This document shows, in pieces, positions 1-64,000 of a stretch of 64,000 nucleotides of DNA. The notes beneath the pieces were generated by a model. The model searched no databases, was not told the DNA's origin, and saw nothing but the letters and a program-made list of their open reading frames with translations. The stretch spans positions 1 through 64,000 of the forward strand of contig CASEYJ010000007.1 of NCBI GenBank assembly GCA_949292175.1. Reading direction: 5' to 3'. A program made the position numbers and the translations under genes. Numbering within the stretch: position 1 is the stretch's first letter; each line of letters begins with the position of its first letter. The DNA is from an uncultured bacterium (GTDB lineage: Bacteria > Cyanobacteriota > Vampirovibrionia > Gastranaerophilales > Gastranaerophilaceae).

Positions 1-11
1 AAAAATTTTTA

Positions 12-128
12 AGGACAATGATGACCTAACAAAGTCCAATTTGCTCCTTTTTTGTCAATTTTAAAAATTAGGCTCTATTTTAAACACGTTTTACCATTCA
101 GCCCCTGTTCCCTTATTATCATTGTCCT
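12..128. repeat. 11-bp inverted repeat flanking the hydrolase 3' end
   Basis: AGGACAATGAT (12-22) is repeated in exact inverted orientation as ATCATTGTCCT (118-128), 95 bp apart, downstream of the hydrolase stop. No coding sequence lies between. It could be the base of a long stem, the ends of a small non-coding element, or chance; the window edge prevents judging context. Confidence 0.35.
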
Positions 129-148
129 ATTAATTTATATTAAACATA

Positions 149-868
149 TCAATCCGATAACCAATTCATACAAAGGTTAGAGAATTCACTCGGGAAGTGA
201 AGAAATAAATCCTCAGCATGGCATCCATTTGGAAATTCTTTATACTGTTTAAAACACCTTACTTTGTTATATAAATCTTTTGTGTGCCAAGGACAAACTG
301 TTGGATCTTTTTCACCAGCAATAAAAAGTGTTGGAACGCTGATTTTATCAACAACGTCAATCGGCTTAATTTTCTTTAGCGGTATCGGATACGGACGAAT
401 TGATGCGAATCTGTCAAACTCGAATTTTTTAAATGTTTCTCCCCAGGCTTCTTTTTTCCACATTTTATTTTCAATTTTACTAAAATCAGTTGGTGCAGAT
501 ACTGCAATAACCTTATCTATAAAACGGCTTTTTGAAGAATAAATTAAAGCCATGGCTGCCCCGAGAGAAAAGCCCGCTAAATAAATCTTTTTATAATTAT
601 TCTTTCTTGCAAAACGCACCACACAATCCATATCCATAATTTCTTTTGCTGTAAATGTATAAAAACCACCACTTTTACCATGGCCTCTAAAATCGAATGA
701 AATTACATCATATGACTTTGCAAAAAAATCTGCAATCTTAGAAAAAGCGTTGGAGTCTTTTGTCATACACCATCCTGGTGCAACAATTACAACAGAATCG
801 CGCTCCCCGTTATAATAATTAATTGCAATTTCAACATCATCTTTTGTTTTTAAACTATAATTTTCCAT
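149..868 (-). CDS. alpha/beta hydrolase (serine type)
   Basis: A 239-residue soluble alpha/beta hydrolase, probably an esterase or lipase-like enzyme acting in the cytoplasm; no signal peptide is visible. The fold is supported by the oxyanion-strand motif VAPGW near residue 30, the FDFRGHGKS motif at 58-66, a nucleophile elbow G-F-S-L-G with Ser101, an acid in AGEKDP (Asp188) and a catalytic His217 in GCHAED. Length is normal for the family. It is transcribed away from the rubrerythrin gene and shares no operon in this window. There is no clear Shine-Dalgarno sequence before the ATG. The substrate cannot be read from the sequence. Confidence 0.85.
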   Translation of the reverse strand: MENYSLKTKDDVEIAINYYNGERDSVVIVAPGWCMTKDSNAFSKIADFFAKSYDVISFDFRGHGKSGGFYTFTAKEIMDMDCVVRFARKNNYKKIYLAGFSLGAAMALIYSSKSRFIDKVIAVSAPTDFSKIENKMWKKEAWGETFKKFEFDRFASIRPYPIPLKKIKPIDVVDKISVPTLFIAGEKDPTVCPWHTKDLYNKVRCFKQYKEFPNGCHAEDLFLHFPSEFSNLCMNWLSD

Positions 869-991
869 ACCGTTTTCTTAAATTGCTTAATTTCAGCCAA
901 AAAACTCTTTTACAACCCCTGTATTTTATATAATATTACTTGAATTTGCAAGTTTTTACCTTTAAGCACACTCATCTATATCATTTAAAAA

Positions 992-1020
992 TTTACAAAA
1001 GCTATAAAATATGCTATAAT
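992..1020 (+). promoter_or_regulatory. sigma70-type promoter of rubrerythrin gene
   Basis: TTTACA (992-997), a 17-bp spacer and TATAAT (1015-1020), the latter preceded by TGC, giving an extended -10. The rubrerythrin ATG follows at 1062 with a strong ribosome binding site AGGAGAG at 1052-1058. Confidence 0.8.
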
Positions 1021-1061
1021 CCAGCTGGTATTATTATTTACGAGAAGAATTAGGAGAGAAT

Positions 1062-1607
1062 ATGAACTTAAACGATAGCGCAACAGCTAAAAACTTAAAA
1101 AAAGCGTTTGATTTTGTTGCAAAACGCAGAACTGAATATGATATATATGCTCTTATTGCAGAAAAACAAGGAAATAATGAATTAGCCAGATTACTGACAA
1201 TGTTCTCAGACATGGAAAAAGAACACGCTAAACTTTGGTTTAAGTGGTTAAACAACGGTGAAGTTCCGGAACTGGTAGATTGTCTTGAAAAAGCTCTTAG
1301 ACAAGAAAGAAACGAAATAGAAGGAACTTATAATACTTTTGCCAAAACTGCCGACGCTGAAGGATTTGAACACGTTGCTGGTCTATTCAGAACAATAGAA
1401 TCATTCGAAATCAATCACATTGACAGACTAAAGAAAGTGATTGCGAAATTAAAAGACACCGTAGAACCTAACGAAGACGGAACATACAATTGGGTTTGCT
1501 CTGTATGCGGCTGCGTATTCAGACAAAAAGAAGAACCAACTTACTGCCCGATATGCGTAAAAGAAAACGTATTCTTCTATAAAGGTTCTGAAGACCAAAA
1601 CAAATAA
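1062..1607 (+). CDS. rbr: rubrerythrin
   Basis: Rubrerythrin, a cytoplasmic non-heme iron peroxidase that reduces hydrogen peroxide in anaerobes and microaerophiles. The N-terminal ferritin-like four-helix domain (about 5-130) carries the diiron ligands, including E52-K-E-H55 and E116-I-N-H119. The C-terminal rubredoxin-like domain (about 142-176) has the paired CxxC motifs C146/C149 and C162/C165 that bind one iron. At 181 residues it has the usual size. It has its own extended -10 promoter and strong ribosome binding site, and is monocistronic, ending in a hairpin terminator. It points to an oxygen-sensitive lifestyle. Confidence 0.96.
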   Translation: MNLNDSATAKNLKKAFDFVAKRRTEYDIYALIAEKQGNNELARLLTMFSDMEKEHAKLWFKWLNNGEVPELVDCLEKALRQERNEIEGTYNTFAKTADAEGFEHVAGLFRTIESFEINHIDRLKKVIAKLKDTVEPNEDGTYNWVCSVCGCVFRQKEEPTYCPICVKENVFFYKGSEDQNK

Positions 1608-1635
1608 GAAGACCATTTTAAACAATACAGTAAAC

Positions 1636-1665
1636 AAAGAGATAGGCGGGATTGCCTATCTCTTT
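1636..1665. terminator. hairpin terminator between convergent genes
   Basis: AAAGAGATAGGC pairs with GCCTATCTCTTT across a 6-nt loop, just after the rubrerythrin stop. The right arm overlaps the stop codon of the convergent CMD-cupin gene at 1656, so the arms may serve both directions, although the T tracts are short. Confidence 0.7.
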
Positions 1666-2537
1666 AGTTTTAAACCGTTATAATATTCATCAGAAACCGG
1701 CTCTAACCACTCATTAGAAGTCTCTACCCCATCTAACTCAAAAGCTAAATGAGAGAACCAAGAATCAGGAGCCGCACCATGCCAGTGTTTCACGCCAGCC
1801 GGAATATGAATAACTGTTCCTTCAACAATTTCAACAGGGTCTTTGCCCCATTCTTGGTAGTAACCTCTACCACCAACACCAATTAGCATTTGTCCACCAC
1901 CAGATTTCGCATTATGGATATGCCAATTATTTCTACATCCGGGTTCAAACGTTACATTAAATATTTTCACCTGTTCAGTAGAAACCGGAGCTAAATAACT
2001 TTGCCCGATAAAATATTTTGCATACGCAGTATTTGCCTCTCCAACAGGGAACATTATAGTTTTTTCATACTGTTCTTTTGAAGAAGGTTGAACAGAATCT
2101 TCCGTCCAAACAGTTTTAGCCAAATTAAATGCCGCCCAAGCCTTTGGCCAACCTGCATAAAACGCATTATGAGTAATTATTGCTGCAATTTCTTCTTTTG
2201 TAACGCCATGATTTTTAGCATTCTGTAAATGATATATCAGGGAATTATCTGTAATACCCATAGAAATCAATGATACAACAGTAATAATACTCCTTGTTTT
2301 CAAATCAATATCTTGATTATTCCAATTTTCACCAAATAAAACATCGTCATTAAATTTGGCAAATTCTGGTGCAAAATCACCGAGTTGAACCCTTCCCGCC
2401 GTTTGTATTATCTTTTGCATATTATCTCCTTTATTAAAATTATTACTCTGAGTATTAGTTTTTGCAAGACAAGGATTAATAATTATGTTGGTTGAAAGCA
2501 TCAACAATGCTAACAAAATACTTACTTTATCTTTCAT
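1656..2537 (-). CDS. secreted carboxymuconolactone decarboxylase-cupin fusion protein
   Basis: A 293-residue fusion. Residues 1-25 form a signal peptide (hydrophobic core, then CLAKT). Residues about 50-145 resemble the carboxymuconolactone decarboxylase/AhpD family, but of the type lacking the CxxC redox pair. Residues about 165-270 are a cupin with metal-ligand-like WHIH (206, 208) and KHWHG (251, 253). Proteins of this layout are common in gut bacteria but their substrate is not established. It is the last gene of the LysR-linked operon, 7 nt after the preceding hydrolase, which is also exported; the two may act together outside the cytoplasm. Confidence 0.85.
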   Translation of the reverse strand: MKDKVSILLALLMLSTNIIINPCLAKTNTQSNNFNKGDNMQKIIQTAGRVQLGDFAPEFAKFNDDVLFGENWNNQDIDLKTRSIITVVSLISMGITDNSLIYHLQNAKNHGVTKEEIAAIITHNAFYAGWPKAWAAFNLAKTVWTEDSVQPSSKEQYEKTIMFPVGEANTAYAKYFIGQSYLAPVSTEQVKIFNVTFEPGCRNNWHIHNAKSGGGQMLIGVGGRGYYQEWGKDPVEIVEGTVIHIPAGVKHWHGAAPDSWFSHLAFELDGVETSNEWLEPVSDEYYNGLKLKR

Positions 2538-2544
2538 ATTCCAC

Positions 2545-3582
2545 CTATTTCAAGTTTTCTTTGTAAAACGCTTCAATTTCATCAAATGGAATCTTCTCTA
2601 AATTGTCATACAAATCAACGTGATTAGCATCTTTGATAATCAACAATCTTTTATTATCACCAGTCAACTTCTTGAAAGCCCCTTCTGAAAAATAACGGCT
2701 ATGAGCATTTTCGCCATGAATCATCAAAACCGGAGTTCTAATCTCGCCGGCATAAGCTAAAATTGGCTGATTAATCAAAGAAAGACTAGAAGTTAAATTC
2801 CAGTTCCCATTTGAATTTATAGCTCTTGGATGATAACCTCTTTTGGTTTTATAATATGCCCAATAATCTTTCATAAATTGAGGTTCATTTCCTTGTAACT
2901 TATCCGGATTACTTGGAGCCTTCGCAAACGTTCCACTTTTAAAATCTTCAGTACGTTGCTTATTTAAGACTTTTTTAAGTTCATATCGAGCATTCTCATC
3001 CATAACATCATTGTATCCAAAAGCATTCACTCTTGTCATATCGTACATTGTCGATGTAACTGTGGCTTTAATTCTTGTGTCAATAGCCGCGGCATTAAGA
3101 GCAAAACCGCCAAACCCACAAATACCAAGGATACCAATACGTTCAGAATCAACATTTTTCTGCACACTTAAAAAATCTACGGCAGCCGAAAAATCCTCAG
3201 TGTTTATGTCAGGCGAAGCAACATTTCTAGGTTCGCCAGAACTTTCACCCGTATAACTTGGATCGAAAGCTAAGGTAATAAAACCCCTCTCAGCAAGTGT
3301 TTGAGCATATAATCCTGAAGCCTGCTCTTTTACTGCCCCAAAAGGACCTGAAATTGCGATACCTGAAAGTTTTTCACTATTACTTATATTTTTAGGGATA
3401 TACATATCCCCAACCAAAGTTATTCCAAATCGATTTTTGAAACTTACTTTTTTAATTTCAACTTTATCTGATTTTGGAAAAACCTTATCCCAATTATCAA
3501 CCGATTTTGCATGTACCATATTACTTACTCCTATAAAAAATAATCCGACAAGTATAATCCCAACTAGAAGTTTATTAAACAC
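2545..3582 (-). CDS. exported alpha/beta hydrolase with Cys nucleophile (YcjY-like)
   Basis: A 345-residue alpha/beta hydrolase with an N-terminal signal peptide (residues 1-25, ending VHAKS). The nucleophile elbow reads G-I-C-G-F-G-G, placing Cys155 where most relatives carry Ser, as in dienelactone hydrolases and E. coli YcjY. The catalytic His is probably H321 in DANHVDLYD; the acid residue is less clear. It starts at GTG behind AAGGAGGA; the start overlaps the upstream hydrolase by 8 nt, so translation is probably coupled. The paired hydrolases share the ending motif HVDLYD and look like duplicated genes, one cytoplasmic and one exported. Substrate unknown. Confidence 0.85.
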   Translation of the reverse strand: MFNKLLVGIILVGLFFIGVSNMVHAKSVDNWDKVFPKSDKVEIKKVSFKNRFGITLVGDMYIPKNISNSEKLSGIAISGPFGAVKEQASGLYAQTLAERGFITLAFDPSYTGESSGEPRNVASPDINTEDFSAAVDFLSVQKNVDSERIGILGICGFGGFALNAAAIDTRIKATVTSTMYDMTRVNAFGYNDVMDENARYELKKVLNKQRTEDFKSGTFAKAPSNPDKLQGNEPQFMKDYWAYYKTKRGYHPRAINSNGNWNLTSSLSLINQPILAYAGEIRTPVLMIHGENAHSRYFSEGAFKKLTGDNKRLLIIKDANHVDLYDNLEKIPFDEIEAFYKENLK

Positions 3583-4531
3583 AATTGTCCTCCTTTAAAT
3601 TTTTTGAAAAATAGGAAACAAGTTTTTCTACAACCTGATCTACAAATTGAGGCTTGTCGTATAAATCAACATGGGTTGCCCCCTGGATAGTAAATATTTC
3701 TTTAGGCTCTAACGCTTTTTCATAACAATTATGAGTGTAAAATAAAGTATCAGCCTCAGACCCAACTATTAACAAAATTGGTCTTGGAGAAACAGTATCA
3801 ATATGAGCAAACGCATCCCAAGCAGCAAGCTTATCATTACTTGACACCAGATACCTGTTAACAGATGTAGGATAATAACACCTTTCCGTTCTATAATACT
3901 CACTAGCCTCTTTTGAAATGACAGACGGAGCATTTTTAATTTCCTCTTCAGTTTCCGGTACATATTTCCAATATCTGGCTTCCTCACCTAACGCTTCCGC
4001 ATTTCGTGCTTCTGCAACTTCTTTAAGCAGTTTTTTCAAATAATCTTTTTCATCGACACCAGGGAACCCATTTTTTGCACTATCACCAACATCCCAAGTA
4101 CTAATTCCTGCTGCTGCCTTTATTCTTAAGTCTGTTTGAATAGCATTCATCGTATATCCACCACCGGCACAGACGCCCATAGCTCCAATACCTTCACTAT
4201 CTACATATTTAAGAGTGACTAAATAATCAACCGCAGAATGAATATCCTCAACTCTTGAAGTCGGATCCTCGAGATATCTCGGAAGCCCTTCACTCTCCCC
4301 CTGATGACTAGCATCGAAAGCTAATGCGACGAAACCGTGCTGAGCTAAATTCCAAGCATAAAGGGAAGAACATTGTTCTTTCACGCCTCCACCAGGGTGC
4401 GTTACAACTATTGCCGGATATTTTTTATCTTCTTCGAAATTCTTAGGTAAAAATAAAAGACCAGCAATATTCAAATCAAATTTTTTAAAAGTTACCTTTA
4501 AACCCTCTTTATAATGAGTATCGTATAACAT
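3575..4531 (-). CDS. cytoplasmic alpha/beta hydrolase with Cys nucleophile
   Basis: A 318-residue hydrolase similar in layout to its downstream neighbour but without a signal peptide. The nucleophile elbow is G-V-C-A-G-G (Cys121), the acid is probably Asp261 in GSEADT, and the catalytic His is H287 in GATHVDLYD. The insert between strands 6 and 7 (about 150-240) would form a helical cap. Ribosome binding site AAGGAG precedes the ATG. It overlaps the next gene by 8 nt. Dienelactone-hydrolase-type chemistry on a lactone or ester is the reasonable guess from the Cys, but no substrate can be named. Confidence 0.85.
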   Translation of the reverse strand: MLYDTHYKEGLKVTFKKFDLNIAGLLFLPKNFEEDKKYPAIVVTHPGGGVKEQCSSLYAWNLAQHGFVALAFDASHQGESEGLPRYLEDPTSRVEDIHSAVDYLVTLKYVDSEGIGAMGVCAGGGYTMNAIQTDLRIKAAAGISTWDVGDSAKNGFPGVDEKDYLKKLLKEVAEARNAEALGEEARYWKYVPETEEEIKNAPSVISKEASEYYRTERCYYPTSVNRYLVSSNDKLAAWDAFAHIDTVSPRPILLIVGSEADTLFYTHNCYEKALEPKEIFTIQGATHVDLYDKPQFVDQVVEKLVSYFSKNLKEDNCV

Positions 4532-4541
4532 AAAAATCTCC

Positions 4542-5084
4542 TTAATTTATTGATTTACCAAGCTCATACGCTTCTTTCAAGCCAGCATTACCTTCGATAT
4601 CGCCGACATTAGTAACACCGATAGCTCTAACAACACCCTTCAACTCAACTCCGGAATGACAATCAATCCAACCTTGGAGTCCTGCTATTGTTGTATCCAT
4701 AGCGGCCTCATCATTTTCTGCACAAGTCGCCAACAAATATACATCCTTAAACTTATTTGCAGTCGTGAACAATGGGTTTGAACGATCTATCATTGTTTTC
4801 ATCTGACCTGACATACAATAGTAATACACAGGAGTTGCCCAAACTATTACATCTGAGTCCTTAATTTTTTCATTTATATTATTTGCATCGTCATCTATCA
4901 CACATCTTTTAAGCTCCATACAAGCAAGACAGCCTTTGCAAAAACTTATTTTCTTATCGCATAAATAGATAACTTCAACCTGATTTCCTGCTTCTAATGC
5001 TCCTTTCTCAAATTCCTGCGCTAATCTATTAGAATTTCCATTCTTTCTTGGACTTGTTCCTATAATCAAAACTCTCTTTGCCAT
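4542..5084 (-). CDS. flavodoxin-family NAD(P)H-dependent FMN reductase
   Basis: A 180-residue flavodoxin-like protein. The N-terminal phosphate loop GTSPRKNGNS binds FMN, followed by CKGCLACM and a further Cys, the pattern of iron-sulfur flavoproteins and related NAD(P)H oxidoreductases. The PVYYYCMSGQMK segment is the second flavin-binding loop. The start was set at the ATG of MAKRVL because AGAGG lies 5 nt upstream; an in-frame GTG two codons earlier has no proper spacing. It sits between the acetyltransferase and hydrolase genes in the LysR-linked operon and likely supplies reducing power. Its partner substrate is unknown. Confidence 0.85.
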   Translation of the reverse strand: MAKRVLIIGTSPRKNGNSNRLAQEFEKGALEAGNQVEVIYLCDKKISFCKGCLACMELKRCVIDDDANNINEKIKDSDVIVWATPVYYYCMSGQMKTMIDRSNPLFTTANKFKDVYLLATCAENDEAAMDTTIAGLQGWIDCHSGVELKGVVRAIGVTNVGDIEGNAGLKEAYELGKSIN

Positions 5085-5096
5085 AAACACCTCTTT

Positions 5097-5675
5097 CTAT
5101 TTATTCTCAGATTCAATATACTTAATAATTTTCGCAGGATTACCTGCGACAACAGCATTTTTGGGAACATCTTTAACTACAACCGCTCCAGCACCGATTA
5201 TAGCACCATCGTTCACCGTTACGCCCGGAATAATTGTTACATTCGAACCTATCCAAACATCATTCCCAATTTTAACTTTCTTAGCAATCATAGATAATCT
5301 ACTTGGAATATCAAAACAATGATTCAATGTCGTAATAACAACAGAATGTCCTATCAGTACATTATCACCAATTTCAATTCCACCTTGATCTTGAAATTTA
5401 CAACAAGCATTTATAAAAACGTTTTTTCCAACAGATATATTAACCCCACACTCTGTATAAAATGGGGGAAACATTCTGAAACTTTTATCAACTTCTTTAT
5501 CTGTTAATTTTGAAAACAGTGTCCTTATTTCGTCTTGATTGTGATATTCACAATTTAATTTCATCGTTACTTTTCGAGCTTCCTCTGACAACTCAAAAAA
5601 CTTTTGTAAAATAGGAGAATCCTTATCTACAAAATCATGAGTTTTCATATATTCAATAAATTCTTTATTATTCAT
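5097..5675 (-). CDS. sugar O-acetyltransferase, left-handed beta-helix (maltose/galactoside acetyltransferase family)
   Basis: A 192-residue acetyl-CoA-dependent O-acetyltransferase. The N-terminal Mac-type helical region (about 1-60) is followed by hexapeptide repeats of the left-handed beta-helix, with the family-typical TTLNHCF, WIGSNVTIIPGV and AVVVKDVPKNAVVAGNPAK segments. The start at MNNKEF is chosen because AGAGGG lies 7 nt upstream; the reading frame continues 19 codons further without a ribosome site. It is the first gene of the operon divergent from lysR. Such enzymes often sit in mixed operons as detoxifying or modifying acetyltransferases; the acceptor is unknown. Confidence 0.9.
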   Translation of the reverse strand: MNNKEFIEYMKTHDFVDKDSPILQKFFELSEEARKVTMKLNCEYHNQDEIRTLFSKLTDKEVDKSFRMFPPFYTECGVNISVGKNVFINACCKFQDQGGIEIGDNVLIGHSVVITTLNHCFDIPSRLSMIAKKVKIGNDVWIGSNVTIIPGVTVNDGAIIGAGAVVVKDVPKNAVVAGNPAKIIKYIESENK

Positions 5676-5746
5676 TAAAATACCCTCTAAGTTATATTTT
5701 AGATATAAACTATTATTTACTATTTTTATCAAAATAGCAAATACCT

Positions 5747-5774
5747 ATAATAAATAATCAGTAATGCTTGACAA
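5747..5774 (-). promoter_or_regulatory. promoter of the LysR-linked operon
   Basis: On the minus strand, TTGTCA (5769-5774), a 16-bp spacer and TATTAT (5747-5752). The -35 lies inside the 19-bp palindrome and overlaps the -35 of the divergent lysR promoter almost completely. Confidence 0.6.
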
Positions 5775-5780
5775 GCATTA
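5762..5780. promoter_or_regulatory. 19-bp perfect palindrome, likely LysR operator
   Basis: TAATGCTTGACAAGCATTA: two 9-bp arms around a central A, 23 bp before the lysR start codon. It has the T-N11-A style symmetry expected for LysR-type binding sites and lies across both divergent -35 boxes. Confidence 0.75.
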
Positions 5781-5796
5781 CAAAAAATTTTAATAT
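5768..5796 (+). promoter_or_regulatory. lysR promoter, apparently leaderless
   Basis: Consensus TTGACA (5768-5773), 17-bp spacer and TAATAT (5791-5796). The ATG begins only 6 nt after the -10 box, so the predicted transcript starts at or next to the start codon. No Shine-Dalgarno sequence is present. Confidence 0.65.
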
Positions 5797-5802
5797 ACTC
5801 TT

Positions 5803-6723
5803 ATGGAAATCAGAGTACTAAAATATTTTTTAACAGTAGCAGAAATAGGCAACATAACAAAAGCCGCAAACTCAATGCACCTAACCCAACCAACCTTATC
5901 GAGGCAACTACAAGACCTTGAAAAAGAACTTGGTCAAAAACTCTTCATTAGAGGGAACCATAATGTAACCCTAACCCCTGAAGGAATAATTTTAAGGAAA
6001 AGAGCAGAAGAAATTATAGAACTTGTCGAAAAAACGGAAAATGAATTTATTTCTATCAAAGAAGAAATCTCCGGGGATATATACATAGGTGCTGGAGAAA
6101 CAAAATCGATAAGCCTAATTTCTGATGTGATGGCCACTCTAAAAAAAGATTATCCAAAAATCAAATTTCATATTGTATCTGGGGATAGCGAAGATTTGTC
6201 TGAAAAATTAGATAAAGGGTTATTGGATTTTTGTATATTTATTGAGCCATTTGACGTTGAGATGTATCCGCAAAAATACAACTATCTGAACCTTGGAGAA
6301 AAAGATGTTTGGGGTATTTTATTAAGAAACGATGACCCTTTAGCAAAAAAGGAAAGCGTAGAAATACAAGATCTACTAGACTTACCTCTTTTAATTTCCA
6401 GACAAGCCATAAAAAAATCATTCGAAAAAAATCCTATCTTGAACTGGTTTGGGAACAATTACGACAAATTAAACATAGCAGGCACATATAATCTAATCTA
6501 TAATGCAGCCATTATGACGGAGAACAAAATAGGTTACACTCTAGGCTTGGACAGATTGATAAAAGATACAATCAACAGTCCATTATGCTTCAGACCCCTA
6601 AACCCTAAATTAGAAGTTGAAGTTAACATTGCCTGGAAAAAGAATCAAATATTTTCTCGCCCTTCAAAGCTCTTCTTAGAAGAATTAAACAAAAAATTTT
6701 TGAGCCAATTACCTAGAACATAA
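5803..6723 (+). CDS. LysR-family transcriptional regulator
   Basis: A 306-residue LysR-type regulator. The winged helix-turn-helix occupies about residues 1-60 (ITKAANSMHLTQPTLSRQ is the recognition region), then a linker helix and the two-lobed effector-binding domain from about 90. It is transcribed divergently from the acetyltransferase-flavodoxin-hydrolase-CMD operon and is the likely regulator of that operon through the palindrome at 5762-5780, which should also give autorepression. Its 3' end overlaps the convergent antiporter gene by 11 bp. The effector cannot be predicted. Confidence 0.95.
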   Translation: MEIRVLKYFLTVAEIGNITKAANSMHLTQPTLSRQLQDLEKELGQKLFIRGNHNVTLTPEGIILRKRAEEIIELVEKTENEFISIKEEISGDIYIGAGETKSISLISDVMATLKKDYPKIKFHIVSGDSEDLSEKLDKGLLDFCIFIEPFDVEMYPQKYNYLNLGEKDVWGILLRNDDPLAKKESVEIQDLLDLPLLISRQAIKKSFEKNPILNWFGNNYDKLNIAGTYNLIYNAAIMTENKIGYTLGLDRLIKDTINSPLCFRPLNPKLEVEVNIAWKKNQIFSRPSKLFLEELNKKFLSQLPRT

Positions 6724-8014
6724 TAACAGCCAATATTGCAAAAACAATCAATGGAATATTAAAATGCAAAAATGTAGGGATACACGTGTCAGTTATATGG
6801 TTATGCTGCCCATCAAAATTTAACCCTGCAGTAGGGCCAAGGGTTGTATCAGAAGCTGGAGACCCAGCATCACCCAAAGCCGCAGCAGCAGCTATCACGA
6901 TAACAGTTGCAGCAAGGCTAAACCCTAAATTTTGACAAATTGGCACATACAATACCGCCAAAATAGGAATAGTACCAAAAGAAGTTCCAATACCCATCGT
7001 AATAAACAAACCAACGAACAACATTAGAGCAGCTGCAATAATTTTATTTCCACCCATAAATGGAACAATTGCAGAAACAAGAGATTCAACTCCACCCGTA
7101 GATTTTAGAACCATTGCAAAGCCTGCCGCAACAAGCATTACAAAAGCTACATATCCCATCATACCAATACCTTCATTAATGAGCTTATCCATCTTGTCAT
7201 GATCAATAGTTTTTGTTCCAAAAATTATACTAAGCCCAACTAAAGCACCAAGTGGTAATGAATTTGTTAAAAGCTGAACAACTAAAGTCATTAACGCAGC
7301 AAAAAGAGTTATGTAATGATTTTTATTAAATCCGGCAACTTCCTCTTTCTCGATATCCATATTAACATCGCTATATTCACGAGGTTTAGCATAAGATACG
7401 AAAACCGATATTAACAAACCAACAGTCATTGCCACGCCTAAAAACCAGGTATAATGCCAAACGTCACTTTTTGCAACGTGAATTCCGTTTTGCGTAATAT
7501 TATCAGCGAGTAAGCCTTGGAATATCAAACCAAAACCTGCCGGAATCATTATATAAGGAGTCTTAAGTCCATAAGCTAAAGCACACGCAACAGCACGCCT
7601 ATCTAACTTCAATTTATTCATAATCGCCAAAAGCGGCGGAATCATAATCGGAATAAATGCAATATGCACAGGAATTAAATTCTGTGACATAACAGCCATT
7701 ACCACCAGAATAAAAAGTAAAAGATATTTATTCGACTTAATTATAGAAGCAATTTTCTTTGCTAAAAGTGCATCTAACCCTGTATGCGTCATAGAAGCAG
7801 CAAACGCACCTAAGAGAATATAACTCAAAGCTGTTTCCGCATTTCCTCCCATGCCACTAATAAAAATATGCATAATTTCGGTTATTGAAATATGACCGAT
7901 AATACCTGCAACAATCGCAGAAATCATTAACGACAAAAGTACATTCACTTTGCAAAGGCACAGTACGCATAATAAAATGACTGAAACTATAATAGGGTTA
8001 AACAATACTTCCAT
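6713..8014 (-). CDS. Na+/H+ antiporter family membrane protein (NhaC-like)
   Basis: A 433-residue inner membrane protein with roughly 11-12 hydrophobic segments, resembling the NhaC/Na_H_antiporter superfamily. The most recognisable region is the C-terminal GDAGSPASDTTLGPTAGL followed by polar residues within membrane, a conserved signature of this group. It probably exchanges Na+ for H+, though some relatives carry organic acids or amino acids. The gene is monocistronic. On its promoter side, TAGTAT lies 6 nt before the ATG (8021-8026) and no ribosome site is seen, so it may also be leaderless, but the -35 is weak. Confidence 0.85.
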   Translation of the reverse strand: MEVLFNPIIVSVILLCVLCLCKVNVLLSLMISAIVAGIIGHISITEIMHIFISGMGGNAETALSYILLGAFAASMTHTGLDALLAKKIASIIKSNKYLLLFILVVMAVMSQNLIPVHIAFIPIMIPPLLAIMNKLKLDRRAVACALAYGLKTPYIMIPAGFGLIFQGLLADNITQNGIHVAKSDVWHYTWFLGVAMTVGLLISVFVSYAKPREYSDVNMDIEKEEVAGFNKNHYITLFAALMTLVVQLLTNSLPLGALVGLSIIFGTKTIDHDKMDKLINEGIGMMGYVAFVMLVAAGFAMVLKSTGGVESLVSAIVPFMGGNKIIAAALMLFVGLFITMGIGTSFGTIPILAVLYVPICQNLGFSLAATVIVIAAAAALGDAGSPASDTTLGPTAGLNFDGQHNHITDTCIPTFLHFNIPLIVFAILAVIMF

Positions 8015-8112
8015 AAAAAGATACTAACACAAACAACATTACAGAATAAAGATATTTATACAATTAATTTATACACCTGGGTAATTGTTAACATTATATT
8101 GTGGGGGTTAAA

Positions 8113-8182
8113 TATAATTAATCTTTTTCATACTTCCAGCTATTCTTAATTCCAACGAGCCTTATTGTAAGGCTCTTTTTTT
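8113..8182 (+). ncRNA. candidate small RNA ending in an orphan terminator
   Basis: A strong rho-independent terminator (GAGCCTTA, loop TTG, TAAGGCTC, then seven T; 8157-8182) faces the plus strand, but no plus-strand gene lies upstream: the neighbour reads the other way. TATAAT at 8113-8118 with a poor TTAACA -35 (19-bp spacing) would start an RNA of about 58 nt near 8125. It could be a short sRNA, or a block that protects the tRNA from readthrough. The terminator is solid; the RNA is an inference. Confidence 0.4.
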
Positions 8183-8209
8183 ACAGATAAAAATTTGAAA
8201 AGTTTAGAC

Positions 8210-8238
8210 TTGATTTTTAAAGTATTTAATGCTAGATT
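8210..8238 (+). promoter_or_regulatory. tRNA promoter
   Basis: TTGATT (8210-8215), 17-bp spacer and TAGATT (8233-8238), placed about 60 nt upstream of the tRNA, leaving a leader to be removed by RNase P. Confidence 0.5.
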
Positions 8239-8300
8239 AAAGAGTATGGCGGTAAGCCAAACAATTTAATAACGGTTGAACCAGCAACCTAAAAAACTCT

Positions 8301-8372
8301 GGGCCTGTGGCGCAGCGGTAGCGCAGAGGACTCATAATCCTTTGGTCGTGGGTTCGAATCCCTCCGGGCCCA
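8301..8372 (+). tRNA. tRNA with CAU anticodon (elongator Met or lysidine-type Ile2)
   Basis: Full cloverleaf of 72 nt: acceptor GGGCCTG pairs with CGGGCCC (one G-U), D stem GCGC/GCGC with a short 7-nt loop, anticodon stem GAGGA/TCCTT around CTCATAA with anticodon CAU, and a T arm with GGTTCGAATCC. The discriminator is A and CCA is not encoded. The CTTTGGTCG-type variable segment resembles bacterial Ile2(CAU) tRNAs, which TilS modifies, but elongator Met cannot be excluded by eye. A T run follows at 8374-8379. Confidence 0.93.
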
Positions 8373-8405
8373 GTTTTTTGTGCGATAAATTTGCTTAAAA
8401 TAATA

Positions 8406-8433
8406 TTGAATTCATCTCAAAATCTGATATAAT
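8406..8433 (+). promoter_or_regulatory. promoter of the repeat-protein gene
   Basis: TTGAAT (8406-8411), 16-bp spacer and TATAAT (8428-8433), followed by ribosome binding site AAGGAG at 8441-8446. Confidence 0.75.
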
Positions 8434-8452
8434 ACAGAAAAAGGAGCTTTAT

Positions 8453-8872
8453 ATGAAAAAATTTATTTTACTTGGTGTAATATTACTAATGTCAGCCGTA
8501 TCAGTTTCTGCAAACACATCATACACCTATGACAAATACGGAAACACAACAGGTTCTTTTAAAACAAGAGATAATACAACTACAACATACGACAAATACG
8601 GAAACACAACAGGCTCATACCAAGTAAATGGCGACACAATTATGAGCCGTGACAAATATGGCAATAACAACGGCTCAATTAAACTTAACGACAATGGCGG
8701 AATTTTTAGAGACAACATGGGAAATAACGTCGGCTCTTTTAAAAATAATAATGGCAGAATAACAACCTACGACAAATACGGCAATATTACAGGGACCTTA
8801 GAAAGGGGTTCCGACGGAACATTTATCCAAAAAGATAAATATGGCAATAATATCGGGAAATTTAAAATCTAA
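8453..8872 (+). CDS. secreted protein of six DKYGN-type tandem repeats
   Basis: A 139-residue exported protein. Residues 1-21 are a signal peptide (cleavage after SVSA). The rest is six imperfect repeats of about 19-20 residues with the core YDKYGNTTGS; repeat 4 has diverged to RDNMGNNVGS and the last is truncated. The pattern (aromatic or charged, D-K-Y-G-N, then G-S/T/K) suggests a repetitive beta structure like MORN- or YD-type repeats; no known domain is recognised. It has its own promoter and ribosome site. Possible cell-surface or periplasmic structural role, inferred only from the repeats and export. Confidence 0.85.
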   Translation: MKKFILLGVILLMSAVSVSANTSYTYDKYGNTTGSFKTRDNTTTTYDKYGNTTGSYQVNGDTIMSRDKYGNNNGSIKLNDNGGIFRDNMGNNVGSFKNNNGRITTYDKYGNITGTLERGSDGTFIQKDKYGNNIGKFKI

Positions 8873-8882
8873 GAAATTATTC

Positions 8883-10268
8883 TTAATTACCTAAAACTTT
8901 TCTGTTAGTTCTTGATTCTACCTGAGCCTCTTTTAAGAATCGATGGATATTAGTGTAATATCCTCCGGCCAGAACTAGTGCTGCTGTAACCCAAGCGATT
9001 GGTCCTGCATAAAACATCCCGACATAACCAAATTTTACAGCCAAATAAACAGCGGCAAAAGATCGCATCAATAACTCACCAACAGAAGCTATCAGAGGAA
9101 TAGTAGCTCTTCCAAGCCCTTGCAACGCATTTCTGTATATAAATATTTGAGATAAAAAGAAATAAAATAGAGAACTTATAAACAAGTAATCGTGAGCAAT
9201 TTTTATAACGTCAGGATTTTGATTTCCAATAAACACTCGAACTAAATCGCTGCCCCAAAAGTGCATAACAAAAGCCATAACTATACTTAAATGCAAATTA
9301 ATAACTGAAGCTTTTTTAACAGAAATTCTTATTCGTCTAAAATTATTCGCCCCAAAATTTTGAGCAACAAACGCTGCTAAAGCAACCCCAAAAGAAATCA
9401 TCGGTAATGTTGCAATCTGTTCAATCCTCAACGCGGCAGTCATAGCTGCTATAACATCTGCACCAAAGGAATTACAAACACTCTGAATTATCAATATTCC
9501 TATTCCCAGAATAGAAAACTGCGCAGCCATAGGCAACCCAACATTTAGATGCTCCCAAGCAAACTTCCAATCCTCTTGAGAATTAAAAATCCAATCAGCC
9601 TTTCTTAAATGCAAAATAGGGAAATGCTTCTTTATATATAATATACACATTACAACAGATATAGCCTGTGATAGCACAACCGCAACAGCGGAACCAGGAA
9701 CACCCCAATGAAATACTATAATAAACAAAAGCGCCAAAAATACATTCAAAATTGAGGCAAAAATCAGAAAATATAACGGAGTTTTACTATCTCCCAATGC
9801 TCTCACAATACTTGCCAAAAGGTTATAAAAATTGGCAGTAATAAGCCCAAAGATAACTATTTGTATATACCAATATGCATTATGATAAATTTCTTGCGGA
9901 ACATTCATCCATTTTAAGATATACCCCATCGTAGCAAGACAAATTACAGTAAAAAACAACGTAAATATTGAACTTAAAATGGTAGACATCGTCACCGAAC
10001 GACGCACACCATCATAATCCTTTGCTCCAAAACGTTGCCCTGTTATAACAGCAAATCCATTAGTTAATCCGACAACAACAAACATTATGAGAAAAAATAA
10101 CGGCGCAACAGCTCCAACCGAAGCCAAAGCATCAATTCCTAAAGTTCTACCAACAATTACAATATCTGCGATATTATAAAACTGTTGAAATATATTTCCT
10201 ATCAATAATGGTACAGAAAATAATATTATTAACTTTAAGGGGTTTCCGGTCGTTAAATCGTTTATCAT
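8883..10268 (-). CDS. MATE-family multidrug efflux transporter
   Basis: A 461-residue inner membrane protein with about 12 hydrophobic helices, typical length for the MATE family of Na+- or H+-coupled drug exporters. Family hallmarks include the N-terminal PLLIGNIFQQFYNIADIVIVG region, a repeat-related motif near residue 240 (GLPMAAQFSILGIG), and GFAVITGQRFGAKD in loop 2-3. It lies 62 bp downstream of the GT-C-like gene on the same strand; a weak 5-bp hairpin and an AT-rich -10-like region between them leave open whether it is co-transcribed. Substrate unknown. Confidence 0.93.
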   Translation of the reverse strand: MINDLTTGNPLKLIILFSVPLLIGNIFQQFYNIADIVIVGRTLGIDALASVGAVAPLFFLIMFVVVGLTNGFAVITGQRFGAKDYDGVRRSVTMSTILSSIFTLFFTVICLATMGYILKWMNVPQEIYHNAYWYIQIVIFGLITANFYNLLASIVRALGDSKTPLYFLIFASILNVFLALLFIIVFHWGVPGSAVAVVLSQAISVVMCILYIKKHFPILHLRKADWIFNSQEDWKFAWEHLNVGLPMAAQFSILGIGILIIQSVCNSFGADVIAAMTAALRIEQIATLPMISFGVALAAFVAQNFGANNFRRIRISVKKASVINLHLSIVMAFVMHFWGSDLVRVFIGNQNPDVIKIAHDYLFISSLFYFFLSQIFIYRNALQGLGRATIPLIASVGELLMRSFAAVYLAVKFGYVGMFYAGPIAWVTAALVLAGGYYTNIHRFLKEAQVESRTNRKVLGN

Positions 10269-10330
10269 AACTACTATAATCTCAATTAAAAAGTTCTCTA
10301 CGAACTATTATAATATAGAAAAAAATAGAA

Positions 10331-11767
10331 TTAAAGCTGAAGATTTTTATTAATCTTCAAAACTTTAAAAATACCATAAGTTTTATTGATTATTTTATAA
10401 GGTTCAAAAATCATCTTAAAATTTCTATCCTCCAAATAGAATCTATTAGGTAAAATTTTACCTTCTATCGGAAGTACAATGTATGAGGTTTTTTCTTTAG
10501 ACAAAGATTTTTCAAGCCAAGTCGGATATAGTCCGCCTTCATTATCAAAATCACAAATCGGACTAACACTCAAAGAAGCATCACTATCCGGCTTTTTAGC
10601 TGAACAATAATACATTGCATCTAAATTTTCATAATTAGTATAAGGCAGGATTCTCAAATCAGCCCAGCTATATAGAATAATTCTGCTATCAGCAAGCTGC
10701 TTATCTTGAAAAACAATATCTGCCAAAAACTTTGCCCCAGAGTGATAATACCCTGGACTAAAAGTTATGTGATTAAAGATCAAGCCAAAGAATACTAATG
10801 AAATTAAAATATCAGAAATTAATTTTAAAACTCTATTAGATTCAGACAAGACATAAAACATCCATACTGAAATCAACAAGTAAATCCAAAAGAATATATA
10901 ATGATGTGTCCAACCCGCATACTTTATCACGAAAGTTAGAATCAATCCACCAATAGTAAATCCTGCAAAAAAGAGAACTCGCTTTTCTTTCCAGAAGTAA
11001 ATAGGATAAAATATAATTGCAAGAGCAAGCACAACACAATTAAAAGTATCAAGTAATAAATTATCATTTATAAAGAATTGCTTAAAATGCTCAATAAACC
11101 CATTATTAACCCCAAAAAACCCGGAATTAGACCCGCCAAGCTGCCATAAAATTAAAACTGCACCAATGGCTAGTACTACAAAAGAAATTCGAAAATCTTT
11201 TCTTGATACATTACCTGCAATCGCTCCCTTAATCAAATCAAAAGCATAAAGAAACCCAAATGCCACAGCTCCAAATAATGCCATAACACTTGTGTTTGCA
11301 CATAAAGTTACGCAAGTCGAATACAAAATCGGGTGTTTTAACGCATCTTTATAACTGTTACACAACACAAATAAGAGTAACACACCTATTGCATAACATC
11401 TTGCAATAACAGGCAACTGAGCCAAAAATGGATATGAGAAAGTTATTGCAAATTTGGTAAAATTATTAAACGGAGCATTTTTCCACAAAATAATTAAACT
11501 TGCAAAAGCAAAACCCCAATTCATAAGCAACATTGCATATGGATAGCAAAAATCAGTTTTTGCAAACGGCATCATAAGAAGATACCAAATAAAAGTATGC
11601 CCCTCATATTTCATCTGGGCAATTATGTCAAGCAGTGATAATTCTTTTGCCATCATATAAGCGTGAGTCTCATCAAACCAAGGTTGATGAAAAATAGTTC
11701 TCAATAACGTTATAATAACCCACAAGCTCATAAAGACAACAAATGTCTTACTAATTTTTGACTTCAT
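10331..11767 (-). CDS. polytopic membrane protein resembling GT-C glycosyltransferases
   Basis: A 478-residue protein with about 10-12 membrane spans and a soluble C-terminal domain (about 370-478). The first periplasmic loop carries W-F-D-E-T-H-A at about residues 30-36, the acidic position characteristic of lipid-phosphate-sugar-dependent GT-C transferases, followed by a G-H pair. It overlaps the upstream UGM-like flavoprotein gene by 17 nt, so the two are co-transcribed and probably act in the same surface glycan or lipid glycosylation pathway. The exact sugar and acceptor are unknown, and the family assignment is by layout only. Confidence 0.7.
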   Translation of the reverse strand: MKSKISKTFVVFMSLWVIITLLRTIFHQPWFDETHAYMMAKELSLLDIIAQMKYEGHTFIWYLLMMPFAKTDFCYPYAMLLMNWGFAFASLIILWKNAPFNNFTKFAITFSYPFLAQLPVIARCYAIGVLLLFVLCNSYKDALKHPILYSTCVTLCANTSVMALFGAVAFGFLYAFDLIKGAIAGNVSRKDFRISFVVLAIGAVLILWQLGGSNSGFFGVNNGFIEHFKQFFINDNLLLDTFNCVVLALAIIFYPIYFWKEKRVLFFAGFTIGGLILTFVIKYAGWTHHYIFFWIYLLISVWMFYVLSESNRVLKLISDILISLVFFGLIFNHITFSPGYYHSGAKFLADIVFQDKQLADSRIILYSWADLRILPYTNYENLDAMYYCSAKKPDSDASLSVSPICDFDNEGGLYPTWLEKSLSKEKTSYIVLPIEGKILPNRFYLEDRNFKMIFEPYKIINKTYGIFKVLKINKNLQL

Positions 11768-13307
11768 GATATTCCTTCTCAGTATTCACTGCCCATAAAA
11801 TACTTTTATCTAAATTACCATTAATAACATTCACAGCCTCAATACCGCTTAACATTGAATGATCCATATTATTATATTTATGCTGTCCGTTTCTTCCAAC
11901 ACAATACAAATTTGGAATTCCACTCACAAAACTTTTGACAACATCAAAATCTTTATATGCACCAAAATAAGCAGGATAAGCCTTCTTCACTCTAACTCTT
12001 ACACTGTCAATTATATCTTCTTTTTTGACAACATCTAATTTTTCTAGCTCTGATATCCCGAATTTAATCATGTCTTCATCAGACAAATTCCACATATCAT
12101 CACCCTCATTACAAAAATATTCAAGACTAATAAAAACCTTATCCTTAAAATCTTTAACAAGATAAGGAGACCAGTTGTTCATAATCTGCAATCTACCTGC
12201 TGTAATATCATTTTCTTGAATATAAATCCAACTATCCGGGCAGATATTATTAATGGTCGGAATCTTAGTATTATTTTTTAAATTTATTTTATTACAATAG
12301 AATCCTACTAACATATAATCTCTATAAGGCAATTCTTGGGCAACGTTTTTAACATTCTCAGGAACCCTATCACCCAAACCCGCAACTAAATCCTTCACAG
12401 GCATTGAGGAAATATAATAATTTCCCTTATAAGACTTATCCTCATCATTTTCAACAACCCGAACAGATTTAATATTTTCACCGTCAAAATCAAATCCGAT
12501 AACCTTTGTATTTAAATGGATTTCACCACCTAAACGCCTAATTTCATCCGCCATAAAGTCCCATAACTGACCGCAACCAAATTTTGGATAAAAATATTCT
12601 TCAATCAAAGATGTTTCTTTTTGTTTATTTGAAATTAACTTAAAAGGTGACAATAAAGCATTTAAAAGAGCTTTAGAAAGAGAAAGGCCTTTAATACGTT
12701 GTTCACCCCATTCCTTTGAAATATCTCTAGGATGAAGCCCCCAAACCTTTTGAGTATAGTTTTCAAAAAACATTCTATACAAAACCAACCCAAATCTGTT
12801 TATCATAAAATCTTCAAGACTCTTCTCTTCGCGTTTAAACAAGCAAGATTTGATATAACTCATCCCTGCGCAAAAAGTGCGTCCAAGTCCCATATTCAAA
12901 ATAGTTGAAGCTTTCAAACTCACAGGATAATCAAAGAATTTTCTAAGATAATAAATTCTTGAAACACGTTTCCTCTTCAACATAACCCGATCTGTCTCAT
13001 CCGGATCAGGTCCATTCTCAGAAACTGTAATTTTTCTCCCCAAAATTTTATCATCTATTGGAGGTTTTCCTTGAAGAGGGAGTATCTTTTCCCAAAAATC
13101 TAGAATTTCTTGATTTTTAGAGAACAATCTATGACCTCCTAAATCAATACCATTGCCGTTATGGTGAACAGTTCTGGAAATCCCTCCGACACAATCCAAT
13201 TCCTCAAAGATAATTGGCAAAACATCTTCTGTTTTTGTCAAAAAATTATACGCTGCACTCAACCCAGCAGGTCCGGCTCCGATTATTATAGCTATTTTAT
13301 CTCTCAC
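11751..13307 (-). CDS. FAD-dependent oxidoreductase related to UDP-galactopyranose mutase/amine oxidases
   Basis: A 518-residue flavoprotein. The N-terminal dinucleotide-binding motif GAGPAGLSAAY (about 10-20) and a following E-x-x-x-x-VGG-I-S-R-T-V plus GIDLGGHRLF match the UGM/protoporphyrinogen oxidase fold. NYTQKVWGLHPRDIS (about 185-200) resembles the substrate region of UGM-like proteins, and the C-terminal YCVGRNGQHKYNNMDHS is the second FAD contact. It starts with GTG behind GAGGTGG. The gene overlaps the GT-C-like gene. It may isomerise a nucleotide sugar or oxidise a glycan intermediate; a true UGM is somewhat shorter, so the call stays general. Confidence 0.8.
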   Translation of the reverse strand: MRDKIAIIIGAGPAGLSAAYNFLTKTEDVLPIIFEELDCVGGISRTVHHNGNGIDLGGHRLFSKNQEILDFWEKILPLQGKPPIDDKILGRKITVSENGPDPDETDRVMLKRKRVSRIYYLRKFFDYPVSLKASTILNMGLGRTFCAGMSYIKSCLFKREEKSLEDFMINRFGLVLYRMFFENYTQKVWGLHPRDISKEWGEQRIKGLSLSKALLNALLSPFKLISNKQKETSLIEEYFYPKFGCGQLWDFMADEIRRLGGEIHLNTKVIGFDFDGENIKSVRVVENDEDKSYKGNYYISSMPVKDLVAGLGDRVPENVKNVAQELPYRDYMLVGFYCNKINLKNNTKIPTINNICPDSWIYIQENDITAGRLQIMNNWSPYLVKDFKDKVFISLEYFCNEGDDMWNLSDEDMIKFGISELEKLDVVKKEDIIDSVRVRVKKAYPAYFGAYKDFDVVKSFVSGIPNLYCVGRNGQHKYNNMDHSMLSGIEAVNVINGNLDKSILWAVNTEKEYHEVKN

Positions 13308-13364
13308 TATTCCACCTCATAATCTGATTTTAGTATAAATAAACAGCTTTAGCAATAAATTCAC

Positions 13365-13403
13365 AAAAAACAAAACATCCCATCATAAAGCTACGATGGG
13401 ATG
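13365..13403 (-). terminator. rho-independent terminator after uracil-DNA glycosylase
   Basis: On the minus strand, CATCCCATC pairs with GATGGGATG across a 10-nt loop, followed by TTTTGTTTTTTG. It closes the AGCS symporter/uracil-DNA glycosylase unit. Confidence 0.85.
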
Positions 13404-13424
13404 TCAAACATTTCAAATTATAAC

Positions 13425-14075
13425 TTATGCATTAACCAAAGAGCCAAATGCAACGTTATTTACGTCTGAAGCGAACTCTCTATCCGCCAAAATTGTATCC
13501 TTGATATTCTTTAAGTCTTCTTGCATCAATCTTCTAGGTGAACCATCAGCCATAGAATGATTTCTCAATAAGTATGATGGGTGGAAAATAGTCATAGCTT
13601 TATATTCAACACCATCAACAGTAATTGTCATCCATTGACCTCTAACTTTTGAAATAGTTTGTTTTTTATCAAGTTCAACAAAAGATTTCAAAGCAGTAGC
13701 ACCACAAAGAATAATAGCGTCAGGCTTAATGATATCAATTTGAGCATTCAAGAATTTTCTGCAAGCGCATTTCTCTTCATCAGTAGGAACTCTATTTTCA
13801 GGTGGACGACATTTTACAGTATTGATAATATACAAATCTCTATCTCTTGAAATACCAGCTTCTGATAAGAATTCAGTTAACAATTGTCCGGCTCTTCCGA
13901 CAAACGGTCTGCCAGTTTCATCTTCCATTTCTCCAGGAGCTTCACCAATTAAAACAATTCTTGCAGTAGAAGCATCGCCATCAGAGAATACAACGTTATT
14001 ACGAGTTTTAGCAAGCGCACACCCGTTACAGCTTTCACATTTTTGTCTTACTATCTCCAGACAATTTTTCTTCAT
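13425..14075 (-). CDS. udg: uracil-DNA glycosylase, family 4 (iron-sulfur)
   Basis: A 216-residue base-excision repair enzyme that removes uracil from DNA. Four Cys typical of the 4Fe-4S cluster are C13, C16, C89 and C105. Motif A is GEAPG (44-48) and motif B is HPSYLLRN (165-172). The start codon sits behind GAGGAGAG and lies inside the 3' end of the symporter gene (41-nt overlap). Oddly, about 20 residues beyond the usual end carry NVAFGSLVNA, which echoes the F-x-G signature of nearby lineage-specific proteins. The activity call is firm; the meaning of the tail is not known. Confidence 0.95.
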   Translation of the reverse strand: MKKNCLEIVRQKCESCNGCALAKTRNNVVFSDGDASTARIVLIGEAPGEMEDETGRPFVGRAGQLLTEFLSEAGISRDRDLYIINTVKCRPPENRVPTDEEKCACRKFLNAQIDIIKPDAIILCGATALKSFVELDKKQTISKVRGQWMTITVDGVEYKAMTIFHPSYLLRNHSMADGSPRRLMQEDLKNIKDTILADREFASDVNNVAFGSLVNA

Positions 14076-15558
14076 CTTCTCTCTCCTCTTTCTCTATCTT
14101 AAATAAGCCTACGTTATATTTTTTACAATACCTTTTTAATTCTTTAATAACAACATCCGAAAGTATGAAAACTGCTATTAAATTTGGAACCGCTAAGAAC
14201 AAAGTAAATGCATCTGAAAGATTAATTATACTCTTAAAGTTCATCGCAGAACCTATGATAATGAATATACAATATATAACCTGAAAAGTTCTAGTTGTCA
14301 ATTTTGTATCACCAAACAAGAACGTCCAACCTTTAACTCCGTAATATGAACCGCATAACATTGTTGATAAAACAAAACAACTAGCCATAAAAGTCAATAA
14401 TATCGGGAAAAATGGGCATACAGTTGCAAAAGCCTGAGAAGTTAATTCGATACCGGCAAGTCCGTTACTATGTAAATAAACTCCGCTTACAACAATAACA
14501 AAAGCCGTTGCAGATCCAACAATAACCGTATCAACGAAAGGTTGAAGCATGGCGATAAATGCTTGTGCAACAGGATTATTCGTCTTAACAGCAGAAAATG
14601 CAATTGGCGCGGTACCAAGCCCTGATTCATTAGCGAACATTGCTCGTCTAAATCCCCATAGCATACACGCAAAAACTCCACCCTCAATGGCTTTTGGTCT
14701 AAAAGCTTCAGTCAAAATCAGGTGGATTGTATGAGGCAAATGCCCAATATGCATTGCGCAAATTACAAAAGCAGACAATACATATAAACTGCACATCACA
14801 GGAGTAACTTTAGACGTAAACTTGCCTATAGCTTTAATTCCGCCGATAATTGTAACATACGTAATAACTGCAACTATCAACCCTAATAACCAGCTTTGAT
14901 TATAGAAGAAACTACCCTCTCCGCCAGTCACTTCAGTAATTTGAGTCGTCATGGCATTTATCTGAAATAAGTTCCATCCACCAATCATTGCAAAAATACA
15001 ACAAACAGCGTAGCTTTTTGCCAAAAATGGTGCAAATGGACCAACTATTTTGTGATTTTTTAGCCCATTCAAAATATAATACATAGGTCCACCATCGACA
15101 GTGCCATCATCGTTAACTTTTCTAAGCTTTAAACCCAACAGAACTTCTGCAAACTTCAAAGCCATAGAAAATACCCCTGCAACCATCATCCAGAAAATTA
15201 CTCCCGGCCCACCGATAGAGACAGCTGCCGCAGAACCGGCAACGTTACCAATACCTGCTGACGCTGAAATTGTTGCAGTTAAAGCCTGAAACGCAGAAAC
15301 TTCACCGTGCTTTTTACGTTGAACAATATCCTTGTGCTCATAATTCTCAGTAATAAGCTTAATAGCATGCTTAAACCCCCAAAAGCCAACAAATCTTGTT
15401 CGAATAGTAAAATACAATGCTGCACTCATCAAAAGAGCAACAAGAAATTCCACTTTAACTCCGTGAATAGTCACAGAACTAAAAATAATCCCTGAAATTT
15501 TATCGGCTATTGGTGACAAAAAACTGTCGATTGCGCTATCTAAATTCATAACTCTCAT
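14035..15558 (-). CDS. alanine/glycine:cation symporter (AGCS family)
   Basis: A 507-residue inner membrane transporter of the AGCS family, importing alanine or glycine with Na+ or H+. It has about 10-11 membrane spans and family signatures: the first region with FWGFKHAIK, SAGIGNVAGSAAAVSIGGPG (residues about 95-115) and ANESGLGTAPIAFSA (about 315-330). Length is typical. The highly charged C-terminal tail (about 490-507) runs 41 nt into the glycosylase gene, so the two are co-transcribed. Either of two Met codons, 9 nt apart, could be the start. Confidence 0.95.
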   Translation of the reverse strand: MRVMNLDSAIDSFLSPIADKISGIIFSSVTIHGVKVEFLVALLMSAALYFTIRTRFVGFWGFKHAIKLITENYEHKDIVQRKKHGEVSAFQALTATISASAGIGNVAGSAAAVSIGGPGVIFWMMVAGVFSMALKFAEVLLGLKLRKVNDDGTVDGGPMYYILNGLKNHKIVGPFAPFLAKSYAVCCIFAMIGGWNLFQINAMTTQITEVTGGEGSFFYNQSWLLGLIVAVITYVTIIGGIKAIGKFTSKVTPVMCSLYVLSAFVICAMHIGHLPHTIHLILTEAFRPKAIEGGVFACMLWGFRRAMFANESGLGTAPIAFSAVKTNNPVAQAFIAMLQPFVDTVIVGSATAFVIVVSGVYLHSNGLAGIELTSQAFATVCPFFPILLTFMASCFVLSTMLCGSYYGVKGWTFLFGDTKLTTRTFQVIYCIFIIIGSAMNFKSIINLSDAFTLFLAVPNLIAVFILSDVVIKELKRYCKKYNVGLFKIEKEEREDEEKLSGDSKTKM

Positions 15559-15576
15559 ATTCTAACATAAACATGC

Positions 15577-15613
15577 TAAAAAACGGGACAAATGTAAACT
15601 TCTGTCCCGTTTC
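15577..15613 (-). terminator. rho-independent terminator after the FxG membrane protein pair
   Basis: On the minus strand, AAACGGGACA pairs with TGTCCCGTTT around an 11-nt loop and runs into TTTTTTAG. It separates the two membrane protein genes from the AGCS symporter. Confidence 0.85.
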
Positions 15614-15644
15614 AGCAATAATTATTTTGTATTTAGGCTTTAAA

Positions 15645-16481
15645 TTAAGCTACCTGTTGAGCCTTTTCAGCATCTTTATTCTTTTTATGAGCTAAATATT
15701 TCTCACAAAGAATGTTTGCAGGTTTTGTTACAGCTACCGGAACGATAAATCTGTAAACTAAAGCGAAGACGATAATTGAACGAAGAGCTGCAAAACCTTC
15801 CAGCTTAGTCATAAATTTCTCATAATCTTTCACATCTATGAAATGTTTTTTACCATATTTTTCAAGATAAGTGCTTAAGTTATATAATGGCTCTTTATCA
15901 ATATCTGTTAAACCTTGGTTTCTCAATTTAATCTTTTCATTCTTCTGAGCCATACTATTTCTGATATCTTCAGCGTTTGGAAGATTCAAATCAAAATATT
16001 GTTCTTTTTTATCATTCCACCACTTTTTCAGATGACTATCAATAACCAATGCACCAAATGTTGATACAAGGAATGTCAAGAATTGGTTAACGGTCAAGGT
16101 TTTCTTTCTATCCTTATCCATTTTCTTATTAGTGAGTGTCTGCTGCATATATACACCACTGGTAATTGCAGAACCACCAATTAGGAAAAATTTAATTGCA
16201 TTATCTTTACCTTTAATCTTGTCACCGATTCCATCAATAACAGAGTTATCAAACACCGGTCTACAAATATTTTTACCAACCCAGTTACACATTGCATCAT
16301 ATTTTTTAGAAATTGAATCAAAGAATGTTGAATCACTTACTACTGAGTTGATTATTTTATTTTCTGCCGCTTCAAGAGCTCTTTCAGCAGCCTGTTCCTT
16401 ACCTGTAAATGATTGAGGTCTTGGCTTACATCTATTTGGAGTTGTATAAGAATTATTATATGTATTAAACGTTACGTTCAT
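15645..16481 (-). CDS. lineage-specific membrane protein with N-terminal FxG motif (A)
   Basis: A 278-residue protein of no recognised family. Residues 1-35 are polar and Asn/Pro-rich with the short motif QSFTGKE. Then come a helical region, a first hydrophobic segment (about 97-113), a basic loop DKDRKKT, a second hydrophobic segment (about 125-147), a charged helical stretch, and a third hydrophobic segment (about 230-255). The C-terminal tail is Lys/Ala-rich. Its ATG shares one base with the TAA of the upstream gene and is preceded by GGAGGT, so translation is coupled. The layout parallels that upstream gene, suggesting a diverged duplicate. Function unknown. Confidence 0.8.
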   Translation of the reverse strand: MNVTFNTYNNSYTTPNRCKPRPQSFTGKEQAAERALEAAENKIINSVVSDSTFFDSISKKYDAMCNWVGKNICRPVFDNSVIDGIGDKIKGKDNAIKFFLIGGSAITSGVYMQQTLTNKKMDKDRKKTLTVNQFLTFLVSTFGALVIDSHLKKWWNDKKEQYFDLNLPNAEDIRNSMAQKNEKIKLRNQGLTDIDKEPLYNLSTYLEKYGKKHFIDVKDYEKFMTKLEGFAALRSIIVFALVYRFIVPVAVTKPANILCEKYLAHKKNKDAEKAQQVA

Positions 16482-17455
16482 TATTTTTGACCTCCACCAA
16501 AATCTTTAATTGATTTTTGCATAAAATCTGTCATTGCCACGTTATTATTCTTATCTTGTGCACCACCCACTTGTGGTTGTTGAGCCGGTTGAGGTTGAGC
16601 AGGCGCAGCAGCCTTTTTCTTTTCTAAATGGAATACATATTTCAAGATTGGAGGGATTAAAGCAATTGTTAACATTGCTCTTGGAACGGCAATACCCCAA
16701 TCCACAACGTTATGCATTGTTGTATCAATTGCTGAAATATGCTTACTCAAATCTCTAATTTGATCACCTAAAGCCTTACGAGTTGCAGCATCAGTTGTTG
16801 CTTTGAGTTGAAGTTTCAATTCATTCATCTTGTCTGTTTTTGAAGTAATTATTGACAAGCCTTTTTCGAATTTTCTTGTTAAAAGTCCTTCTGCTTTATT
16901 TTCAGCTAAGCACTTTTTAATTTCTTCGTCTGTCATTGAGAACTTATCTCTAAGCATATTAACGACTTCTTCAGTAGAAAGTTTTGAGAAATGTTCTTTA
17001 CTCATTTTCTTACCATCTTGAATCATAAACTTACTACCTGAATCAAGCGGACTTGTAACTATTGTAGAGAAAATAAATCCAATAATACCGGAAGCCATTG
17101 AGTGACCTGCTGCATATATTTTATCGTCCTTATCTTTCTTTCCTGGAAGAGCAACTGTTGCTGCCGGTCTTAAAAGTCCTGCTAAGAACAAAGAAATTAA
17201 TGCAGAACTTGCAATATTGTGACCGCCGGAAAATAATGCCAACCAGTTAAAAGCACCGCTTTTCAATATTTTTCCCATTAACGTATTAGCGGCAGCCACA
17301 CTCTTCTCTTGGCTACCGCTAAACGTTATATTATTATCTCTATTTTTGCTGCACAAATCCGCACTCTTTCTCTTTATTGCAGGATTCGTATGCTCATAAT
17401 CCGATCTATATCGATGTTTTCGGGTAAATTCATAATTTAAAGAATGTATATTCAT
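16481..17455 (-). CDS. lineage-specific membrane protein with N-terminal FxG motif (B)
   Basis: A 324-residue protein of no recognised family, first gene of a two-gene unit. Residues 1-45 are polar with the motif NITFSGS. Two hydrophobic segments (about 75-105 and 118-142) flank a basic loop PGKKDKDDK. A charged alpha-helical region (about 150-250) and a third hydrophobic segment (about 255-280) follow. The tail is Ala/Pro/Gln-rich, with IKDFGGGQK at the end. The order of F-x-G motif, hydrophobic hairpin with KKDKD-like loop, helical region and third segment is the same as in its partner. Membrane scaffold or envelope role is possible but only a guess. Confidence 0.8.
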   Translation of the reverse strand: MNIHSLNYEFTRKHRYRSDYEHTNPAIKRKSADLCSKNRDNNITFSGSQEKSVAAANTLMGKILKSGAFNWLALFSGGHNIASSALISLFLAGLLRPAATVALPGKKDKDDKIYAAGHSMASGIIGFIFSTIVTSPLDSGSKFMIQDGKKMSKEHFSKLSTEEVVNMLRDKFSMTDEEIKKCLAENKAEGLLTRKFEKGLSIITSKTDKMNELKLQLKATTDAATRKALGDQIRDLSKHISAIDTTMHNVVDWGIAVPRAMLTIALIPPILKYVFHLEKKKAAAPAQPQPAQQPQVGGAQDKNNNVAMTDFMQKSIKDFGGGQK

Positions 17456-17537
17456 CTTTCACCAAACTAAATGTACTAACTTCTACAATTATTCTAAAAC
17501 AAAGAATATTTTTTTTTGCTAGCATATTAAAAAAAGT

Positions 17538-18338
17538 TTACATTTTCTGAGGAAACTCACTCAAATGATAAAACATTTCTGCTGCAAGCTTAAATTTTTC
17601 AGGAGAAGCACTAGCATAAAAGTGTTCAAAACCCTTAGCTTCAGAATCTGATATCATATCCCTACCAGCCAAATCTGATTTTATATAATTAACAAAATCG
17701 ACAGCCGGATTAATAAACAACTTAGAATCTGCCAATTCTGAAAGTTGTTTTAGCAAATATGGATAATGCGTACATCCTAATATGATATATTCAGGACTAT
17801 ACTCAAGCATCCTGGAAACTTTTTCTTTTATTTGCAAAAATGCATCAGGAGAATTTTCCTGTTTATTTTCAACAATCTTCACCCACTCAGGACAAGCAAT
17901 CTCAACAACTTCCTTATTTGGATCAAACTGTTTTATACCTCTTGCATAGGCATGAACTCCGACAGTTGCAGGAGTTGCAAAAACTCCGATTTTACGAGCC
18001 GGAAGCCCCGCAATAATTTTTGATACAGATTGTATAATAGGATATAACTTAAAGGAGTAATTATCTTTCAAATCCTCATAAACAGTTGCGGAAGTAGTAT
18101 TACAAGCCATTACAACAGCTTTAACATTTTGTTCTTCAAAAAACTCAAAAGCTCGCTTCGAAAACTCAATCAACTGTTCTTTTGTTTTTTCACCATAAGG
18201 CATGTTCTTAGTGTCACCAAAATAAACACAGTTTTCATTTGGCAAAACTTTCCTGAACTCAGAAAAAACGGTCAATCCGCCAACTCCGGAATCAAAAAAA
18301 CCTATTGGACAATTTTTATTTACTGTTCTTGAAATAAT
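17538..18338 (-). CDS. murI: glutamate racemase
   Basis: Cytoplasmic cofactor-independent racemase making D-glutamate for peptidoglycan. Key motifs are PIGFFDSGVGGLTV, VMACNTTSA with the first catalytic Cys, and ILGCTHYPYL with the second. The start is unusual: no ATG, GTG or TTG lies between the conserved region and W18 of the open frame. A strong GGAGGG (18347-18352) sits 8 nt upstream of an ATT codon at 18336-18338, giving a 266-residue protein of normal size. The alternative is TTG at 18356, with no ribosome site. The 5' end overlaps the upstream amidase gene, another cell-wall enzyme, so the pair is an operon. Confidence 0.93.
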   Translation of the reverse strand: MISRTVNKNCPIGFFDSGVGGLTVFSEFRKVLPNENCVYFGDTKNMPYGEKTKEQLIEFSKRAFEFFEEQNVKAVVMACNTTSATVYEDLKDNYSFKLYPIIQSVSKIIAGLPARKIGVFATPATVGVHAYARGIKQFDPNKEVVEIACPEWVKIVENKQENSPDAFLQIKEKVSRMLEYSPEYIILGCTHYPYLLKQLSELADSKLFINPAVDFVNYIKSDLAGRDMISDSEAKGFEHFYASASPEKFKLAAEMFYHLSEFPQKM

Positions 18339-20160
18339 TGTTAATTCCCTCCACAATAGCTTTAGCTGTTTCTTGTTTTCTTGACTCACTAAGCAGAGCC
18401 ACACGTTCCGCAGTATTTGAAAGAAAACCTATTTCAACAAGAATAGCCGGATCCGTAGTATGGTTGATTACATAAAATTTAGACTTAAACAAACCTCTGT
18501 TAGGAGAATCAATTGAGCTTGCAAGTGAAGCATGAACAGATTGTGCCAAAGGAATACTCTCCTGATGGTAGTAATGAGTTTCAATACCTTTAGAAGTATC
18601 ACTTGTGCTTGAGTTAACGTGAATACTTACAAAAATATCAGGTTCATACTCCTCGCTCATTGCAACTCTATCTGAAAGTGATACAAAAGTATCTCCGGTA
18701 CGAGTCATCAATACGCCATACCCTTGAGCTTTTAAAAGCTTTTCAACTCGTTTTGCAACATCAAGGGTAATAAATTTTTCATGAGCTCCATTTCTGGTAG
18801 CACCAACATCAGACCCGCCATGACCGGCATCAATCACAACTTTATGTTTACCACTTGTACCCTGAGGTTTATTTACAACAGGAGGTGTAATAACAGTTGG
18901 GGTTTCTTTCTTTTCCGGTTGTTCCTTAGGCGCTTTCACTTGAATCTTTAAAGATTTTCCATCTGCACCGGTAAATGCTGTAACCAAACTGCCATATTCA
19001 ATAGGAATAGTCAACTTCAAACCTTTTGGTTGTGTTGTAATTTCAGCTTTCTCAAACGGAGTTCCTGCAAATTCCTTTTCAAAAGCAGCCTTATCAAAAT
19101 CTGATATATTAAACAAATAAGCAATAACTTGAGTATTAGTTCTATCAAACCCATGAATTAAAGCTGTATTAAACTTTAAAGTCATAGCACTTGATTGATC
19201 ATCTATTTTATAATTAGAATAACCTACGATATTTCCTTCATATCCGGCCATCATATCATAGCTGATTTTTTCAACATTACCAATTAGCAACCCTTGATTA
19301 TCTTTAGAATATATAGGAACATACTTAGTTACATCAGGAGTTGTAATAACAACACGAGCCTTATTAACCGAGAACTGACCTATCTTAAACTTATCCGACC
19401 CACCTAAGCTGTACTCTTTGTTTCTCAAGCTTTGATTTACGAGAGTATTAGGTAAATCAAAAATTATCCTTGTCGGATTTGTTAAAATCATAGGCTTTTC
19501 AATTCCGACAGAACCTAACCCGCCAAGTAAAACAGCCCCGTTTTTAGCAGAAATTCTATCAACGTAAAATTTTGTATTCAAACGAAGTTCTTGCTTCAAA
19601 AAGGTCTGTGCATTAAAAGCATTATTAATCTGTGCCAAAGGATCATAAATATCAACCGGCGCAGAAACTGTCATATACTCATAAAAATCACTAGATGAAG
19701 CATGATCATCTCTATAAGTATTTTGCATAAAAGGATTTTGAGCTAAACTATCCTTAAACTTAATAATAATATTATTCTGAACCTTCAAAAACTCCATTCC
19801 TGACATGTCTGAATCATTATCGTAATAAATTACAACTCTAACGATATCAGGATTAGTCGAGAATTGAGAAATCTTAACCTGTTTAATATTACCCTGCGCA
19901 AAATGCCAATCTTTTTTAGACCCTGCAAGGACAGTATCAGGCAAATCAAAATACAATCTCTTTGGATTTTCGAGTTTTACAATCTTTATAGACTGAATAT
20001 CAGCCATTTCAGACAAATTAGATGATGTCAATGCCAAAAGAGCATTTGAGATATCAATGTTCGCAGCAGTAATCTTAAATGTACCTTCTGCATACGCTCT
20101 TGATACAAAACTCAGCGTAAATGTAATAGCAAATATTAATAATAAAAATATTTTCTTCAT
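18316..20160 (-). CDS. N-acetylmuramoyl-L-alanine amidase with AMIN domains
   Basis: A 614-residue exported amidase that cleaves the peptide from the glycan of peptidoglycan. A signal peptide (about 1-25, ending RAYA) is followed by AMIN-like beta domains in the first half, a Pro/Lys-rich linker (about 415-435) and a C-terminal Amidase_3 domain (about 437-612). Zinc ligands are seen in DAGHGG, GAHEKF and SIHVNSS, and the catalytic Glu in VEIGFLSN. The ATG at 20160 is chosen because the promoter -10 box overlaps the only upstream in-frame start. AMIN domains localise such enzymes to the septum or envelope machinery. Co-transcribed with murI. Confidence 0.93.
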   Translation of the reverse strand: MKKIFLLLIFAITFTLSFVSRAYAEGTFKITAANIDISNALLALTSSNLSEMADIQSIKIVKLENPKRLYFDLPDTVLAGSKKDWHFAQGNIKQVKISQFSTNPDIVRVVIYYDNDSDMSGMEFLKVQNNIIIKFKDSLAQNPFMQNTYRDDHASSSDFYEYMTVSAPVDIYDPLAQINNAFNAQTFLKQELRLNTKFYVDRISAKNGAVLLGGLGSVGIEKPMILTNPTRIIFDLPNTLVNQSLRNKEYSLGGSDKFKIGQFSVNKARVVITTPDVTKYVPIYSKDNQGLLIGNVEKISYDMMAGYEGNIVGYSNYKIDDQSSAMTLKFNTALIHGFDRTNTQVIAYLFNISDFDKAAFEKEFAGTPFEKAEITTQPKGLKLTIPIEYGSLVTAFTGADGKSLKIQVKAPKEQPEKKETPTVITPPVVNKPQGTSGKHKVVIDAGHGGSDVGATRNGAHEKFITLDVAKRVEKLLKAQGYGVLMTRTGDTFVSLSDRVAMSEEYEPDIFVSIHVNSSTSDTSKGIETHYYHQESIPLAQSVHASLASSIDSPNRGLFKSKFYVINHTTDPAILVEIGFLSNTAERVALLSESRKQETAKAIVEGINNYFKNSK

Positions 20161-20178
20161 AACGAATATCCAGCTTAT

Positions 20179-20207
20179 ATTATATACTTTCAAAAAGCTT
20201 TTTTCAA
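20179..20207 (-). promoter_or_regulatory. promoter of the amidase-murI operon
   Basis: On the minus strand, TTGAAA (20202-20207), a 17-bp spacer and TATAAT (20179-20184). It fixes the amidase start at 20160. Confidence 0.75.
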
Positions 20208-20296
20208 ATTGTCAATTTTTGTAAATATTTGAGAAAAAAGCCTAAAGATTTAACCAAAATATGCCGTAATATCACGATAGAATCGGAGAGGTTACT

Positions 20297-22051
20297 GTGT
20301 TTGACAACTTTTATACAAAATATGAAGATGTTCAAGAATTTATATCTGAAGCGAATGCAAAAGATATAATAGAAAAATTGGAAGGCGATCTTAAATCCAG
20401 AAAGATGACCGCCGAAAAATACGCATATCTTTCAAAAGCATACATTTTTAACCAAGATAATAAAAAAGCACTTAAGTATGCAAAAGAAGCCATTAAACAT
20501 GACAAAAAATATGCATATGGCTACATTAGACTTGCATTTGCCTACGCACGAGAAGGAAACAAAAAAGAAACTCTCAAGAACTGTAAAATTGCAGAGAATC
20601 TAAATCAATCTAATTTTCTAAACACAACATTTATAATTCTCTTTTACAATTTTTGTGGAGAAACTGAACACGCAGAAGAACTTTTCACAGAGTTATTAAA
20701 CAATAATGACAACACACCTCAATATTTATATAATATCGGTTTCTTATACGAAGTAGTAAACGAAGATTACGAAACCGCAGCAGAATACTACGAACTTGCA
20801 TTTCAAGGCAATTACAAAGACAAGTTTAATCTTTACTCAAACCTTGCAAACTGTTATAGTGAAATGCAAAACGTCGAAAAAGCAAATTTCTTCGTTGATA
20901 AATGTCTTGAAATTAAGCCAACTGAAACTGCACTTGAAAGAAAATCTGATTGCCTTGTCTTTGAAGAAAAATTTGATGAGGCAAAAGCAATTTTAAAACA
21001 GCTTTACAAAACAACATCAAATAAAAAATGGATTTTGGTTAAACTTGCAAAAATATATGAAAAAGCGCAAAAACCAAATCAGGCACTAAGATTATTCAAT
21101 TTTGCGCTAAAAACAACCGGTGAAGATGAATCTCTTTACCAGATTATAGCAGCATTCTTAGAGCGTCAGGAAGACTTTGAAAAAGCACTGCAAGTTTACA
21201 ACAAAATACTAACTTATGATAAAAAAGATGCGTCAACATACACAAGCATTTCTTACTGTTACTCACAATTGGACGAAAATGAGCTCGCTTATGAGAACAT
21301 AGAAAAAGCACTCAAATATGATAATGAATCATCATATATTCACTATCGCAAAGCTAGAATTCTAACAGACATGAAACAATACGAAGCTGCAATCAAAAGT
21401 TTCAAAGACTCATTAGATTACGATGAAACTGACGTAGATTGCTACCAATGGATTTCTTATTGTTACTCAATACTAAAGAACTTTGATAAATCTATAGAAT
21501 ACGCAAACCGAGCAATAATGCTGGATAAAGACGATGCTTATTCTTACTTTAGAAAAGCCTGGGTTTTACAGGAAATGAAAAGATACTCTGAAGCAATAGA
21601 ATTTTATAAAGAATGTATTAAACGCAACGACAAATATATTGACGCATACGTTAATATTTCATACATATATTCCAAAACAGGCGACAACAAACTTTCAATG
21701 CTATATGCCAATAAAGCTCTATTAATAGACAAAGATTACGCATACGCACATTACAGAAAAGCTTGGGCACTTCAAGAAACAGGAAAGTTTGAAGAAGCAA
21801 TTGACGGCTACTCACGAGCAATAGAGTTAGATCCAACAGATATATACAACTACCTTGGAATAGCCTGTGTATCATTAAACACTCAAGCTAACATAAATGC
21901 TCTACTATACGCAAACAAGGCTCTATTATTGGATAGAAATTGCGGAGGCGCATATTATTATAAAAGCCTCGCACTAAGCAACCTTGGTAAAAGTAAAGAA
22001 GCAGAAAAAGCTTTCTCAATTGCAATGAAACTTGGGTTCCAACCTAACTAA
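20297..22051 (+). CDS. tetratricopeptide repeat protein
   Basis: A 584-residue protein made almost wholly of TPR helix pairs (about 14-16 repeats), with typical A-x-Y-x-K-A and Y-x-x-A-I-x-x-Y-x-K-A-I-x-L-x-P/K patterns. No signal peptide or membrane segment is seen, so it is probably a cytoplasmic protein-protein scaffold. The start is GTG, behind CGGAGAGG at 20284-20291. It reads divergently from the amidase operon, and its stop overlaps the convergent comEC stop by 4 bp. Repeat periodicity of about 34 residues is regular and the C-terminal repeats are the best conserved. The partner is unknown. Confidence 0.92.
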   Translation: MFDNFYTKYEDVQEFISEANAKDIIEKLEGDLKSRKMTAEKYAYLSKAYIFNQDNKKALKYAKEAIKHDKKYAYGYIRLAFAYAREGNKKETLKNCKIAENLNQSNFLNTTFIILFYNFCGETEHAEELFTELLNNNDNTPQYLYNIGFLYEVVNEDYETAAEYYELAFQGNYKDKFNLYSNLANCYSEMQNVEKANFFVDKCLEIKPTETALERKSDCLVFEEKFDEAKAILKQLYKTTSNKKWILVKLAKIYEKAQKPNQALRLFNFALKTTGEDESLYQIIAAFLERQEDFEKALQVYNKILTYDKKDASTYTSISYCYSQLDENELAYENIEKALKYDNESSYIHYRKARILTDMKQYEAAIKSFKDSLDYDETDVDCYQWISYCYSILKNFDKSIEYANRAIMLDKDDAYSYFRKAWVLQEMKRYSEAIEFYKECIKRNDKYIDAYVNISYIYSKTGDNKLSMLYANKALLIDKDYAYAHYRKAWALQETGKFEEAIDGYSRAIELDPTDIYNYLGIACVSLNTQANINALLYANKALLLDRNCGGAYYYKSLALSNLGKSKEAEKAFSIAMKLGFQPN

Positions 22052-24444
22052 CGGCTATTATAAACCTTTGACAAAAGGAATTTCTTATAACTTCTATCAA
22101 AAACAGAAGCTGAATACTGCCCATTTTCTTCTACCGAAATAAGTATGGCATTATTCCTATCGGTGCGATAAATATCAGTTTCCCTTAAAACATCCAAAGT
22201 CACTTTATTAGGATGTCCAAATCTGTTATGCCCGGTTGAAATCAATGACAATTCAGGATTCAACTCCTCAACCATTTCTTTTGATACAGAATTTTGACCG
22301 CCATGATGCCCGACTTTTAATAACTCTATATTGCTCAATCCCAAATCTTTTTTAATATCGTTATAAGCACTAATTCCGGCATCTCCCATAAATAAACCAT
22401 CAAATTTTCCATATTTTACATACGTGATAATTGAACTTTCATTATCTAAGCTTTGTTTTGCCTGAAATACTTTCACAACCAAATTATTTTCAGCATAAAT
22501 AGACTTCCCATTTTCTACCAAAATAGGTTTTATATTTTTCTTTTTTAAAGCTTCAAAAACTTTTTCAGCCGTATAAGTCTTACTTTCAAGAGTATTTACA
22601 TAAACTTTCTTTATACGTAAGTTACCCACTAAATCAACAACTCCGCCGGAATGATCATTATCAAAGTGAGTTATAATAAGCCCATCTATATCTTTAATTC
22701 CATGATCTTTTAAATACTTTAAAATAATAACTTTAGCTTGAGAAGTTCCACTATTATAAGGAGCCTTCCCTGTATCAATAATAAAATACCTGTCATTCGG
22801 AGTTTTCAACAGAAATGCATCTGCATTCCCAACATCAAAAGCTAAAACATCAAAATTATTATTTCTTACTTGCACGGCAGATAATGCAAGAATTGAAATT
22901 AACGCAACAACAACCGCTACCTTAGTTCTTGAAAAACCCACTTTTAAAATCCAAGTAAAATACAAAACAATTAAATAAAACAGAACAATTTGAAACACGG
23001 AAGGATGAGTTGTTTCAATCAAAGCAAATGAGAGATTTGAGAAAAACTCTGAAATATGCACAAGCGCATCCAAAAAGTACGCAAGGATAAAATCTGAAAC
23101 CCTACAAACAATATCTGCGAAAGGAGCAAAAATTGAAAGAACCGAACTTACGAAACCTCCAAAACTTATTACACTCAAAAACGGCATAATAGAAATATTT
23201 GCAAAAACAGAATAAGTACTTATTGTATTAAAGTAAAACATCTGAATAGGAATAACCCAAACTTGTGCAACAATCGGAATAAGAATTGCAGTTCCCAACC
23301 AATCCGGAATTTTTAAATTCTTCATATTTCCAACCAGAGTATTTGCAGTTGTAAGCAAACCAAAAGTCACAATAAAAGACAACTGGAACCCCACATCATT
23401 TATATACGCAGGATTATATATAAGCATAAGGGATGCAACAAACGCCAAAAGCGAAACACTATGCGCATCTCTATCTATCAACTTCCCTGCAAGCACAAAC
23501 AGAAGCATTAATGCCGCACGAATAACAGACGCTCCTAATCCGGTCATCAATGTATATAAAATAACAATAAACATGCCGGATATAACAGTAAATTTATACG
23601 GAAATCTCAACCGCCTTAAGATGAAATACCAAAACCCGTAAATAAAAGCCACGTTCATGCCAGAAGCGGCAAGAATATGCAATAACCCTGAATTCTTGAA
23701 AGTATCTTTAATATAATCCGGAGGAGCAACAGCATCATCACCGAAAACAATTCCTCCTAAAATTTCAGAATTAGGAGATTTTAAATATTTTGCATGCGTA
23801 TTTACGATTCTAGACCTAACATTATTTAATTCCTGCACAAACTTCCACTTAAACGGCAATTTACCATCCAAACCCGAACAATCATCATAATCCGCATACA
23901 TAACAGAATATGCATTAAAATTTCTGAGATATTTGCCATAATCAAACTGGGAAGGATTTCCTGCCTTAAAAGGAGTTCTTAGATTTCCTCTTATATTATA
24001 AGTATTTCCAATTTTAAGCTTAGAAAAATCACCGCTTTCATTTTGGACCTGAACAAGAGTTTTCCCCAAAACATCATCTTCCCCAACCTTGGAAACATCT
24101 ACAAAGAATTTAACTTTATTTTCAACATTACCGGTAGGTATCGAAACTATACGTCCGGTCAACACAACATCACTAGGAGCATATTTAACCACACCATCTT
24201 CACTATGGACTCTAAAATATGCATTAAAAAATCCGATATAAAAAACAAAAATCCAAAGTAAAACATACTTATAAGGAATAAGTTTATTAACCAGAAACGC
24301 ACCCAAAATAACTGTAATCACAAATGATACAGGAATAATACAACTATTAAAAAATGCCAAAATACCTGCCATAAAACATATAGCAGTAGAAAACATAATG
24401 ACATTTTTACTCTGAAATAATTCTGTTACAGAAGCCTTAAACAT
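22048..24444 (-). CDS. comEC: ComEC/Rec2 DNA uptake channel protein
   Basis: A 798-residue inner membrane protein that moves single-stranded DNA into the cytoplasm during natural transformation. It has N-terminal membrane spans and an OB-like periplasmic domain (about 70-200), the Competence membrane domain (about 235-500, with LLHILAASGMNVAF), and a C-terminal metallo-beta-lactamase domain (about 535-790) with intact THFDNDHSGG and VGHHGGQ metal motifs. Length is typical. Its ATG lies 8 nt inside rpiB, so it is co-transcribed. With PilT elsewhere in the window it suggests competence or a type IV pilus. Confidence 0.95.
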   Translation of the reverse strand: MFKASVTELFQSKNVIMFSTAICFMAGILAFFNSCIIPVSFVITVILGAFLVNKLIPYKYVLLWIFVFYIGFFNAYFRVHSEDGVVKYAPSDVVLTGRIVSIPTGNVENKVKFFVDVSKVGEDDVLGKTLVQVQNESGDFSKLKIGNTYNIRGNLRTPFKAGNPSQFDYGKYLRNFNAYSVMYADYDDCSGLDGKLPFKWKFVQELNNVRSRIVNTHAKYLKSPNSEILGGIVFGDDAVAPPDYIKDTFKNSGLLHILAASGMNVAFIYGFWYFILRRLRFPYKFTVISGMFIVILYTLMTGLGASVIRAALMLLFVLAGKLIDRDAHSVSLLAFVASLMLIYNPAYINDVGFQLSFIVTFGLLTTANTLVGNMKNLKIPDWLGTAILIPIVAQVWVIPIQMFYFNTISTYSVFANISIMPFLSVISFGGFVSSVLSIFAPFADIVCRVSDFILAYFLDALVHISEFFSNLSFALIETTHPSVFQIVLFYLIVLYFTWILKVGFSRTKVAVVVALISILALSAVQVRNNNFDVLAFDVGNADAFLLKTPNDRYFIIDTGKAPYNSGTSQAKVIILKYLKDHGIKDIDGLIITHFDNDHSGGVVDLVGNLRIKKVYVNTLESKTYTAEKVFEALKKKNIKPILVENGKSIYAENNLVVKVFQAKQSLDNESSIITYVKYGKFDGLFMGDAGISAYNDIKKDLGLSNIELLKVGHHGGQNSVSKEMVEELNPELSLISTGHNRFGHPNKVTLDVLRETDIYRTDRNNAILISVEENGQYSASVFDRSYKKFLLSKVYNSR

Positions 24445-24871
24445 TTTCCAACATATTAATACGTCTTAAATGGCGCTCACCGTTGGAGAAATCTGTTTCC
24501 AACCAAACTTTTACGATATCTAACGCAAGCTCATCACCAATAGCTCTTGCACCAAGGCACAAAACATTAGAATCATTATGTTCTCTCGTTGCGTGAGCAG
24601 AAAATGTATCAGAACACAACGCAGCTCTAATACCCTTAACTTTATTAGCAGCAATACTCATTCCAATACCGGTTCCACAAATCAAAATCCCTCTATCAAA
24701 TTCACCTGACACAACGGCCTTGGCAACTTGATGAGCATACTCAGGATAATCACAAGACTCGTTTGAATATGTGCCAAAATCCTTAACTTCATATCCATTT
24801 TTATTCAAAAAATCAATAATTTTACCTTTATACTCAAATCCGCCATGATCTGAACCTATTGCAACCTTCAT
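24437..24871 (-). CDS. rpiB: ribose-5-phosphate isomerase B
   Basis: Cytoplasmic enzyme interconverting ribose 5-phosphate and ribulose 5-phosphate (or allose 6-phosphate) in the pentose phosphate pathway. At 144 residues it has the usual length. Motifs include the N-terminal IGSDHGGFEYK phosphate region, the active-site ICGTGIGMSIAANK loop with the catalytic Cys, and THSN-type REHNDSNVLCLGAR. The second Met (MKVAIG) is chosen because AAGGAG lies 7 nt before it; the first ATG would be only 1 nt from that site. It overlaps comEC by 8 nt. Confidence 0.96.
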   Translation of the reverse strand: MKVAIGSDHGGFEYKGKIIDFLNKNGYEVKDFGTYSNESCDYPEYAHQVAKAVVSGEFDRGILICGTGIGMSIAANKVKGIRAALCSDTFSAHATREHNDSNVLCLGARAIGDELALDIVKVWLETDFSNGERHLRRINMLENV

Positions 24872-24916
24872 AAACATACTCCTTTTCTCGACAATTGTAA
24901 CACAAATATTCTAATT

Positions 24917-24944
24917 TTGTTCTACCGGATTTTTGCAATATAAT
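24917..24944 (+). promoter_or_regulatory. ribF promoter, apparently leaderless
   Basis: TTGTTC (24917-24922), 16-bp spacer and TATAAT (24939-24944), with the ATG 6 nt after the -10 box. Only a weak AGG, 2 nt from the ATG, could serve as ribosome site. Confidence 0.6.
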
Positions 24945-24950
24945 TAGGCT

Positions 24951-25853
24951 ATGGAAATATTTTCAGAACCAAATAAAAAGAATAATCTCTCTCTTGCCCT
25001 AGGGTATTTTGATGGCGTACACCTTGGTCATAAGGCTGTTATAAAATCAGCAGTAGAATATGCTCGCAAGCACGGCACAAAATCAGCAGTAATAACGTTT
25101 AAAGATCATCCTTGCTGTTACTTTTACGGAGTTTGTCCAAAATATATTCTCTCGAGAGAAGAACGCCGCAAGCAAATTGAAAAAATTGGTATAGATTATC
25201 TTTACGAACTTGATTTTAGTAAAATTTCAACATTATCCGCTCAGGATTATCTTGAAAATATTTTAATAAAAAATTTCAGCCCGATAAGCATCTCCACCGG
25301 ATTTAACCACTATTTTGGAGCTCAAAAATCCGGCTCGACAGAATTTTTAACTCAAATGTCAAATAAATATAATTATATATATTTTAAAATTGACGAAAAA
25401 AAACTTAATGGAGAAACAATTAGCAGTACCGCAATAAGGAACCTTTTGGCAGACGGGAATATCGCGAAAGCTAATCTAATGCTTGGTTACAACTTCTCAA
25501 TCGAAGGAACCGTCATAAAAGGTCAACAACTCGGCAGAAAAATAGGATTTAGAACAGCAAACATAACTTATCCACCGGAACTTATAACTGTACCTTTCGG
25601 AGCATACTCAGTAAAAGTAATCCTACAAGGACAAGTTTATAACGGAGTAACAAATATTGGTATTAGACCTACTGTCTCAACTTCAAATCGATGTAGCGTT
25701 GAAACTCATATAATAGATTTCAATAAAGATATTTATGGTGAAAAAATCCGGGTAGAATTCATAAATATGCTCCGCCCGGAAAAAAAATTCAATTCTCTTG
25801 ATGAATTAAAGAAACAAATTAAATATGATATTTCATCAACGCTATTTGATTAA
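24951..25853 (+). CDS. ribF: bifunctional riboflavin kinase/FAD synthetase
   Basis: A 300-residue cytoplasmic enzyme converting riboflavin to FMN and then FAD. The N-terminal nucleotidyltransferase domain (about 1-175) has GYFDGVHLGHKAV and the ISSTAIRNLL signature. The C-terminal flavokinase domain (about 180-300) has GTVIKGQQLGRKIGFRTANI and VTNIGIRPTV. Length is typical. The predicted transcript starts at the ATG (leaderless). The stop overlaps the convergent hydrolase gene by 12 bp. No FMN riboswitch is visible upstream. Confidence 0.96.
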   Translation: MEIFSEPNKKNNLSLALGYFDGVHLGHKAVIKSAVEYARKHGTKSAVITFKDHPCCYFYGVCPKYILSREERRKQIEKIGIDYLYELDFSKISTLSAQDYLENILIKNFSPISISTGFNHYFGAQKSGSTEFLTQMSNKYNYIYFKIDEKKLNGETISSTAIRNLLADGNIAKANLMLGYNFSIEGTVIKGQQLGRKIGFRTANITYPPELITVPFGAYSVKVILQGQVYNGVTNIGIRPTVSTSNRCSVETHIIDFNKDIYGEKIRVEFINMLRPEKKFNSLDELKKQIKYDISSTLFD

Positions 25854-26381
25854 AGCTTGAACTTCCTTAAACTTAGGATGTTTTGCTCCCCTTAACCATT
25901 CAAACAGAATAATTTCCACACAAGAAATTTTTGCTCCGTTGTCATGCATTGCTTCTATACCTTGTTTAAATTCGTATTTACTACGGCTTGCACAAGCATC
26001 CTTTGCAACGACAACTTCAAATCCTGCATTAATAAGCTCTTCAGTAGTTTGGTGAACACAAATATGCGTTTCTATACCACAAATAACAATCTGCTTCTTA
26101 CCATAAGCTTTTATACGATCAAGAAACCCTTCTTCTCTGAGTAGAGAAAAAGAAGTTTTTTCAACAACAGGCGTTCCTTCTTTGAGTTTGGATGAAATAA
26201 GCGGAACTGTATGACCTAATCCCTTTGGATACTGTTCTGACAAAACAACAGGAACATCCAAAATATTCGCCGCATCTACAAGTTTTCCAACACGAGTAAC
26301 AATCACATCCTTATCCAAAGATGCAACTAACCTATCTTGTATATCTATAACCAGCAACAAGCTGTTTGACGTATCTAACAT
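25842..26381 (-). CDS. isochorismatase-family cysteine hydrolase
   Basis: A 179-residue cytoplasmic hydrolase of the isochorismatase-like fold (YcaC/ISOC1 group). The catalytic triad is visible as Asp13 in LLVIDIQ, Lys75 in VEKTSF and Cys108 in GIETHICV. Relatives act on amides such as nicotinamide or on small carbamoyl compounds; the substrate here cannot be assigned. It is the last gene of the transketolase-ftsE-ftsX unit, directly abutting the degenerate receiver gene (no gap), with GAGGAGAG as ribosome site. Confidence 0.9.
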   Translation of the reverse strand: MLDTSNSLLLVIDIQDRLVASLDKDVIVTRVGKLVDAANILDVPVVLSEQYPKGLGHTVPLISSKLKEGTPVVEKTSFSLLREEGFLDRIKAYGKKQIVICGIETHICVHQTTEELINAGFEVVVAKDACASRSKYEFKQGIEAMHDNGAKISCVEIILFEWLRGAKHPKFKEVQALIK

Positions 26382-27623
26382 TTATATTCTCTCCTCATTT
26401 ATGTACTCAATATATTCCTTAATAAACTTTTCTACAACCTGAGAAACTTCCTTCTGATGAAGCATGTTAATAGGAAGCGAAATCTCTCTATTTTCAGGAC
26501 TATCCAACCCTGAATAAACGATATAAACAATAACCTTTGAAAATCCGGGATAAACTATTTTTAACATTCCCTCACTTTTTGCATTAATCAACCTAAAAAC
26601 GCTCTGTTTTTCATCAGTAAATTGTTCAATCTTAGTATTAATAAGTTTTTCTTCATAAGTCTTTTGCAATCTGTAAAACACTGGTGCAATAACGCGTTCT
26701 AACTTCTTACTAAACACACCTTTAAAAAATCTATAAGATTTTCCTTCCGCCTGATCCTCTGCAAGCCAATTGTCATTATCTCCGCTATTAGGAGAATAAA
26801 TTACATACTCTTTATTATTCAATAACGCATCATTTAATGCGCAAGTAGCCTTCTTCTCAATATCCGCAAATTTCCTCGTGTTAATAGGTGCAATTCCTGC
26901 CTTTATTGAAAACTCCTCAGGCAACAACCCCTTAAGTTTACTCAAAACCGTCACAGCACCATCACAAGAGGTATTTAGCAATAAATAATACTTAGAACCT
27001 GAAGCCTCTGCCACAATATCGCCACATCTGACAGACTGTTTAATTGCAGCATTCATCTTACTATCAGAAAAAACCTTTTTCCCCTCATCATCAGGAGTTA
27101 TTATAACAAAGGCTCCATCAGTAAAATTGTTATTAATAACTTCAAGTTCAAAAATTTCCTTCGCAAACTTTGGACTAAAAAAACCGCTCTGCTCTGAAAC
27201 AATTCCATAAGTAGAAAGATAATATTTTACTCTTTTAATCTCTTTATAAAGCTCAGACTTCTTAATACAATTTATTGTTCTTATAAGCATCTCAGAAGGA
27301 TCTGATGAAGCCGTAATATAATCATCAATTCCTTCATCATAAGCATTCAAAATAAAATCTCTATCATACTTATCAACCAACAATATTATATTGGTATTAT
27401 CAAAAACTCTCTTTTCCTTTAAATATTTAATTAATCCGATAGTCTTATCCCTATCTTCGTTTTCATGAATAATCACAATATCCGGACGCTTTTCATAAAC
27501 AACATCCGGAGCATCGTCATAATAAGCAGACACAACAGAATCTGACTCTCTGAGCAAAACCATATTTGCACGCAGATTTCTTTCAATGTCTTCTTTATTT
27601 GTAATCAATATAACACTATTCAT
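26382..27623 (-). CDS. degenerate receiver plus GGDEF-like protein of the ftsEX operon
   Basis: A 413-residue cytoplasmic protein. Residues 1-115 look like a response-regulator receiver (IILLVD strand, EGIDDYITAS loop), but the phospho-acceptor position reads PDIVIIHENE, with His or Glu instead of the usual Asp. Residues about 150-290 resemble a GGDEF domain: RCGDIVAEASGSKYYLLL aligns with R-x-x-D-x-x-A-R-x-G-G-D-E-F, yet the GGDEF signature is lost. Residues about 300-413 are a further, unrecognised domain. It therefore probably binds partners or a ligand rather than signalling by phosphate or making cyclic-di-GMP. It sits between ftsX and the isochorismatase gene, 3 nt after ftsX. Confidence 0.65.
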   Translation of the reverse strand: MNSVILITNKEDIERNLRANMVLLRESDSVVSAYYDDAPDVVYEKRPDIVIIHENEDRDKTIGLIKYLKEKRVFDNTNIILLVDKYDRDFILNAYDEGIDDYITASSDPSEMLIRTINCIKKSELYKEIKRVKYYLSTYGIVSEQSGFFSPKFAKEIFELEVINNNFTDGAFVIITPDDEGKKVFSDSKMNAAIKQSVRCGDIVAEASGSKYYLLLNTSCDGAVTVLSKLKGLLPEEFSIKAGIAPINTRKFADIEKKATCALNDALLNNKEYVIYSPNSGDNDNWLAEDQAEGKSYRFFKGVFSKKLERVIAPVFYRLQKTYEEKLINTKIEQFTDEKQSVFRLINAKSEGMLKIVYPGFSKVIVYIVYSGLDSPENREISLPINMLHQKEVSQVVEKFIKEYIEYINEERI

Positions 27624-27626
27624 AAT

Positions 27627-28535
27627 CTAAACTTGAAGATGTTTTTTAATACATAAGAAGCTTCCGCCGGCACCAAACAAAATTCCCATAGCAAGCATAG
27701 TTAAAGCAACAAAAGTCTGCGCAAAAACTGGAGTAGGCACCATAAAGAATTTATGCATATGCATCAAACCGTTTTCAACAAAGTGAAGAGGCAAAAATGC
27801 AACAATAGCGCCGGAGAACCCGTAAAATGCACCTTGCATAATTAACGGGAATCTAATATACCAGTTGCTAACACCCATCAATCGCATAATTTCAATTTCA
27901 TCTTTTCTGGACTGAATAACCAATTGGATTGTATTGTTGATAATGGTAATAGTTAACATGCCCATAATAATAACAACGAATACAGTCAAAGTATTTACAA
28001 CATGGTTAAGGGTCTGAATTTTCTTTGCCAACTGCTGCGCATAACTCATATCCTCTACGGATGTAAGATTTTTTATATTAGCAAAAACAGCATCGATATT
28101 TTCCGGTTTATCAACCTTAACATGCAAAGTATCAGGAAGCGGATTTGATAAATCAGGAAGTTTCATCTCACGCTTCAAATCAGCCCAAGACTGATCTTTT
28201 GGAATAATTTTCACACTCTCAACGTGCTCAAATTCAGTCACTCTGTTTTTAACGATATTAGGATCAGTATCAGGCTTCAAGTAAACAGAAATCTCCAACA
28301 CATTACCCAACTCGTGAGCAAAAGATGATATTGACATCGCAGAACGGAAAAAAGCCCCAAAAATAGTCAAAATAGCAGCCATTGTTGTTATAATGACTAA
28401 ATTTACAATCCCCGTTCTTTTCACATCGTAAAAAGTTTCCATAGTCAGTCTATACAAAATTCTTAATTCGCACAACCAATCTTTTGGAATATATTTCTTT
28501 GCTTCTTTTTTAATTTTAGATTTTTGATTATTCAT
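27627..28535 (-). CDS. ftsX: cell division permease FtsX
   Basis: A 302-residue inner membrane protein of the FtsEX complex, which couples ATP use by FtsE to activation of septal peptidoglycan hydrolases. A cytoplasmic N-terminus precedes the first span (about 42-66), then a periplasmic domain (about 70-175, with NRVTEFEHVESVKIIPKDQ) and three C-terminal spans with NNTIQLVIQSRKDEIEIMRLMG, the FtsX signature loop. Length is typical. It overlaps ftsE by 8 nt. The amidase encoded at 18.3-20.2 kb is a candidate target, but no link is shown here. Confidence 0.96.
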   Translation of the reverse strand: MNNQKSKIKKEAKKYIPKDWLCELRILYRLTMETFYDVKRTGIVNLVIITTMAAILTIFGAFFRSAMSISSFAHELGNVLEISVYLKPDTDPNIVKNRVTEFEHVESVKIIPKDQSWADLKREMKLPDLSNPLPDTLHVKVDKPENIDAVFANIKNLTSVEDMSYAQQLAKKIQTLNHVVNTLTVFVVIIMGMLTITIINNTIQLVIQSRKDEIEIMRLMGVSNWYIRFPLIMQGAFYGFSGAIVAFLPLHFVENGLMHMHKFFMVPTPVFAQTFVALTMLAMGILFGAGGSFLCIKKHLQV

Positions 28536-29205
28536 AAGTACCTGCTTGAATATCCCTTACAACTTCGCCTTTATCAAGAGTGATAACTCTTTTTCTAAAA
28601 TAATCAACCATAGCATTATCGTGAGTTGAAACGATAACCGTAATACCACGTTGATTAATCTGATCCAATATCTGCATAATTTCCAATGAATTTTTAGGAT
28701 CAAGGTTTCCGGTAGGTTCGTCCGCAATAAGAAGAGGTGGACCGTTTACAATAGCTCTTGCAATACCAACTCTCTGTTGCTCACCACCTGACAACTCAGC
28801 CGGAGTGGCATGAATTTTATGTTCCAAACCTACAATTTTTAATGCACCTGTTACTCTGGCATGAATTTCTCTGGAGCTTATACCCAAAGTTCTAATAACA
28901 TAAGCAACGTTATCATAAATACTCATATTCTGAAGAAGTTTATAATCCTGAAAAACAATTCCCATACATCTTCTCAAACTTGGAACCTTATCATTTGATA
29001 AGTTCGCAATGTTTATACCGCCAATAGTAACGGTACCGCTAGTAGGGCATTCTTCGTGATATAAAAGCTTCATCAAAGTAGATTTACCCGCTCCGGAAGC
29101 TCCGACAATAAAAACGAACTCGCCGGATAATATATCAAGATTGATATTTTTCAGAGCGTAATTGCCGTTCTTATATTTTTTTGTAACAGATCTGAATTGA
29201 ATCAT
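28528..29205 (-). CDS. ftsE: cell division ATP-binding protein FtsE
   Basis: A 225-residue ABC ATPase partner of FtsX. Walker A is GASGAGKST (about 36-44), the signature is LSGGEQQRVGIARA, Walker B is LLIADEPTGNLD, and the switch His is in VSTHDNAMV. The Q loop reads GIVFQDYKLL. All motifs are intact and length is normal. Ribosome site AAAGGA precedes the ATG; the gene is 12 nt after the transketolase half gene. Confidence 0.97.
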   Translation of the reverse strand: MIQFRSVTKKYKNGNYALKNINLDILSGEFVFIVGASGAGKSTLMKLLYHEECPTSGTVTIGGINIANLSNDKVPSLRRCMGIVFQDYKLLQNMSIYDNVAYVIRTLGISSREIHARVTGALKIVGLEHKIHATPAELSGGEQQRVGIARAIVNGPPLLIADEPTGNLDPKNSLEIMQILDQINQRGITVIVSTHDNAMVDYFRKRVITLDKGEVVRDIQAGTYE

Positions 29206-29217
29206 ATATTATCCTTT

Positions 29218-30180
29218 TTACTTAACTAAACGATATCTGTCAATTTGTTTTCTAATACTCTTAGCTAACTTTTCAGCACTCAAGCCATAATAATCAAGCA
29301 ACTCGTCCCACTTGCCGCTTTGCCCAAAAGTATCATTAACTCCAAGTCTAATAACAGGCATTGGGTAATAGTAAGAAAGCAATTCGCAAACAGCACTACC
29401 CAAACCACCTATAATAGAATGGTTTTCAACAGTAATCACAAATTTTGTATTCTTTGCATTCTCGATAATAGTACTGTCATCCAAAGGTTTTACAACAGGA
29501 ACGTGAATAACCTGAACAGAATAACCTTCTTTTTCAAGCATCATGGCAGCCTGAATAACTTCGGCAAGAGTTTCACCGTTTGTTATAACAGTAACTTCCT
29601 CACCTTCCTTAATAACACGAGCCTTACAAAAATCGAACTCATCGCTATCGTCGAAAATATCATAAACATTAGTTCTAGGAACGCGAATATACATAGGCCC
29701 ATAGTTTTCAGCAGCAAACTTTATAACCTCTTCGCATTCTCTACAATCAGCAGGGACAATTACAGACATATTAGGGATGCTACGCATCAACGAAATATCC
29801 TCTAAAGCCTGGTGACTCGCACCATCCTCACCAACAGTAACCCCACCATGAGTTCCAACAATCTTAACATTGAACTCTGGATAACAAATTGAATTTCTGA
29901 TTTGATCATAAGTTCTACCTGTTGCAAACATTGCAAAACTGGCAACGAACGGAACTTTACCAACAGAAGCCAATCCGGCAGCTGTTGCAACCATATCTTG
30001 TTCTGCAATACCCATGTCAAAAAATCTATCAGGGAACTCTTTTCCAAACATAGCTGTCTGAGTTGAGCATGCCAAATCCGCATCTAACACAACAACATTC
30101 GGGTTAGATTTTCCAACTTCAACCAGCGCCTTTCCGAAAGCATTTCTAATAGACTTACGTTCTTCAAAGTTAAATAACAT
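29218..30180 (-). CDS. transketolase C-terminal subunit (split transketolase family)
   Basis: A 320-residue protein matching the pyrimidine-binding and C-terminal domains of transketolase/DXS. It has the thiamine-diphosphate-activating Glu in MGIAEQDMVA, followed by FASFAMFATGRTYDQIRNS and THGGVTVGEDGASHQ. In split transketolases this beta half pairs with a separate alpha half that binds the diphosphate; no alpha half is found in the window. Start chosen at ATG 30180 behind GAGGG; an in-frame TTG 18 nt upstream has no ribosome site. It leads the ftsE-ftsX operon, a combination that is not obviously metabolic. Confidence 0.9.
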   Translation of the reverse strand: MLFNFEERKSIRNAFGKALVEVGKSNPNVVVLDADLACSTQTAMFGKEFPDRFFDMGIAEQDMVATAAGLASVGKVPFVASFAMFATGRTYDQIRNSICYPEFNVKIVGTHGGVTVGEDGASHQALEDISLMRSIPNMSVIVPADCRECEEVIKFAAENYGPMYIRVPRTNVYDIFDDSDEFDFCKARVIKEGEEVTVITNGETLAEVIQAAMMLEKEGYSVQVIHVPVVKPLDDSTIIENAKNTKFVITVENHSIIGGLGSAVCELLSYYYPMPVIRLGVNDTFGQSGKWDELLDYYGLSAEKLAKSIRKQIDRYRLVK

Positions 30181-30234
30181 TATTCTTATTACCCTCAATT
30201 AATCCGGTCGGGTCATACAACTCCCCGCAACAGT

Positions 30235-30262
30235 ATTATAACATAAATATTAAAAATCCCAA
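30235..30262 (-). promoter_or_regulatory. promoter of the transketolase-ftsEX operon
   Basis: On the minus strand, TTGGGA (30257-30262), 16-bp spacer and TATAAT (30235-30240), about 55 nt before the start codon. Confidence 0.5.
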
Positions 30263-30367
30263 AATATATATCTTATTTGTATTTCTCAGGGAAGTTTCAG
30301 AGTTTTTTGTTAAGAATTATTAAAAAAAAATCAAATTTTAGCAATTTATTTTCTTGAGGAGTATTTA

Positions 30368-30400
30368 ATGGGTAGAATGGGAATAGAAATTATTTATTGA
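30368..30400 (+). CDS. 10-codon upstream ORF (candidate leader peptide)
   Basis: ATG to TGA encoding MGRMGIEIIY, behind a very good ribosome site TGAGGAG (30355-30361, 6-nt spacing). The stop sits directly against the AAAGGA ribosome site of the next gene. It is better equipped for initiation than most annotated genes here. It may set translation of the downstream protein or be a remnant; there are no regulatory residues such as Trp or His runs. Confidence 0.4.
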   Translation: MGRMGIEIIY

Positions 30401-30414
30401 AAGGAAAAGATAAT

Positions 30415-31608
30415 ATGATGCAAATTCCAAATTTACCCAATTACAATTACGCACAAGTTCCACAACCGAACTATAATGCCGTAAAAATTGACGTTCACAA
30501 TCCTATGGTTAATGTACCGGCTCAAGCACAAGCTCCGGTAATGTCACAAGCTCCACAGTATGCAACACCAACAATGCCATACTATAATTATCCACAAGGA
30601 CAACTTTACAGCTATCCACAAGCACCGGTTCAACCTTATTACATGCCTCCGGTAATCAACACTCCGGAAATGGCTGCACCTCAAGCTCCTACAGTAGTTC
30701 CTCCAACTGTAGAACAAGCACAACCGGCAGCACCTCAAGCAGTTGCTCAAGAAGTTCCTGTAACACCTGAACCTCAAGTAGTTCCTGCACCGGTAGTGGT
30801 TCCAGCTCAAGAAGCTCCTAAAAAAGAAGAAGTAAAAGATGTTAAAGAAGCAAAACCAGCTGAAGCTCCAAAGGCTGCAGAAGCTGAAAAACCGGTAGAA
30901 GTTGTACCTCCAACAACTGTAACACCACAAGTTGATTTAAACGCTTTTTTAGCTAAATTAACAAACCCAGATTATGATGTTCAAGCTGCAGGGATGGAAG
31001 AAATCGCTAATATGATTAACGAGAACCCACAAAAAGCAACTGAACTATTAGATACAAAAGTTGTTGATGCATTAACTAATATAATCACAGCTGACACAAG
31101 CAAACTTCAAGGTCCAAGCCAAGAACAAGTTGCCGCAAGACAAAAACTAATGTCAAATCAACAAATGACAGAAGACGAAAAGAAACTTGCAATGACAATG
31201 ACTCCGCTTGAACAAGCTGAAAGAAACAAGAGTTATGCAATGTTCACTTCAGCAATAATGCAAAAACTATATGCTGATGAAGTTCAAAAATTAACTAACT
31301 CAACTGTTCCATTAACAGAATTGCCAGGTGCAGTGACAATAGTTGAACAATTAAAGAACAACCCGAACCCAATGGTTAGAACATCTGCAATCGAAGCATT
31401 GAGCTATATTCAAAACCCAGCATACCAAAAAGACTTGAATACAATCTTCACAATTGCACAAAAAGACCAAGACAAAGGAGTTCAAGAAGCAGCAAAAGCA
31501 GCATTAGATAAATTAAACACATTAGCAGCTGCTCCTGCCCCTCAACCAGAGGCAAAAACAGTTGAAATGAAAGCTCCAGAACAAACAGAAACTAAACAAG
31601 CTGCATAA
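30415..31608 (+). CDS. Pro/Gln/Ala-rich protein with C-terminal HEAT-like repeats
   Basis: A 397-residue protein without signal peptide or membrane span. The N-terminal half (about 1-170) is low-complexity and rich in Pro, Gln, Ala, Tyr and Val. The C-terminal part (about 170-375) has paired helices like HEAT repeats, for example NPMVRTSAIEALSYI and KGVQEAAKAALDKL. The tail is acidic and Gln/Thr-rich. Such proteins are scaffolds; no enzyme motif is visible. ATG 30415 follows AAAGGA; an in-frame TTG lies 18 nt upstream. Short phrases such as VKIDVHNPM resemble N-termini of other lineage-specific proteins. Base composition is richer in C and G than its neighbours because of the Pro/Ala codons. 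Confidence 0.8.
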   Translation: MMQIPNLPNYNYAQVPQPNYNAVKIDVHNPMVNVPAQAQAPVMSQAPQYATPTMPYYNYPQGQLYSYPQAPVQPYYMPPVINTPEMAAPQAPTVVPPTVEQAQPAAPQAVAQEVPVTPEPQVVPAPVVVPAQEAPKKEEVKDVKEAKPAEAPKAAEAEKPVEVVPPTTVTPQVDLNAFLAKLTNPDYDVQAAGMEEIANMINENPQKATELLDTKVVDALTNIITADTSKLQGPSQEQVAARQKLMSNQQMTEDEKKLAMTMTPLEQAERNKSYAMFTSAIMQKLYADEVQKLTNSTVPLTELPGAVTIVEQLKNNPNPMVRTSAIEALSYIQNPAYQKDLNTIFTIAQKDQDKGVQEAAKAALDKLNTLAAAPAPQPEAKTVEMKAPEQTETKQAA

Positions 31609-31644
31609 TTAAACTAAATTCCTTTCTTTAAATAAGACAGCGAC

Positions 31645-31670
31645 AAAAGGCTCCTAAAAAGGAGCCTTTT
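31645..31670. terminator. bidirectional terminator
   Basis: AAAAGGCTCC and GGAGCCTTTT form a 10-bp stem with a 6-nt loop between the convergent HEAT-protein and PlsC genes. Confidence 0.85.
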
Positions 31671-31733
31671 GTTATATATTTTTTTATCCGTAAACTGCAA
31701 ATAAACGTTAAAAACTTACATAAGAAAGTCGAA

Positions 31734-32441
31734 CTAAACAGTTGCAGTTTCTTTATTCTCGACAGAAGATGGTGCCGGTACACAATTTTCATATTCTGCG
31801 TGTTGAGAAATTTCTTCACACCATCTGTAAACAACTTCATCCGCAGGTAATTTGTATGATATAGGCTTACAAACATGCAAACGAACCTTTTGCTTTTTGA
31901 AAGGTTTCAATTGTGGATAACCAGTAAACCCTCCGATTGCAATTGGAATTATATCAGCCTTTGCATTTTTAGCGATAACAACAAAGCCTTTTTTAATATC
32001 TTCCAATTTTCCATAAGGACGAGTACCGCCTTGAGGGAATACACCCAAAGACCAGCTGGTAGTAAATATATCACGGACAGTTTTAAAAGTTGCGATTTCC
32101 GGTTTTGTTCTATCAACAGCAAACGCACCTAATCTTTTTATCAACCAGCTAAACTTTTCAGTTTTTTCAAATAACTCTTTCTTCGCCATAAAAGCAGTAA
32201 GCTTTTGAGATGCCATCGGCACCATAAATGGATCAAATATAGAAACGTGATTTGCCGTGAAAATATACTTATCTCTTTTATTCCATTTAGGCAAATTCTC
32301 ACGACCTGTTATTTCGCAATCATAAAAGAAGTATATGAACGGAAATACTACACCATAAAGAAAGCACATATAAAAGATTGACCTGAATATGTTATATTCA
32401 TTGGCATATCGCCTATTATAGTTTCTTTCTTCATTTTTCAT
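31734..32441 (-). CDS. plsC: 1-acyl-sn-glycerol-3-phosphate acyltransferase (PlsC family), copy 2
   Basis: A 235-residue membrane-associated acyltransferase, probably adding the second acyl chain in phosphatidic acid synthesis. The HX4D motif reads NHVSIFDPF, and the second motif FPQGGTRPYG is slightly altered from FPQGTRG in the upstream copy. One N-terminal hydrophobic segment (about 20-45) precedes the domain. The start at MKNEERN is chosen because TTGGAG lies 6 nt upstream; an in-frame ATG 33 nt earlier has no ribosome site. It overlaps the first copy by 11 nt. The two copies may differ in acyl or head-group preference. Confidence 0.88.
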   Translation of the reverse strand: MKNEERNYNRRYANEYNIFRSIFYMCFLYGVVFPFIYFFYDCEITGRENLPKWNKRDKYIFTANHVSIFDPFMVPMASQKLTAFMAKKELFEKTEKFSWLIKRLGAFAVDRTKPEIATFKTVRDIFTTSWSLGVFPQGGTRPYGKLEDIKKGFVVIAKNAKADIIPIAIGGFTGYPQLKPFKKQKVRLHVCKPISYKLPADEVVYRWCEEISQHAEYENCVPAPSSVENKETATV

Positions 32442-33120
32442 TCTTAACTCCAATCTCTTCAGACGCTTTATCATCTGAAATATATTTAAAACCAGTTAAT
32501 TTTTGAATTTCATCAATCCATTTAGCAACCATATCATCAACATCATCACTATATGGAATAGGTTTACCGATATTCACGATAATTTTACCGCTAAAAGGTA
32601 ATCTTTTAACCTCATCAGTACCAACAATACCGACCGGTAATATAGCGCACTTGGTAATTTTTGCCAGTCCAGCAAAGCCCTTAGTTACACCTTTAATCTC
32701 ACCAGGGAGCCCTCTTGTTCCTTGAGGGAAAATACCAAATACCCAATTGCTTTTTTTAATAGCCATTACTGTTTTAATGGTAGAAGGCCCAAGACTTTCA
32801 CGATTAACAGCGAAAGCGCCAAGCCAATCAATCCACCAACGTAAGAAAGGGATATCAAACAACTCTTTTTTTGCCATAAAAGACACCGCTCTAGGTATAA
32901 TTCCAACCATTAAAGGAGGATCCAAAGTTGACAAGTGATTTGGACAAACAATATACGCATTGTCTTCCGGTACATTTTCCAAACCATGAACTTCAAGTCT
33001 ATATACCAATTTAAACCTAATCATATAGAAAAACTTGCAAACAAGAATCTGGAACAACCTACGCCATCTGTTAAATTGTTCAGACGTTCTTTTCGTATAT
33101 GATTTTTTTTCTTGTGCCAT
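32431..33120 (-). CDS. plsC: 1-acyl-sn-glycerol-3-phosphate acyltransferase (PlsC family), copy 1
   Basis: A 229-residue acyltransferase of phospholipid synthesis. The catalytic HX4D motif is NHLSTLDPP (about 61-69), and the glycerophosphate-binding FPQGTRG motif is intact, followed by FAGLAKITKCAILPVGIVG. A hydrophobic N-terminal stretch (about 22-40) would anchor it to the inner membrane. It is the first gene of a two-gene unit and starts behind GGGAG. Tandem PlsC copies on one transcript are unusual enough to suggest different roles. Confidence 0.93.
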   Translation of the reverse strand: MAQEKKSYTKRTSEQFNRWRRLFQILVCKFFYMIRFKLVYRLEVHGLENVPEDNAYIVCPNHLSTLDPPLMVGIIPRAVSFMAKKELFDIPFLRWWIDWLGAFAVNRESLGPSTIKTVMAIKKSNWVFGIFPQGTRGLPGEIKGVTKGFAGLAKITKCAILPVGIVGTDEVKRLPFSGKIIVNIGKPIPYSDDVDDMVAKWIDEIQKLTGFKYISDDKASEEIGVKNEK

Positions 33121-33205
33121 AGCTTACTCCCTAATCTCTTACAAGATACTATCACGAAACAAAACTATTTTCAACAACGAAAATCTATACGCAAAAATAC
33201 CTTTA

Positions 33206-33214
33206 TGCTATAAT
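33206..33214 (+). promoter_or_regulatory. extended -10 promoter of the phosphoglucomutase gene
   Basis: TGC directly before TATAAT (33209-33214), the same extended -10 as for rubrerythrin. The ATG is at 33240 behind GGGAG. Confidence 0.6.
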
Positions 33215-33239
33215 TTACCTATACATGAAGGGAGATTTT

Positions 33240-35507
33240 ATGAAAGAGTGTAAAACATCTAAAAACAAATTAGAAAACGAACTATTCAAAAGTGTATACG
33301 ACAAAACTCCGGATTACATAAAAGAATTAGACTTAATGGATTTCTCAAACGAAGGAGAATTCACATTTACTCTAAAAAGAGAACATTTAAAACCTTATGA
33401 TGCGAAAACAAATCCGGAAGGTTTAAACCTTTACGAATGGTTTGCAAACTATTCTAAAGAAGCAAAAGTTTCAACAGCAGGAATTAGAGGACCACAAAAC
33501 ATTCTATATCCTCAAGACACAAGATTTCCTATCAACTTAGTCGGCATAGTTCTTGCAACACTTGCAAAAGCTCTCGTTGCAAACGAAAAATACAAAGGAA
33601 AAGAAATCTTAAAAGTTGCAGGGAGAGAAGTTCGTTATAATTCTGCACTATTTTTAGATGCAATAGCAAGAATTCAAGCAGCTCAAGGAATTAAAACACT
33701 TGTCCCTGTCGAAAGAAAAACAATTCCGATATGGCTCGCTTCATTTTTAGCATTCAAACTTGATTTGGTTGGCGGCGAATACATTACATCAAGCCATGGA
33801 ATTTCTGTAAAGAATGCAACTAAAGACCTTAATTCTCAAGGTTCACAATACTTACCTGAAGAGTCATTAGAGTTTGTCGATAAGATTCAGGAAATTTTTG
33901 ACAAAACCAAAAAAAATGGAACTTACGAGATAAAAATAGCGGCAAAAAACAATCCGCTTATTGATGAAAAAATAATGGCAAAACTTGAAGACGGAGTTAA
34001 CTTATATGTTGAATATCTACAATCAGGTGTTGCAAAAAAAATAAATCTTGATTTAATAAAAGATTTTAAAAACAAGATTGTCATAGAAAACGTTGGCGGG
34101 TCGGCATACAGAACATTATCAAGAGTTCTTGAAAAACTAAAAATTTCCGATAAATTTGTATGGTTTAATACTGAAGAGGATCCATTCTTCCACTCAATCG
34201 GAAAATACGATGAAACTCCTAAAGGTGAAAAAGCATTTTACGATTATTCAGTAGATGCAACAGTACTTGCAAAACGCAAAAATGGAGACAAGTACTTCCC
34301 TGTAATAGAAACACTTCACTATGAAGACAAATTGAAAGATATGCCTTTAGGAACAGCTGCTTTGATTACAGACCCTGACCACGACAGATTAACAATTACT
34401 CAGACAGAAAGTGCTGAAAGAATTCCATACCTTGAAGAAAATGGTATAGATTACGTTAAACTTAATGATGAAAGAGTTTTAACAGTATTTACAGCAAATC
34501 AAGCATTCTTAATGCTTATGGACTTCTGGGCAAAACAACTTAAAGCCGAAAATCTTTGGAACAATCACCCTAGATTTATGATAAAAACAACAGCATCTGC
34601 ATTATCTTGGGATGAATGGGCTGCAAAACAAGGCGTTAAAGTTGTAAATGTTCCGGTCGGATTCAAAGAAATCGCTAACATTATGAAAAAAGTTGAACTC
34701 CAACTTAAAAACCATCCGGAAAAAGATGTTATCGTTGATGATGTTTTGGGCAATTCTATAAATCTTGGCAAAAACCCTAGATTATTATTTGGTGGAGAAG
34801 AGTCTGGCGGAATGATTATGGGTACAGAAGACTTGATTAAATCATTAGCCGGTCGTTCTGCAGTTGCAATGAGAGAAAAAAGTGCAACAGAAGCTATAAT
34901 TGTTGCCTCTGCCTTAATTGCTAAACTTAAAGATACGCCTCTATCATCATATTTGAAAGAAATCTTTGATATGAATAATATTGTTGGCAGATATGACACA
35001 AGAGTAGATATTGCTTACTACAACGAATCAGAACCTGATATCAATAAACTAAAAGAAGCGAAAACCTTGGGTGAAGCGAAACGTACTAAGAACGATTTGT
35101 TCTATCTTTCAATGGCAATAGCTGTTAGAGAAGGTTTAATGACTCTTGATAACGTAAAAGAAGTACTCAATGATTCATTCAAAAGCCTAATTTTCGACAA
35201 CTTAAAATCAATCAAGTTTGTTGGAGACGGAACTTATCTGGAATTCACAGATAAATACATTGAAATTCGTCCATCAGGAACTGATGCTAAAACAAAAGCT
35301 TACGGTGGAGGTTCTAACAAGGGTACATTAGAAACTTACGCTGGCGCTATGGGTAATTACTCAGGTGATAGAACTGAACTTCACAAGAAATATATTTCAG
35401 AAGAATTCTATAACAGTTCTAAAGAAAAAGCTCTTGATTACTACTTAAAATTTGTAGAAAAAGATGCCAACAATGAACCTTTTGTAATTCCTGAATATAA
35501 GTTCTAA
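33240..35507 (+). CDS. phosphoglucomutase/phosphomannomutase family protein (long form)
   Basis: A 755-residue cytoplasmic phosphohexomutase interconverting hexose 1- and 6-phosphates. The active-site Ser loop is TSSHGISVKN (about 185-194), the Mg-binding loop is TDPDHDRL, the sugar-recognition loop is FGGEESGGM, and the phosphate loop is RPSGTDAKTKAY. It is longer than the typical 550-580 residues, with inserts between domains. Start at MKECKTS behind GGGAG; an in-frame ATG 15 nt earlier overlaps that site. Monocistronic, ending in a strong terminator. Confidence 0.92.
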   Translation: MKECKTSKNKLENELFKSVYDKTPDYIKELDLMDFSNEGEFTFTLKREHLKPYDAKTNPEGLNLYEWFANYSKEAKVSTAGIRGPQNILYPQDTRFPINLVGIVLATLAKALVANEKYKGKEILKVAGREVRYNSALFLDAIARIQAAQGIKTLVPVERKTIPIWLASFLAFKLDLVGGEYITSSHGISVKNATKDLNSQGSQYLPEESLEFVDKIQEIFDKTKKNGTYEIKIAAKNNPLIDEKIMAKLEDGVNLYVEYLQSGVAKKINLDLIKDFKNKIVIENVGGSAYRTLSRVLEKLKISDKFVWFNTEEDPFFHSIGKYDETPKGEKAFYDYSVDATVLAKRKNGDKYFPVIETLHYEDKLKDMPLGTAALITDPDHDRLTITQTESAERIPYLEENGIDYVKLNDERVLTVFTANQAFLMLMDFWAKQLKAENLWNNHPRFMIKTTASALSWDEWAAKQGVKVVNVPVGFKEIANIMKKVELQLKNHPEKDVIVDDVLGNSINLGKNPRLLFGGEESGGMIMGTEDLIKSLAGRSAVAMREKSATEAIIVASALIAKLKDTPLSSYLKEIFDMNNIVGRYDTRVDIAYYNESEPDINKLKEAKTLGEAKRTKNDLFYLSMAIAVREGLMTLDNVKEVLNDSFKSLIFDNLKSIKFVGDGTYLEFTDKYIEIRPSGTDAKTKAYGGGSNKGTLETYAGAMGNYSGDRTELHKKYISEEFYNSSKEKALDYYLKFVEKDANNEPFVIPEYKF

Positions 35508-35544
35508 ATATCAATAGAATAAAAACAAATAACAACAACATAAA

Positions 35545-35576
35545 AAAACTCCCGAAACATAAGTTTCGGGAGTTTT
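35545..35576. terminator. bidirectional terminator
   Basis: AAAACTCCCGAAAC and GTTTCGGGAGTTTT form a 14-bp stem with a 4-nt loop between the convergent phosphoglucomutase and pyrophosphatase genes. Confidence 0.92.
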
Positions 35577-35595
35577 AATTTATCCTTTACCGGAA

Positions 35596-38034
35596 TTAAT
35601 CTTTCTTGGTAGGAATTCTCATACCGTAGAAAGATCTCCATACGAAGAATAAAGCGATAAGCAAGAATACAACACCAGCAATTGGAGCTGTTTCTCTGAA
35701 CGCTTCACTAATTGCGATTTCCATTGCCAATAAACCAAACAATGTTGTAAATTTAATAATTGGGTTCATAGCAACTGATGAAGTATCTTTGAATGGGTCA
35801 CCAACAGTATCACCAACAACAGTAGCGTCGTGAAGAGGTGTTCCCTTTTCTTTCATATCAACTTCAACAATTTTCTTCGCATTATCCCAGCATCCGCCGG
35901 CATTTGCCATAAATACAGCTTGGAACAAACCGAATACAGCAATCGCAATCAAGTAACTTACGAAGAATGCGACAGGTCTGTTTGCAAATTCTGGATTTTC
36001 AGAAATTACAGGAGCTGACAAGCAAGCAAGTGCTAACGCAAATGCAAATAATGAAATAAAGATATTAATCATACCTTTTTGAGCATATTGAGTACAAATC
36101 TTAACAACCTCTTTTGAGTTAGCAAGGTTAGCAGATTTGCTAGATGCATCATCAAGTTTGATATTATCTTTAATGTATTCAGTAGCTCTGTAAGCACCAG
36201 TTGTAACAGCTTGCATAGAAGCACCGCTGAACCAGTAAATTACAGCACCACCGGCCAGAAGACCTAACAATGTATATGGATTTAACATGTTAAGAACAGC
36301 TTCCGGCTGAATACCCAAAGTATTTTGAATTACCAAAATAAGTGAGAAAATCATAGTAGTAGCACCAACAACAGCTGTACCGATCAATACCGGTTTAGAA
36401 GTTGCTTTAAATGTGTTACCAGCACCATCATTTTCTTCTAAGTATTGTTTAGCATTTTCAAAATCAGGTTTGAAGCCATAATCTTTTTCGATTTCTTCTG
36501 ATACGTTTGGAATATCTTCGATTAAAGATAATTCGTAAACAGATTGAGCGTTATCGGTAACAGGACCATAACTGTCAACAGCGATAGTAACAGGACCCAT
36601 ACCTAAGAAACCGAAAGCTACCAAACCGAATGCAAATACTGATGAGTAAATCATAACATCAGCAGGAATATGGATACTTGCGAAATAAGCAATACCCATC
36701 AACAATACAATAACTGCACCAATCCAAAATGCTGAGAAGTTACCAGAAACAATACCTGAAAGGATTGTCAATGAAGCACCGCCTTCTTTTGAAGCAGTAA
36801 CAACTTCTTCAGTATGCAAAGCTTTTGGAGAAGTGAATATTTTTGTAAATTCTGGAATTAAAGCTGCACCCAAAGTACCGCAAGAGATGATAGCAGACAA
36901 TACTAACCATAACTTACCACCCATAGGAGCAAGTAACCAGTGGCTTACACCAAAAGTCATAGCAATTGACAAGATAGAAGTTAACCAAACAAGGTTAGTC
37001 AAAGGTTTTTCAAAATCGAATTTTTGAGTAGCCTTAGCATAGAACTTGTCAACGATGTTGTTAATCCAGTATGCAACAACTGAAGTAACAATCATTAGAT
37101 ATCTCATAACAAATATCCAAGTCAATAATTGAACTTGGTATTCAGGTTTAACACCCAACAAAATGAAAGAAACAAGTGCAACACCTGTTACACCGTAAGT
37201 TTCAAAACCATCGGCAGTAGGTCCGATAGAGTCACCAGCGTTATCACCAGTACAGTCAGCGATTACACCAGGGTTTCTAGGATCGTCTTCTTTGATACCG
37301 AATTGAATTTTCATCAAGTCAGAACCGATATCTGCAATCTTAGTGAAGATACCACCTGCAACACGAAGAGCAGAAGCACCTAAAGATTCACCGATAGCAA
37401 ATCCGATAAAACAAGCACCTGCCAAATGACCAGGAACAAACAATAAAATTGTAAGCATCAAGATCAACTCAACAGATACAAGACAAACACCAATTGACAT
37501 ACCAGCTTTCAAAGGTATGTTCAAGATGTTTAATGGGTTACCTTTAAGAGATGCGAAAGCTGTTCTAGCATTAGCAAGAGTATTCATTCTAATACCGAAC
37601 CAAGCAACGGCATAAGAACCCAAAATACCAATAACTGACCAAGCAATAATAATTGCAACGTCTTTTAGAGGCATATGCTGCAAATATCCGAAGTAAAACG
37701 CAATACATAAAGCGATTAATACTTCCAAGCAGAACAAGAATTTACCTTGTTGAACAAGATAAGTTTTACAAGTTTCAAAAATTGTATTACCAACTTCAGC
37801 CATAGCAGAGTGGACATCCAATTTTTTAACTCTCAAGAACTCAATGAACCCAAATATCAAACCTACGAATGATACGATAATACCAATCAACAACAAATTG
37901 AAGTTTAACGGACTGGCATCTTTGATACTAGGGACCACTAAGTCAGCTTCGCTTGCGAGGGCAGGCGAAATTCCCAAGAGCAATGTGGCAAACAGAGCCA
38001 TCAAAGCCTTTGGAGCAGTAAACTTTTTAATCAT
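35596..38034 (-). CDS. hppA: membrane-bound ion-translocating pyrophosphatase
   Basis: An 812-residue inner membrane pump that hydrolyses pyrophosphate and exports Na+ and/or H+. About 16-17 spans follow a signal-like N-terminus (LALASEA region). Substrate motifs EDDPRNPGVIAD, GDNAGDSIGPTADGFETY and VGDTVGDPFKDTSS are present, as is the C-terminal GGCWDNAKKIVE, which fits K+-dependent types. The usual D-V-G-A-D-L-V-G-K-x-E segment is instead IGSDLMKIQ, a variant like that in some Bacteroides-type enzymes. ATG 38034 follows AAGGGAG. Pyrophosphate-driven ion pumping fits an energy-limited anaerobe and may power the Na+ symporters encoded nearby. Confidence 0.93.
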   Translation of the reverse strand: MIKKFTAPKALMALFATLLLGISPALASEADLVVPSIKDASPLNFNLLLIGIIVSFVGLIFGFIEFLRVKKLDVHSAMAEVGNTIFETCKTYLVQQGKFLFCLEVLIALCIAFYFGYLQHMPLKDVAIIIAWSVIGILGSYAVAWFGIRMNTLANARTAFASLKGNPLNILNIPLKAGMSIGVCLVSVELILMLTILLFVPGHLAGACFIGFAIGESLGASALRVAGGIFTKIADIGSDLMKIQFGIKEDDPRNPGVIADCTGDNAGDSIGPTADGFETYGVTGVALVSFILLGVKPEYQVQLLTWIFVMRYLMIVTSVVAYWINNIVDKFYAKATQKFDFEKPLTNLVWLTSILSIAMTFGVSHWLLAPMGGKLWLVLSAIISCGTLGAALIPEFTKIFTSPKALHTEEVVTASKEGGASLTILSGIVSGNFSAFWIGAVIVLLMGIAYFASIHIPADVMIYSSVFAFGLVAFGFLGMGPVTIAVDSYGPVTDNAQSVYELSLIEDIPNVSEEIEKDYGFKPDFENAKQYLEENDGAGNTFKATSKPVLIGTAVVGATTMIFSLILVIQNTLGIQPEAVLNMLNPYTLLGLLAGGAVIYWFSGASMQAVTTGAYRATEYIKDNIKLDDASSKSANLANSKEVVKICTQYAQKGMINIFISLFAFALALACLSAPVISENPEFANRPVAFFVSYLIAIAVFGLFQAVFMANAGGCWDNAKKIVEVDMKEKGTPLHDATVVGDTVGDPFKDTSSVAMNPIIKFTTLFGLLAMEIAISEAFRETAPIAGVVFLLIALFFVWRSFYGMRIPTKKD

Positions 38035-38072
38035 AATGTCTCCCTTCACATAAGTGTCACTACACGTGTGTT

Positions 38073-38101
38073 ATTATATTATAAATTTACAAATTTAACA
38101 A
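38073..38101 (-). promoter_or_regulatory. pyrophosphatase promoter
   Basis: On the minus strand, TTGTTA (38096-38101), 17-bp spacer and TATAAT (38073-38078). A short palindrome ACACGTGT (38062-38069) lies just downstream in the leader. Confidence 0.65.
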
Positions 38102-38195
38102 GTTCTTTACAAAAATACTATAAACATATGAAGCAATAATTAAGCAAAACAAATAAGATAATACTGGGAGACAAAAAAGCAAAAGGAGCGTTAGT

Positions 38196-38384
38196 ATGGT
38201 AAGACTAGTAATCTTAATTCTTATAATTGCAGCAGGTTGCTGGGGTTGGTTAAACTTCAAACCGGAATATTTCACAAAAGAAAACATCCAAAACAAAATT
38301 AAACAGGAAAAAACAATAAACACAGTTGAAAAAACTCGTCAACAAAGACAAATGGAAGTTGACAAAGTTATCGATGAATACTAA
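38196..38384 (+). CDS. small single-span membrane protein
   Basis: A 62-residue protein: an N-terminal hydrophobic helix (residues 3-20) followed by a charged, probably coiled-coil tail with QNKIKQEKTINTVEKTRQQR. It starts behind AAAAGGAG, which makes it a real gene despite the size. No family is recognised. Its layout is like that of the 77-residue protein at 46832 (span, then Glu/Lys/Gln/Arg-rich tail ending in Y). Inner membrane anchor or small regulator are both possible. Followed by a strong terminator. Confidence 0.8.
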   Translation: MVRLVILILIIAAGCWGWLNFKPEYFTKENIQNKIKQEKTINTVEKTRQQRQMEVDKVIDEY

Positions 38385-38390
38385 GAATTA

Positions 38391-38418
38391 AAAAAGCAGG
38401 TTTTAAAACCTGCTTTTT
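38391..38418. terminator. bidirectional terminator
   Basis: AAAAAGCAGGTTTT and AAAACCTGCTTTTT form a continuous palindrome between the small membrane protein gene and the convergent secreted-protein gene. Confidence 0.88.
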
Positions 38419-39307
38419 AGTATAAATAAGCATTTTCTCTTAATTTAATAACATAATTGGCTCCAGCCGGAATCGAAATATGATCACCCTTTGACCAGAG
38501 TGCCGTAATAGGCGAAGCAACAAAATTAACAGCATACCCAACAACCCCAACAATAGTTGGAACAGGTGAAACAATAACCCCAACCGGATTATCCGCAAGT
38601 TTTTTAGAAGTATTTCTTGATTTATTATAAAATCTTTCACCTCTATCAACCGCATTAGCTACGCCACGACAATAGCCACGTTTCCCTTTAATGTTATTAA
38701 AAAATATTTTTTTATCATTCGCACGTATAACTTTCGCATCAACAGGTCGAGCCGAACCATTTATAATGACATTATCAGCTTTAAGCTTAAGTAATCCACC
38801 ATTTCCAAAGCCATTTGGCTGATGAGAATCCTGAATTACCCCTTTGAATGTTGTTCCAACAGGAATAGACACATAACGCTGAACCACAGGAGCAGTTGTA
38901 ACAAAGGTCATTCTTGCTCCGGGAGTATTCCAATCAGCAACTTTTGTTTTAGACTGAACTCTAAATTTCGTCCCCTTCTTTATTTTTATGGCAGTAAACG
39001 AATCGTCAACAGGCTTGCTAGTCTTTTTAACTCGTTGGAAACCGCTTGAATACTCTGTTTGAATAGTTGAAGAAGGAGCCATATTCAAATTTGTTGATTG
39101 TACAGGCTTCTGTTGAACAGGACTAACAGGAGTAGAGGGAGAAGTATTCTCCTTCAAAATACTTGGTAACCCAGGCAAAACTTCCTGCTCTAATTTTGAC
39201 GGCTGATAATTTTCTCTAATCTGATCATCAACCGACCAATCCAACTCAAACGAATGAGCTGGAGAAACACATAATAAAAATAACAATATAAAAATATACT
39301 TTTTCAT
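38417..39307 (-). CDS. exported protein of unknown function
   Basis: A 296-residue exported protein. Residues 1-19 are a signal peptide (AHSF end). A Pro/Ser/Thr/Gln-rich linker (about 30-95) is followed by a beta-rich domain (about 100-200) with KIKKGTKFRVQSKTKVADW and ISIPVGTTFKGVIQDS-like phrases, similar in style to the beta-barrel periplasmic domains of VirB10/TrbI or to TolC-adaptor domains, but too weak to assign. A hydrophobic glycine-rich stretch (about 245-270) lies near the end. It follows the glutamate synthase-like gene by 2 nt and is probably co-transcribed, though no functional link is apparent. Confidence 0.65.
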   Translation of the reverse strand: MKKYIFILLFLLCVSPAHSFELDWSVDDQIRENYQPSKLEQEVLPGLPSILKENTSPSTPVSPVQQKPVQSTNLNMAPSSTIQTEYSSGFQRVKKTSKPVDDSFTAIKIKKGTKFRVQSKTKVADWNTPGARMTFVTTAPVVQRYVSIPVGTTFKGVIQDSHQPNGFGNGGLLKLKADNVIINGSARPVDAKVIRANDKKIFFNNIKGKRGYCRGVANAVDRGERFYNKSRNTSKKLADNPVGVIVSPVPTIVGVVGYAVNFVASPITALWSKGDHISIPAGANYVIKLRENAYLY

Positions 39308-39309
39308 AC

Positions 39310-40680
39310 CTATTTCAATAATTCATTAATTGCTTTAGCGGCTTTTTTACCGGCACCCATAGCATTAATTGCATTAGATTCACCAACAGGAGCAACATCT
39401 CCGCCTGCAAATATAGTAGGAATAGAAGTTGCTCGACTCTCAGGATCAACGGTAATATAACCCTTAGAATCTGTAATAATTTCTAAACCTTCAGCTTCTG
39501 CAGAACGTTGAATTATAGGATTTGGCCCTGTACCTAATGCAACGATAACCGTATCCAAATCAACAGTTTCAACTTTACCGGTAGCAACAGGTCTTCTTCT
39601 ACCTGAAGCATCAGGTTCACCCAACTCCATAACCTCAAGTTCTACACCTTTAACATAACCATTTTCACCCAAAATTTCTTTAGGTGCATACAAGAACTTG
39701 AATACAACGCCTTCCTCTTTAGCGTGACGAATTTCCTCCAATCTTGCTGGAAGCTCTTTTTCAGTTCTTCTATATATAATATAAACTTCTTCAAACCCTG
39801 CTCTAACAGCAGTTCTTGCAGCATCCATAGCTACATTTCCACCGCCAAACACAGCAACCTTTTTACCAACAAACAATGGAGTCGGACTATCTTCTTGAGC
39901 TGCATGCATAAGGTTTACACGAGTAAGAAATTCATTTGCAGAGAATACTCCGTTCAAATTTTCACCAGGAACGTGAAGCATTTTTGGAAGCCCTGCGCCT
40001 GAGCAAATAAATACTGCATCAAAACCATCTTCCTTAAGCTGTTTAAGGGTGATAGACTTACCAACAATAACGTTTGAATGGAATTTTACCCCCATAGCTT
40101 TAAGATTATCCAATTCTCTATCTAAAACAGTTCTAGGAAGACGGAACGGAGGAATACCATATCTCAATACTCCGCCAAATTCGTGCAAAGCCTCAAAAAC
40201 TTCAACATCATGCCCGGCCTTTCTAAGGTCAGCTGCCGCAGTAATTCCGGCACACCCAGAACCAACAATCGCAACCTTTTTCCCGGATGGCACAATTTTA
40301 ACTTCTTCAGCTTTTGTATTATCCCCAACATATCTTTCAAGCGCGCCTATCGCAACAGACTCGCCTTTTATACCAAGGATACAATTACCTTCACACTGTC
40401 TTTCTTGAGGACAAACTCTTCCGCAAACAGAAGGCAGCATACTAGTTTGCCTAATGATATCTCCGGCTTTTTGAAGATTTCCTTCTTTGACAGCCTGAAT
40501 GAAGTCAGGAATTTGAATATTAACAGGACAACCTTGCACACACTTTGGATTTTTACAATGTAAGCAACGTGAAGCTTCCAACTTTACTTGTTCTTCCGTT
40601 AAATTACTTTCAACAGGATCAAAATTATGACGACGCAAATTTTTATCTTGTTCCTGAACTCTTTGTCTTTCTATAGCCAT
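39310..40680 (-). CDS. gltA: NADPH-dependent glutamate synthase small-subunit-like flavoprotein
   Basis: A 456-residue cytoplasmic FAD/iron-sulfur oxidoreductase of the homotetrameric GltA group (also NfnB-like). The N-terminal domain has the cluster motif CLHCKNPKCVQGCP and CGRVCPQERQCEGNC. Two dinucleotide-binding regions follow: VAIVGSGCAGITAAADLRKAG for FAD, and VAVFGGGNVAMDAARTA for NAD(P)H; AGGDVAPVGE is the C-terminal FAD contact. No large-subunit or NfnA-type partner gene is adjacent, so it may act alone as an NADPH:ferredoxin-type oxidoreductase. Strong ribosome site GGGAGAGAAGG. Confidence 0.9.
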   Translation of the reverse strand: MAIERQRVQEQDKNLRRHNFDPVESNLTEEQVKLEASRCLHCKNPKCVQGCPVNIQIPDFIQAVKEGNLQKAGDIIRQTSMLPSVCGRVCPQERQCEGNCILGIKGESVAIGALERYVGDNTKAEEVKIVPSGKKVAIVGSGCAGITAAADLRKAGHDVEVFEALHEFGGVLRYGIPPFRLPRTVLDRELDNLKAMGVKFHSNVIVGKSITLKQLKEDGFDAVFICSGAGLPKMLHVPGENLNGVFSANEFLTRVNLMHAAQEDSPTPLFVGKKVAVFGGGNVAMDAARTAVRAGFEEVYIIYRRTEKELPARLEEIRHAKEEGVVFKFLYAPKEILGENGYVKGVELEVMELGEPDASGRRRPVATGKVETVDLDTVIVALGTGPNPIIQRSAEAEGLEIITDSKGYITVDPESRATSIPTIFAGGDVAPVGESNAINAMGAGKKAAKAINELLK

Positions 40681-40814
40681 ACTACCTTCTCTCCCTTAAA
40701 CTATTTTTTATAAGGACATTGTATTCCAAAATACTTAACTTCGCAACAGTTACAAATCAGATATAAAAAACTTAACATTTAGACAAGAATAAAAAATTAT
40801 AGTTAAATTATGGT

Positions 40815-41159
40815 ATGAGTGACGAAATAAACAAAAAAGTTACAAATATATTTTCAAGGCATAACAAAGACCTTCCTCCACAATCAGGAGAGAGAGTCAA
40901 ATTTTATGCGGGCTTCAACTACGTTAGAATAGACAAAGATACTAACGGAAACAAATTCAACAAAGAACACCTGCTTAAATATGCGGAGCGTTGCCACTAT
41001 ATAGTAAGAGTTATGAGAGAATATAAGGGAGAAATCGTATTGTATAACTACGATGTACCTAATGATGCCTTGTTCAAATTTATAAAATCTTTTGAGGAAA
41101 ATACACTTGATGGAAAAATAATAGAAATAGACAAGTATTTTCCTGAAACATCCGCTTAA
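40815..41159 (+). CDS. conserved-looking hypothetical protein, 114 aa
   Basis: A 114-residue soluble protein with no signal peptide and no recognised domain. The N-terminal half has KKVTNIFSRHN and the C-terminal half VRVMREYKGEIVLYNYDV, a compact alpha/beta composition. A poor TTAAAT -10-like box (40803-40808) lies 6 nt before the ATG, with TAGACA about 17 bp upstream, and no ribosome site is present, so leaderless translation is possible. It precedes the MBL-fold gene by 44 bp. Function unknown. Confidence 0.7.
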   Translation: MSDEINKKVTNIFSRHNKDLPPQSGERVKFYAGFNYVRIDKDTNGNKFNKEHLLKYAERCHYIVRVMREYKGEIVLYNYDVPNDALFKFIKSFEENTLDGKIIEIDKYFPETSA

Positions 41160-41168
41160 AAATTTTAA

Positions 41169-41197
41169 TTGACAAAATTTAAAACATAATATAGAAT
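41169..41197 (+). promoter_or_regulatory. promoter of the MBL-fold gene, apparently leaderless
   Basis: Consensus TTGACA (41169-41174), exactly 17-bp spacer and TAGAAT (41192-41197). The ATG is at 41204, 6 nt past the -10 box, so transcription should begin at the start codon. No Shine-Dalgarno sequence is present. Confidence 0.75.
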
Positions 41198-41203
41198 AGC
41201 CAT

Positions 41204-42001
41204 ATGAAAATTACGGTTTTAGTTGATAACAACACATCTGCTGGAAATTGTCTCATATCAGAACACGGTTTGTCGTTTTACGTAGAAGAAGGCTCGCTAA
41301 AACTTCTTTTTGACTGCGGTTCTAGTGATGCATTTATAAAGAATGCATACAATATGCAGATAGATTTAGCTGATGTTACGGACATTATTTTGTCCCACGG
41401 ACATTTTGATCATATTGGCGGTTTTCTGAGATTACAAGCTTTATACAGAAAATTTAGCCTATCAGGTATTGAGTTTAATGAAAAGAAGTTAATAGCACAT
41501 CCTGATGTATTTAAACCTGAAAATGGTGAAATATACCGCGGTGAAAACTTCAAACTTACAATTGAAGAAGTTCAGAAGTTCTTCAACCTTGAATTAACCA
41601 AGGGTGCGAAGTTTCTTTCACCAAAACTGGTATATTTGGGAGAAATCCCTATAACATACGGAAAAACTCAAAACGACTACACATCTGATGAAACAGCTTT
41701 AGCTTATAAGTCAAAAGACGGACTTGTTATAATTTCAGGTTGTTCACACAGCGGTGTTAAAAACATTATTGAACACGCAAAATATATAACAGGTGAACCT
41801 CGAGTAAATACCATTATCGGTGGCTTATACTTGATTAATAAAACAGAAGATTACATCAATGATCTTGGTGAATACTTAAAATCTCAAGAAGTTGAAAGAA
41901 TTTATCCTTGTCATTGTACGGATTTAGAAGCGAAAATTCTTCTGTCTAAATATGTAAAAGTAGAAGATGTATGCACCGGTAAAAAATACACTTGGGAATA
42001 A
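41204..42001 (+). CDS. MBL-fold metallo-hydrolase (dihydropterin phosphate synthase-like group)
   Basis: A 265-residue metallo-beta-lactamase-fold protein. The metal motif HGHFDHIGG (about 65-73) replaces the usual HxHxDH with H-G-H-F-D-H; further ligands are GCSHSGVKN and the C-terminal PCHCTDLEA. This ligand arrangement and an N-terminal VDNNTSAGNCLISEHG phrase place it with 7,8-dihydropterin-6-methyl phosphate-type enzymes seen in anaerobes and methanogens. Substrate not established. The best-supported leaderless gene in the window. Confidence 0.85.
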   Translation: MKITVLVDNNTSAGNCLISEHGLSFYVEEGSLKLLFDCGSSDAFIKNAYNMQIDLADVTDIILSHGHFDHIGGFLRLQALYRKFSLSGIEFNEKKLIAHPDVFKPENGEIYRGENFKLTIEEVQKFFNLELTKGAKFLSPKLVYLGEIPITYGKTQNDYTSDETALAYKSKDGLVIISGCSHSGVKNIIEHAKYITGEPRVNTIIGGLYLINKTEDYINDLGEYLKSQEVERIYPCHCTDLEAKILLSKYVKVEDVCTGKKYTWE

Positions 42002-42062
42002 GTTGCTTTTGTAAAATACTATTTTTATTTTATAATTAAATTGGAGAGTTAATTATAGAAGT

Positions 42063-44588
42063 ATGAATAGTTTTTTTGAGAAATACCACGAAGCATTATT
42101 TAGGTGTAATAAGCCATACCAATACGTAGGCGGAGAATTTCTTTCTGCCAACAAAGATTTTGACAGTGCAAAAATCAGGATTGCATTTTGTTTTCCTGAC
42201 AAATACGAAATTGGGATTTCAAATCTTGGCGTAAGAGTATTATACGGCTTAGTAAACAAGCATCCTGATTATATGTGTGATAGAGCTTACGCACCTGAAC
42301 CTGATTTTGTACCTGAAATCTTATATGGTTTGGAAAGCAAACGCCCGATTAAAGACTTTGACGCCGTAGGATTTTCACTCCAATATGAAATGGCATACCC
42401 TACCGTATTAAAAATGCTTGATATGTCAGGTATTCCTTATAGAAATGATATGCGCTCAGATAGTGACCCTATTATACTTGCCGGCGGTCCTTGCGCGTTC
42501 AATCCGCTTCCTCTTGCCGATTTTGTCGATGTCTTTATGATAGGTGACGGGGAAGACAGTATGCTAGAGGTATGCGAAATTCTCGAAAAAACGAAAGGAA
42601 TGCCTCGAACTGAAAGAATTAAAGCTCTATGTGAAGGTGCTAATAGCGGCAGATGGTCTAAACTTACAGGCGGAACCGTCACAAAACGAATTGCCCAGTT
42701 AACATACGATACAGCGCTAAAGGAATACCCTATTCCTTTTTCATCATCAGTTCAGGACAGAGCAGTTATAGAAATTCGTCGCGGATGCGGAAGAATGTGC
42801 CGTTTTTGCCAACCAGGACACGTAACACTTCCTGTTAGAGAAAGAAGTGCTGAAGAAATTGTAAAAATAGCGAAAGAATTGGTAAAAAACACCGGATATG
42901 ATGAATATTCACTTTTATCACTTTCATCTAACGACTATGCAAACATTAATGAGACAATTAAAGAATTAGCATTTGATTTCAACAAGAAAAAGATTTCAGT
43001 ATCGCTTCCAAGCCAACGTATTGACGGGTTCAATCTGGAATTGGCAAATCTGGTTCAAAGCGTACGGAAATCAACTATGACACTTGCTCCGGAAGCGGGT
43101 TCTCAAAGATTACGTGATGTAATAAAGAAAAATATCACTGAAGAAATGATTTTAAACGCAGTAACAACACTGTACGAACACGGCTGGTCAAGGGTGAAAT
43201 TCTATTTTATATGTGGTCTTCCGACAGAAACTCTGCAAGATATGGAAGAAATGGCGGAATTATTCAGAAAAATCCGTTATCGCTGCCGCGGCATAAAAAT
43301 GGAGAAAGGATTAAAACACGGAATGGAAATCACCTGTACACTTTCCATTTTCGTTCCGAAACCATTCACACCATTCCAGTGGTGTCCGCAAATGGATTTA
43401 GCAAAAGTTACTGAACATATTCACTACTTAAAAGACCTGATAAAGAACATTAAAGGTGTTAAAATAAATTACCACGAGCAATATGTTTCACAAATTGAAG
43501 CCGTGCTGACCAGAGGTGACGATTCTCTTTGCAAATATATCGAAGCCCTTTATAAGAAAGGATGCTACCTAGATGCTTGGGGTGAATACTTTAACAAAGA
43601 TACTTGGTACCAAACTGCAGAAGAACTTGGAATAAATCTTGCAGGACTTGCGCAAAAAGAATACGAAAGAGAAGAAGAACTTCCTTGGGACTTCATTAAT
43701 ATCGGGGTAAATAAAGAATGGTTTGTAAACGAATACAATATGGCGTTTTCAGCAAACAACCTTCCTGAAAACCATATCGTACCTACTTGCGAAAAGAAAT
43801 GCGTAAATTGTGGAGTTTGTACAAACCTTAAAACCCATAAGGTTCTTGCAAAACCGTTTAAATCATCTCACGATTTTAAGGTTATCGAAAGACCTGATCC
43901 TTCAGACTCCAGAAACCACGAACAACTTCCTGTATATAAATATAGAGTTAAACTTACAAAGACAGGCATCTTAAGATATTTTTCTCACTTAGATTGGCAA
44001 AACACTTTCTTCAAAGCGATTTCCAGAACTGATTTAAAAATAGCATATTCACAAGGCTTTAACCCTACAATGAAAATATCTATGGGAATAGCATTGCCAC
44101 TGTTTGCACAAAGTGAATGTGAGTTAGTCGATATCGAACTGAATGAAGATATATCTTGCGAAGAATTAACAGAAAAACTTTCAAAAGTTCTTCCAAAAGA
44201 AAGCAATGTTATAAGTATTGTAAAAATAGACAAATCTTCTAAATCAATTGATATGACGGCTTCTTGGGCTGAATACAGAATAAAACCGATTAATGAAAAG
44301 CTTTACGATTTTGAAAATTTGAAGTATAATACAGACAAGGTTTTATCTTCCGAAGAAATTTTTATCGAGAAGAAAAACAAAAAAGGTTTAATACAAAAAA
44401 TAAACATAAAGCCGGCAATAAAATCATATAGATTTGATGGCAATTGTTTATTCATAGTTTTAAAAACCGGTCAAAAAACTGATATACCGGCGCTCAGGGC
44501 AGATGTTTTAATGAACCTGATCTCTCCTGATACAGCCTTTGATATTACCAGAGTTAAGTTTTTTGACGAAGAGTTAAGAGAGTTATAA
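42063..44588 (+). CDS. TIGR03960-type radical SAM protein with C-terminal DUF2344 domain
   Basis: An 841-residue protein. The N-terminal B12-binding-like Rossmann domain (about 20-190) is followed by a radical SAM core (about 230-480) with the cluster motif CGRMCRFCQPG. Family phrases such as LAPEAGSQRLRDVIKKN and CTLSIFVPKPFTPFQW are intact. A Cys-rich segment CEKKCVNCGVC (about 580-590) and the DUF2344 domain (about 620-841; YFSHLDWQNTFFKA) follow. In many bacteria this fused pair precedes the RNase E/G gene, as here (18-nt gap). Its reaction is not known; RNA modification or cluster-dependent maturation are suggested only by context. Confidence 0.92.
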   Translation: MNSFFEKYHEALFRCNKPYQYVGGEFLSANKDFDSAKIRIAFCFPDKYEIGISNLGVRVLYGLVNKHPDYMCDRAYAPEPDFVPEILYGLESKRPIKDFDAVGFSLQYEMAYPTVLKMLDMSGIPYRNDMRSDSDPIILAGGPCAFNPLPLADFVDVFMIGDGEDSMLEVCEILEKTKGMPRTERIKALCEGANSGRWSKLTGGTVTKRIAQLTYDTALKEYPIPFSSSVQDRAVIEIRRGCGRMCRFCQPGHVTLPVRERSAEEIVKIAKELVKNTGYDEYSLLSLSSNDYANINETIKELAFDFNKKKISVSLPSQRIDGFNLELANLVQSVRKSTMTLAPEAGSQRLRDVIKKNITEEMILNAVTTLYEHGWSRVKFYFICGLPTETLQDMEEMAELFRKIRYRCRGIKMEKGLKHGMEITCTLSIFVPKPFTPFQWCPQMDLAKVTEHIHYLKDLIKNIKGVKINYHEQYVSQIEAVLTRGDDSLCKYIEALYKKGCYLDAWGEYFNKDTWYQTAEELGINLAGLAQKEYEREEELPWDFINIGVNKEWFVNEYNMAFSANNLPENHIVPTCEKKCVNCGVCTNLKTHKVLAKPFKSSHDFKVIERPDPSDSRNHEQLPVYKYRVKLTKTGILRYFSHLDWQNTFFKAISRTDLKIAYSQGFNPTMKISMGIALPLFAQSECELVDIELNEDISCEELTEKLSKVLPKESNVISIVKIDKSSKSIDMTASWAEYRIKPINEKLYDFENLKYNTDKVLSSEEIFIEKKNKKGLIQKINIKPAIKSYRFDGNCLFIVLKTGQKTDIPALRADVLMNLISPDTAFDITRVKFFDEELREL

Positions 44589-44606
44589 GAATATAAAGGA
44601 TTTGAA

Positions 44607-46463
44607 ATGGCTAACGACAGAAACAAAAACGCTAAAGAACAAGGGCAAAAAATCGTTATTGCGGAGCGTGACAATATTGCTGCAGTTCTTGAAAACGGAA
44701 AAGTTACGGACTTTTTTATTCACAGAGGTGACGTTTTACTAGGAGATGTCTACCTTGCAACAGTAGATAACATTCTGCCAAGTATTGATGCTGCTTTCGT
44801 AAATGTCGGTACCGACAAAATGGGTTTTTTACACGCCCAAGACGTTATGGGAAAAGGTACATTAAAAGACAAACTTTCTCCTAAACAAAAACTTATTGTT
44901 CAAGTTGAAAAAGAACCAACAGGCCACAAAGGCCCAAGAGTAACTACTCAAATAAGCTTGCCTGGAAGATTCTTAGTTTTAATGCCTAATGAACCAGGTG
45001 TAAGTGTAAGTAAAAAAATTGAAAGTTCAAAAGAACGTGCCCGCTTAAAGGCAATACTAAATCTAATCAAACCTGTTGGGGTCGGAGTTATCATCAGAAC
45101 AGAAGCTGCAGGGCAATCAGAAGCAGATATCCAAGAAGATTTGGAAATCTTGCTTGAAAAATGGAATAACATCATTACATCAGCTGAAACAATGAGCCCT
45201 CCAAACTTGATTTACAGAGATCAAGACTTGCTTTATAGAGTTATCAGAGAAGCTTGTACAGAAGATACAAAAGAAATTATTGTAGATACAGCTTTTGCTC
45301 AAAGCCGAGTTCAAAGTATCTTGCAAAACTGGCACATTAACAAAAATATAAATGTAACCTTATACAAAGGTACAGAACCGCTTTTGGTTGCTATGGATAT
45401 TCATAAAGAAATTAAAGCCGCACTAAACGTAAAAGTTAATATGCCATCAGGCGGCTACCTATTCATACAACAAACCGAAGCCTTAACCGTAATCGATGTT
45501 AACAGCGGTAAGTTTGTAAGTTCAGCAACTCAAGACGAAACAATTTTAAAAACAAATATAGAAGCTGTACACGAAATTGCACGCCAGTTAAGATTAAGAA
45601 ATATTGGCGGTATGATTATCATCGACTTTATCGATATGATGTCACGTGCAGATAAACTTGCGATGATGGAAGAATTAGAAATTGCACTTGAGCCAGATAA
45701 AGCTAAACCTCAAGTAGGTCAACTTTCTGACTTAGGCTTGGTAGAACTTACACGCCACAGACAAGGTCAAAGCTTATCTGAAATTTTCACCAAGAAATGT
45801 CCTCACTGTCAAGGCAGCGGATATTCAATGATTGACTTCAATTTCGCAACACCAACTGCAGAAGGTGAATACAGAGCTAAAGCTGCGAAGTTGAAACTTC
45901 CTGTAAACAACTTTAAAAAGAACAAAAACAATAATTCTCAAAAACCTCAAGAAGAACAACAAAACCAACAAATGGAGCAACCAATTGAAAAACAAGCTCC
46001 AACACCGGTTGAAGTTGAAAATCCTTCAACAGTTGCAGTTCAAGAGGGTGAAAAAAGGGAAAAAGGCAGAAAACGCGGAAGAAAAAATAAATTTGAAAAA
46101 CCTGAAGGCGACAAGGTTGAAACACCTCTAGTAGTGACAGAAGATGTCCAAACTGCACAAACCGTGTTAAAACCTAACGAAGAAATTAAACCGGAAATCG
46201 CCGAAGATGTAGAAATCATATCAAGAGAAGACTCATCTGAATCTGAAGTTAAAAAAGAGGTAAAAGCACCGCAAGAAGCGCCTCAGGAAACTCCGGTACA
46301 ACAAGAAAAAACTGAAACCGAAGACTCTACTTCTACAACAGAAGAAAAGCCTGAAGAAAAAGCAGAAGAAAAACCAAAGCGTACAAGACGTCCTAACAGA
46401 GGAACTTCTAAACGCACAAGAACTAAAAAAACAGCGAAAGAGGAACCCGTTGTTGAAGAATAA
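44607..46463 (+). CDS. rng: ribonuclease E/G
   Basis: A 618-residue endoribonuclease acting on mRNA decay and rRNA maturation. The catalytic half (about 1-400) has an N-terminal S1-like domain (GDVLLGDVYLATVDNILPSI), the metal-binding VIDVNSGKF and IIIDFIDM, and the zinc-link CPHC. The C-terminal half (about 410-618) is disordered, rich in Pro, Glu, Lys and Gln, with basic patches such as KGRKRGRKNK and RTRRPNRGTSKRTRTKK for RNA or partner binding. This cyanobacterial-like length supports the taxonomic placement. It overlaps the next gene by 14 nt. Confidence 0.94.
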   Translation: MANDRNKNAKEQGQKIVIAERDNIAAVLENGKVTDFFIHRGDVLLGDVYLATVDNILPSIDAAFVNVGTDKMGFLHAQDVMGKGTLKDKLSPKQKLIVQVEKEPTGHKGPRVTTQISLPGRFLVLMPNEPGVSVSKKIESSKERARLKAILNLIKPVGVGVIIRTEAAGQSEADIQEDLEILLEKWNNIITSAETMSPPNLIYRDQDLLYRVIREACTEDTKEIIVDTAFAQSRVQSILQNWHINKNINVTLYKGTEPLLVAMDIHKEIKAALNVKVNMPSGGYLFIQQTEALTVIDVNSGKFVSSATQDETILKTNIEAVHEIARQLRLRNIGGMIIIDFIDMMSRADKLAMMEELEIALEPDKAKPQVGQLSDLGLVELTRHRQGQSLSEIFTKKCPHCQGSGYSMIDFNFATPTAEGEYRAKAAKLKLPVNNFKKNKNNNSQKPQEEQQNQQMEQPIEKQAPTPVEVENPSTVAVQEGEKREKGRKRGRKNKFEKPEGDKVETPLVVTEDVQTAQTVLKPNEEIKPEIAEDVEIISREDSSESEVKKEVKAPQEAPQETPVQQEKTETEDSTSTTEEKPEEKAEEKPKRTRRPNRGTSKRTRTKKTAKEEPVVEE

Positions 46464-46809
46464 AAAAATCATTATATTTTCGATACTATTAGTAGGTTTA
46501 ATATGTTTATCAGTGCAATCAGGCTGGTGTGTTGACGCGGTACAAAATGCCGTACAAAACACAGCAGCCTTGCCTGCTGATATACCAATGAAAACCGATT
46601 CAATGAAAAGCGTGTTTATGAAATTTGCACTCACTATGGTTGGAGTGTTTGTCTCTTTATTTGTTATATGGGCAGGCTTAAACATTTTCAAAAAATTTAC
46701 AACTAAACTTCCAAAAGAGAAAACAGACAGGCCAACAAGTGACTTGGATTCACCAAAGACGACCGATGAAGCTATTGTTTTTTTCATAAATAAAAACAGG
46801 TTGAAATAA
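46450..46809 (+). CDS. small exported or membrane protein (OadG-like layout)
   Basis: A 119-residue protein. An N-terminal hydrophobic signal (about 5-22) ends near QSGWCVDA; a second hydrophobic span (about 54-78) contains FALTMVGVFVSLFVIWAGL, followed by a charged cytoplasmic tail with KLPKEKTDRP. The layout matches small subunits such as OadG of sodium-pumping decarboxylases, but no other subunits are present. Start is a TTG inside the rng 3' end; either of two adjacent TTG codons (46450 or 46453) behind GAGGA is possible. Co-translated with rng. Function uncertain. Confidence 0.7.
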   Translation: MLKNKKIIIFSILLVGLICLSVQSGWCVDAVQNAVQNTAALPADIPMKTDSMKSVFMKFALTMVGVFVSLFVIWAGLNIFKKFTTKLPKEKTDRPTSDLDSPKTTDEAIVFFINKNRLK

Positions 46810-46831
46810 CAAACTACCAAGGAGGATTTTA

Positions 46832-47065
46832 ATGAACAAAAAAATAGGTTCCGGTGCAATAGGAATGCTCCTTGCAATGTTAATCATTGCTCTACTTTTT
46901 ATATTTATGATGCCAATGTTAAAAGACTTTGGCGGAGCAGGGTTTGGCGGAAGTTCACTAAATAAAGAAAGTGTAGAAGAACAAGTTAACAAACAAGTTA
47001 AAGACATTGAAAGAATGCGACAACAAACAATAGACATTAACAGAAATATAAATCAGGAATACTAA
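46832..47065 (+). CDS. small single-span membrane protein
   Basis: A 77-residue protein with one hydrophobic span (about 8-31), a Gly-rich segment (about 36-43) and a charged helical tail with VEEQVNKQVKDIERMRQQT. Strong ribosome site AAGGAGG. It lies between the OadG-like gene and the TPR gene with gaps of 22 and 4 nt, so it belongs to the rng transcript or its own. The span plus QQ-rich tail resembles the 62-residue protein at 38196. No family recognised. Confidence 0.78.
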   Translation: MNKKIGSGAIGMLLAMLIIALLFIFMMPMLKDFGGAGFGGSSLNKESVEEQVNKQVKDIERMRQQTIDINRNINQEY

Positions 47066-47069
47066 GAAA

Positions 47070-48836
47070 ATGGAAAACATTAATTTAGATGAAGTTACAG
47101 ACTTAATACAGAATAAAAAATTTGAAGAAGCTCGTTCAATATTAGAACCGCTGGCGTCTGGAGATGAAAAACACATAGACGGACTAAAACTTCTTGGACT
47201 ATGTAACATAAATCTCGACCGTTACGAAGAGGCAAAAAGCAATTACGAAACAGTCGTAAAATATGCGCCGGAAGATGCTCTAAGTTGGTTCTATCTGGCT
47301 AGCTGCTATGACAATCTTGAAGACAATCTCCACGCAGTAGCAGCCTATGAAAAGGTTATTGAACTTAGAGAAAATTATGTAGAAGCATACAAATGCCTTG
47401 CTGTTATTTATATAAAAAACAGACAAGAAGAAAAAGCTATAGAATACGGCAAAAAGGCTCTTGAATTTGAAAAGACAGATTATACACTCTACTACATTGT
47501 CGGAACAGCTTATATGTCGCTTAAAAACTTTGAAGAAAGTGTTAAATATCTTGAAAAGGCTCTTGAACTTCAACCAAATCATTCTCAGCTTTACAACAAC
47601 TTGGGAACCTCATACATTACAATAGGTAACCTTGAAAAAGCATACGAAAATTTTGTAAAAGCCAGCAAGCTTGATCCGGATAACTCAATCACATATTTTA
47701 ATATTGCCTCAATTTTGCAAATACAAAACAAACACAAAGAGGCCTGTGAATATTTTGCCAAAGCTTACACAATAGAACCTAACGACAGTTATTTAACAGC
47801 GATGGCGTTATCTGAAGTAAAAATTCAAGACTGGGAAAACGCAATTAAACACTATAAACTTTTGGCAACGCACCATCCGGAAAAACAAACTTTCCAATAT
47901 AATTTGGCTTGCTGCTACGAAGAAACCGGCGAATACAGATATGCGATTGCAATACTAACAAAACTTGTATCTATGAACCCTAAGTCAGTTTCTATGTCAC
48001 AAAAACTCGCAGAACTATTCTTGAAAACAAACCAACCAATCCTTGCAAAAGATATCTACGAAAGACTATTACTGCTTGGAAATGTTGGATTTGAGGTTTA
48101 TTATAAATTCGCTCATATTTGTCTAACCCTACAAGATTTAGACCGAGCTGAAAAAATTCTAAAAAAAGTCATTGAACTTAAGCCTGATTTTGCAAATGCT
48201 CATAAAGACCTTGGCGTTTTATATTTAAGCAAAAGGTTATTTGACTACGCAAAAGATGAATTCACAGCGGCCCTAGATGTTGCCCCTGAAGACTTTTCTA
48301 TATTATCTGAATATGCAAACTTCCTTCACGCAACAGCTGACTTCAAAGAAGCTGATAAATATTACCAAAAAGCCCTTGAAATAAATCCAAACGGATATGA
48401 AACTTTAGCTTTTTCAGCTTTAAACAAAATGTTCTTGAAAGAATATGATATAGCATTAGAACAAATAAACAAAGCTATTGGAAACTCTTTGCAAAATGGA
48501 TTTTTCCTATACATAGCAGGGAAAATAAGATTTTTAATGAAAAATTACGAAGATGCTAAGATGTACTTGATCAAATCTTTTGAATTGGAACAAAATCCAG
48601 AAGTTAAGAATCTACTTGCAATGTGTTATTACGAATTAAAAAATTACGAGCAAGCTAAAAACATCTTCAAAAATCTGCTTGAAACAAATCAAGATAACAT
48701 AAATCTTCTTTTATGGATTGCAAAATGCGACAAAGAGCTTGGAAACACAGATGAAGCCTTAAAAAATCTTGAAACGGCAGTTGATATTTTCCCAGAATTT
48801 GAAGAAGCTCACGAAATGATTAGAGAACTTTCATAG
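47070..48836 (+). CDS. tetratricopeptide repeat protein
   Basis: A 588-residue protein of about 15 TPR units with regular 34-residue spacing (for example LGLCNINLDRYEEAKSNYE and YNNLGTSYITIGNLEKAYEN). No signal peptide or membrane segment is present, suggesting a soluble scaffold. It is the same size and construction as the TPR protein at 20.3 kb and the two are likely paralogues. It starts 4 nt after the small membrane protein gene and ends 4 nt before a terminator, so it is the last gene of the unit that may begin with the radical SAM gene. Confidence 0.92.
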   Translation: MENINLDEVTDLIQNKKFEEARSILEPLASGDEKHIDGLKLLGLCNINLDRYEEAKSNYETVVKYAPEDALSWFYLASCYDNLEDNLHAVAAYEKVIELRENYVEAYKCLAVIYIKNRQEEKAIEYGKKALEFEKTDYTLYYIVGTAYMSLKNFEESVKYLEKALELQPNHSQLYNNLGTSYITIGNLEKAYENFVKASKLDPDNSITYFNIASILQIQNKHKEACEYFAKAYTIEPNDSYLTAMALSEVKIQDWENAIKHYKLLATHHPEKQTFQYNLACCYEETGEYRYAIAILTKLVSMNPKSVSMSQKLAELFLKTNQPILAKDIYERLLLLGNVGFEVYYKFAHICLTLQDLDRAEKILKKVIELKPDFANAHKDLGVLYLSKRLFDYAKDEFTAALDVAPEDFSILSEYANFLHATADFKEADKYYQKALEINPNGYETLAFSALNKMFLKEYDIALEQINKAIGNSLQNGFFLYIAGKIRFLMKNYEDAKMYLIKSFELEQNPEVKNLLAMCYYELKNYEQAKNIFKNLLETNQDNINLLLWIAKCDKELGNTDEALKNLETAVDIFPEFEEAHEMIRELS

Positions 48837-48869
48837 AAAAAATCCCTGACAATTGTCAGGGATTTTTTT
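48837..48869. terminator. bidirectional terminator
   Basis: AAATCCCTGAC and GTCAGGGATTT with a 4-nt loop, A run on the left and seven T on the right, between convergent genes; the last T of the run is the first base of the minus-strand stop. Confidence 0.9.
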
Positions 48870-50178
48870 AATCTTCTGTTGGAGTTTCTCCAAAAATTCT
48901 TATTGCAAGCTCAAGGACTTTATTCCAGTCATACAAAGCAGGAGGAATCTTACCTAATCTTGCATAACCAATGGCCTCATCTTTTGAATAGTCCACAGTA
49001 CTACCATCTTTATTTGCTTGGATTGTCACGGTTTTAATCTTACCGTTAGCATCTCTTGTTATTTCTATTTTCTGTCCATTTGGCAAAGTTACAGACTCTT
49101 CTTTAGAATCCTTAACCTTTTGAACTTTGAGTTTGGGCTCTGCATACGCAGCTACTGCAAGATTTAGATTTGCGCCCACAAATAAAGATTTTTCTTCTGT
49201 ATAATTCTTTAATGCAGCTTTTTCGGCTTCAGTAGTTGGTTTAAAATCTGATTTCATAATTGCAGCAGCATCTTCTGTAATTTTTGCTTCTCGATCTTCG
49301 GCAGACAATTTACCATCACCTGAAACCGTCTCAGGAGGATCATCTACATCATCTGTTTCATCTGGAACTTCATCTTCTTCTTCAACAGTGGCAGCCGATG
49401 AAACATTTGCGCTTGCAATACTAACACCATGTCCCTCTGAGTCATTCATCTGAACCAACATAGGAACACCGTTTATTGTTCTAAGATCATATCCATTACC
49501 TTTTGAATATTTACCTCCAGGTCCTGAAGTACATTTGTATACGACTTTATCAGTAACACTGGTATCAAGTTCAAACGTATAAACTCCGCCATTATCAGCA
49601 TCAGTTATTGTAAATTTGGCAGGATTTTCACCATTTTTCGCTTCACCTTCAACCGTAATCTTTCCATGAATAGGACGAGTTGGAAGATTTCCATCAGCAT
49701 CAGGTTCATCGATTACTTCAAACTGTTTACCATTCAAATCTGCCCAGTTAGCTTTATCGGCTGGCTTATTTTCACCTTTGTACTTATTAACTTGTCGTTC
49801 TTCTGTTTGGGCTTCAGGGGTTTCTGACTGTTTTGGAGCATCAGTCTTTTCTGACGTCTTAGCTTCCGCTGCTGGATCCTTAGCATCCTTTTCTACAGGT
49901 TTAGCCTCAGGAACCTTCGCAGATGCTAATTGTTTTGTACGCTCCTGCATTGCCGCATAATGCTGAATAGCCTCCTCGGTCGGAATCATTGAAAATTCTC
50001 TTCTTTCCGGAACTCCATTACTTGGAACAGGTAGATCAGGATGTCTTAATTTAAACTCTTCCCAGACCCTATAAGTAGTATCGCTTCGGACAACTTCAAC
50101 CTTTGCAGACTCTCCAAGTGCAGCCTTTGTTCGTCTTGCAACATCTAAAATCTTTGCATCTATATCATGATCACCCAT
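48868..50178 (-). CDS. acidic low-complexity protein of unknown function
   Basis: A 436-residue soluble protein with no signal peptide or membrane span. The N-terminus (1-90) is a charged, mixed region. An Ala/Lys/Glu/Pro-rich linker (about 95-145) precedes a beta-rich middle (about 150-260) with repeated GKFxVxG/D-like phrases and GGVYTFELD. A Glu/Asp-rich stretch (about 270-290, EEEDEVPDETDDVDD) and a C-terminal domain with KVKDSKEESVTLPNGQKIEI follow. No family recognised. Ribosome site GAGGA. It lies downstream of the nusA terminator and has its own start of transcription. Confidence 0.65.
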   Translation of the reverse strand: MGDHDIDAKILDVARRTKAALGESAKVEVVRSDTTYRVWEEFKLRHPDLPVPSNGVPERREFSMIPTEEAIQHYAAMQERTKQLASAKVPEAKPVEKDAKDPAAEAKTSEKTDAPKQSETPEAQTEERQVNKYKGENKPADKANWADLNGKQFEVIDEPDADGNLPTRPIHGKITVEGEAKNGENPAKFTITDADNGGVYTFELDTSVTDKVVYKCTSGPGGKYSKGNGYDLRTINGVPMLVQMNDSEGHGVSIASANVSSAATVEEEDEVPDETDDVDDPPETVSGDGKLSAEDREAKITEDAAAIMKSDFKPTTEAEKAALKNYTEEKSLFVGANLNLAVAAYAEPKLKVQKVKDSKEESVTLPNGQKIEITRDANGKIKTVTIQANKDGSTVDYSKDEAIGYARLGKIPPALYDWNKVLELAIRIFGETPTED

Positions 50179-50303
50179 AAAATCCTCACTTTATACTTCT
50201 CGACTTCATATAATTATATAAAGTCGTATTAGTATATAAAATTGACATAACAAGTAAATACTTATGCTTATTTGTAATAAAAGTTTACATTTGTAAGCAC
50301 AAA

Positions 50304-50332
50304 AAAATCCTCTACGAAAGTAGAGGATTTTT
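50304..50332 (-). terminator. rho-independent terminator after nusA
   Basis: On the minus strand, AAAAATCCTCTAC pairs with GTAGAGGATTTTT around a 4-nt loop, then more T. It ends the rimP-nusA unit. Confidence 0.9.
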
Positions 50333-50346
50333 GTCAGTGTTCGAAA

Positions 50347-51588
50347 TTAAACTTCATCTTCAGAAGATTCATCTTCGCTAACTTCATCAGCCGGTTGAAT
50401 ATCTTCTTCATCATATGCTTGTTGATTCATTTCTTCTTCAATTTCCTGTTGAAGTTCATCATCTTCATGTTCGAAATCGTCTTCAATTACTTCTTCAGGT
50501 TCTTCATACACATGAGCTGCTTCAGCCTTTTCCATCTGAGAAACACTCTTGATATCGATCTTCCATCCGGTCAACTTGTGAGCAAGTCTTACGTTCTGAC
50601 CTTCACGACCGATAGCTAATGACAATTGATCATCCGGAACAACAACCATAGCTTCGTGAGCATATTCATCATCCGCAAGAATATCAACAGAAACAACTCT
50701 TGCTGGAGAAAGAGCATTTACGATATATTCAACAGGATCTTCTGAATATCTTACGATATCAATTTTTTCATTCTTAAGTTCAGAAACAATAGTCTGAATA
50801 CGGCTTCCGCGAGGTCCGATACAAGCACCAACACTATCAACCTCAGGATCATTTGACCATACAGCAATCTTTGTTCTAAATCCTGCTTCACGAGAAATTG
50901 ATTTAATTTCAACAATACCGTCTTCAATTTCAGGAACTTCAAGTTCAAAAAGTTCACGAACGATTTCAGCATGAGCGTGAGATACGATTACTTGAGGAAG
51001 TCTTGTTGTTTCTTTAACGTTAAGAACAAAAACTCTAATTCTGTTGCCAGGCTTGTAATATTCGCCAGGGATTTGTTCCTTCTGAGGCATAATAGCATCA
51101 GTCTTACCGATGTTAACAATAACGTTTCTATTTTCAACACGTTGAATAATACCTGTTGTAAGAGTACCTTTCTTTTCCAAAAATTCATTTAGAACAAGGT
51201 TTCTTTCAGCTTCTCTAATTCTCTGTGTCAAAACTTGTTTTGCAGCCTGAGCAGCGATTCTGCCGAACTGTTCAGGAGTAACTTCAAGTTTAACTTCATC
51301 GCCGGCTTCAACATCTTCATCAATTTCTTTAGCTTCAGCAAGAGAAATTTGAGTTTCATCATCTTCAACAGAATCAACAACAACCTTTGTACTGAAAACA
51401 CCGATTTCACCCGATTGCTCATCCAAAATCGCTTCAATATTAGTTGCTTCTTTGTTTCTCATATGCTTTTTGTAAGCTGCAACCATTGCATCACAAAGAG
51501 AATTTACAAGAACTTCTTTTGATATTCCACGTTCTCTTTCCAATTCTTCAAGCGCTTCATTTAAGTTTCCGCCGCCAATTTTAATCAT
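50347..51588 (-). CDS. nusA: transcription termination/antitermination factor NusA
   Basis: A 413-residue RNA polymerase-associated factor. The N-terminal RNAP-binding domain (about 1-130), S1 domain (about 135-200) and two KH domains (about 205-345; VGACIGPRGSRIQTIVSEL and AIGREGQNVRLAHKLTGWKI) are intact. The C-terminal tail (about 360-413) is almost wholly acidic, with EEPEEVIEDDFEHEDDE-type runs, and replaces the helix-hairpin repeats of proteobacterial NusA. It follows rimP by 33 nt with ribosome site AAAGGAG. Unlike in most bacteria, ylxR and infB do not follow; a terminator does. Confidence 0.96.
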   Translation of the reverse strand: MIKIGGGNLNEALEELERERGISKEVLVNSLCDAMVAAYKKHMRNKEATNIEAILDEQSGEIGVFSTKVVVDSVEDDETQISLAEAKEIDEDVEAGDEVKLEVTPEQFGRIAAQAAKQVLTQRIREAERNLVLNEFLEKKGTLTTGIIQRVENRNVIVNIGKTDAIMPQKEQIPGEYYKPGNRIRVFVLNVKETTRLPQVIVSHAHAEIVRELFELEVPEIEDGIVEIKSISREAGFRTKIAVWSNDPEVDSVGACIGPRGSRIQTIVSELKNEKIDIVRYSEDPVEYIVNALSPARVVSVDILADDEYAHEAMVVVPDDQLSLAIGREGQNVRLAHKLTGWKIDIKSVSQMEKAEAAHVYEEPEEVIEDDFEHEDDELQQEIEEEMNQQAYDEEDIQPADEVSEDESSEDEV

Positions 51589-51621
51589 AATTTTCTCCTT
51601 TATTATTAATCTGTTTTATTA

Positions 51622-52107
51622 TTAATCTATATATAATTTTGCTGATTGAATATTACTTCTTGGAATTTGAAGCTCAACACCATCATCAAATCTAAAAAAC
51701 TTCAATCCATTCACATCATCAAAATCAAGAATTTCACCTTTAAAAATCTTCTCAGTTTCCCCTTCTAAAGGTTCCTTCAACTTTATTGAAACTCTACGGC
51801 CTTTAAAGATAACAAATTCTTTATCAGACTTAAACTTTCTTTCTAACCCCGGGGAAGAAACCTCCAAATAATACTTTACAGGAATAAGTTCATCAAGAAA
51901 ATCGCTTAAGCTTCTTGTAACCTTTTCACAATCGTCCAGAGTAACATCCTTTTCTGAGGAATACAAATATATACGAAGGAACCATCTATGATTTTCTTTA
52001 ACGAATTCGATCTCAATAGGAACATATCCAAAACGCATAGCGGTATTTTCAATTAATGGAGTAATTTTGTCGATAATTTCGTATTTATTAATATCCTGTT
52101 TTGACAT
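51622..52107 (-). CDS. rimP: ribosome maturation factor RimP
   Basis: A 161-residue 30S subunit assembly factor. The N-terminal alpha/beta domain has ITPLIENTAMRFGYVPIEIEF and DDCEKVTRSLSDFLDE, and the YYLEVSSPGLERKFKSDKEF motif leads to the C-terminal SH3-like barrel (about 85-161) with GRRVSIKL. Usual length. ATG chosen is at MSKQD; GTG 6 nt upstream is an alternative. First gene of the rimP-nusA pair, as in most bacteria. Confidence 0.93.
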   Translation of the reverse strand: MSKQDINKYEIIDKITPLIENTAMRFGYVPIEIEFVKENHRWFLRIYLYSSEKDVTLDDCEKVTRSLSDFLDELIPVKYYLEVSSPGLERKFKSDKEFVIFKGRRVSIKLKEPLEGETEKIFKGEILDFDDVNGLKFFRFDDGVELQIPRSNIQSAKLYID

Positions 52108-52135
52108 ACACACCAGACCTTTCCTCTATTTGAAG

Positions 52136-52165
52136 AAAAAAGAACGGGGGTTCCCGTTCTTTTTT
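52136..52165 (-). terminator. terminator, also a possible rimP-nusA leader attenuator
   Basis: AAAAAAGAACGGG pairs with CCCGTTCTTTTTT around a 4-nt loop (minus strand). It lies 79 nt after the stop of the coiled-coil gene and 29 nt before rimP. Because a rimP promoter-like sequence is upstream of it (52191-52219), the hairpin is likely also in the rimP-nusA leader. Confidence 0.85.
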
Positions 52166-52190
52166 ATGCGACAATGCTGTCTTCTCTCAC

Positions 52191-52219
52191 ATTTTACCGT
52201 AAGTAAATTTAAAAGTAAA
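52191..52219 (-). promoter_or_regulatory. candidate promoter of rimP-nusA
   Basis: On the minus strand, TTTACT (52214-52219), 17-bp spacer and TAAAAT (52191-52196). Predicted start near 52184, giving a leader of about 77 nt that contains the hairpin at 52136-52165. Confidence 0.5.
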
Positions 52220-52243
52220 CCAATTCGTAAAGAAAAGTAAAGA

Positions 52244-53791
52244 CTATGTTGTTTCGGTTCCAAGCTGTTGTTTATACTCTTCTTCTGTAACTTTTTTACC
52301 ATCAATTACAAAGATTGGTTGACCGTGAGAATCTAAGCCGCTCTTAAATTCATGCCCGCCCTGATACACTACATCATCAAGATTTCGTATATCAACAGTT
52401 TCTTGCAAAGCCTGCTGTTCTGCGGAAACTTTTAGAAGTTTTTCCTCTTTTTTCTTAGCTTTATCGACTTTACCACTCTCATTAAGCTGAGTACATTCAA
52501 TCTGTAAATCAGTAACTTGTTTATTTAATTTTTCAAGTTCTTTATCTTCTTTTTCTTTAAGTTTCTTTAATCTATCCTCTTGTTTCGGAATTTCTTCCTT
52601 ATACATATCTGCAGAAGCTTTTGCACTATCAAGTTTAGGTGGAACTTCCTGCAATATTTTATTATTAGCATTAACTGCATCTTGCGCTGTTTTTACATTA
52701 TTTTCAGCATCTTGAAGTTTTGGTTCAAGTTCCTTCAACTGAGCATTAGCATCGTTAATCTTCTTCTGCAAATCATCAACTCTGGCTTTAGCATTATCCA
52801 TAGCTTCTTTAAGTTCCTGTTTATTAGGAGCATCAGCTGGAGCCGATTCATAAGCATTTTTGGTATTATTATAAGAATCCAGAGCTTTATCAAGGGATTG
52901 TTCAGTGGAGTTTCGGGTATTCGTCAGGTCGCCAACCTGTTTCTTCAAACCATCGCGAGTTGTAGTTGCTGTTGTCAGATTAGTTTGATAAGTTTCTTTA
53001 TTATCATTTGCAGTTTTTAATTGCTGCTCTAAATCAGTAACAGTAGCATTAGTAGTCTCTAAATCAGCTTTTGAAGAAGTTATTGCCGAGCCTAAATCTG
53101 CTGAGCTTTCTGCGCCTTTCATTCTCTTAACATTATTAACTGTCGATTCACTGGCCTTTGCAACACTCTTACTGCCTGTTCCACCTCCCTCGGAAGCTTT
53201 ACTATCCTTGGTAGAGAAAGTATCCCAGATAGTTTTACCTAAATTTATAATATCTGTTGCAATACTTGTCGCAGACGTTGCGGTGGTTACGGCATCGGCT
53301 GTCGTAGTACTATTTTGAGTATAAGTAGGAGTCGTTGTCGCATAAGCTCCTCGACCATATGCTCCATCTAATAATCGCTGCATAGCCCTATCATTATAAC
53401 CGGTCATATTAGAAGCTCTAGTATAACCAAAATCTTGATATTGGAGAGTTTTAGGGCGTACGTACTCAGTAGTTCTTCCTGCTGATACATAATTTTCACT
53501 TCTTTGTGTACCTTGCTGAGGAGATGTTCTTGAAGTAGCAGCACTATGTGAAGATACGCTATTCATAGTTCGGACCGGAGCATTACCATTTAAGATTGAC
53601 CCTGTATTAGAATTCCAACTTCCAGTCGCACGCTGCATTGTAGTCAAATTTGCGGCTGCAGATGTAGCTGTTGAATTGCGCGCTTGTGTAGCTCCTGACG
53701 ATCCTTTGTCAGAAGAAAAATTGTCGCGTATGCTGGTATTCGAATTAAATGAGGTTCGAACACCGGGTTTGAATTTCAACTCAACGTTCAT
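52244..53791 (-). CDS. Ser/Thr-rich protein with long coiled coil
   Basis: A 515-residue soluble-looking protein without signal peptide. The N-terminal 200 residues are rich in Ser, Thr, Asn and Ala, with short stretches such as RTSFNSN. Residues about 225-440 form a long coiled coil (regular hydrophobic heptads; LEQQLKTANDNKETYQ and KKLKEKEDKELEKLNKQ). The C-terminus (about 440-515) is a small mixed domain with GGHEFKSGLDSHGQPIFVI. No family recognised. A Thr/Ala-rich head with coiled-coil tail suggests a filament or a surface-associated structural protein, but localisation cannot be told from sequence. Followed by a terminator. Confidence 0.7.
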   Translation of the reverse strand: MNVELKFKPGVRTSFNSNTSIRDNFSSDKGSSGATQARNSTATSAAANLTTMQRATGSWNSNTGSILNGNAPVRTMNSVSSHSAATSRTSPQQGTQRSENYVSAGRTTEYVRPKTLQYQDFGYTRASNMTGYNDRAMQRLLDGAYGRGAYATTTPTYTQNSTTTADAVTTATSATSIATDIINLGKTIWDTFSTKDSKASEGGGTGSKSVAKASESTVNNVKRMKGAESSADLGSAITSSKADLETTNATVTDLEQQLKTANDNKETYQTNLTTATTTRDGLKKQVGDLTNTRNSTEQSLDKALDSYNNTKNAYESAPADAPNKQELKEAMDNAKARVDDLQKKINDANAQLKELEPKLQDAENNVKTAQDAVNANNKILQEVPPKLDSAKASADMYKEEIPKQEDRLKKLKEKEDKELEKLNKQVTDLQIECTQLNESGKVDKAKKKEEKLLKVSAEQQALQETVDIRNLDDVVYQGGHEFKSGLDSHGQPIFVIDGKKVTEEEYKQQLGTETT

Positions 53792-53902
53792 CTCTACGTA
53801 CTCTCTCGTTTTATTAACTTATATATATAAAGTTTTTTACTTTCCACTTATTTCAACCTCGCAAGATTTTCGTTACATTTGTTAATATATTTGTAATAAA
53901 AC

Positions 53903-54071
53903 TTGAGAAAATTCAATCACTGATTATATTATGCCCAAATTTAAATCATTCTATTCAAGGGTTTTACATGACTTAACAAACAAAAAATAAGCTAAACCCT
54001 TTGTGGATGATTTCCTTGAATATTTGCAAGTTTTTGTGAAGCGAAATTTACAAAATAATTGTAAATTTTTT
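53903..54071 (+). ncRNA. candidate structured small RNA with promoter and terminator
   Basis: In a 550-bp gene-free stretch. Promoter-like TTGAGA (53903-53908) and TATATT (53925-53930) with a 16-bp spacer predict a start near 53937. The RNA can form a long hairpin: ATTCAA (53953-53958) with TTGAAT (54016-54021), and GGGTTT (53959-53964) with AAACCC (53994-53999), with a bulge. It ends in AAATTTACAA / TTGTAAATTT (54044-54068) followed by a short T run. The final hairpin is AT-rich and the transcript is not confirmed. No similarity to a known RNA family is recognised. Confidence 0.45.
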
Positions 54072-54170
54072 CCCAAAATACGACTTTCCTTAAAAGTGTT
54101 ATCAATACTATTTATACAGAATGTTAACAAATATTATTGTAACGAGATTGGCATGGACGACATAAAAAGT

Positions 54171-54200
54171 GTGTCATTTTTTTTCTTTTAGGCTTATGAT
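54171..54200 (+). promoter_or_regulatory. candidate promoter of the cobalamin adenosyltransferase leader
   Basis: GTGTCA (54171-54176), 18-bp spacer and TATGAT (54195-54200). Predicts a structured leader from about 54207 to 54341. Confidence 0.4.
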
Positions 54201-54206
54201 GGTTAT

Positions 54207-54341
54207 ACAAATCTTGGGAGGCGGGGTTAGTTAAAATCCGCCTCGGGGTAATCAATCAAAAGAACGATTAACTCTTTTCAAAAATCGTTTAAAATGGTGA
54301 TGTAGATAGGAAACTTGATTTTGTATCGGAGGTAATTAGAA
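54207..54341 (+). promoter_or_regulatory. structured 5' leader of the adenosyltransferase gene
   Basis: Two clear inverted repeats: GAGGCGG/CCGCCTC (54218-54224 with 54238-54244, 13-nt loop) and AACGATT/AATCGTT (54263-54269 with 54283-54289). No T tract follows either, so they are not terminators. The GCCACTG core of cobalamin riboswitches is absent. Could be an unknown regulatory RNA element or a protein-binding leader. GGAGG precedes the GTG start codon. Confidence 0.45.
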
Positions 54342-54875
54342 GTGTTAGAGCATGGTTATATTCAGATTTATACCGGAGATGGGAAGGGAAAAACTACCGC
54401 AGCTTTAGGTTTGGCTCTACGTGCATTGGGGCATGGTTGGAAAGTTCTTATCATACAATTTACAAAAGGTGACAGTGCTACTTCTTATGGCGAAATTATT
54501 ACCTCTTCAAAATTCCTACCAAACTTGGATGTTATGCAATTTGGTATGGATAGAGTTTGCTACTCTCACAATGTTTGCATGGATGACTTTAAAGAAGCTA
54601 AAAAAGGTTGGGAATTCGCTAAGAAAGCTATCAATTCAGGCGAATATCAGTTGATTATTTTGGATGAAATTAATATTTGTACAGCAATGAACATGATTAA
54701 GGTTAGTGAAGTTAAAGATGTACTTATGCACAAACCTGAAAATCTTGAAATTGTTTTGACAGGTAGATATGCACATCCTGAATTAAAAGCAATGGCTCAT
54801 CTTGTTACTGAAATGAAACCTATCAAACACTACTTTGATATGGGTGTTATGGCAAGACAAGGCATTGAATATTAA
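54342..54875 (+). CDS. cobO: cob(I)yrinic acid a,c-diamide adenosyltransferase
   Basis: A 177-residue CobA/BtuR-type enzyme attaching adenosine to cobalamin precursors or scavenged corrinoids. P-loop GDGKGKTTAALGLALRALG (about 9-27), the conserved IIQFTKGD, and IILDEINICTAMNMI are intact. GTG start behind GGAGG. No other B12 synthesis genes are in the window, so it probably activates imported corrinoid. The upstream leader is structured. The B12-binding domain of the radical SAM protein is one possible consumer in this genome. Confidence 0.95.
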   Translation: MLEHGYIQIYTGDGKGKTTAALGLALRALGHGWKVLIIQFTKGDSATSYGEIITSSKFLPNLDVMQFGMDRVCYSHNVCMDDFKEAKKGWEFAKKAINSGEYQLIILDEINICTAMNMIKVSEVKDVLMHKPENLEIVLTGRYAHPELKAMAHLVTEMKPIKHYFDMGVMARQGIEY

Positions 54876-54922
54876 GACTTAAGTTAATGTAAATCCTTTT
54901 TGTTTCAGAAATGAAATACCGG

Positions 54923-54945
54923 GCATTCTTTAGAATGCTCGTTTT
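54923..54945 (+). terminator. terminator after adenosyltransferase gene
   Basis: GCATTC, 4-nt loop, GAATGC, then TCGTTTTTA. Short stem, modest strength. Confidence 0.7.
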
Positions 54946-54988
54946 TATTATGTAAATGAGAAAATTCACATAGACCTAAATGAAAAAA

Positions 54989-56140
54989 CTAATCATGCAC
55001 AATTGCATATTGAGGGTTTACCGCCAACCATTTGAAAGTTTCATCGCCACTTTCAGGGATATCCACAACAAATGTGCCACCGTAACGCCCTCTTGAAAAT
55101 ACGATATATCCCTCTTTTGCAAGATTATGAAAAGCTTTTCTTATAGTGTTCGGACTCAAATCCATCTCTTTTGATAACTCTAATATTGACGGCAATTTTG
55201 AACCTACTTCATAGTGTTCTGCAATCATTGTCTTTATCGCATTTTGGGTCTTTTCGTAATAATAGAACGCTGTATCCTTCGCTGGAGCAAATATTGATTT
55301 TTCAAGTCTTTCATTATTTTTTGACAGATCTCGAGGAAGTTTAATTACAGTTGTTCCGTATCTTCCTCGGCGAGCCAAAATTATACCGTCATCTATTAGT
55401 GACTTTAATGCATCGTGAATTGTCTTGATACTAACTTTTAAAAGAGAGGACAACTCTGAATGTGGCGGAAGCTTATCTCCAACTTTTAAATTACTGTCAA
55501 TATACGCCTTTAAATCTTTTTCTACTTTATCAACAAGAGTACATCTTGCAATTGGCATTGAACTTTTTTCAAAATCACTGTATTTTACAATCCAGCAATT
55601 ATCTTTTGAACCATTTGAATTATGCATTACAACCCCTTGGGCACACAAATATTCCAATGCAAGTCTTGTGGTATTTGCAGAACAACCGATTAATGCAGAA
55701 AGAGTTCTTGATGAAGGTAGCAAATGACCTTCCTTAAGTTTGTTATTAACAATAAACTTCTTTATTTCAACTATTGCAATTTCTCTTTTTGACGTCAATT
55801 TTCTTAAATTAGCACCCGCAGAACTTCTATCCCTTACTAAAGTACCAATTCTTTGTTTAGATTCAACGTATCCTAAATCTTCAATATATCTTAGAGCGTT
55901 TTGAATTGTCCCGATACTTACACCTAAAAAATAGGCCAATTCACCCTTTGACGGAAGTAAGTCATTTACAGAAATATTCCCCTGCTTCAAGTCGCTATCA
56001 ATCCAGCACATAAGCCACTTTGCAACCCCCATAGCCTTTGAAGAATCTAACACCTTCAAATCCGGTACGGGATAAAGAATTTCACTCACCTTAATTTTTC
56101 TAAGTTCAGATTTCTTAGGAAGAATATATCCTGTCTGCAT
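54989..56140 (-). CDS. putative transcription factor of four tandem GntR-type winged helix domains
   Basis: A 383-residue protein that reads as four winged helix-turn-helix domains and no effector domain. Domain 1 (about 38-102): LLPSKGELAYFLGVSIGTIQ. Domain 2 (about 120-175): LLPSSRTLSALIGCSANTTR. Domain 3 (about 210-268): KLPPHSELSSLLKVSIKTIH, ending RRGRYGTTV. Domain 4 (about 293-360): KLPSILELSKEMDLSPNTIR, ending SRGRYGGTFV. Each has the GntR pattern L-P-S-x-x-x-L, then S-x-x-T-I/R recognition helix and wing. Ordinary GntR proteins have one such domain plus a ligand domain. Probably binds long or multiple DNA sites. Target unknown; it is convergent with cobO and divergent from ychF. Confidence 0.85.
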   Translation of the reverse strand: MQTGYILPKKSELRKIKVSEILYPVPDLKVLDSSKAMGVAKWLMCWIDSDLKQGNISVNDLLPSKGELAYFLGVSIGTIQNALRYIEDLGYVESKQRIGTLVRDRSSAGANLRKLTSKREIAIVEIKKFIVNNKLKEGHLLPSSRTLSALIGCSANTTRLALEYLCAQGVVMHNSNGSKDNCWIVKYSDFEKSSMPIARCTLVDKVEKDLKAYIDSNLKVGDKLPPHSELSSLLKVSIKTIHDALKSLIDDGIILARRGRYGTTVIKLPRDLSKNNERLEKSIFAPAKDTAFYYYEKTQNAIKTMIAEHYEVGSKLPSILELSKEMDLSPNTIRKAFHNLAKEGYIVFSRGRYGGTFVVDIPESGDETFKWLAVNPQYAIVHD

Positions 56141-56315
56141 ATATACACACTACCTATCTTCAATTCAGTTTAATAATATATTATTTATAAAAAAACATCA
56201 ATATTTATTTTGTTAGTATATGAAGAAATATTTACAATTACCCTGCACTTTACAACAGCCCTTGTTTTAGCTAAAATAAGCTTAAATGTAACATATAAAT
56301 AAGGAATTGAGTATA

Positions 56316-57410
56316 ATGTTAAGAACTGGTATAGTAGGACTTCCAAATGTCGGAAAATCAACCCTATTTAATGCATTAACTAGCGCGAAAAATGCACAAA
56401 GTGCAAATTATCCATTTTGTACAATTGAACCGAACGTTGGTGTTGTAAACGTTCCGGATGAAAGACTTGAGATACTTGCAAAACTATGTAAGACTCAACA
56501 AATAATTCCAACAGCTATCGAATTTGTAGATATTGCAGGACTTGTAAAAGGAGCAAGTAAAGGTGAAGGTTTAGGAAACCAATTCTTGCACAATATCCGT
56601 GAAGTTGATGCCATAATTCACGTAGTTCGTTGTTTTGATGACCCTAACACAATACACGTATCAGGGAAGGTTAATCCGCTTGATGACATCAACACAATTA
56701 ACACTGAACTTGCTCTTGCCGACTTGGCTTCAGTAGAAAAAAGACAGGCAAGAATTGCAAAACAAGTAAAAGCCGGCGATAAAGATGCTGTACTTGAAGC
56801 AGGAGTTCTCTCTACTTTAACAGATTTATTAAACAAGGGAACTTTTATTAACATAAAAGATATCTTTAATGAAGATGAAATTCCATTTGTAAAACAACTA
56901 AATCTTATGCTAACGAAACCTGTAATCTACGCAGCGAATGTTTCTGAATTTGATTTAAAAGACGGCAACGAATATACCAAACTTGTTGACGAATATGCTA
57001 GAAACCACAGTGCAGAAATGGTTATTATTTCTGCAAAAATAGAAGAAGAATTGTGTGAACTGGGTTCAGAAGCGTTGGCTTACTTAAAAGAACTCGGAAT
57101 TGATGATAGCGGTATAAACAGAATGATAAAATCTGTTTACCACCTTCTAAATTTAAGAACGTTTATCACGGCAGGAGAAAAAGAAGTTCGAGCTTGGACT
57201 ATTCCATCAGGAGCTAAAGCACCGCAAGCTGCCGGAGTAATTCACACAGACTTCGAAAAAGGATTTATTAGAGCTGAGATAACACCTTACGAAGAATTTG
57301 TTAAGTATGGTTCTTATACAGCATGTAAAGAAAAAGGTGTAACCCGTCTTGAAGGAAAAGATTATGTCGTACAAGATGGTGATTTAGTTCACTTCCGCTT
57401 TGCAGTATAA
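56316..57410 (+). CDS. ychF: redox-regulated ATPase YchF (Obg-family)
   Basis: A 364-residue cytoplasmic P-loop NTPase of the translation-associated Obg family, universal in bacteria; YchF/OLA1 preferentially binds ATP. G1 is GLPNVGKST (about 7-15), G3 is [19 protein letters not shown]. The NxxE variant in place of the usual NKxD base-recognition motif is what allows ATP. A coiled-coil insert and the C-terminal TGS domain (about 275-364) with [21 protein letters not shown] are normal. ATG 56316 is chosen behind AAGGA; an in-frame TTG 9 nt upstream is too close. Confidence 0.96.
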
Positions 57411-57437
57411 ACATAGTAGAACTTGATTTAAATAATA

Positions 57438-57468
57438 AAAAATACCGCTTTATTCAAGCGGTATTTTT
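57438..57468. terminator. bidirectional terminator
   Basis: AAAAATACCGCTT and AAGCGGTATTTTT form a 13-bp stem with a 5-nt loop between convergent ychF and pilT. Confidence 0.9.
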
Positions 57469-57495
57469 ATATTTTCTATACATTTATATGTTTCT

Positions 57496-58572
57496 TTATG
57501 AATGCGCAGCTAACATACGTTTCAATTCATCAGGACGAGATGTTTTTGAAAGCGCATCTTCAAGAGTAATCAACTTATCCTTGTACAAATTAGCAAGAGC
57601 CATTTCCAAAGTTTGCATACCTAAACCTTGGTTCATTTGAATAGTTGAATAAATTTGTGCAGCCTTAGATTCACGGATAAGGTTTGCAATAGCCGGAATA
57701 ACAAGCATGATTTCCTGAGCCATTACACGGCCTTTCTTAGTTCCATCAGGCTGAACCTTAGGCAACAAAGTTTGAGCAAATACAGCAACAAGAGAGTTTG
57801 CTAACTGTACACGAATTTGTTGTTGTTGACCTTCTGGGAATACGTCGATGATACGGTCAACAGTCTGAGAAGCAGATGAGGTGTGCAATGTACCGAACAC
57901 CAAGTGACCTGTTTCTGCAGCTGTCAAAGCCAAAGCAATTGTTTCGTGGTCTCTCATCTCACCTACCAGAATAATATCAGGGTCTTCACGAAGTGCGGAT
58001 TTAAGAGCGTTTGCAAAAGATCTTGTATCCATACCCAATTCACGTTGGTGAATAATACTTGTTTTAGAAGTGTGCACAAATTCGACAGGGTCTTCAATTG
58101 TCAGAATGTGTTCTGCACGAGTAGAGTTAATGTAATCGATCATTGCAGCCAATGTTGTAGATTTACCTGAACCGGTAGGACCTGTAACCAAAATCAAACC
58201 ACGAGGTTTTTCTGCAGTTGTCCTTACGATTTCCGGCAACCCTAACTTATCAAAAGATGGAACGACTGAAGTAATCGTTCTGAATGCCGCAGCATAATTT
58301 CCTTTGTCCTTATAAAAGTTAACCCTGAAACGGCTTAAACCTTCTATACCATAAGAAAAGTCGAGTTCCCATTCTTGCTCAAGACGTCTTCTTTGCTCAT
58401 TAGACAGCATTGGGAATAAAAGATTTTCGACATCTTCTGGAGTAAATGGCGGATAATCCATTCTTTTCAATTTACCATCTACACGCATTACTGGAGGCAA
58501 CGCGCTTGAAATATGCAAGTCACTACCGTTGTTCTCTACCAGTTTTTCCAAAAGTTCTTCTATTGCAACCAT
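57496..58572 (-). CDS. pilT: type IV pilus retraction ATPase PilT
   Basis: A 358-residue cytoplasmic hexameric ATPase that disassembles type IV pili for twitching and DNA uptake. N-terminal PAS-like domain (about 1-100; GSDLHISSALPPVMRVDG), Walker A GPTGSGKSTT (about 128-137), Asp box LTIEDPVEF, His box RDHETIALALTAAETGHLV and Walker B GEMRDHETI region are intact. The C-terminal AIRNLIRE-like helix (IANLIRESKAAQIYS) is typical of PilT. Usual length. It lies 14 nt downstream of the 83-residue gene, so the two are co-transcribed. Together with comEC this supports type IV pilus-linked competence or motility. Confidence 0.96.
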   Translation of the reverse strand: MVAIEELLEKLVENNGSDLHISSALPPVMRVDGKLKRMDYPPFTPEDVENLLFPMLSNEQRRRLEQEWELDFSYGIEGLSRFRVNFYKDKGNYAAAFRTITSVVPSFDKLGLPEIVRTTAEKPRGLILVTGPTGSGKSTTLAAMIDYINSTRAEHILTIEDPVEFVHTSKTSIIHQRELGMDTRSFANALKSALREDPDIILVGEMRDHETIALALTAAETGHLVFGTLHTSSASQTVDRIIDVFPEGQQQQIRVQLANSLVAVFAQTLLPKVQPDGTKKGRVMAQEIMLVIPAIANLIRESKAAQIYSTIQMNQGLGMQTLEMALANLYKDKLITLEDALSKTSRPDELKRMLAAHS

Positions 58573-58586
58573 TACACCCTCTCATT

Positions 58587-58838
58587 CTATTCTTTAAAAT
58601 TTATTATTTGATCATTTTCTTGCATTGCGAGTTCTATAAGATTATACGTCATGTAAGCTCCTAATGCAACCGCTTTAGGGTCAAGAGATGTATTATTAGC
58701 AGCCTCTATTATTGCAGTATTAATCTCTGGATTTTCATCCTTTATATAGTGGATCATTTTCTTTCTCCAAGCCGGCATATCCTTGAATATCTCGGAAAAT
58801 GCTGCCGCAGAAATTTCTTCTGTAATAATAGGTAACAT
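58587..58838 (-). CDS. small protein upstream of pilT
   Basis: An 83-residue soluble alpha-helical protein with no signal peptide or membrane span. Phrases include EEISAAAFSEIFKDMPAWR and AIIEAANNTSLDPKAVALGAY. The ATG follows GAAGG with a 6-nt gap. No family recognised. Being first in the transcript with pilT, it may regulate or cofactor the pilus motor, but nothing in the sequence proves it. Confidence 0.65.
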   Translation of the reverse strand: MLPIITEEISAAAFSEIFKDMPAWRKKMIHYIKDENPEINTAIIEAANNTSLDPKAVALGAYMTYNLIELAMQENDQIINFKE

Positions 58839-58931
58839 GAACACCTTCTTTTATTTACAACTTCACGTAATAATTATACGCTATATTACCATTTTCATCA
58901 ATCCAGAGAGAAAATAATCATTTGTTTGAAG

Positions 58932-58937
58932 TATAAT
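58932..58937 (+). promoter_or_regulatory. recF -10 box, apparently leaderless
   Basis: TATAAT at 58932-58937 lies exactly 6 nt before the ATG at 58944. No ribosome site is present. The -35 is poor (AGAAAA at the 17-bp position). Confidence 0.55.
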
Positions 58938-58943
58938 TTTCAT

Positions 58944-60053
58944 ATGAAACTAATTAATTTACAGCTAAAGAATTACAGAAACTGTAAAAATCTTACACTT
59001 GACTTAAATTCTAAAAAGATTTTAATAATCGGGAAAAATGCTCAAGGGAAAACTAATATATTGGAAAGCATATATTTTCTATCAACTTTAAAAAGCCCAA
59101 GAACATCAGTAGCCCAAGAATTAATCAATTTTGATACAAATTCCTTAAGCATAAATACAAATTTAGTAAAAGCTGATACTGAAATTGAACTTGATTATTC
59201 GTACAATCGAGAAAAACAAAGAGAACTTAGAATTAACAAAGTCAAAACAACCCCTAAAAATTTCAAAACAGTTTTAAAAACAGTATTATTTTCAACCACA
59301 GACCTATTACTGCTAAGAGGAAATCCTTCAGATAGGAGAGATTGGCTTGATAGGGCTATTGCACAAATATATCCGGCATACGATGAAAGACTTTCCAAAT
59401 ATGACAAAATAAGAATTCAAAAGAATAATTGCCTCAAAGACTATCTAAAAACCGGCAATCTCAACGAAACATTGCTTGATGTATATAATGAACAACTTGT
59501 AATCACTGGCAGCAATATCATATATCTTAGAATAAAATTCTTAAAAGAAATAGAAAAAATTGCAAAAGAAAAACACAGAATAATCAGTGAAACAGAAGAA
59601 TTAAAGCTCAAATACGACTGTTCTTTCCTTGGCGAAGAAACTGAATTAGAAGAAATTGTTGAAAAATTTAAACAATCCATATCAGAAAAAAGAGGAGAAG
59701 AGCTAAGGCGAGGACAAAGTTGCACCGGCCCACACAGAGATGATATTCAGTTCTTTATTAATAACAACGAAGCAACAAAATTTGCATCTCAAGGACAACA
59801 ACGAACAATTGTTCTTGCACTTAAACTTTCAGAATTGGATATTATAACTGCCAAAACAGGAGATGAACCCATTTTATTACTTGACGATGTTTTGGCTGAG
59901 CTAGACGACATTAGACAAAACTATTTGCTTAAATCTATCAATTCAAACACTCAAACAGTAATTACATCCGTAGATACAATCCTTTTTGAAGACGAATTTC
60001 TAAAAGATGTAAAAATATACAAAATTGAAAACGGGAACGTAAACGCTGACTAA
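58944..60053 (+). CDS. recF: DNA replication and repair protein RecF
   Basis: A 369-residue cytoplasmic SMC-like ATPase that loads RecA at gaps with RecO and RecR. Walker A is GKNAQGKTN (about 30-38), the signature region is TGPHRDDIQFFIN and ASQGQQRTIVLALKLSELD, Walker B is LLLDDVLAELDD. Length is typical. The start at MKLINLQL is chosen because an in-frame upstream TTG overlaps the TATAAT -10 box. It is not next to dnaA-dnaN-gyrB as in many bacteria. It overlaps the convergent yraN gene by 4 bp. Confidence 0.96.
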   Translation: MKLINLQLKNYRNCKNLTLDLNSKKILIIGKNAQGKTNILESIYFLSTLKSPRTSVAQELINFDTNSLSINTNLVKADTEIELDYSYNREKQRELRINKVKTTPKNFKTVLKTVLFSTTDLLLLRGNPSDRRDWLDRAIAQIYPAYDERLSKYDKIRIQKNNCLKDYLKTGNLNETLLDVYNEQLVITGSNIIYLRIKFLKEIEKIAKEKHRIISETEELKLKYDCSFLGEETELEEIVEKFKQSISEKRGEELRRGQSCTGPHRDDIQFFINNNEATKFASQGQQRTIVLALKLSELDIITAKTGDEPILLLDDVLAELDDIRQNYLLKSINSNTQTVITSVDTILFEDEFLKDVKIYKIENGNVNAD

Positions 60054-60400
60054 TAGATAGAAATGTTTTTTAAATGCTCAATTCTCAACTCCGGCTTTAA
60101 AGTTATCCCAATAACATCAATTCTATATTTCTTAACCGGATTTTCTGCAAGATAAAATTGAACACCCTTACAAATATTCTGAAATTTGCTTTTAGATATA
60201 GCCTCAAAAGGAGTTCCAAAATTGTCGGTAGTTCTTGTTTTTACTTCCACAAAAACTGTAACATCTTTTTGCCTTGCAATAATGTCAATTTCACAAAATC
60301 TTGAATAATGTTTATTACGCTCTAATATCTCAAAACCATTTTTCACAAGATATTCACACGCAATATCTTCACCTTCAGCACCTTTCACTCGGTTATTCAT
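60050..60400 (-). CDS. yraN: YraN/UPF0102 family protein
   Basis: A 116-residue endonuclease-fold protein of the PD-(D/E)XK superfamily. The N-terminal VKGAEGEDIACEYLVKNGFEIL, the metal-binding CEIDIIA and FVEVKTR motifs identify the family. Length is usual. Ribosome site AAGGG. It follows queF by 15 nt. Its role is unproven; family members occur near replication, repair or rRNA maturation genes. Confidence 0.92.
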   Translation of the reverse strand: MNNRVKGAEGEDIACEYLVKNGFEILERNKHYSRFCEIDIIARQKDVTVFVEVKTRTTDNFGTPFEAISKSKFQNICKGVQFYLAENPVKKYRIDVIGITLKPELRIEHLKNISIY

Positions 60401-60415
60401 ACAAAAAACCCTTAA

Positions 60416-61315
60416 TTACTGCTTTATTCCACATCTTGCTAAAACATTAACATCAAGTAACTCATCAAATTCACTTGGTTCAAAATTCTTACTCCAACGC
60501 ACCGGAGAAATATCAATTCCACCTCTTCTTGTATACAATGCGCAAACCGATAATTTATCATTCTCCTCAAGCAAATCAAAAATTCGCTTAAAAATCATCT
60601 CGCAACACTCTTCATGGAAATGAAATTCTGAACGAAAAGAGGCCAAGTACTTAACCAAACCTGACTCTTTTATATGCCTTTTAGACTTGTAATAAATAAA
60701 AACGTCACCAAAATCAGGCTGATGAGTAACCCTACAATTTGATCTTAAACTATCAAAAGTCAAATAATATTCTCTATCTGAATCTAAGTTCTCAACAACA
60801 AGAAGTTCAGGAGATTCTTTGAACTTATCCACTACAATTTCAGATTCATCAACCAAATCAACCAAATTCTTGTACTTTTCAAATATCTCAACCCTTCTTA
60901 CACTATTTTTAAGAAAACTAACCTCGACCGAAGTTTTAAGCTTTTCACTCAAATCTTCCTGGATTATTTTCTTACAAATATCTAAGCATTCACCTCTGGA
61001 TTTTCCAAAACGACTCATATTAAACGAATTTAAATATAACTTCAAAGATTTTGATTCAATCAAAAACTCATTGTCACAGTTATACTTAAGCTTCATCAAA
61101 CAAGTTACAGGAAGCCCATTCTCAGTCATTACAGAAAACTCATATGCATGCCAAACGTCCCAACCATAAAACGGCAAATCATCATTTTTTATTGAGTATA
61201 TTCGTCGATTTTCTTCTCTTGGAACCGCAACTAGCAAAGACTTGTCATAAGCTTCGCTACCATCAACTTTCTTGCCCAGAAATCTTGAAGCTATTTTATC
61301 AGTATTACTAACCAT
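60416..61315 (-). CDS. queF: NADPH-dependent 7-cyano-7-deazaguanine reductase QueF (long form)
   Basis: A 299-residue enzyme reducing preQ0 to preQ1 in queuosine synthesis. It is of the two-domain E. coli type: the T-fold halves are about 40-140 and 180-299. The catalytic Cys is in LRSNCRVTHQPDFGD (about residue 200), and ESKSLKLYLNSFNMSRF and LSVCALYTRRGGIDISP are family-typical. No ribosome site is seen before the ATG, which lies 6 nt after the symporter stop. No other queuosine gene or preQ1 riboswitch is in the window. Confidence 0.95.
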   Translation of the reverse strand: MVSNTDKIASRFLGKKVDGSEAYDKSLLVAVPREENRRIYSIKNDDLPFYGWDVWHAYEFSVMTENGLPVTCLMKLKYNCDNEFLIESKSLKLYLNSFNMSRFGKSRGECLDICKKIIQEDLSEKLKTSVEVSFLKNSVRRVEIFEKYKNLVDLVDESEIVVDKFKESPELLVVENLDSDREYYLTFDSLRSNCRVTHQPDFGDVFIYYKSKRHIKESGLVKYLASFRSEFHFHEECCEMIFKRIFDLLEENDKLSVCALYTRRGGIDISPVRWSKNFEPSEFDELLDVNVLARCGIKQ

Positions 61316-61321
61316 AGCTAC

Positions 61322-62653
61322 TTATGCGATTTCCTCATATGCTTCAGGATTGTTGAACAAATCGTAGTTAATTTCGTTTTCATTATCCGCAATAGCTGCT
61401 ACAACAACAGCGTCAGATGTGACGTTAACCAAAGTTCTCATCATATCTGTAACTCTTTCTATCGTGAATAAGAACGCAAATCCGGCAACAAGTTGTTCTG
61501 GGCTTAATCCCATACCATTCAAAATAAGAGCGATAGTAATCAAGCCTGCTCCTGAAATTCCGGCACTTGTACTAGATGCAATAATAGCAAGAAGAGCAAT
61601 CTGGATTAACAAGAACGGAGTAAGCGGAACACCATAAGCTTGAGTCAAGAAAATAACAGCAACAACTTGCAATAAAGCTGTTCCATCCATATTCAATGTT
61701 GCACCGAGAGGAAGTACAAAACTTGAAATCTTATGAGAAATACCTCTCTTTTCACAACAAGCAATAGTCAAAGGTAAAGTTGCAGAAGAACTTGCAGTAC
61801 CGAACGCAACCATCATAGCCTCTGCAATTGCAGAATATAACATCCATATTGAAACCTTAGAAAAACATTTAAGGAAAATAGGATAAACAATAAACATTTG
61901 TATAAAGAATCCAAGTGCAAGTACAAATAAATACTTAGAAATACTTGCAAAAATATCCATACCGAAACTTGTAACAGCAGACGCAGTAAGAGCGAATACA
62001 CCAGGTGCCGCCAAGAACATAATCCAATCTGTAATCTTCATAGTAGCAGCAAAAACAGATTCAAAGAATGAAACAATAGGTCTGCTAACATCCCCAACTT
62101 TAGCCAATGCAATTGCAAAAATCAAAACAAACACAATAATTGCAACCATATTTCCGTGAGCCAAAGCATTCAAAGGATTACTTGGTATAAAATCAAGAAA
62201 CATACTTAAGATATGTCCCTGTTGCTGTGCCATAGCAGTCGCAACAGAAGCCTGAACCTCACTTGCGGTATTCGCCGCAATATAATGAGCTGCTCCAAGC
62301 CCAGGCTTAAAGATTAAAGCTAAAATAGTACCAATAGTCACAGCAGCCACAGTAATTATACCATAATAAAGGACCATTTTTGTTCCAAATTTTCCAAGCT
62401 GTTTGTTATCACCAATACTTGTAATTCCTATAACAATCGCAGAAACTACAAGAGGAATAACTACCATCTGAATAAGACGGATAAATACTTGACCAATAAA
62501 ATTCAACAAAGATGACAGAATCGGATAAGGATGTGCGTGCAAGAATATCCCTACAAAAACACCGGCAATAATACCAAAAAATATATGCCAGTTACGCTTC
62601 AACCCTAACCCTAAAGCTATGAGTATCTGCATTTGAATCTTTGAATCTTTCAT
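61322..62653 (-). CDS. dicarboxylate/amino acid:cation symporter (DAACS family)
   Basis: A 443-residue inner membrane transporter of the GltP/DctA family that brings glutamate, aspartate or C4-dicarboxylates in with Na+ or H+. Eight spans and two re-entrant loops are expected; the substrate region includes FGTASSSATLPLT and the GATLNMDGTALLQ and SSTSAGISGAGLI motifs. RxxT/NxxxD positions in the last spans (MRTLVNVTSDAVVVAAIA) are kept. It leads the transcript with queF and yraN. Ribosome site GAGGA. Confidence 0.95.
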   Translation of the reverse strand: MKDSKIQMQILIALGLGLKRNWHIFFGIIAGVFVGIFLHAHPYPILSSLLNFIGQVFIRLIQMVVIPLVVSAIVIGITSIGDNKQLGKFGTKMVLYYGIITVAAVTIGTILALIFKPGLGAAHYIAANTASEVQASVATAMAQQQGHILSMFLDFIPSNPLNALAHGNMVAIIVFVLIFAIALAKVGDVSRPIVSFFESVFAATMKITDWIMFLAAPGVFALTASAVTSFGMDIFASISKYLFVLALGFFIQMFIVYPIFLKCFSKVSIWMLYSAIAEAMMVAFGTASSSATLPLTIACCEKRGISHKISSFVLPLGATLNMDGTALLQVVAVIFLTQAYGVPLTPFLLIQIALLAIIASSTSAGISGAGLITIALILNGMGLSPEQLVAGFAFLFTIERVTDMMRTLVNVTSDAVVVAAIADNENEINYDLFNNPEAYEEIA

Positions 62654-62791
62654 CTTTAATGTCCTCTTAATTCTATATATAAATACTGTGTGACCTGTAT
62701 ATTATACAATATCCAGCTCAAAATTTCAAACATTCACTGCTTAAATCGATAAAAAATCAACCATAAAAACGAGACCAAAACAGACTAGAAA

Positions 62792-63352
62792 TTAGTGACG
62801 TGCATGTGAAGGTTTATACAAATCTATAACAGCATCGTATGCATCCTGAGTAACTGAAGTTTCAGTGAAAGTAGAGTTAAGATACATTACACTGCTAGCA
62901 TTATTATTCAAGCGTAAACCAATTACACGACCAATAGCCTGCATTGCAATAGCTTCAAGCTTTTCTGGGGTATATGCAACACCATCTTCACCAACTGTTG
63001 ATATGTAGATATCAGCATTGTTATAGAAACGATTGCCACAACCTCTGCAACCACCCAATTGAGCCATACTATGGCTAACTTTATATGGTTTGTCACCCAA
63101 AACGTGGTTTACATAGATGACATTGATGTTAGATATTGAAGCCAAATTCTTTGAATATCTAAACATAAATCTGACGCTGGACTTAGTGCCCTTTTGCCAA
63201 TTTTTGAAAGCATTCGTTACTATAACGCTTTCCTCTTGCTTAGGCATATAAACCGTGATGGGCATTGTAAACCATCTTGGATACCCATAAGCAAATGCGC
63301 TACCTGCAAAAACAAATAATGAAATTAATGTTAATAAAAATCTTTTTCCCAT
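62792..63352 (-). CDS. exported matrixin-like protein lacking the zinc-binding residues
   Basis: A 186-residue exported protein. Signal peptide residues 1-21 (ending SAFAYG). The rest aligns by eye with the matrixin/metzincin catalytic domain: ITVYMP near the N-terminus, and NADIYIS as the antiparallel strand. The zinc helix HExxHxxGxxH is replaced by QAIGRVIGLRL (Q,A,R,L at the ligand and base positions), yet the later Met-turn region SSVMYLN and the ending TQDAYDAVIDLY are kept. So the fold is conserved but the three His and the catalytic Glu are lost. A binding or inhibitory role is more likely than proteolysis. It follows the FtsL-like gene by 66 bp. Confidence 0.75.
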   Translation of the reverse strand: MGKRFLLTLISLFVFAGSAFAYGYPRWFTMPITVYMPKQEESVIVTNAFKNWQKGTKSSVRFMFRYSKNLASISNINVIYVNHVLGDKPYKVSHSMAQLGGCRGCGNRFYNNADIYISTVGEDGVAYTPEKLEAIAMQAIGRVIGLRLNNNASSVMYLNSTFTETSVTQDAYDAVIDLYKPSHARH

Positions 63353-63418
63353 ATTATTATTAAAACTCTAACCTATATTTTTTTGCTACCAAAATACCAA
63401 TTGTTAAGAAATATTAAC

Positions 63419-63895
63419 TTAATATCCTATTGACCAGTCAACAGTACTAGTTAAATCTTTCTTTTTTTCCAAATTTACATTAGAAGCCACAGCAGGGACT
63501 TCAATAACTTTTGCAGCTTTCTGCAAAAGGTTTTGTTGAGCCATCTTCGTATCAACGTTGTTGAACGACTTCAACTTATCCAAATGATTTTGCAATTCAG
63601 CATTTTCATCGTTTAATGTAGTAACCTGACGGGAAAGAGTATTTAGAGTTATTTCATTGGACATTTCAAAGTAGTAACTAACAAAAGCACCGACAACAAG
63701 TACACCCAATATGGTGCATAAAGACATATTTAGTTTTCTTATTGCCATCTCTTTCATTAAATTTTCCTTGAAAAAATATCCTTCGATTATTGGAGCATTT
63801 TCGGACGGACTTTGAACATAATCTCCACTCTCCCGATAGCTGTAATAATCTTCTCTTACATTCGCTCTTACTGTATTCAATTTTAACTTCCCCAA
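63419..63895 (-). CDS. FtsL-like septal coiled-coil protein
   Basis: A bitopic protein with a basic segment (about 46-56), one membrane span (about 58-76) and a coiled-coil periplasmic region (about 84-115; NTLSRQVTTLNDENAELQNHL), the layout of FtsL. Sequence similarity is low, as is usual for FtsL. The position right after rsmH in the dcw cluster is the strongest argument. The longest start is a TTG at 63895 with no ribosome site, giving 158 residues with a polar N-terminal extension; the ATG at 63757 behind AAGGA gives a standard 112 residues. It probably bridges FtsB/FtsQ and FtsW/FtsI in divisome activation. Confidence 0.7.
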   Translation of the reverse strand: MGKLKLNTVRANVREDYYSYRESGDYVQSPSENAPIIEGYFFKENLMKEMAIRKLNMSLCTILGVLVVGAFVSYYFEMSNEITLNTLSRQVTTLNDENAELQNHLDKLKSFNNVDTKMAQQNLLQKAAKVIEVPAVASNVNLEKKKDLTSTVDWSIGY

Positions 63896-63917
63896 TTGTC
63901 TGATAACTCACTCTGAA

Positions 63918-64000
63918 TTAATTAATACATCTGGCAACTCTCAATTTTGCGCTTCTTGATGGCGGATTCTCCCTTATCTCCTGCTCCGTTGCCATCAAAG
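63918..64000 (-). CDS. rsmH: 16S rRNA (cytosine1402-N4)-methyltransferase RsmH, C-terminal end only
   Basis: Partial: only the last 26 or so residues are in the window, the rest lies beyond the edge. The frame reads EQEIRENPPSRSAKLRVA before RCIN and TAA at 63918-63920. This matches the conserved C-terminus of RsmH (MraW), where an asparagine-proline, Arg/Ser-rich, K-L-R-V-A block ends the protein. RsmH methylates C1402 of 16S rRNA and its gene normally opens the dcw cluster before ftsL, as here. Confidence 0.85.
   Translation of the reverse strand, partial: LMATEQEIRENPPSRSAKLRVARCIN

Follow-up and report, generated by a model that had tools for sequence, protein, structure and literature searches.

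Why should unrelated genes in one stretch of bacterial DNA carry a -10-like hexamer at the same short distance from their start codons? The window, meaning the whole stretch of 64,000 nucleotides analyzed here, corresponds to contig C7 of a Gastranaerophilales (Vampirovibrionia/Melainabacteria) MAG of 1.63 Mb in 17 contigs (90% complete), and the nearest relatives of its recF gene (identity 84% and lower) belong nearly all to Candidatus Gastranaerophilales or Melainabacteria MAGs from gut and rumen. A preliminary description had counted at least four, possibly six, genes with such a hexamer 6 nt before the ATG; all six are present, and in each the gap is exactly 6. The reading we favor, with a probability of roughly 90%, is that genes with this spacing are leaderless: σ70-type promoters would have transcription begin at the A of AUG, and translation would proceed on an mRNA without a leader.

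The MBL-fold gene (41204-42001) and lysR (5803-6723) have predicted leaderless promoters of closely similar build, both on the plus strand. The first (41169-41203) consists of TTGACA (41169-41174), 17 nt, TAGAAT (41192-41197) and 6 nt before the ATG at 41204; the second (5768-5802) of TTGACA (5768-5773), 17 nt, TAATAT (5791-5796) and 6 nt before the ATG at 5803. These two had been singled out as the strongest cases, which is correct for the -35 box, but on the class motif score both rank below recF and ribF. The recF -10 is an exact TATAAT (58932-58937; 58932-58943 up to the ATG at 58944, plus strand, score 12.8), as is that of ribF (24939-24944; 24939-24950 up to the ATG at 24951, plus strand, score 12.4). 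Two sites are weaker: TTAAAT, 6 nt before the ATG at 40815 (40803-40814, plus strand, score 6.9), and a candidate extended -10, TGTGTTAGTAT, 6 nt before the antiporter ATG at 8014 (TAGTAT 8026-8021; 8015-8026, minus strand, score 6.1). Pfam domains begin close to the N-terminus in four of the six products—HTH_1 at residue 4 (lysR), FAD_syn at 8 (ribF), SMC_N at 3 (recF), and Na_H_antiport_2 at 6 (antiporter)—so that, whatever lies upstream, these four ATGs are probably correct.

Three further observations concern the same loci or their surroundings. The gene at 40815-41159 encodes a 114-aa protein without a Pfam match, which occurs in 35 of 40 family genomes at 32-96% identity and represents a conserved family. 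The MBL-fold gene has a paralogue in its own genome (C6:2016-2768, locus L127; 46% identity) that is also predicted to be leaderless, with an exact TATAAT at gap 6. Elsewhere in the window (33199-33225), an extended -10, TATGCTATAAT, lies 10 nt before the ATG at 33225 in a start region lacking a Shine-Dalgarno (SD) sequence; the predicted leader is about 4 nt long.

The spacing was evaluated beyond the window in a sample of 864 kb, about half of the genome, made up of the window and 800 kb of further stretches of the same genome. Our own simple gene finder called 807 genes from coding statistics and a start-codon prior, leaving upstream sequence unused, and TATAAT was scored at every distance before the ATG in the 756 genes that start with it. 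An exact TATAAT stands at gap 6 in 27 genes, as compared with a mean of 2.1 and a maximum of 6 at gaps 10-59, and with 0-6 genes at every other gap examined. With up to one mismatch allowed, the count at gap 6 is 55 against a mean of 19 at gaps 10-59. A core motif score peaks there as well, assigning 39 genes to gap 6 and 0-7 to each other gap; an apparent TANNNT count at gap 0 was not upheld by this score (4 genes). Among the genes with GTG or TTG starts, too few for a firm comparison (n=51), no clear excess at gap 6 was seen.

Upstream regions in this genome are about 72% A+T, and chance TATAAT hexamers in AT-rich intergenic DNA would be the simplest explanation of such a count. Dinucleotide shuffles refute it: in 200 shuffles, exact TATAAT at gap 6 occurred 1.24 times on average and never more than 5 times, and the looser hexamer 15.7 ± 3.8 times with a maximum of 28, below the 27 and 55 genes observed. 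Taken together with the family-wide excess and the conserved recF spacing described below, these counts leave a compositional artefact with next to no credibility. The preliminary description had proposed this same comparison with shuffled upstream regions and had named a flat distribution of gaps as the outcome that would speak against leaderless starts; because the peak at gap 6 rises far above both the shuffles and the other gaps, the distribution is anything but flat, and the earlier judgment that identical spacing in unrelated genes is unlikely to be accidental is borne out.

The aligned upstream regions of the 55 gap-6 genes resemble promoters in several respects. Their consensus is roughly TTTRTGnTATAATnnnnnT followed directly by the ATG, with a T-rich stretch at -19 to -17 and an extended -10 (TGn) in which T occupies -15 in 65% of genes and G occupies -14 in 55%. 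Matches to the -35 box peak at a spacer of 17 nt, where 12 of the 55 genes lie within two mismatches; other spacers mostly give 0-5. The idea that the TGn extension and the -35 box substitute for one another was dropped, there being no association between them (p = 1.0). Position -1 is a T in 51 of the 55 genes (93%), as against 46% of other genes, and since this position played no part in selection, it provides independent support for the class. A T at -1 before an A at +1 is also how a focused start on that A would be expected to look.

As had been claimed of the window's genes, these starts lack a proper SD, whereas most others have one: an SD match of at least 4 was found in 2 of 52 class genes and in 474 of the remaining 704 (p = 8e-21). 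The 3' end of 16S rRNA (GGNTCACCTCCTTT) was searched for without a match, the rRNA probably being missing from the MAG; SDs are abundant nonetheless. Class genes stand apart from their upstream neighbors (median intergenic distance 85.5 nt), none starting less than 20 nt behind the preceding gene, which is what one would expect if they came first in their transcription units. Scanning of in-frame ATGs with the class motif returned 56 genes at a score of at least 6, where about 2 would be expected from out-of-frame decoys. On this basis the leaderless share would be about 7% of genes, or one in fifteen, and some 100 genes genome-wide by scaling, an estimate that is only approximate because the genes being scored had also served to train the matrix. 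Their functions are a wide mix, mainly housekeeping; members assigned by Pfam include smpB, tsaD, tsaE, uvrA, uvrB, relA/spoT, aroA (EPSP synthase), ribD, ribF, recF, MTHFR, lptF/G, NFACT, two histidine kinases, and small regulators.

Two other explanations accept the motif and read it differently. In one, transcription starts 1-5 nt before the ATG, yielding very short leaders. The distance from -10 to +1 generally varies by a base or two, orthologues with gap 7 exist, and DNA alone does not separate a leader of 1-2 nt from none. The peak is nonetheless restricted to gap 6, with 39 genes there as against 1 and 6 at gaps 5 and 7, respectively, and the T at -1 in 93% of the genes before the A suggests a start on the A itself; we regard such short leaders as unlikely. 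The other denies that the AT-rich element is a promoter and makes it a signal for translation, namely a start region that is unstructured or binds S1. In its favor, neither SD nor TA-like signals are present in many cyanobacterial genomes, which may initiate by other means (PMC3160421), and the coding-sequence starts of the class are slightly less structured than those of other genes (mean -1.83 vs. -2.69 kcal/mol, p = 0.008). Against this stand promoter features—a precise TATAAT at one distance, the TGn extension, and the -35 peak at 17 nt—and the behavior of MBL and 40815 orthologues, which move the same core upstream and gain an SD, as a promoter would. A translation signal of this kind is, accordingly, highly improbable.

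The favored leaderless reading is also supported by orthologues. In recF, an exact TATAAT at exactly gap 6 is kept in 67 of 80 species, most of the others having gap 7. At the loci of these 80 relatives with recF removed, 37 exact TATAAT sites fall at gap 6, as opposed to 0-3 at gaps 1-5 and 7-12, and T occupies -1 in 35 of the 37; a second, lower peak of 25 at gap 23 comes, at least in part, from one or two recurring genes with leaders. Upstream of the recF -10 (58908-58937), a stretch like TAATCATTTGTTTGAAG is conserved in most of the family, and may possibly be a regulator site or an unusual -35. Among ribF orthologues, 23 of 30 have a -10 within one mismatch at gap 6, though the remaining upstream sequence is largely unrelated; 6 of the 30 have no -10 at gap 6 or 7 and mostly no SD, which counts against the leaderless reading. 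The four stronger window genes (MBL, lysR, ribF, and recF) hold up as leaderless candidates. The gene at 40815 also gains support, from orthologues with TTTAAT at gap 6. For the antiporter, the hexamer is present at gap 6 as described, but its orthologues do not confirm it: within one mismatch of TATAAT, 0 of 24 have a hexamer at gap 6, and a few keep TAGTAT there, so this case stays weak.

Several of these genes appear to exist in two forms. MBL orthologues keep TTGACA with a -10 at gap 6-7 and no SD, or have the -10 at 14-27 nt, mostly with an SD. Of 29 lysR orthologues with TTGAC, 24 have it 34-37 nt before the ATG; in the other 5 it lies 46-59 nt away, and all 5 have an SD. Where the -10 of 40815 orthologues is near the ATG, TTTAAT in an TATTGTTTAAT-like core stands at gap 6 behind an TTTAGACA-like -35 with no SD; where the TATTGTTTAAT-like core lies farther upstream, several orthologues have an SD of the AGGAGG type. 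Pooled over ribF, MBL, and lysR, an SD occurs in 3 of 56 orthologues whose -10 lies at gap 6 or 7 and in 14 of 26 otherwise (p = 1.7e-6, a value that overstates independence, the orthologues being related). Leaderless and SD-led modes thus seem close to exclusive within a single orthologous gene, a pattern that neither a translation-only account nor chance would predict.

In the case of lysR, a second signal overlies the promoter. A 21-bp inverted repeat, GTAATGCTTGACAAGCATTAC, recognized by comparing the sequence with its reverse complement, covers the -35 box (5761-5781), and an ATGCTTGACAGGCAT-like core of it is present in most orthologues. The palindrome lies between lysR and a divergent operon (1656-5732) of alpha/beta hydrolases, an FMN reductase, and a gene of the carboxymuconolactone-decarboxylase family. 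A dyad overlapping the regulator's own promoter and a divergent neighboring operon are the layout of LysR autoregulation, and both are present here; the palindrome is probably a LysR operator, with autoregulation as the likely consequence. Because TTGACA falls inside it, conservation of that hexamer in lysR may owe as much to the operator as to the -35 box.

The spacing recurs throughout the window's family, probably Gastranaerophilaceae. Across 146 genomes of the phylum, matches to TATAATN5TATG (gap 6) were compared with matches to TATAATN8TATG (gap 9). Every one of the 62 family genomes has more sites at gap 6 than at gap 9 (4835 vs. 1256 overall), while the other 76 phylum genomes show hardly any excess (601 vs. 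528); two families were counted separately, f2 of the same class (71 vs. 50) and f5 of the same phylum (83 vs. 16). The stricter TGnTATAATN5TATG occurs at 19 sites in the window's genome, with 0 in the reversed control, and typically at 10-30 sites in family members; elsewhere, the one genome from a different family of the order has 6, f35 has a few, and f33, which may be too GC-rich for the exact pattern, has almost none. The excess at gap 6 in f5, together with the several sites in f35 against few in its controls, hints that the mode is older or arose more than once. Some divergent gene pairs carry the pattern on both sides: at C3:43515-43565 and C4:10340-10390 (L111 and L121) of the window's own genome, both genes are predicted to be leaderless, with ATGs 45 nt apart. 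Of 117 family genomes, 45 have the two-headed pattern, which is absent from the reversed controls; a single fixed spacing for such pairs was ruled out, the range being 42-66 nt.

The proposal that transcription begins at the A of ATG fits, at the level of DNA, the gap-6 excess, the absence of SDs, the T at -1, the -35 peak at 17 nt, and the family-wide spacing. RNA polymerase of the σ70 type would bind TATAAT, often TGn-extended and sometimes accompanied by a -35 at 17 nt; the position of the -10 would make the A of the ATG the first transcribed base, and the T at -1 and A at +1 would help to hold it there. The mRNA would then begin with 5'-AUG, with neither leader nor SD, and ribosome contact would be made via the AUG. 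Leaderless mRNAs are bound mostly by 70S ribosomes or by IF2-fMet-tRNA complexes. Leaderless initiation would be a minority mode beside SD-led initiation, conserved in the family, and single genes would have switched modes as the promoter slid relative to the ATG and an SD was gained or lost. More broadly, we lean toward the view that gut Vampirovibrionia gained a genome-wide leaderless mode, or kept it while photosynthetic cyanobacteria lost it, in a strict form (extended -10, T at -1, AUG) between which and SD-led initiation genes toggle by promoter sliding.

This would extend substantial leaderless translation to the non-photosynthetic, gut-dwelling sister group of cyanobacteria, in a phylum many of whose members, according to a large survey, have neither SD-led nor leaderless genes. 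It also supplies many uncultured genomes with starts and promoters for some 100 genes each, which gene callers relying on SDs may misplace. The promoter-sliding series in lysR, MBL, and orf40815 represent natural experiments on switching of initiation mode; if gain or retention and toggling are true, the evolution of initiation mode could be traced gene by gene.

Comparison with known systems places these genes within a wider pattern. Actinobacteria such as Mycobacterium tuberculosis reportedly combine SD-led mRNAs with leaderless ones and use TANNNT -10 boxes. In this group about a quarter of transcripts are leaderless and GUG starts are common, unlike the present genome, where GTG and TTG starts (n=51) give no clear gap-6 excess. 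The 2011 survey of bacterial start signals is older than the Gastranaerophilales genomes. The preliminary description had listed actinobacteria, Deinococcus, and archaea as groups with leaderless mRNAs; the list was too narrow, TA-led (leaderless) genes being widespread in bacteria (Zheng et al., 2011; PMC3160421), so that the novelty is confined to the lineage. It had also known of no description in this lineage, and we likewise found no paper on leaderless genes in Melainabacteria or Gastranaerophilales in the open-licence literature, where the mode appears to be undescribed, although an earlier report may exist. Many Cyanobacteria were found to use neither SD-led nor leaderless genes, and the survey's table has no Cyanobacteria group (PMC3160421). 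Its TA-led genes, like ours, occur alongside SD-led ones and have a Pribnow box whose first T lies about 12 bp ahead of the start codon, and the leaderless fraction estimated here lies within the published bacterial range (PMC3160421). A TG-extended -10, as here, is found in low-GC genomes such as Lactococcus (PMC3160421). A further parallel comes from Deinococcus-Thermus, for which a 2025 paper gives experimental proof of a leaderless mode with the -10 abutting the ORF and a spacing requirement, recF being among its examples as well (PMC12340547). There the mode covers about 30% of ORFs with a loose TANNNT (PMC12340547; Zheng et al., 2011), whereas here its share would be about 7%, and the TATAAT is strong and extended, with a T at -1.

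Follow-up and report, generated by a model that had tools for sequence, protein, structure and literature searches.

The rimP-nusA locus studied here raises the question of whether RNA polymerase has to pass an intrinsic terminator before it reaches nusA and, if so, what sets the share of transcripts that end there. The locus lies in a stretch of 64,000 nucleotides, called the window below, within an assembly of 1.63 Mb in 17 contigs from a cyanobacterial relative that lives in the gut. The identities of rimP and nusA are secure from their Pfam matches. The features that the argument needs are as follows.

52244..53791, minus strand: upstream co-directional gene of 515 aa, from the ORF list, with no Pfam family above the cut-off; a putative coiled-coil gene according to the first-pass annotation.
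52227..52241, minus strand: two extra copies of TTTAC, 12 and 22 nt upstream of the -35 TTTAC, from the sequence.
52191..52219, minus strand: sigma-70-type promoter TTTACT-17-TAAAAT, with the same -35/spacer/-10 in 80/80 leaders.
52170..52181, minus strand: 5' mini-hairpin GACA-GCAT-TGTC at the start of the predicted transcript, the sole exact copy in the genome.
52136..52165, minus strand: leader terminator hairpin AAAAAAGAACGGG-AACC-CCCGTTCTTTTTT, from sequence, folding and conservation.
51622..52113, minus strand: rimP, 163 aa from GTG (Pfam RimP_N 1.9e-19, DUF150_C 3.8e-9).
50347..51588, minus strand: nusA, 413 aa (Pfam NusA_N 4.2e-38, KH_5, S1).
50303..50332, minus strand: terminator 3' of nusA, from a terminator scan, which closes the two-gene rimP-nusA operon.

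Read along the minus strand, the stop of the 515-aa gene (52244) is followed by the promoter, the palindrome GACAGCATTGTC, the hairpin, a purine-rich stretch, rimP, nusA and the closing terminator. The start of rimP may be at 52113 (GTG) or 52107 (ATG), both on the minus strand. A second long flanking ORF (436 aa, 48868-50178, minus strand) likewise has no Pfam family above the cut-off.

The first-pass annotation had described a perfect terminator at 52136-52165, and this was correct to the base. The 13-bp stem has no mismatch and consists of an A-tract (52165-52160), the stem arm GAACGGG (52159-52153), the loop AACC (52152-52149), the arm CCCGTTC (52148-52142) and a T-tract (52141-52136). A terminator scan did not list this hairpin, presumably because its T-run was counted inside the stem. 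The 82-nt leader folded more stably than its shuffles (z of -2.39), 3 of 200 shuffles being equally good. The exact hairpin pattern was found at just one other site in the 1.63-Mb genome, which led us to reject a general terminator family. That site (L082:1501-1519) has the genome's sole other GAACGG..CCGTTC hairpin; it is flanked on either side by a stretch that appears to be coding and is perhaps an ordinary terminator.

The promoter was likewise exact as first annotated, with the -35 TTTACT at 52219-52214, a 17-bp spacer and the -10 TAAAAT at 52196-52191, and transcription is predicted to start near 52184. The same scan gave 29 promoter-like sites where shuffled sequence would yield 31.5; by itself, therefore, the promoter match does not exceed what chance would give. 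We examined its conservation in a leader set of the window and 79 further loci (n=80), picked as the best RimP matches to the window, with close relatives over-represented; L054, whose contig reaches just 173 nt upstream and is too short, was left out of all leader counts, and L002 and L049 were left out of alignment A1 only. TTTAC[TA] was found 17 bp before the -10 box and upstream of the hairpin in all 80 leaders, and with the spacer free to vary within 16-19, 77 of 78 rows took 17. For the promoter score we kept the spacer at 17: at least 10/12 was reached by 79/80 leaders, compared with 2.5% of 1600 mononucleotide shuffles. This conservation, far beyond chance, makes the predicted arrangement of promoter and hairpin convincing.

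Many of the closest RimP relatives come from records titled Candidatus Gastranaerophilales or Melainabacteria. Three loci from records titled Clostridiaceae, Brachyspira and Acinetobacter (L036, L041 and L081) have a RimP 82-87% identical to that of the window and the same leader, and are probably mislabelled assemblies.

The order of -35/17/-10, hairpin and rimP, which the first-pass annotation had proposed to compare among relatives, was kept in the window and in 79/79 assessable loci. Because promoter, hairpin, rimP and nusA follow one another in this order, RNA polymerase starting there would have to pass the terminator to reach nusA, as that annotation had claimed. It had also named a rimP start between the hairpin and rimP as evidence that would speak against this idea, and the scan listed no promoter-like site there. 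A promoter predicted upstream of the terminator is what is expected of a NusA-autoregulated attenuator. The hairpin lies at most 500 nt from rimP in 77/80 related loci; in L002 (~660 nt) and L049 (~630 nt) it lies behind insertions, with ~600 nt of repeat-like sequence (GATTCTTCG.., GAGCGAAGCGAAGAATC) separating it from rimP. In L060 (3930-5010) the whole rimP leader is duplicated, with copies ~826 nt apart that are the same as those of G033 in the covariance-model search. The sequence between these copies holds two small ORFs on the reverse strand, of which one matches CopG_antitoxin below threshold, and most of the promoter spacer is missing from the upstream copy. As for the extra TTTAC copies, NTTAC occurs exactly 12 nt upstream of the -35 in 46/80 leaders and at 22 nt in 16/80. 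These direct repeats may be a putative activator site, for which we considered RpaB/HLR1 as a candidate.

The sequence of the terminator stem is conserved beyond hairpin formation, as is the case for the known rimP-leader. The 5' arm reads GAACGG in 79/80 leaders and GAACGA in the remaining one, whereas the nusA 3' terminators of the same loci comprise 52 different first-six stem cores among 62 (62/80 loci were used for this control, after removal of loci at contig ends and of those in which no 3' terminator was detected). A near-fixed leader arm against such varied control terminators indicates selection on more than the formation of a hairpin. The leader core hairpin was also weaker than the 3' terminator of its own locus in 51/62 cases, with means of -9.2 and -12.9 kcal/mol, respectively; regulatory terminators are described in PMC2965389 as less stable than ordinary ones.

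What could set the terminated share is narrowed by the small size of the leader. The -10 box and the GAAC arm are 12-34 nt apart in 80/80 leaders, and the transcribed part ahead of the hairpin must be even shorter, which leaves no room for a riboswitch or leader peptide upstream of the hairpin. Indeed, no aptamer or leader ORF was found between the start and the terminator, and Rfam riboswitches are absent from the region. The leaders fall into three types: 53 carry the mini-hairpin GACAGYATTGTC or a variant, as the window does, 15 carry AATAGTTTCTT or a close sequence, and 12 have neither. In folds of the nascent RNA that still lacks the 3' arm, the mean probability that the 5' arm pairs with RNA upstream of it was 0.12 in the window type (n=53; 0.01 in the window itself), 0.59 in the 15 second-type leaders and 0.02 in the 12 leaders without a 5' element. 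An antiterminator was thus not found for the window type, and a weak one appeared in the second type only. The first and third types having no competing structure, antitermination by RNA refolding is not the shared mechanism. With neither a riboswitch or leader peptide nor a window-type antiterminator, a protein on RNA polymerase is indicated, most likely NusA. NusA stimulates termination and is itself a product of the operon downstream of the hairpin.

It is therefore likely, in our judgement, that the hairpin acts close to the promoter as a transcription attenuator of rimP-nusA, and that the terminated share is most likely set by NusA on RNA polymerase. Transcription would begin at the predicted start, and RNA polymerase would arrive at the intrinsic terminator after about 20-50 nt. 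Some transcripts would stop there as a ~50-nt leader RNA, and the remainder would extend through the two genes. The proportion would most likely depend on a protein that RNA polymerase carries, and if this is NusA, a higher NusA level would give more termination and less nusA mRNA. As a counterpoint, the strong 13-bp stem of the window with its six U could terminate without NusA.

The precedent that the first-pass annotation had named, leader-terminator autoregulation in B. subtilis, is borne out by PMC12288461, according to which NusA of B. subtilis controls its own expression by stimulating termination in the leader; as described there, that leader terminator likewise lies upstream of the NusA-encoding operon. 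The same has been proposed in S. agalactiae, for a rimP-nusA operon with a similarly short leader (PMC4448216). According to that report, RNA-seq detects a short RNA that ends 31 nt after the transcript start, and the short and long rimP-nusA RNAs have one start in common; by description, the terminator within ~31 nt of the start resembles the one here. Both systems weigh against a reading that we regard as unlikely but the most serious of the alternatives, namely that premature termination is real and its effector is RimP, NusG, a retained sigma factor or none at all, as in a fixed attenuator. In its favour, rimP leads the operon, the conserved 5' mini-hairpin might be a site for some protein besides NusA, and RNA polymerase would reach the hairpin so soon that it may not yet have released sigma. 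NusG, moreover, is reported in PMC8060035 to be an intrinsic termination factor in B. subtilis as well.

The 5' mini-hairpin GACAGYAUUGUC, carried by 53/80 leaders, appears to be a second conserved element that is new here. It is paired in every one of the 51 rows of the alignment, both partners vary at two of the four pairs, and its core CAGYAUUG is nearly invariant. A role of GACAGYATTGTC as a DNA operator is weakly disfavoured, as one pair is A-U in 41 rows, G-C in 5 and G-U in 5, with no A-C, the rows being related. We think it improbable, though worth stating, that the leader is a new two-part RNA element, made up of the mini-hairpin and the terminator of frozen sequence, in which the mini-hairpin would be a protein site (for NusA KH domains, RimP or another protein) that tunes termination, or in which the ~50-nt terminated RNA would act in trans as a small RNA. 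We also considered the leader as a possible target of the NusA KH domains through a boxC-like AGAAC / AAUAG motif; a literature search on this motif found no paper containing it.

Two further explanations deny that attenuation occurs at all. It is very unlikely that the hairpin is a non-terminating 5' stabiliser that shields rimP-nusA mRNA from RNases. The A-tract does pair with the T-tract, and this pairing is kept through a double change in L034 (A1) and L058 (A2), which would suit a stabiliser; against this, at least 5 T follow the 3' arm in 77/80 leaders, as a terminator requires, the core has a lower stability than the terminators that close the operon, and the S. agalactiae counterpart terminates by RNA-seq (PMC4448216). 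It is equally improbable that the hairpin only ends the upstream gene, rimP-nusA starting elsewhere or relying on read-through: the upstream gene is indeed co-directional in 68/77 loci, and among the 70 leaders in which a co-directional open frame ends no more than 200 nt away, another terminator-like hairpin precedes the promoter in 3 (L017, L029 and L058) and in none of the other 67, but the hairpin is retained in the 9/77 hairpin-bearing leaders whose nearest upstream ORF (at least 90 aa) is on the opposite strand (those of L059 and L060 being short), a 17-bp-spaced promoter lies between the upstream gene and the hairpin in 80/80, and the leader stem sequence is frozen, unlike that of the nusA 3' terminators. 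The same 67 leaders make it plausible that the hairpin is dual-purpose, as the first-pass annotation had suggested, and in the window it may also terminate the transcript of the upstream 515-aa gene.

Attenuation at this position has a well-described relative. The rimP-leader is the most frequent attenuator found in PMC2965389 (Naville and Gautheret 2010), where it is described with a conserved GGGc..gCCC terminator stem and where NusA is proposed as the protein that recognises it. As in that description, the leader studied here has, by sequence, an intrinsic terminator in the rimP-nusA 5' UTR, a stem of conserved sequence, G-rich in the 5' arm and C-rich in the 3' arm, with T after it, and no larger conserved element of the riboswitch kind, and its distance from hairpin to rimP is mostly within the 4-130 nt given there. 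It differs from the published description in its stem (GAACGGG..CCCGTTC rather than GGGc..gCCC), its very short 5' leader, the extra 5' mini-hairpin in 53/80 leaders and its two-gene operon, which lacks infB. In the window, GGG..CCC adjoins the loop without the neighbouring c..g, and second-type relatives keep GG..CC(C). The Rfam family RF01770 (rimP) matched nothing at the locus when E values as high as 1 were admitted and was over the cut-off in 0/28 related genomes, its sub-threshold matches being scattered over the genomes. No Rfam family was assigned at the locus, the sole listed match being sR2, which lies within nusA and scores well short of its gathering threshold. The leader thus appears to work and to be placed like the rimP-leader, yet to fall outside RF01770 as modelled. 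The E. coli metY-rimP-nusA-infB leader also has a terminator shortly before rimP, with a GGGC..GCCC stem and a T-run; unlike here, it has tandem terminators behind a tRNA gene and a long leader. A literature search, with supplements outside its scope, found no paper on a rimP leader in cyanobacteria or Gastranaerophilales, and the string 'cyanobacteri' is absent from the main text of PMC2965389.

To see how far the leader terminator extends, we examined 53 further genomes from the family, order, class and phylum. In 41/53 of them, rimP is preceded by a terminator of comparable form (38 by script; L159, L160 and L175 by eye), and 12/53 had no terminator there, one of which (L147) gave coding sequence only. 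Our own covariance model matched 90/117 genomes, a number that includes weak matches, not all of them rimP leaders, and is not a leader count. From the 27 family genomes without a match we chose 20, of which 19 had rimP. Fifteen of these 19 had a hairpin and U-tract (partly read by eye), and four (L155, L196, L197 and L198; L155 is also in the 53-genome set) had no hairpin with a U-tract before rimP. L196-L198 carry a GTAGTTTC..GGAACTAC hairpin without a U-tract upstream of rimP, and L155 keeps the mini-hairpin CAGTATTG in the absence of the usual terminator.

Beyond the close relatives, the stem shows compensated changes (GAAACGG..CCGTTTC, GAGCGG..CCGCTC and GAGCGG..CCGTTC). Other families of the order have the stem GAGAGTGGG..CCCACTCTC, and most other Cyanobacteriota sampled have AAGTGGG..CCCACTTTTTTTATTG or a similar GTGGG..CCCAC terminator, of which GAACGGG looks like a recoded version. 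Judged from these genomes, the leader terminator is old and widespread in the phylum, not universal. Several leaders carry possible antiterminators that overlap the 5' arm of the terminator, namely TCTCGAAAGAGAGT in L161-L166 and AGCC..GGCT before GCTGG in L134-L136. In the cyanobacterial leaders L151, L168, L169, L186 and L187, a sequence like ACTTCTTGGAAGATATC lies upstream of the terminator and is complementary to its GAAGT arm.

Taken together, the leader appears to be a known attenuator in a form particular to this lineage and with one extra RNA element, its kind of control being already known in other bacteria. The terminator probably lets NusA limit its own production; here the anatomy is well supported by conservation across dozens of related species, and NusA is the step that we infer. 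The known range of the rimP-leader attenuator would thereby come to include Gastranaerophilales and Cyanobacteriota at large, in which compensating changes have recoded the stem (GAGTGG, GAGCGG, GAAACGG and GAACGG) around a constant GG..CC core. This natural series of stems shows which positions matter and makes it testable whether NusA recognises the sequence of the terminator stem or its shape only. It also reveals lineage-specific 5' elements, which may be additional layers of control.
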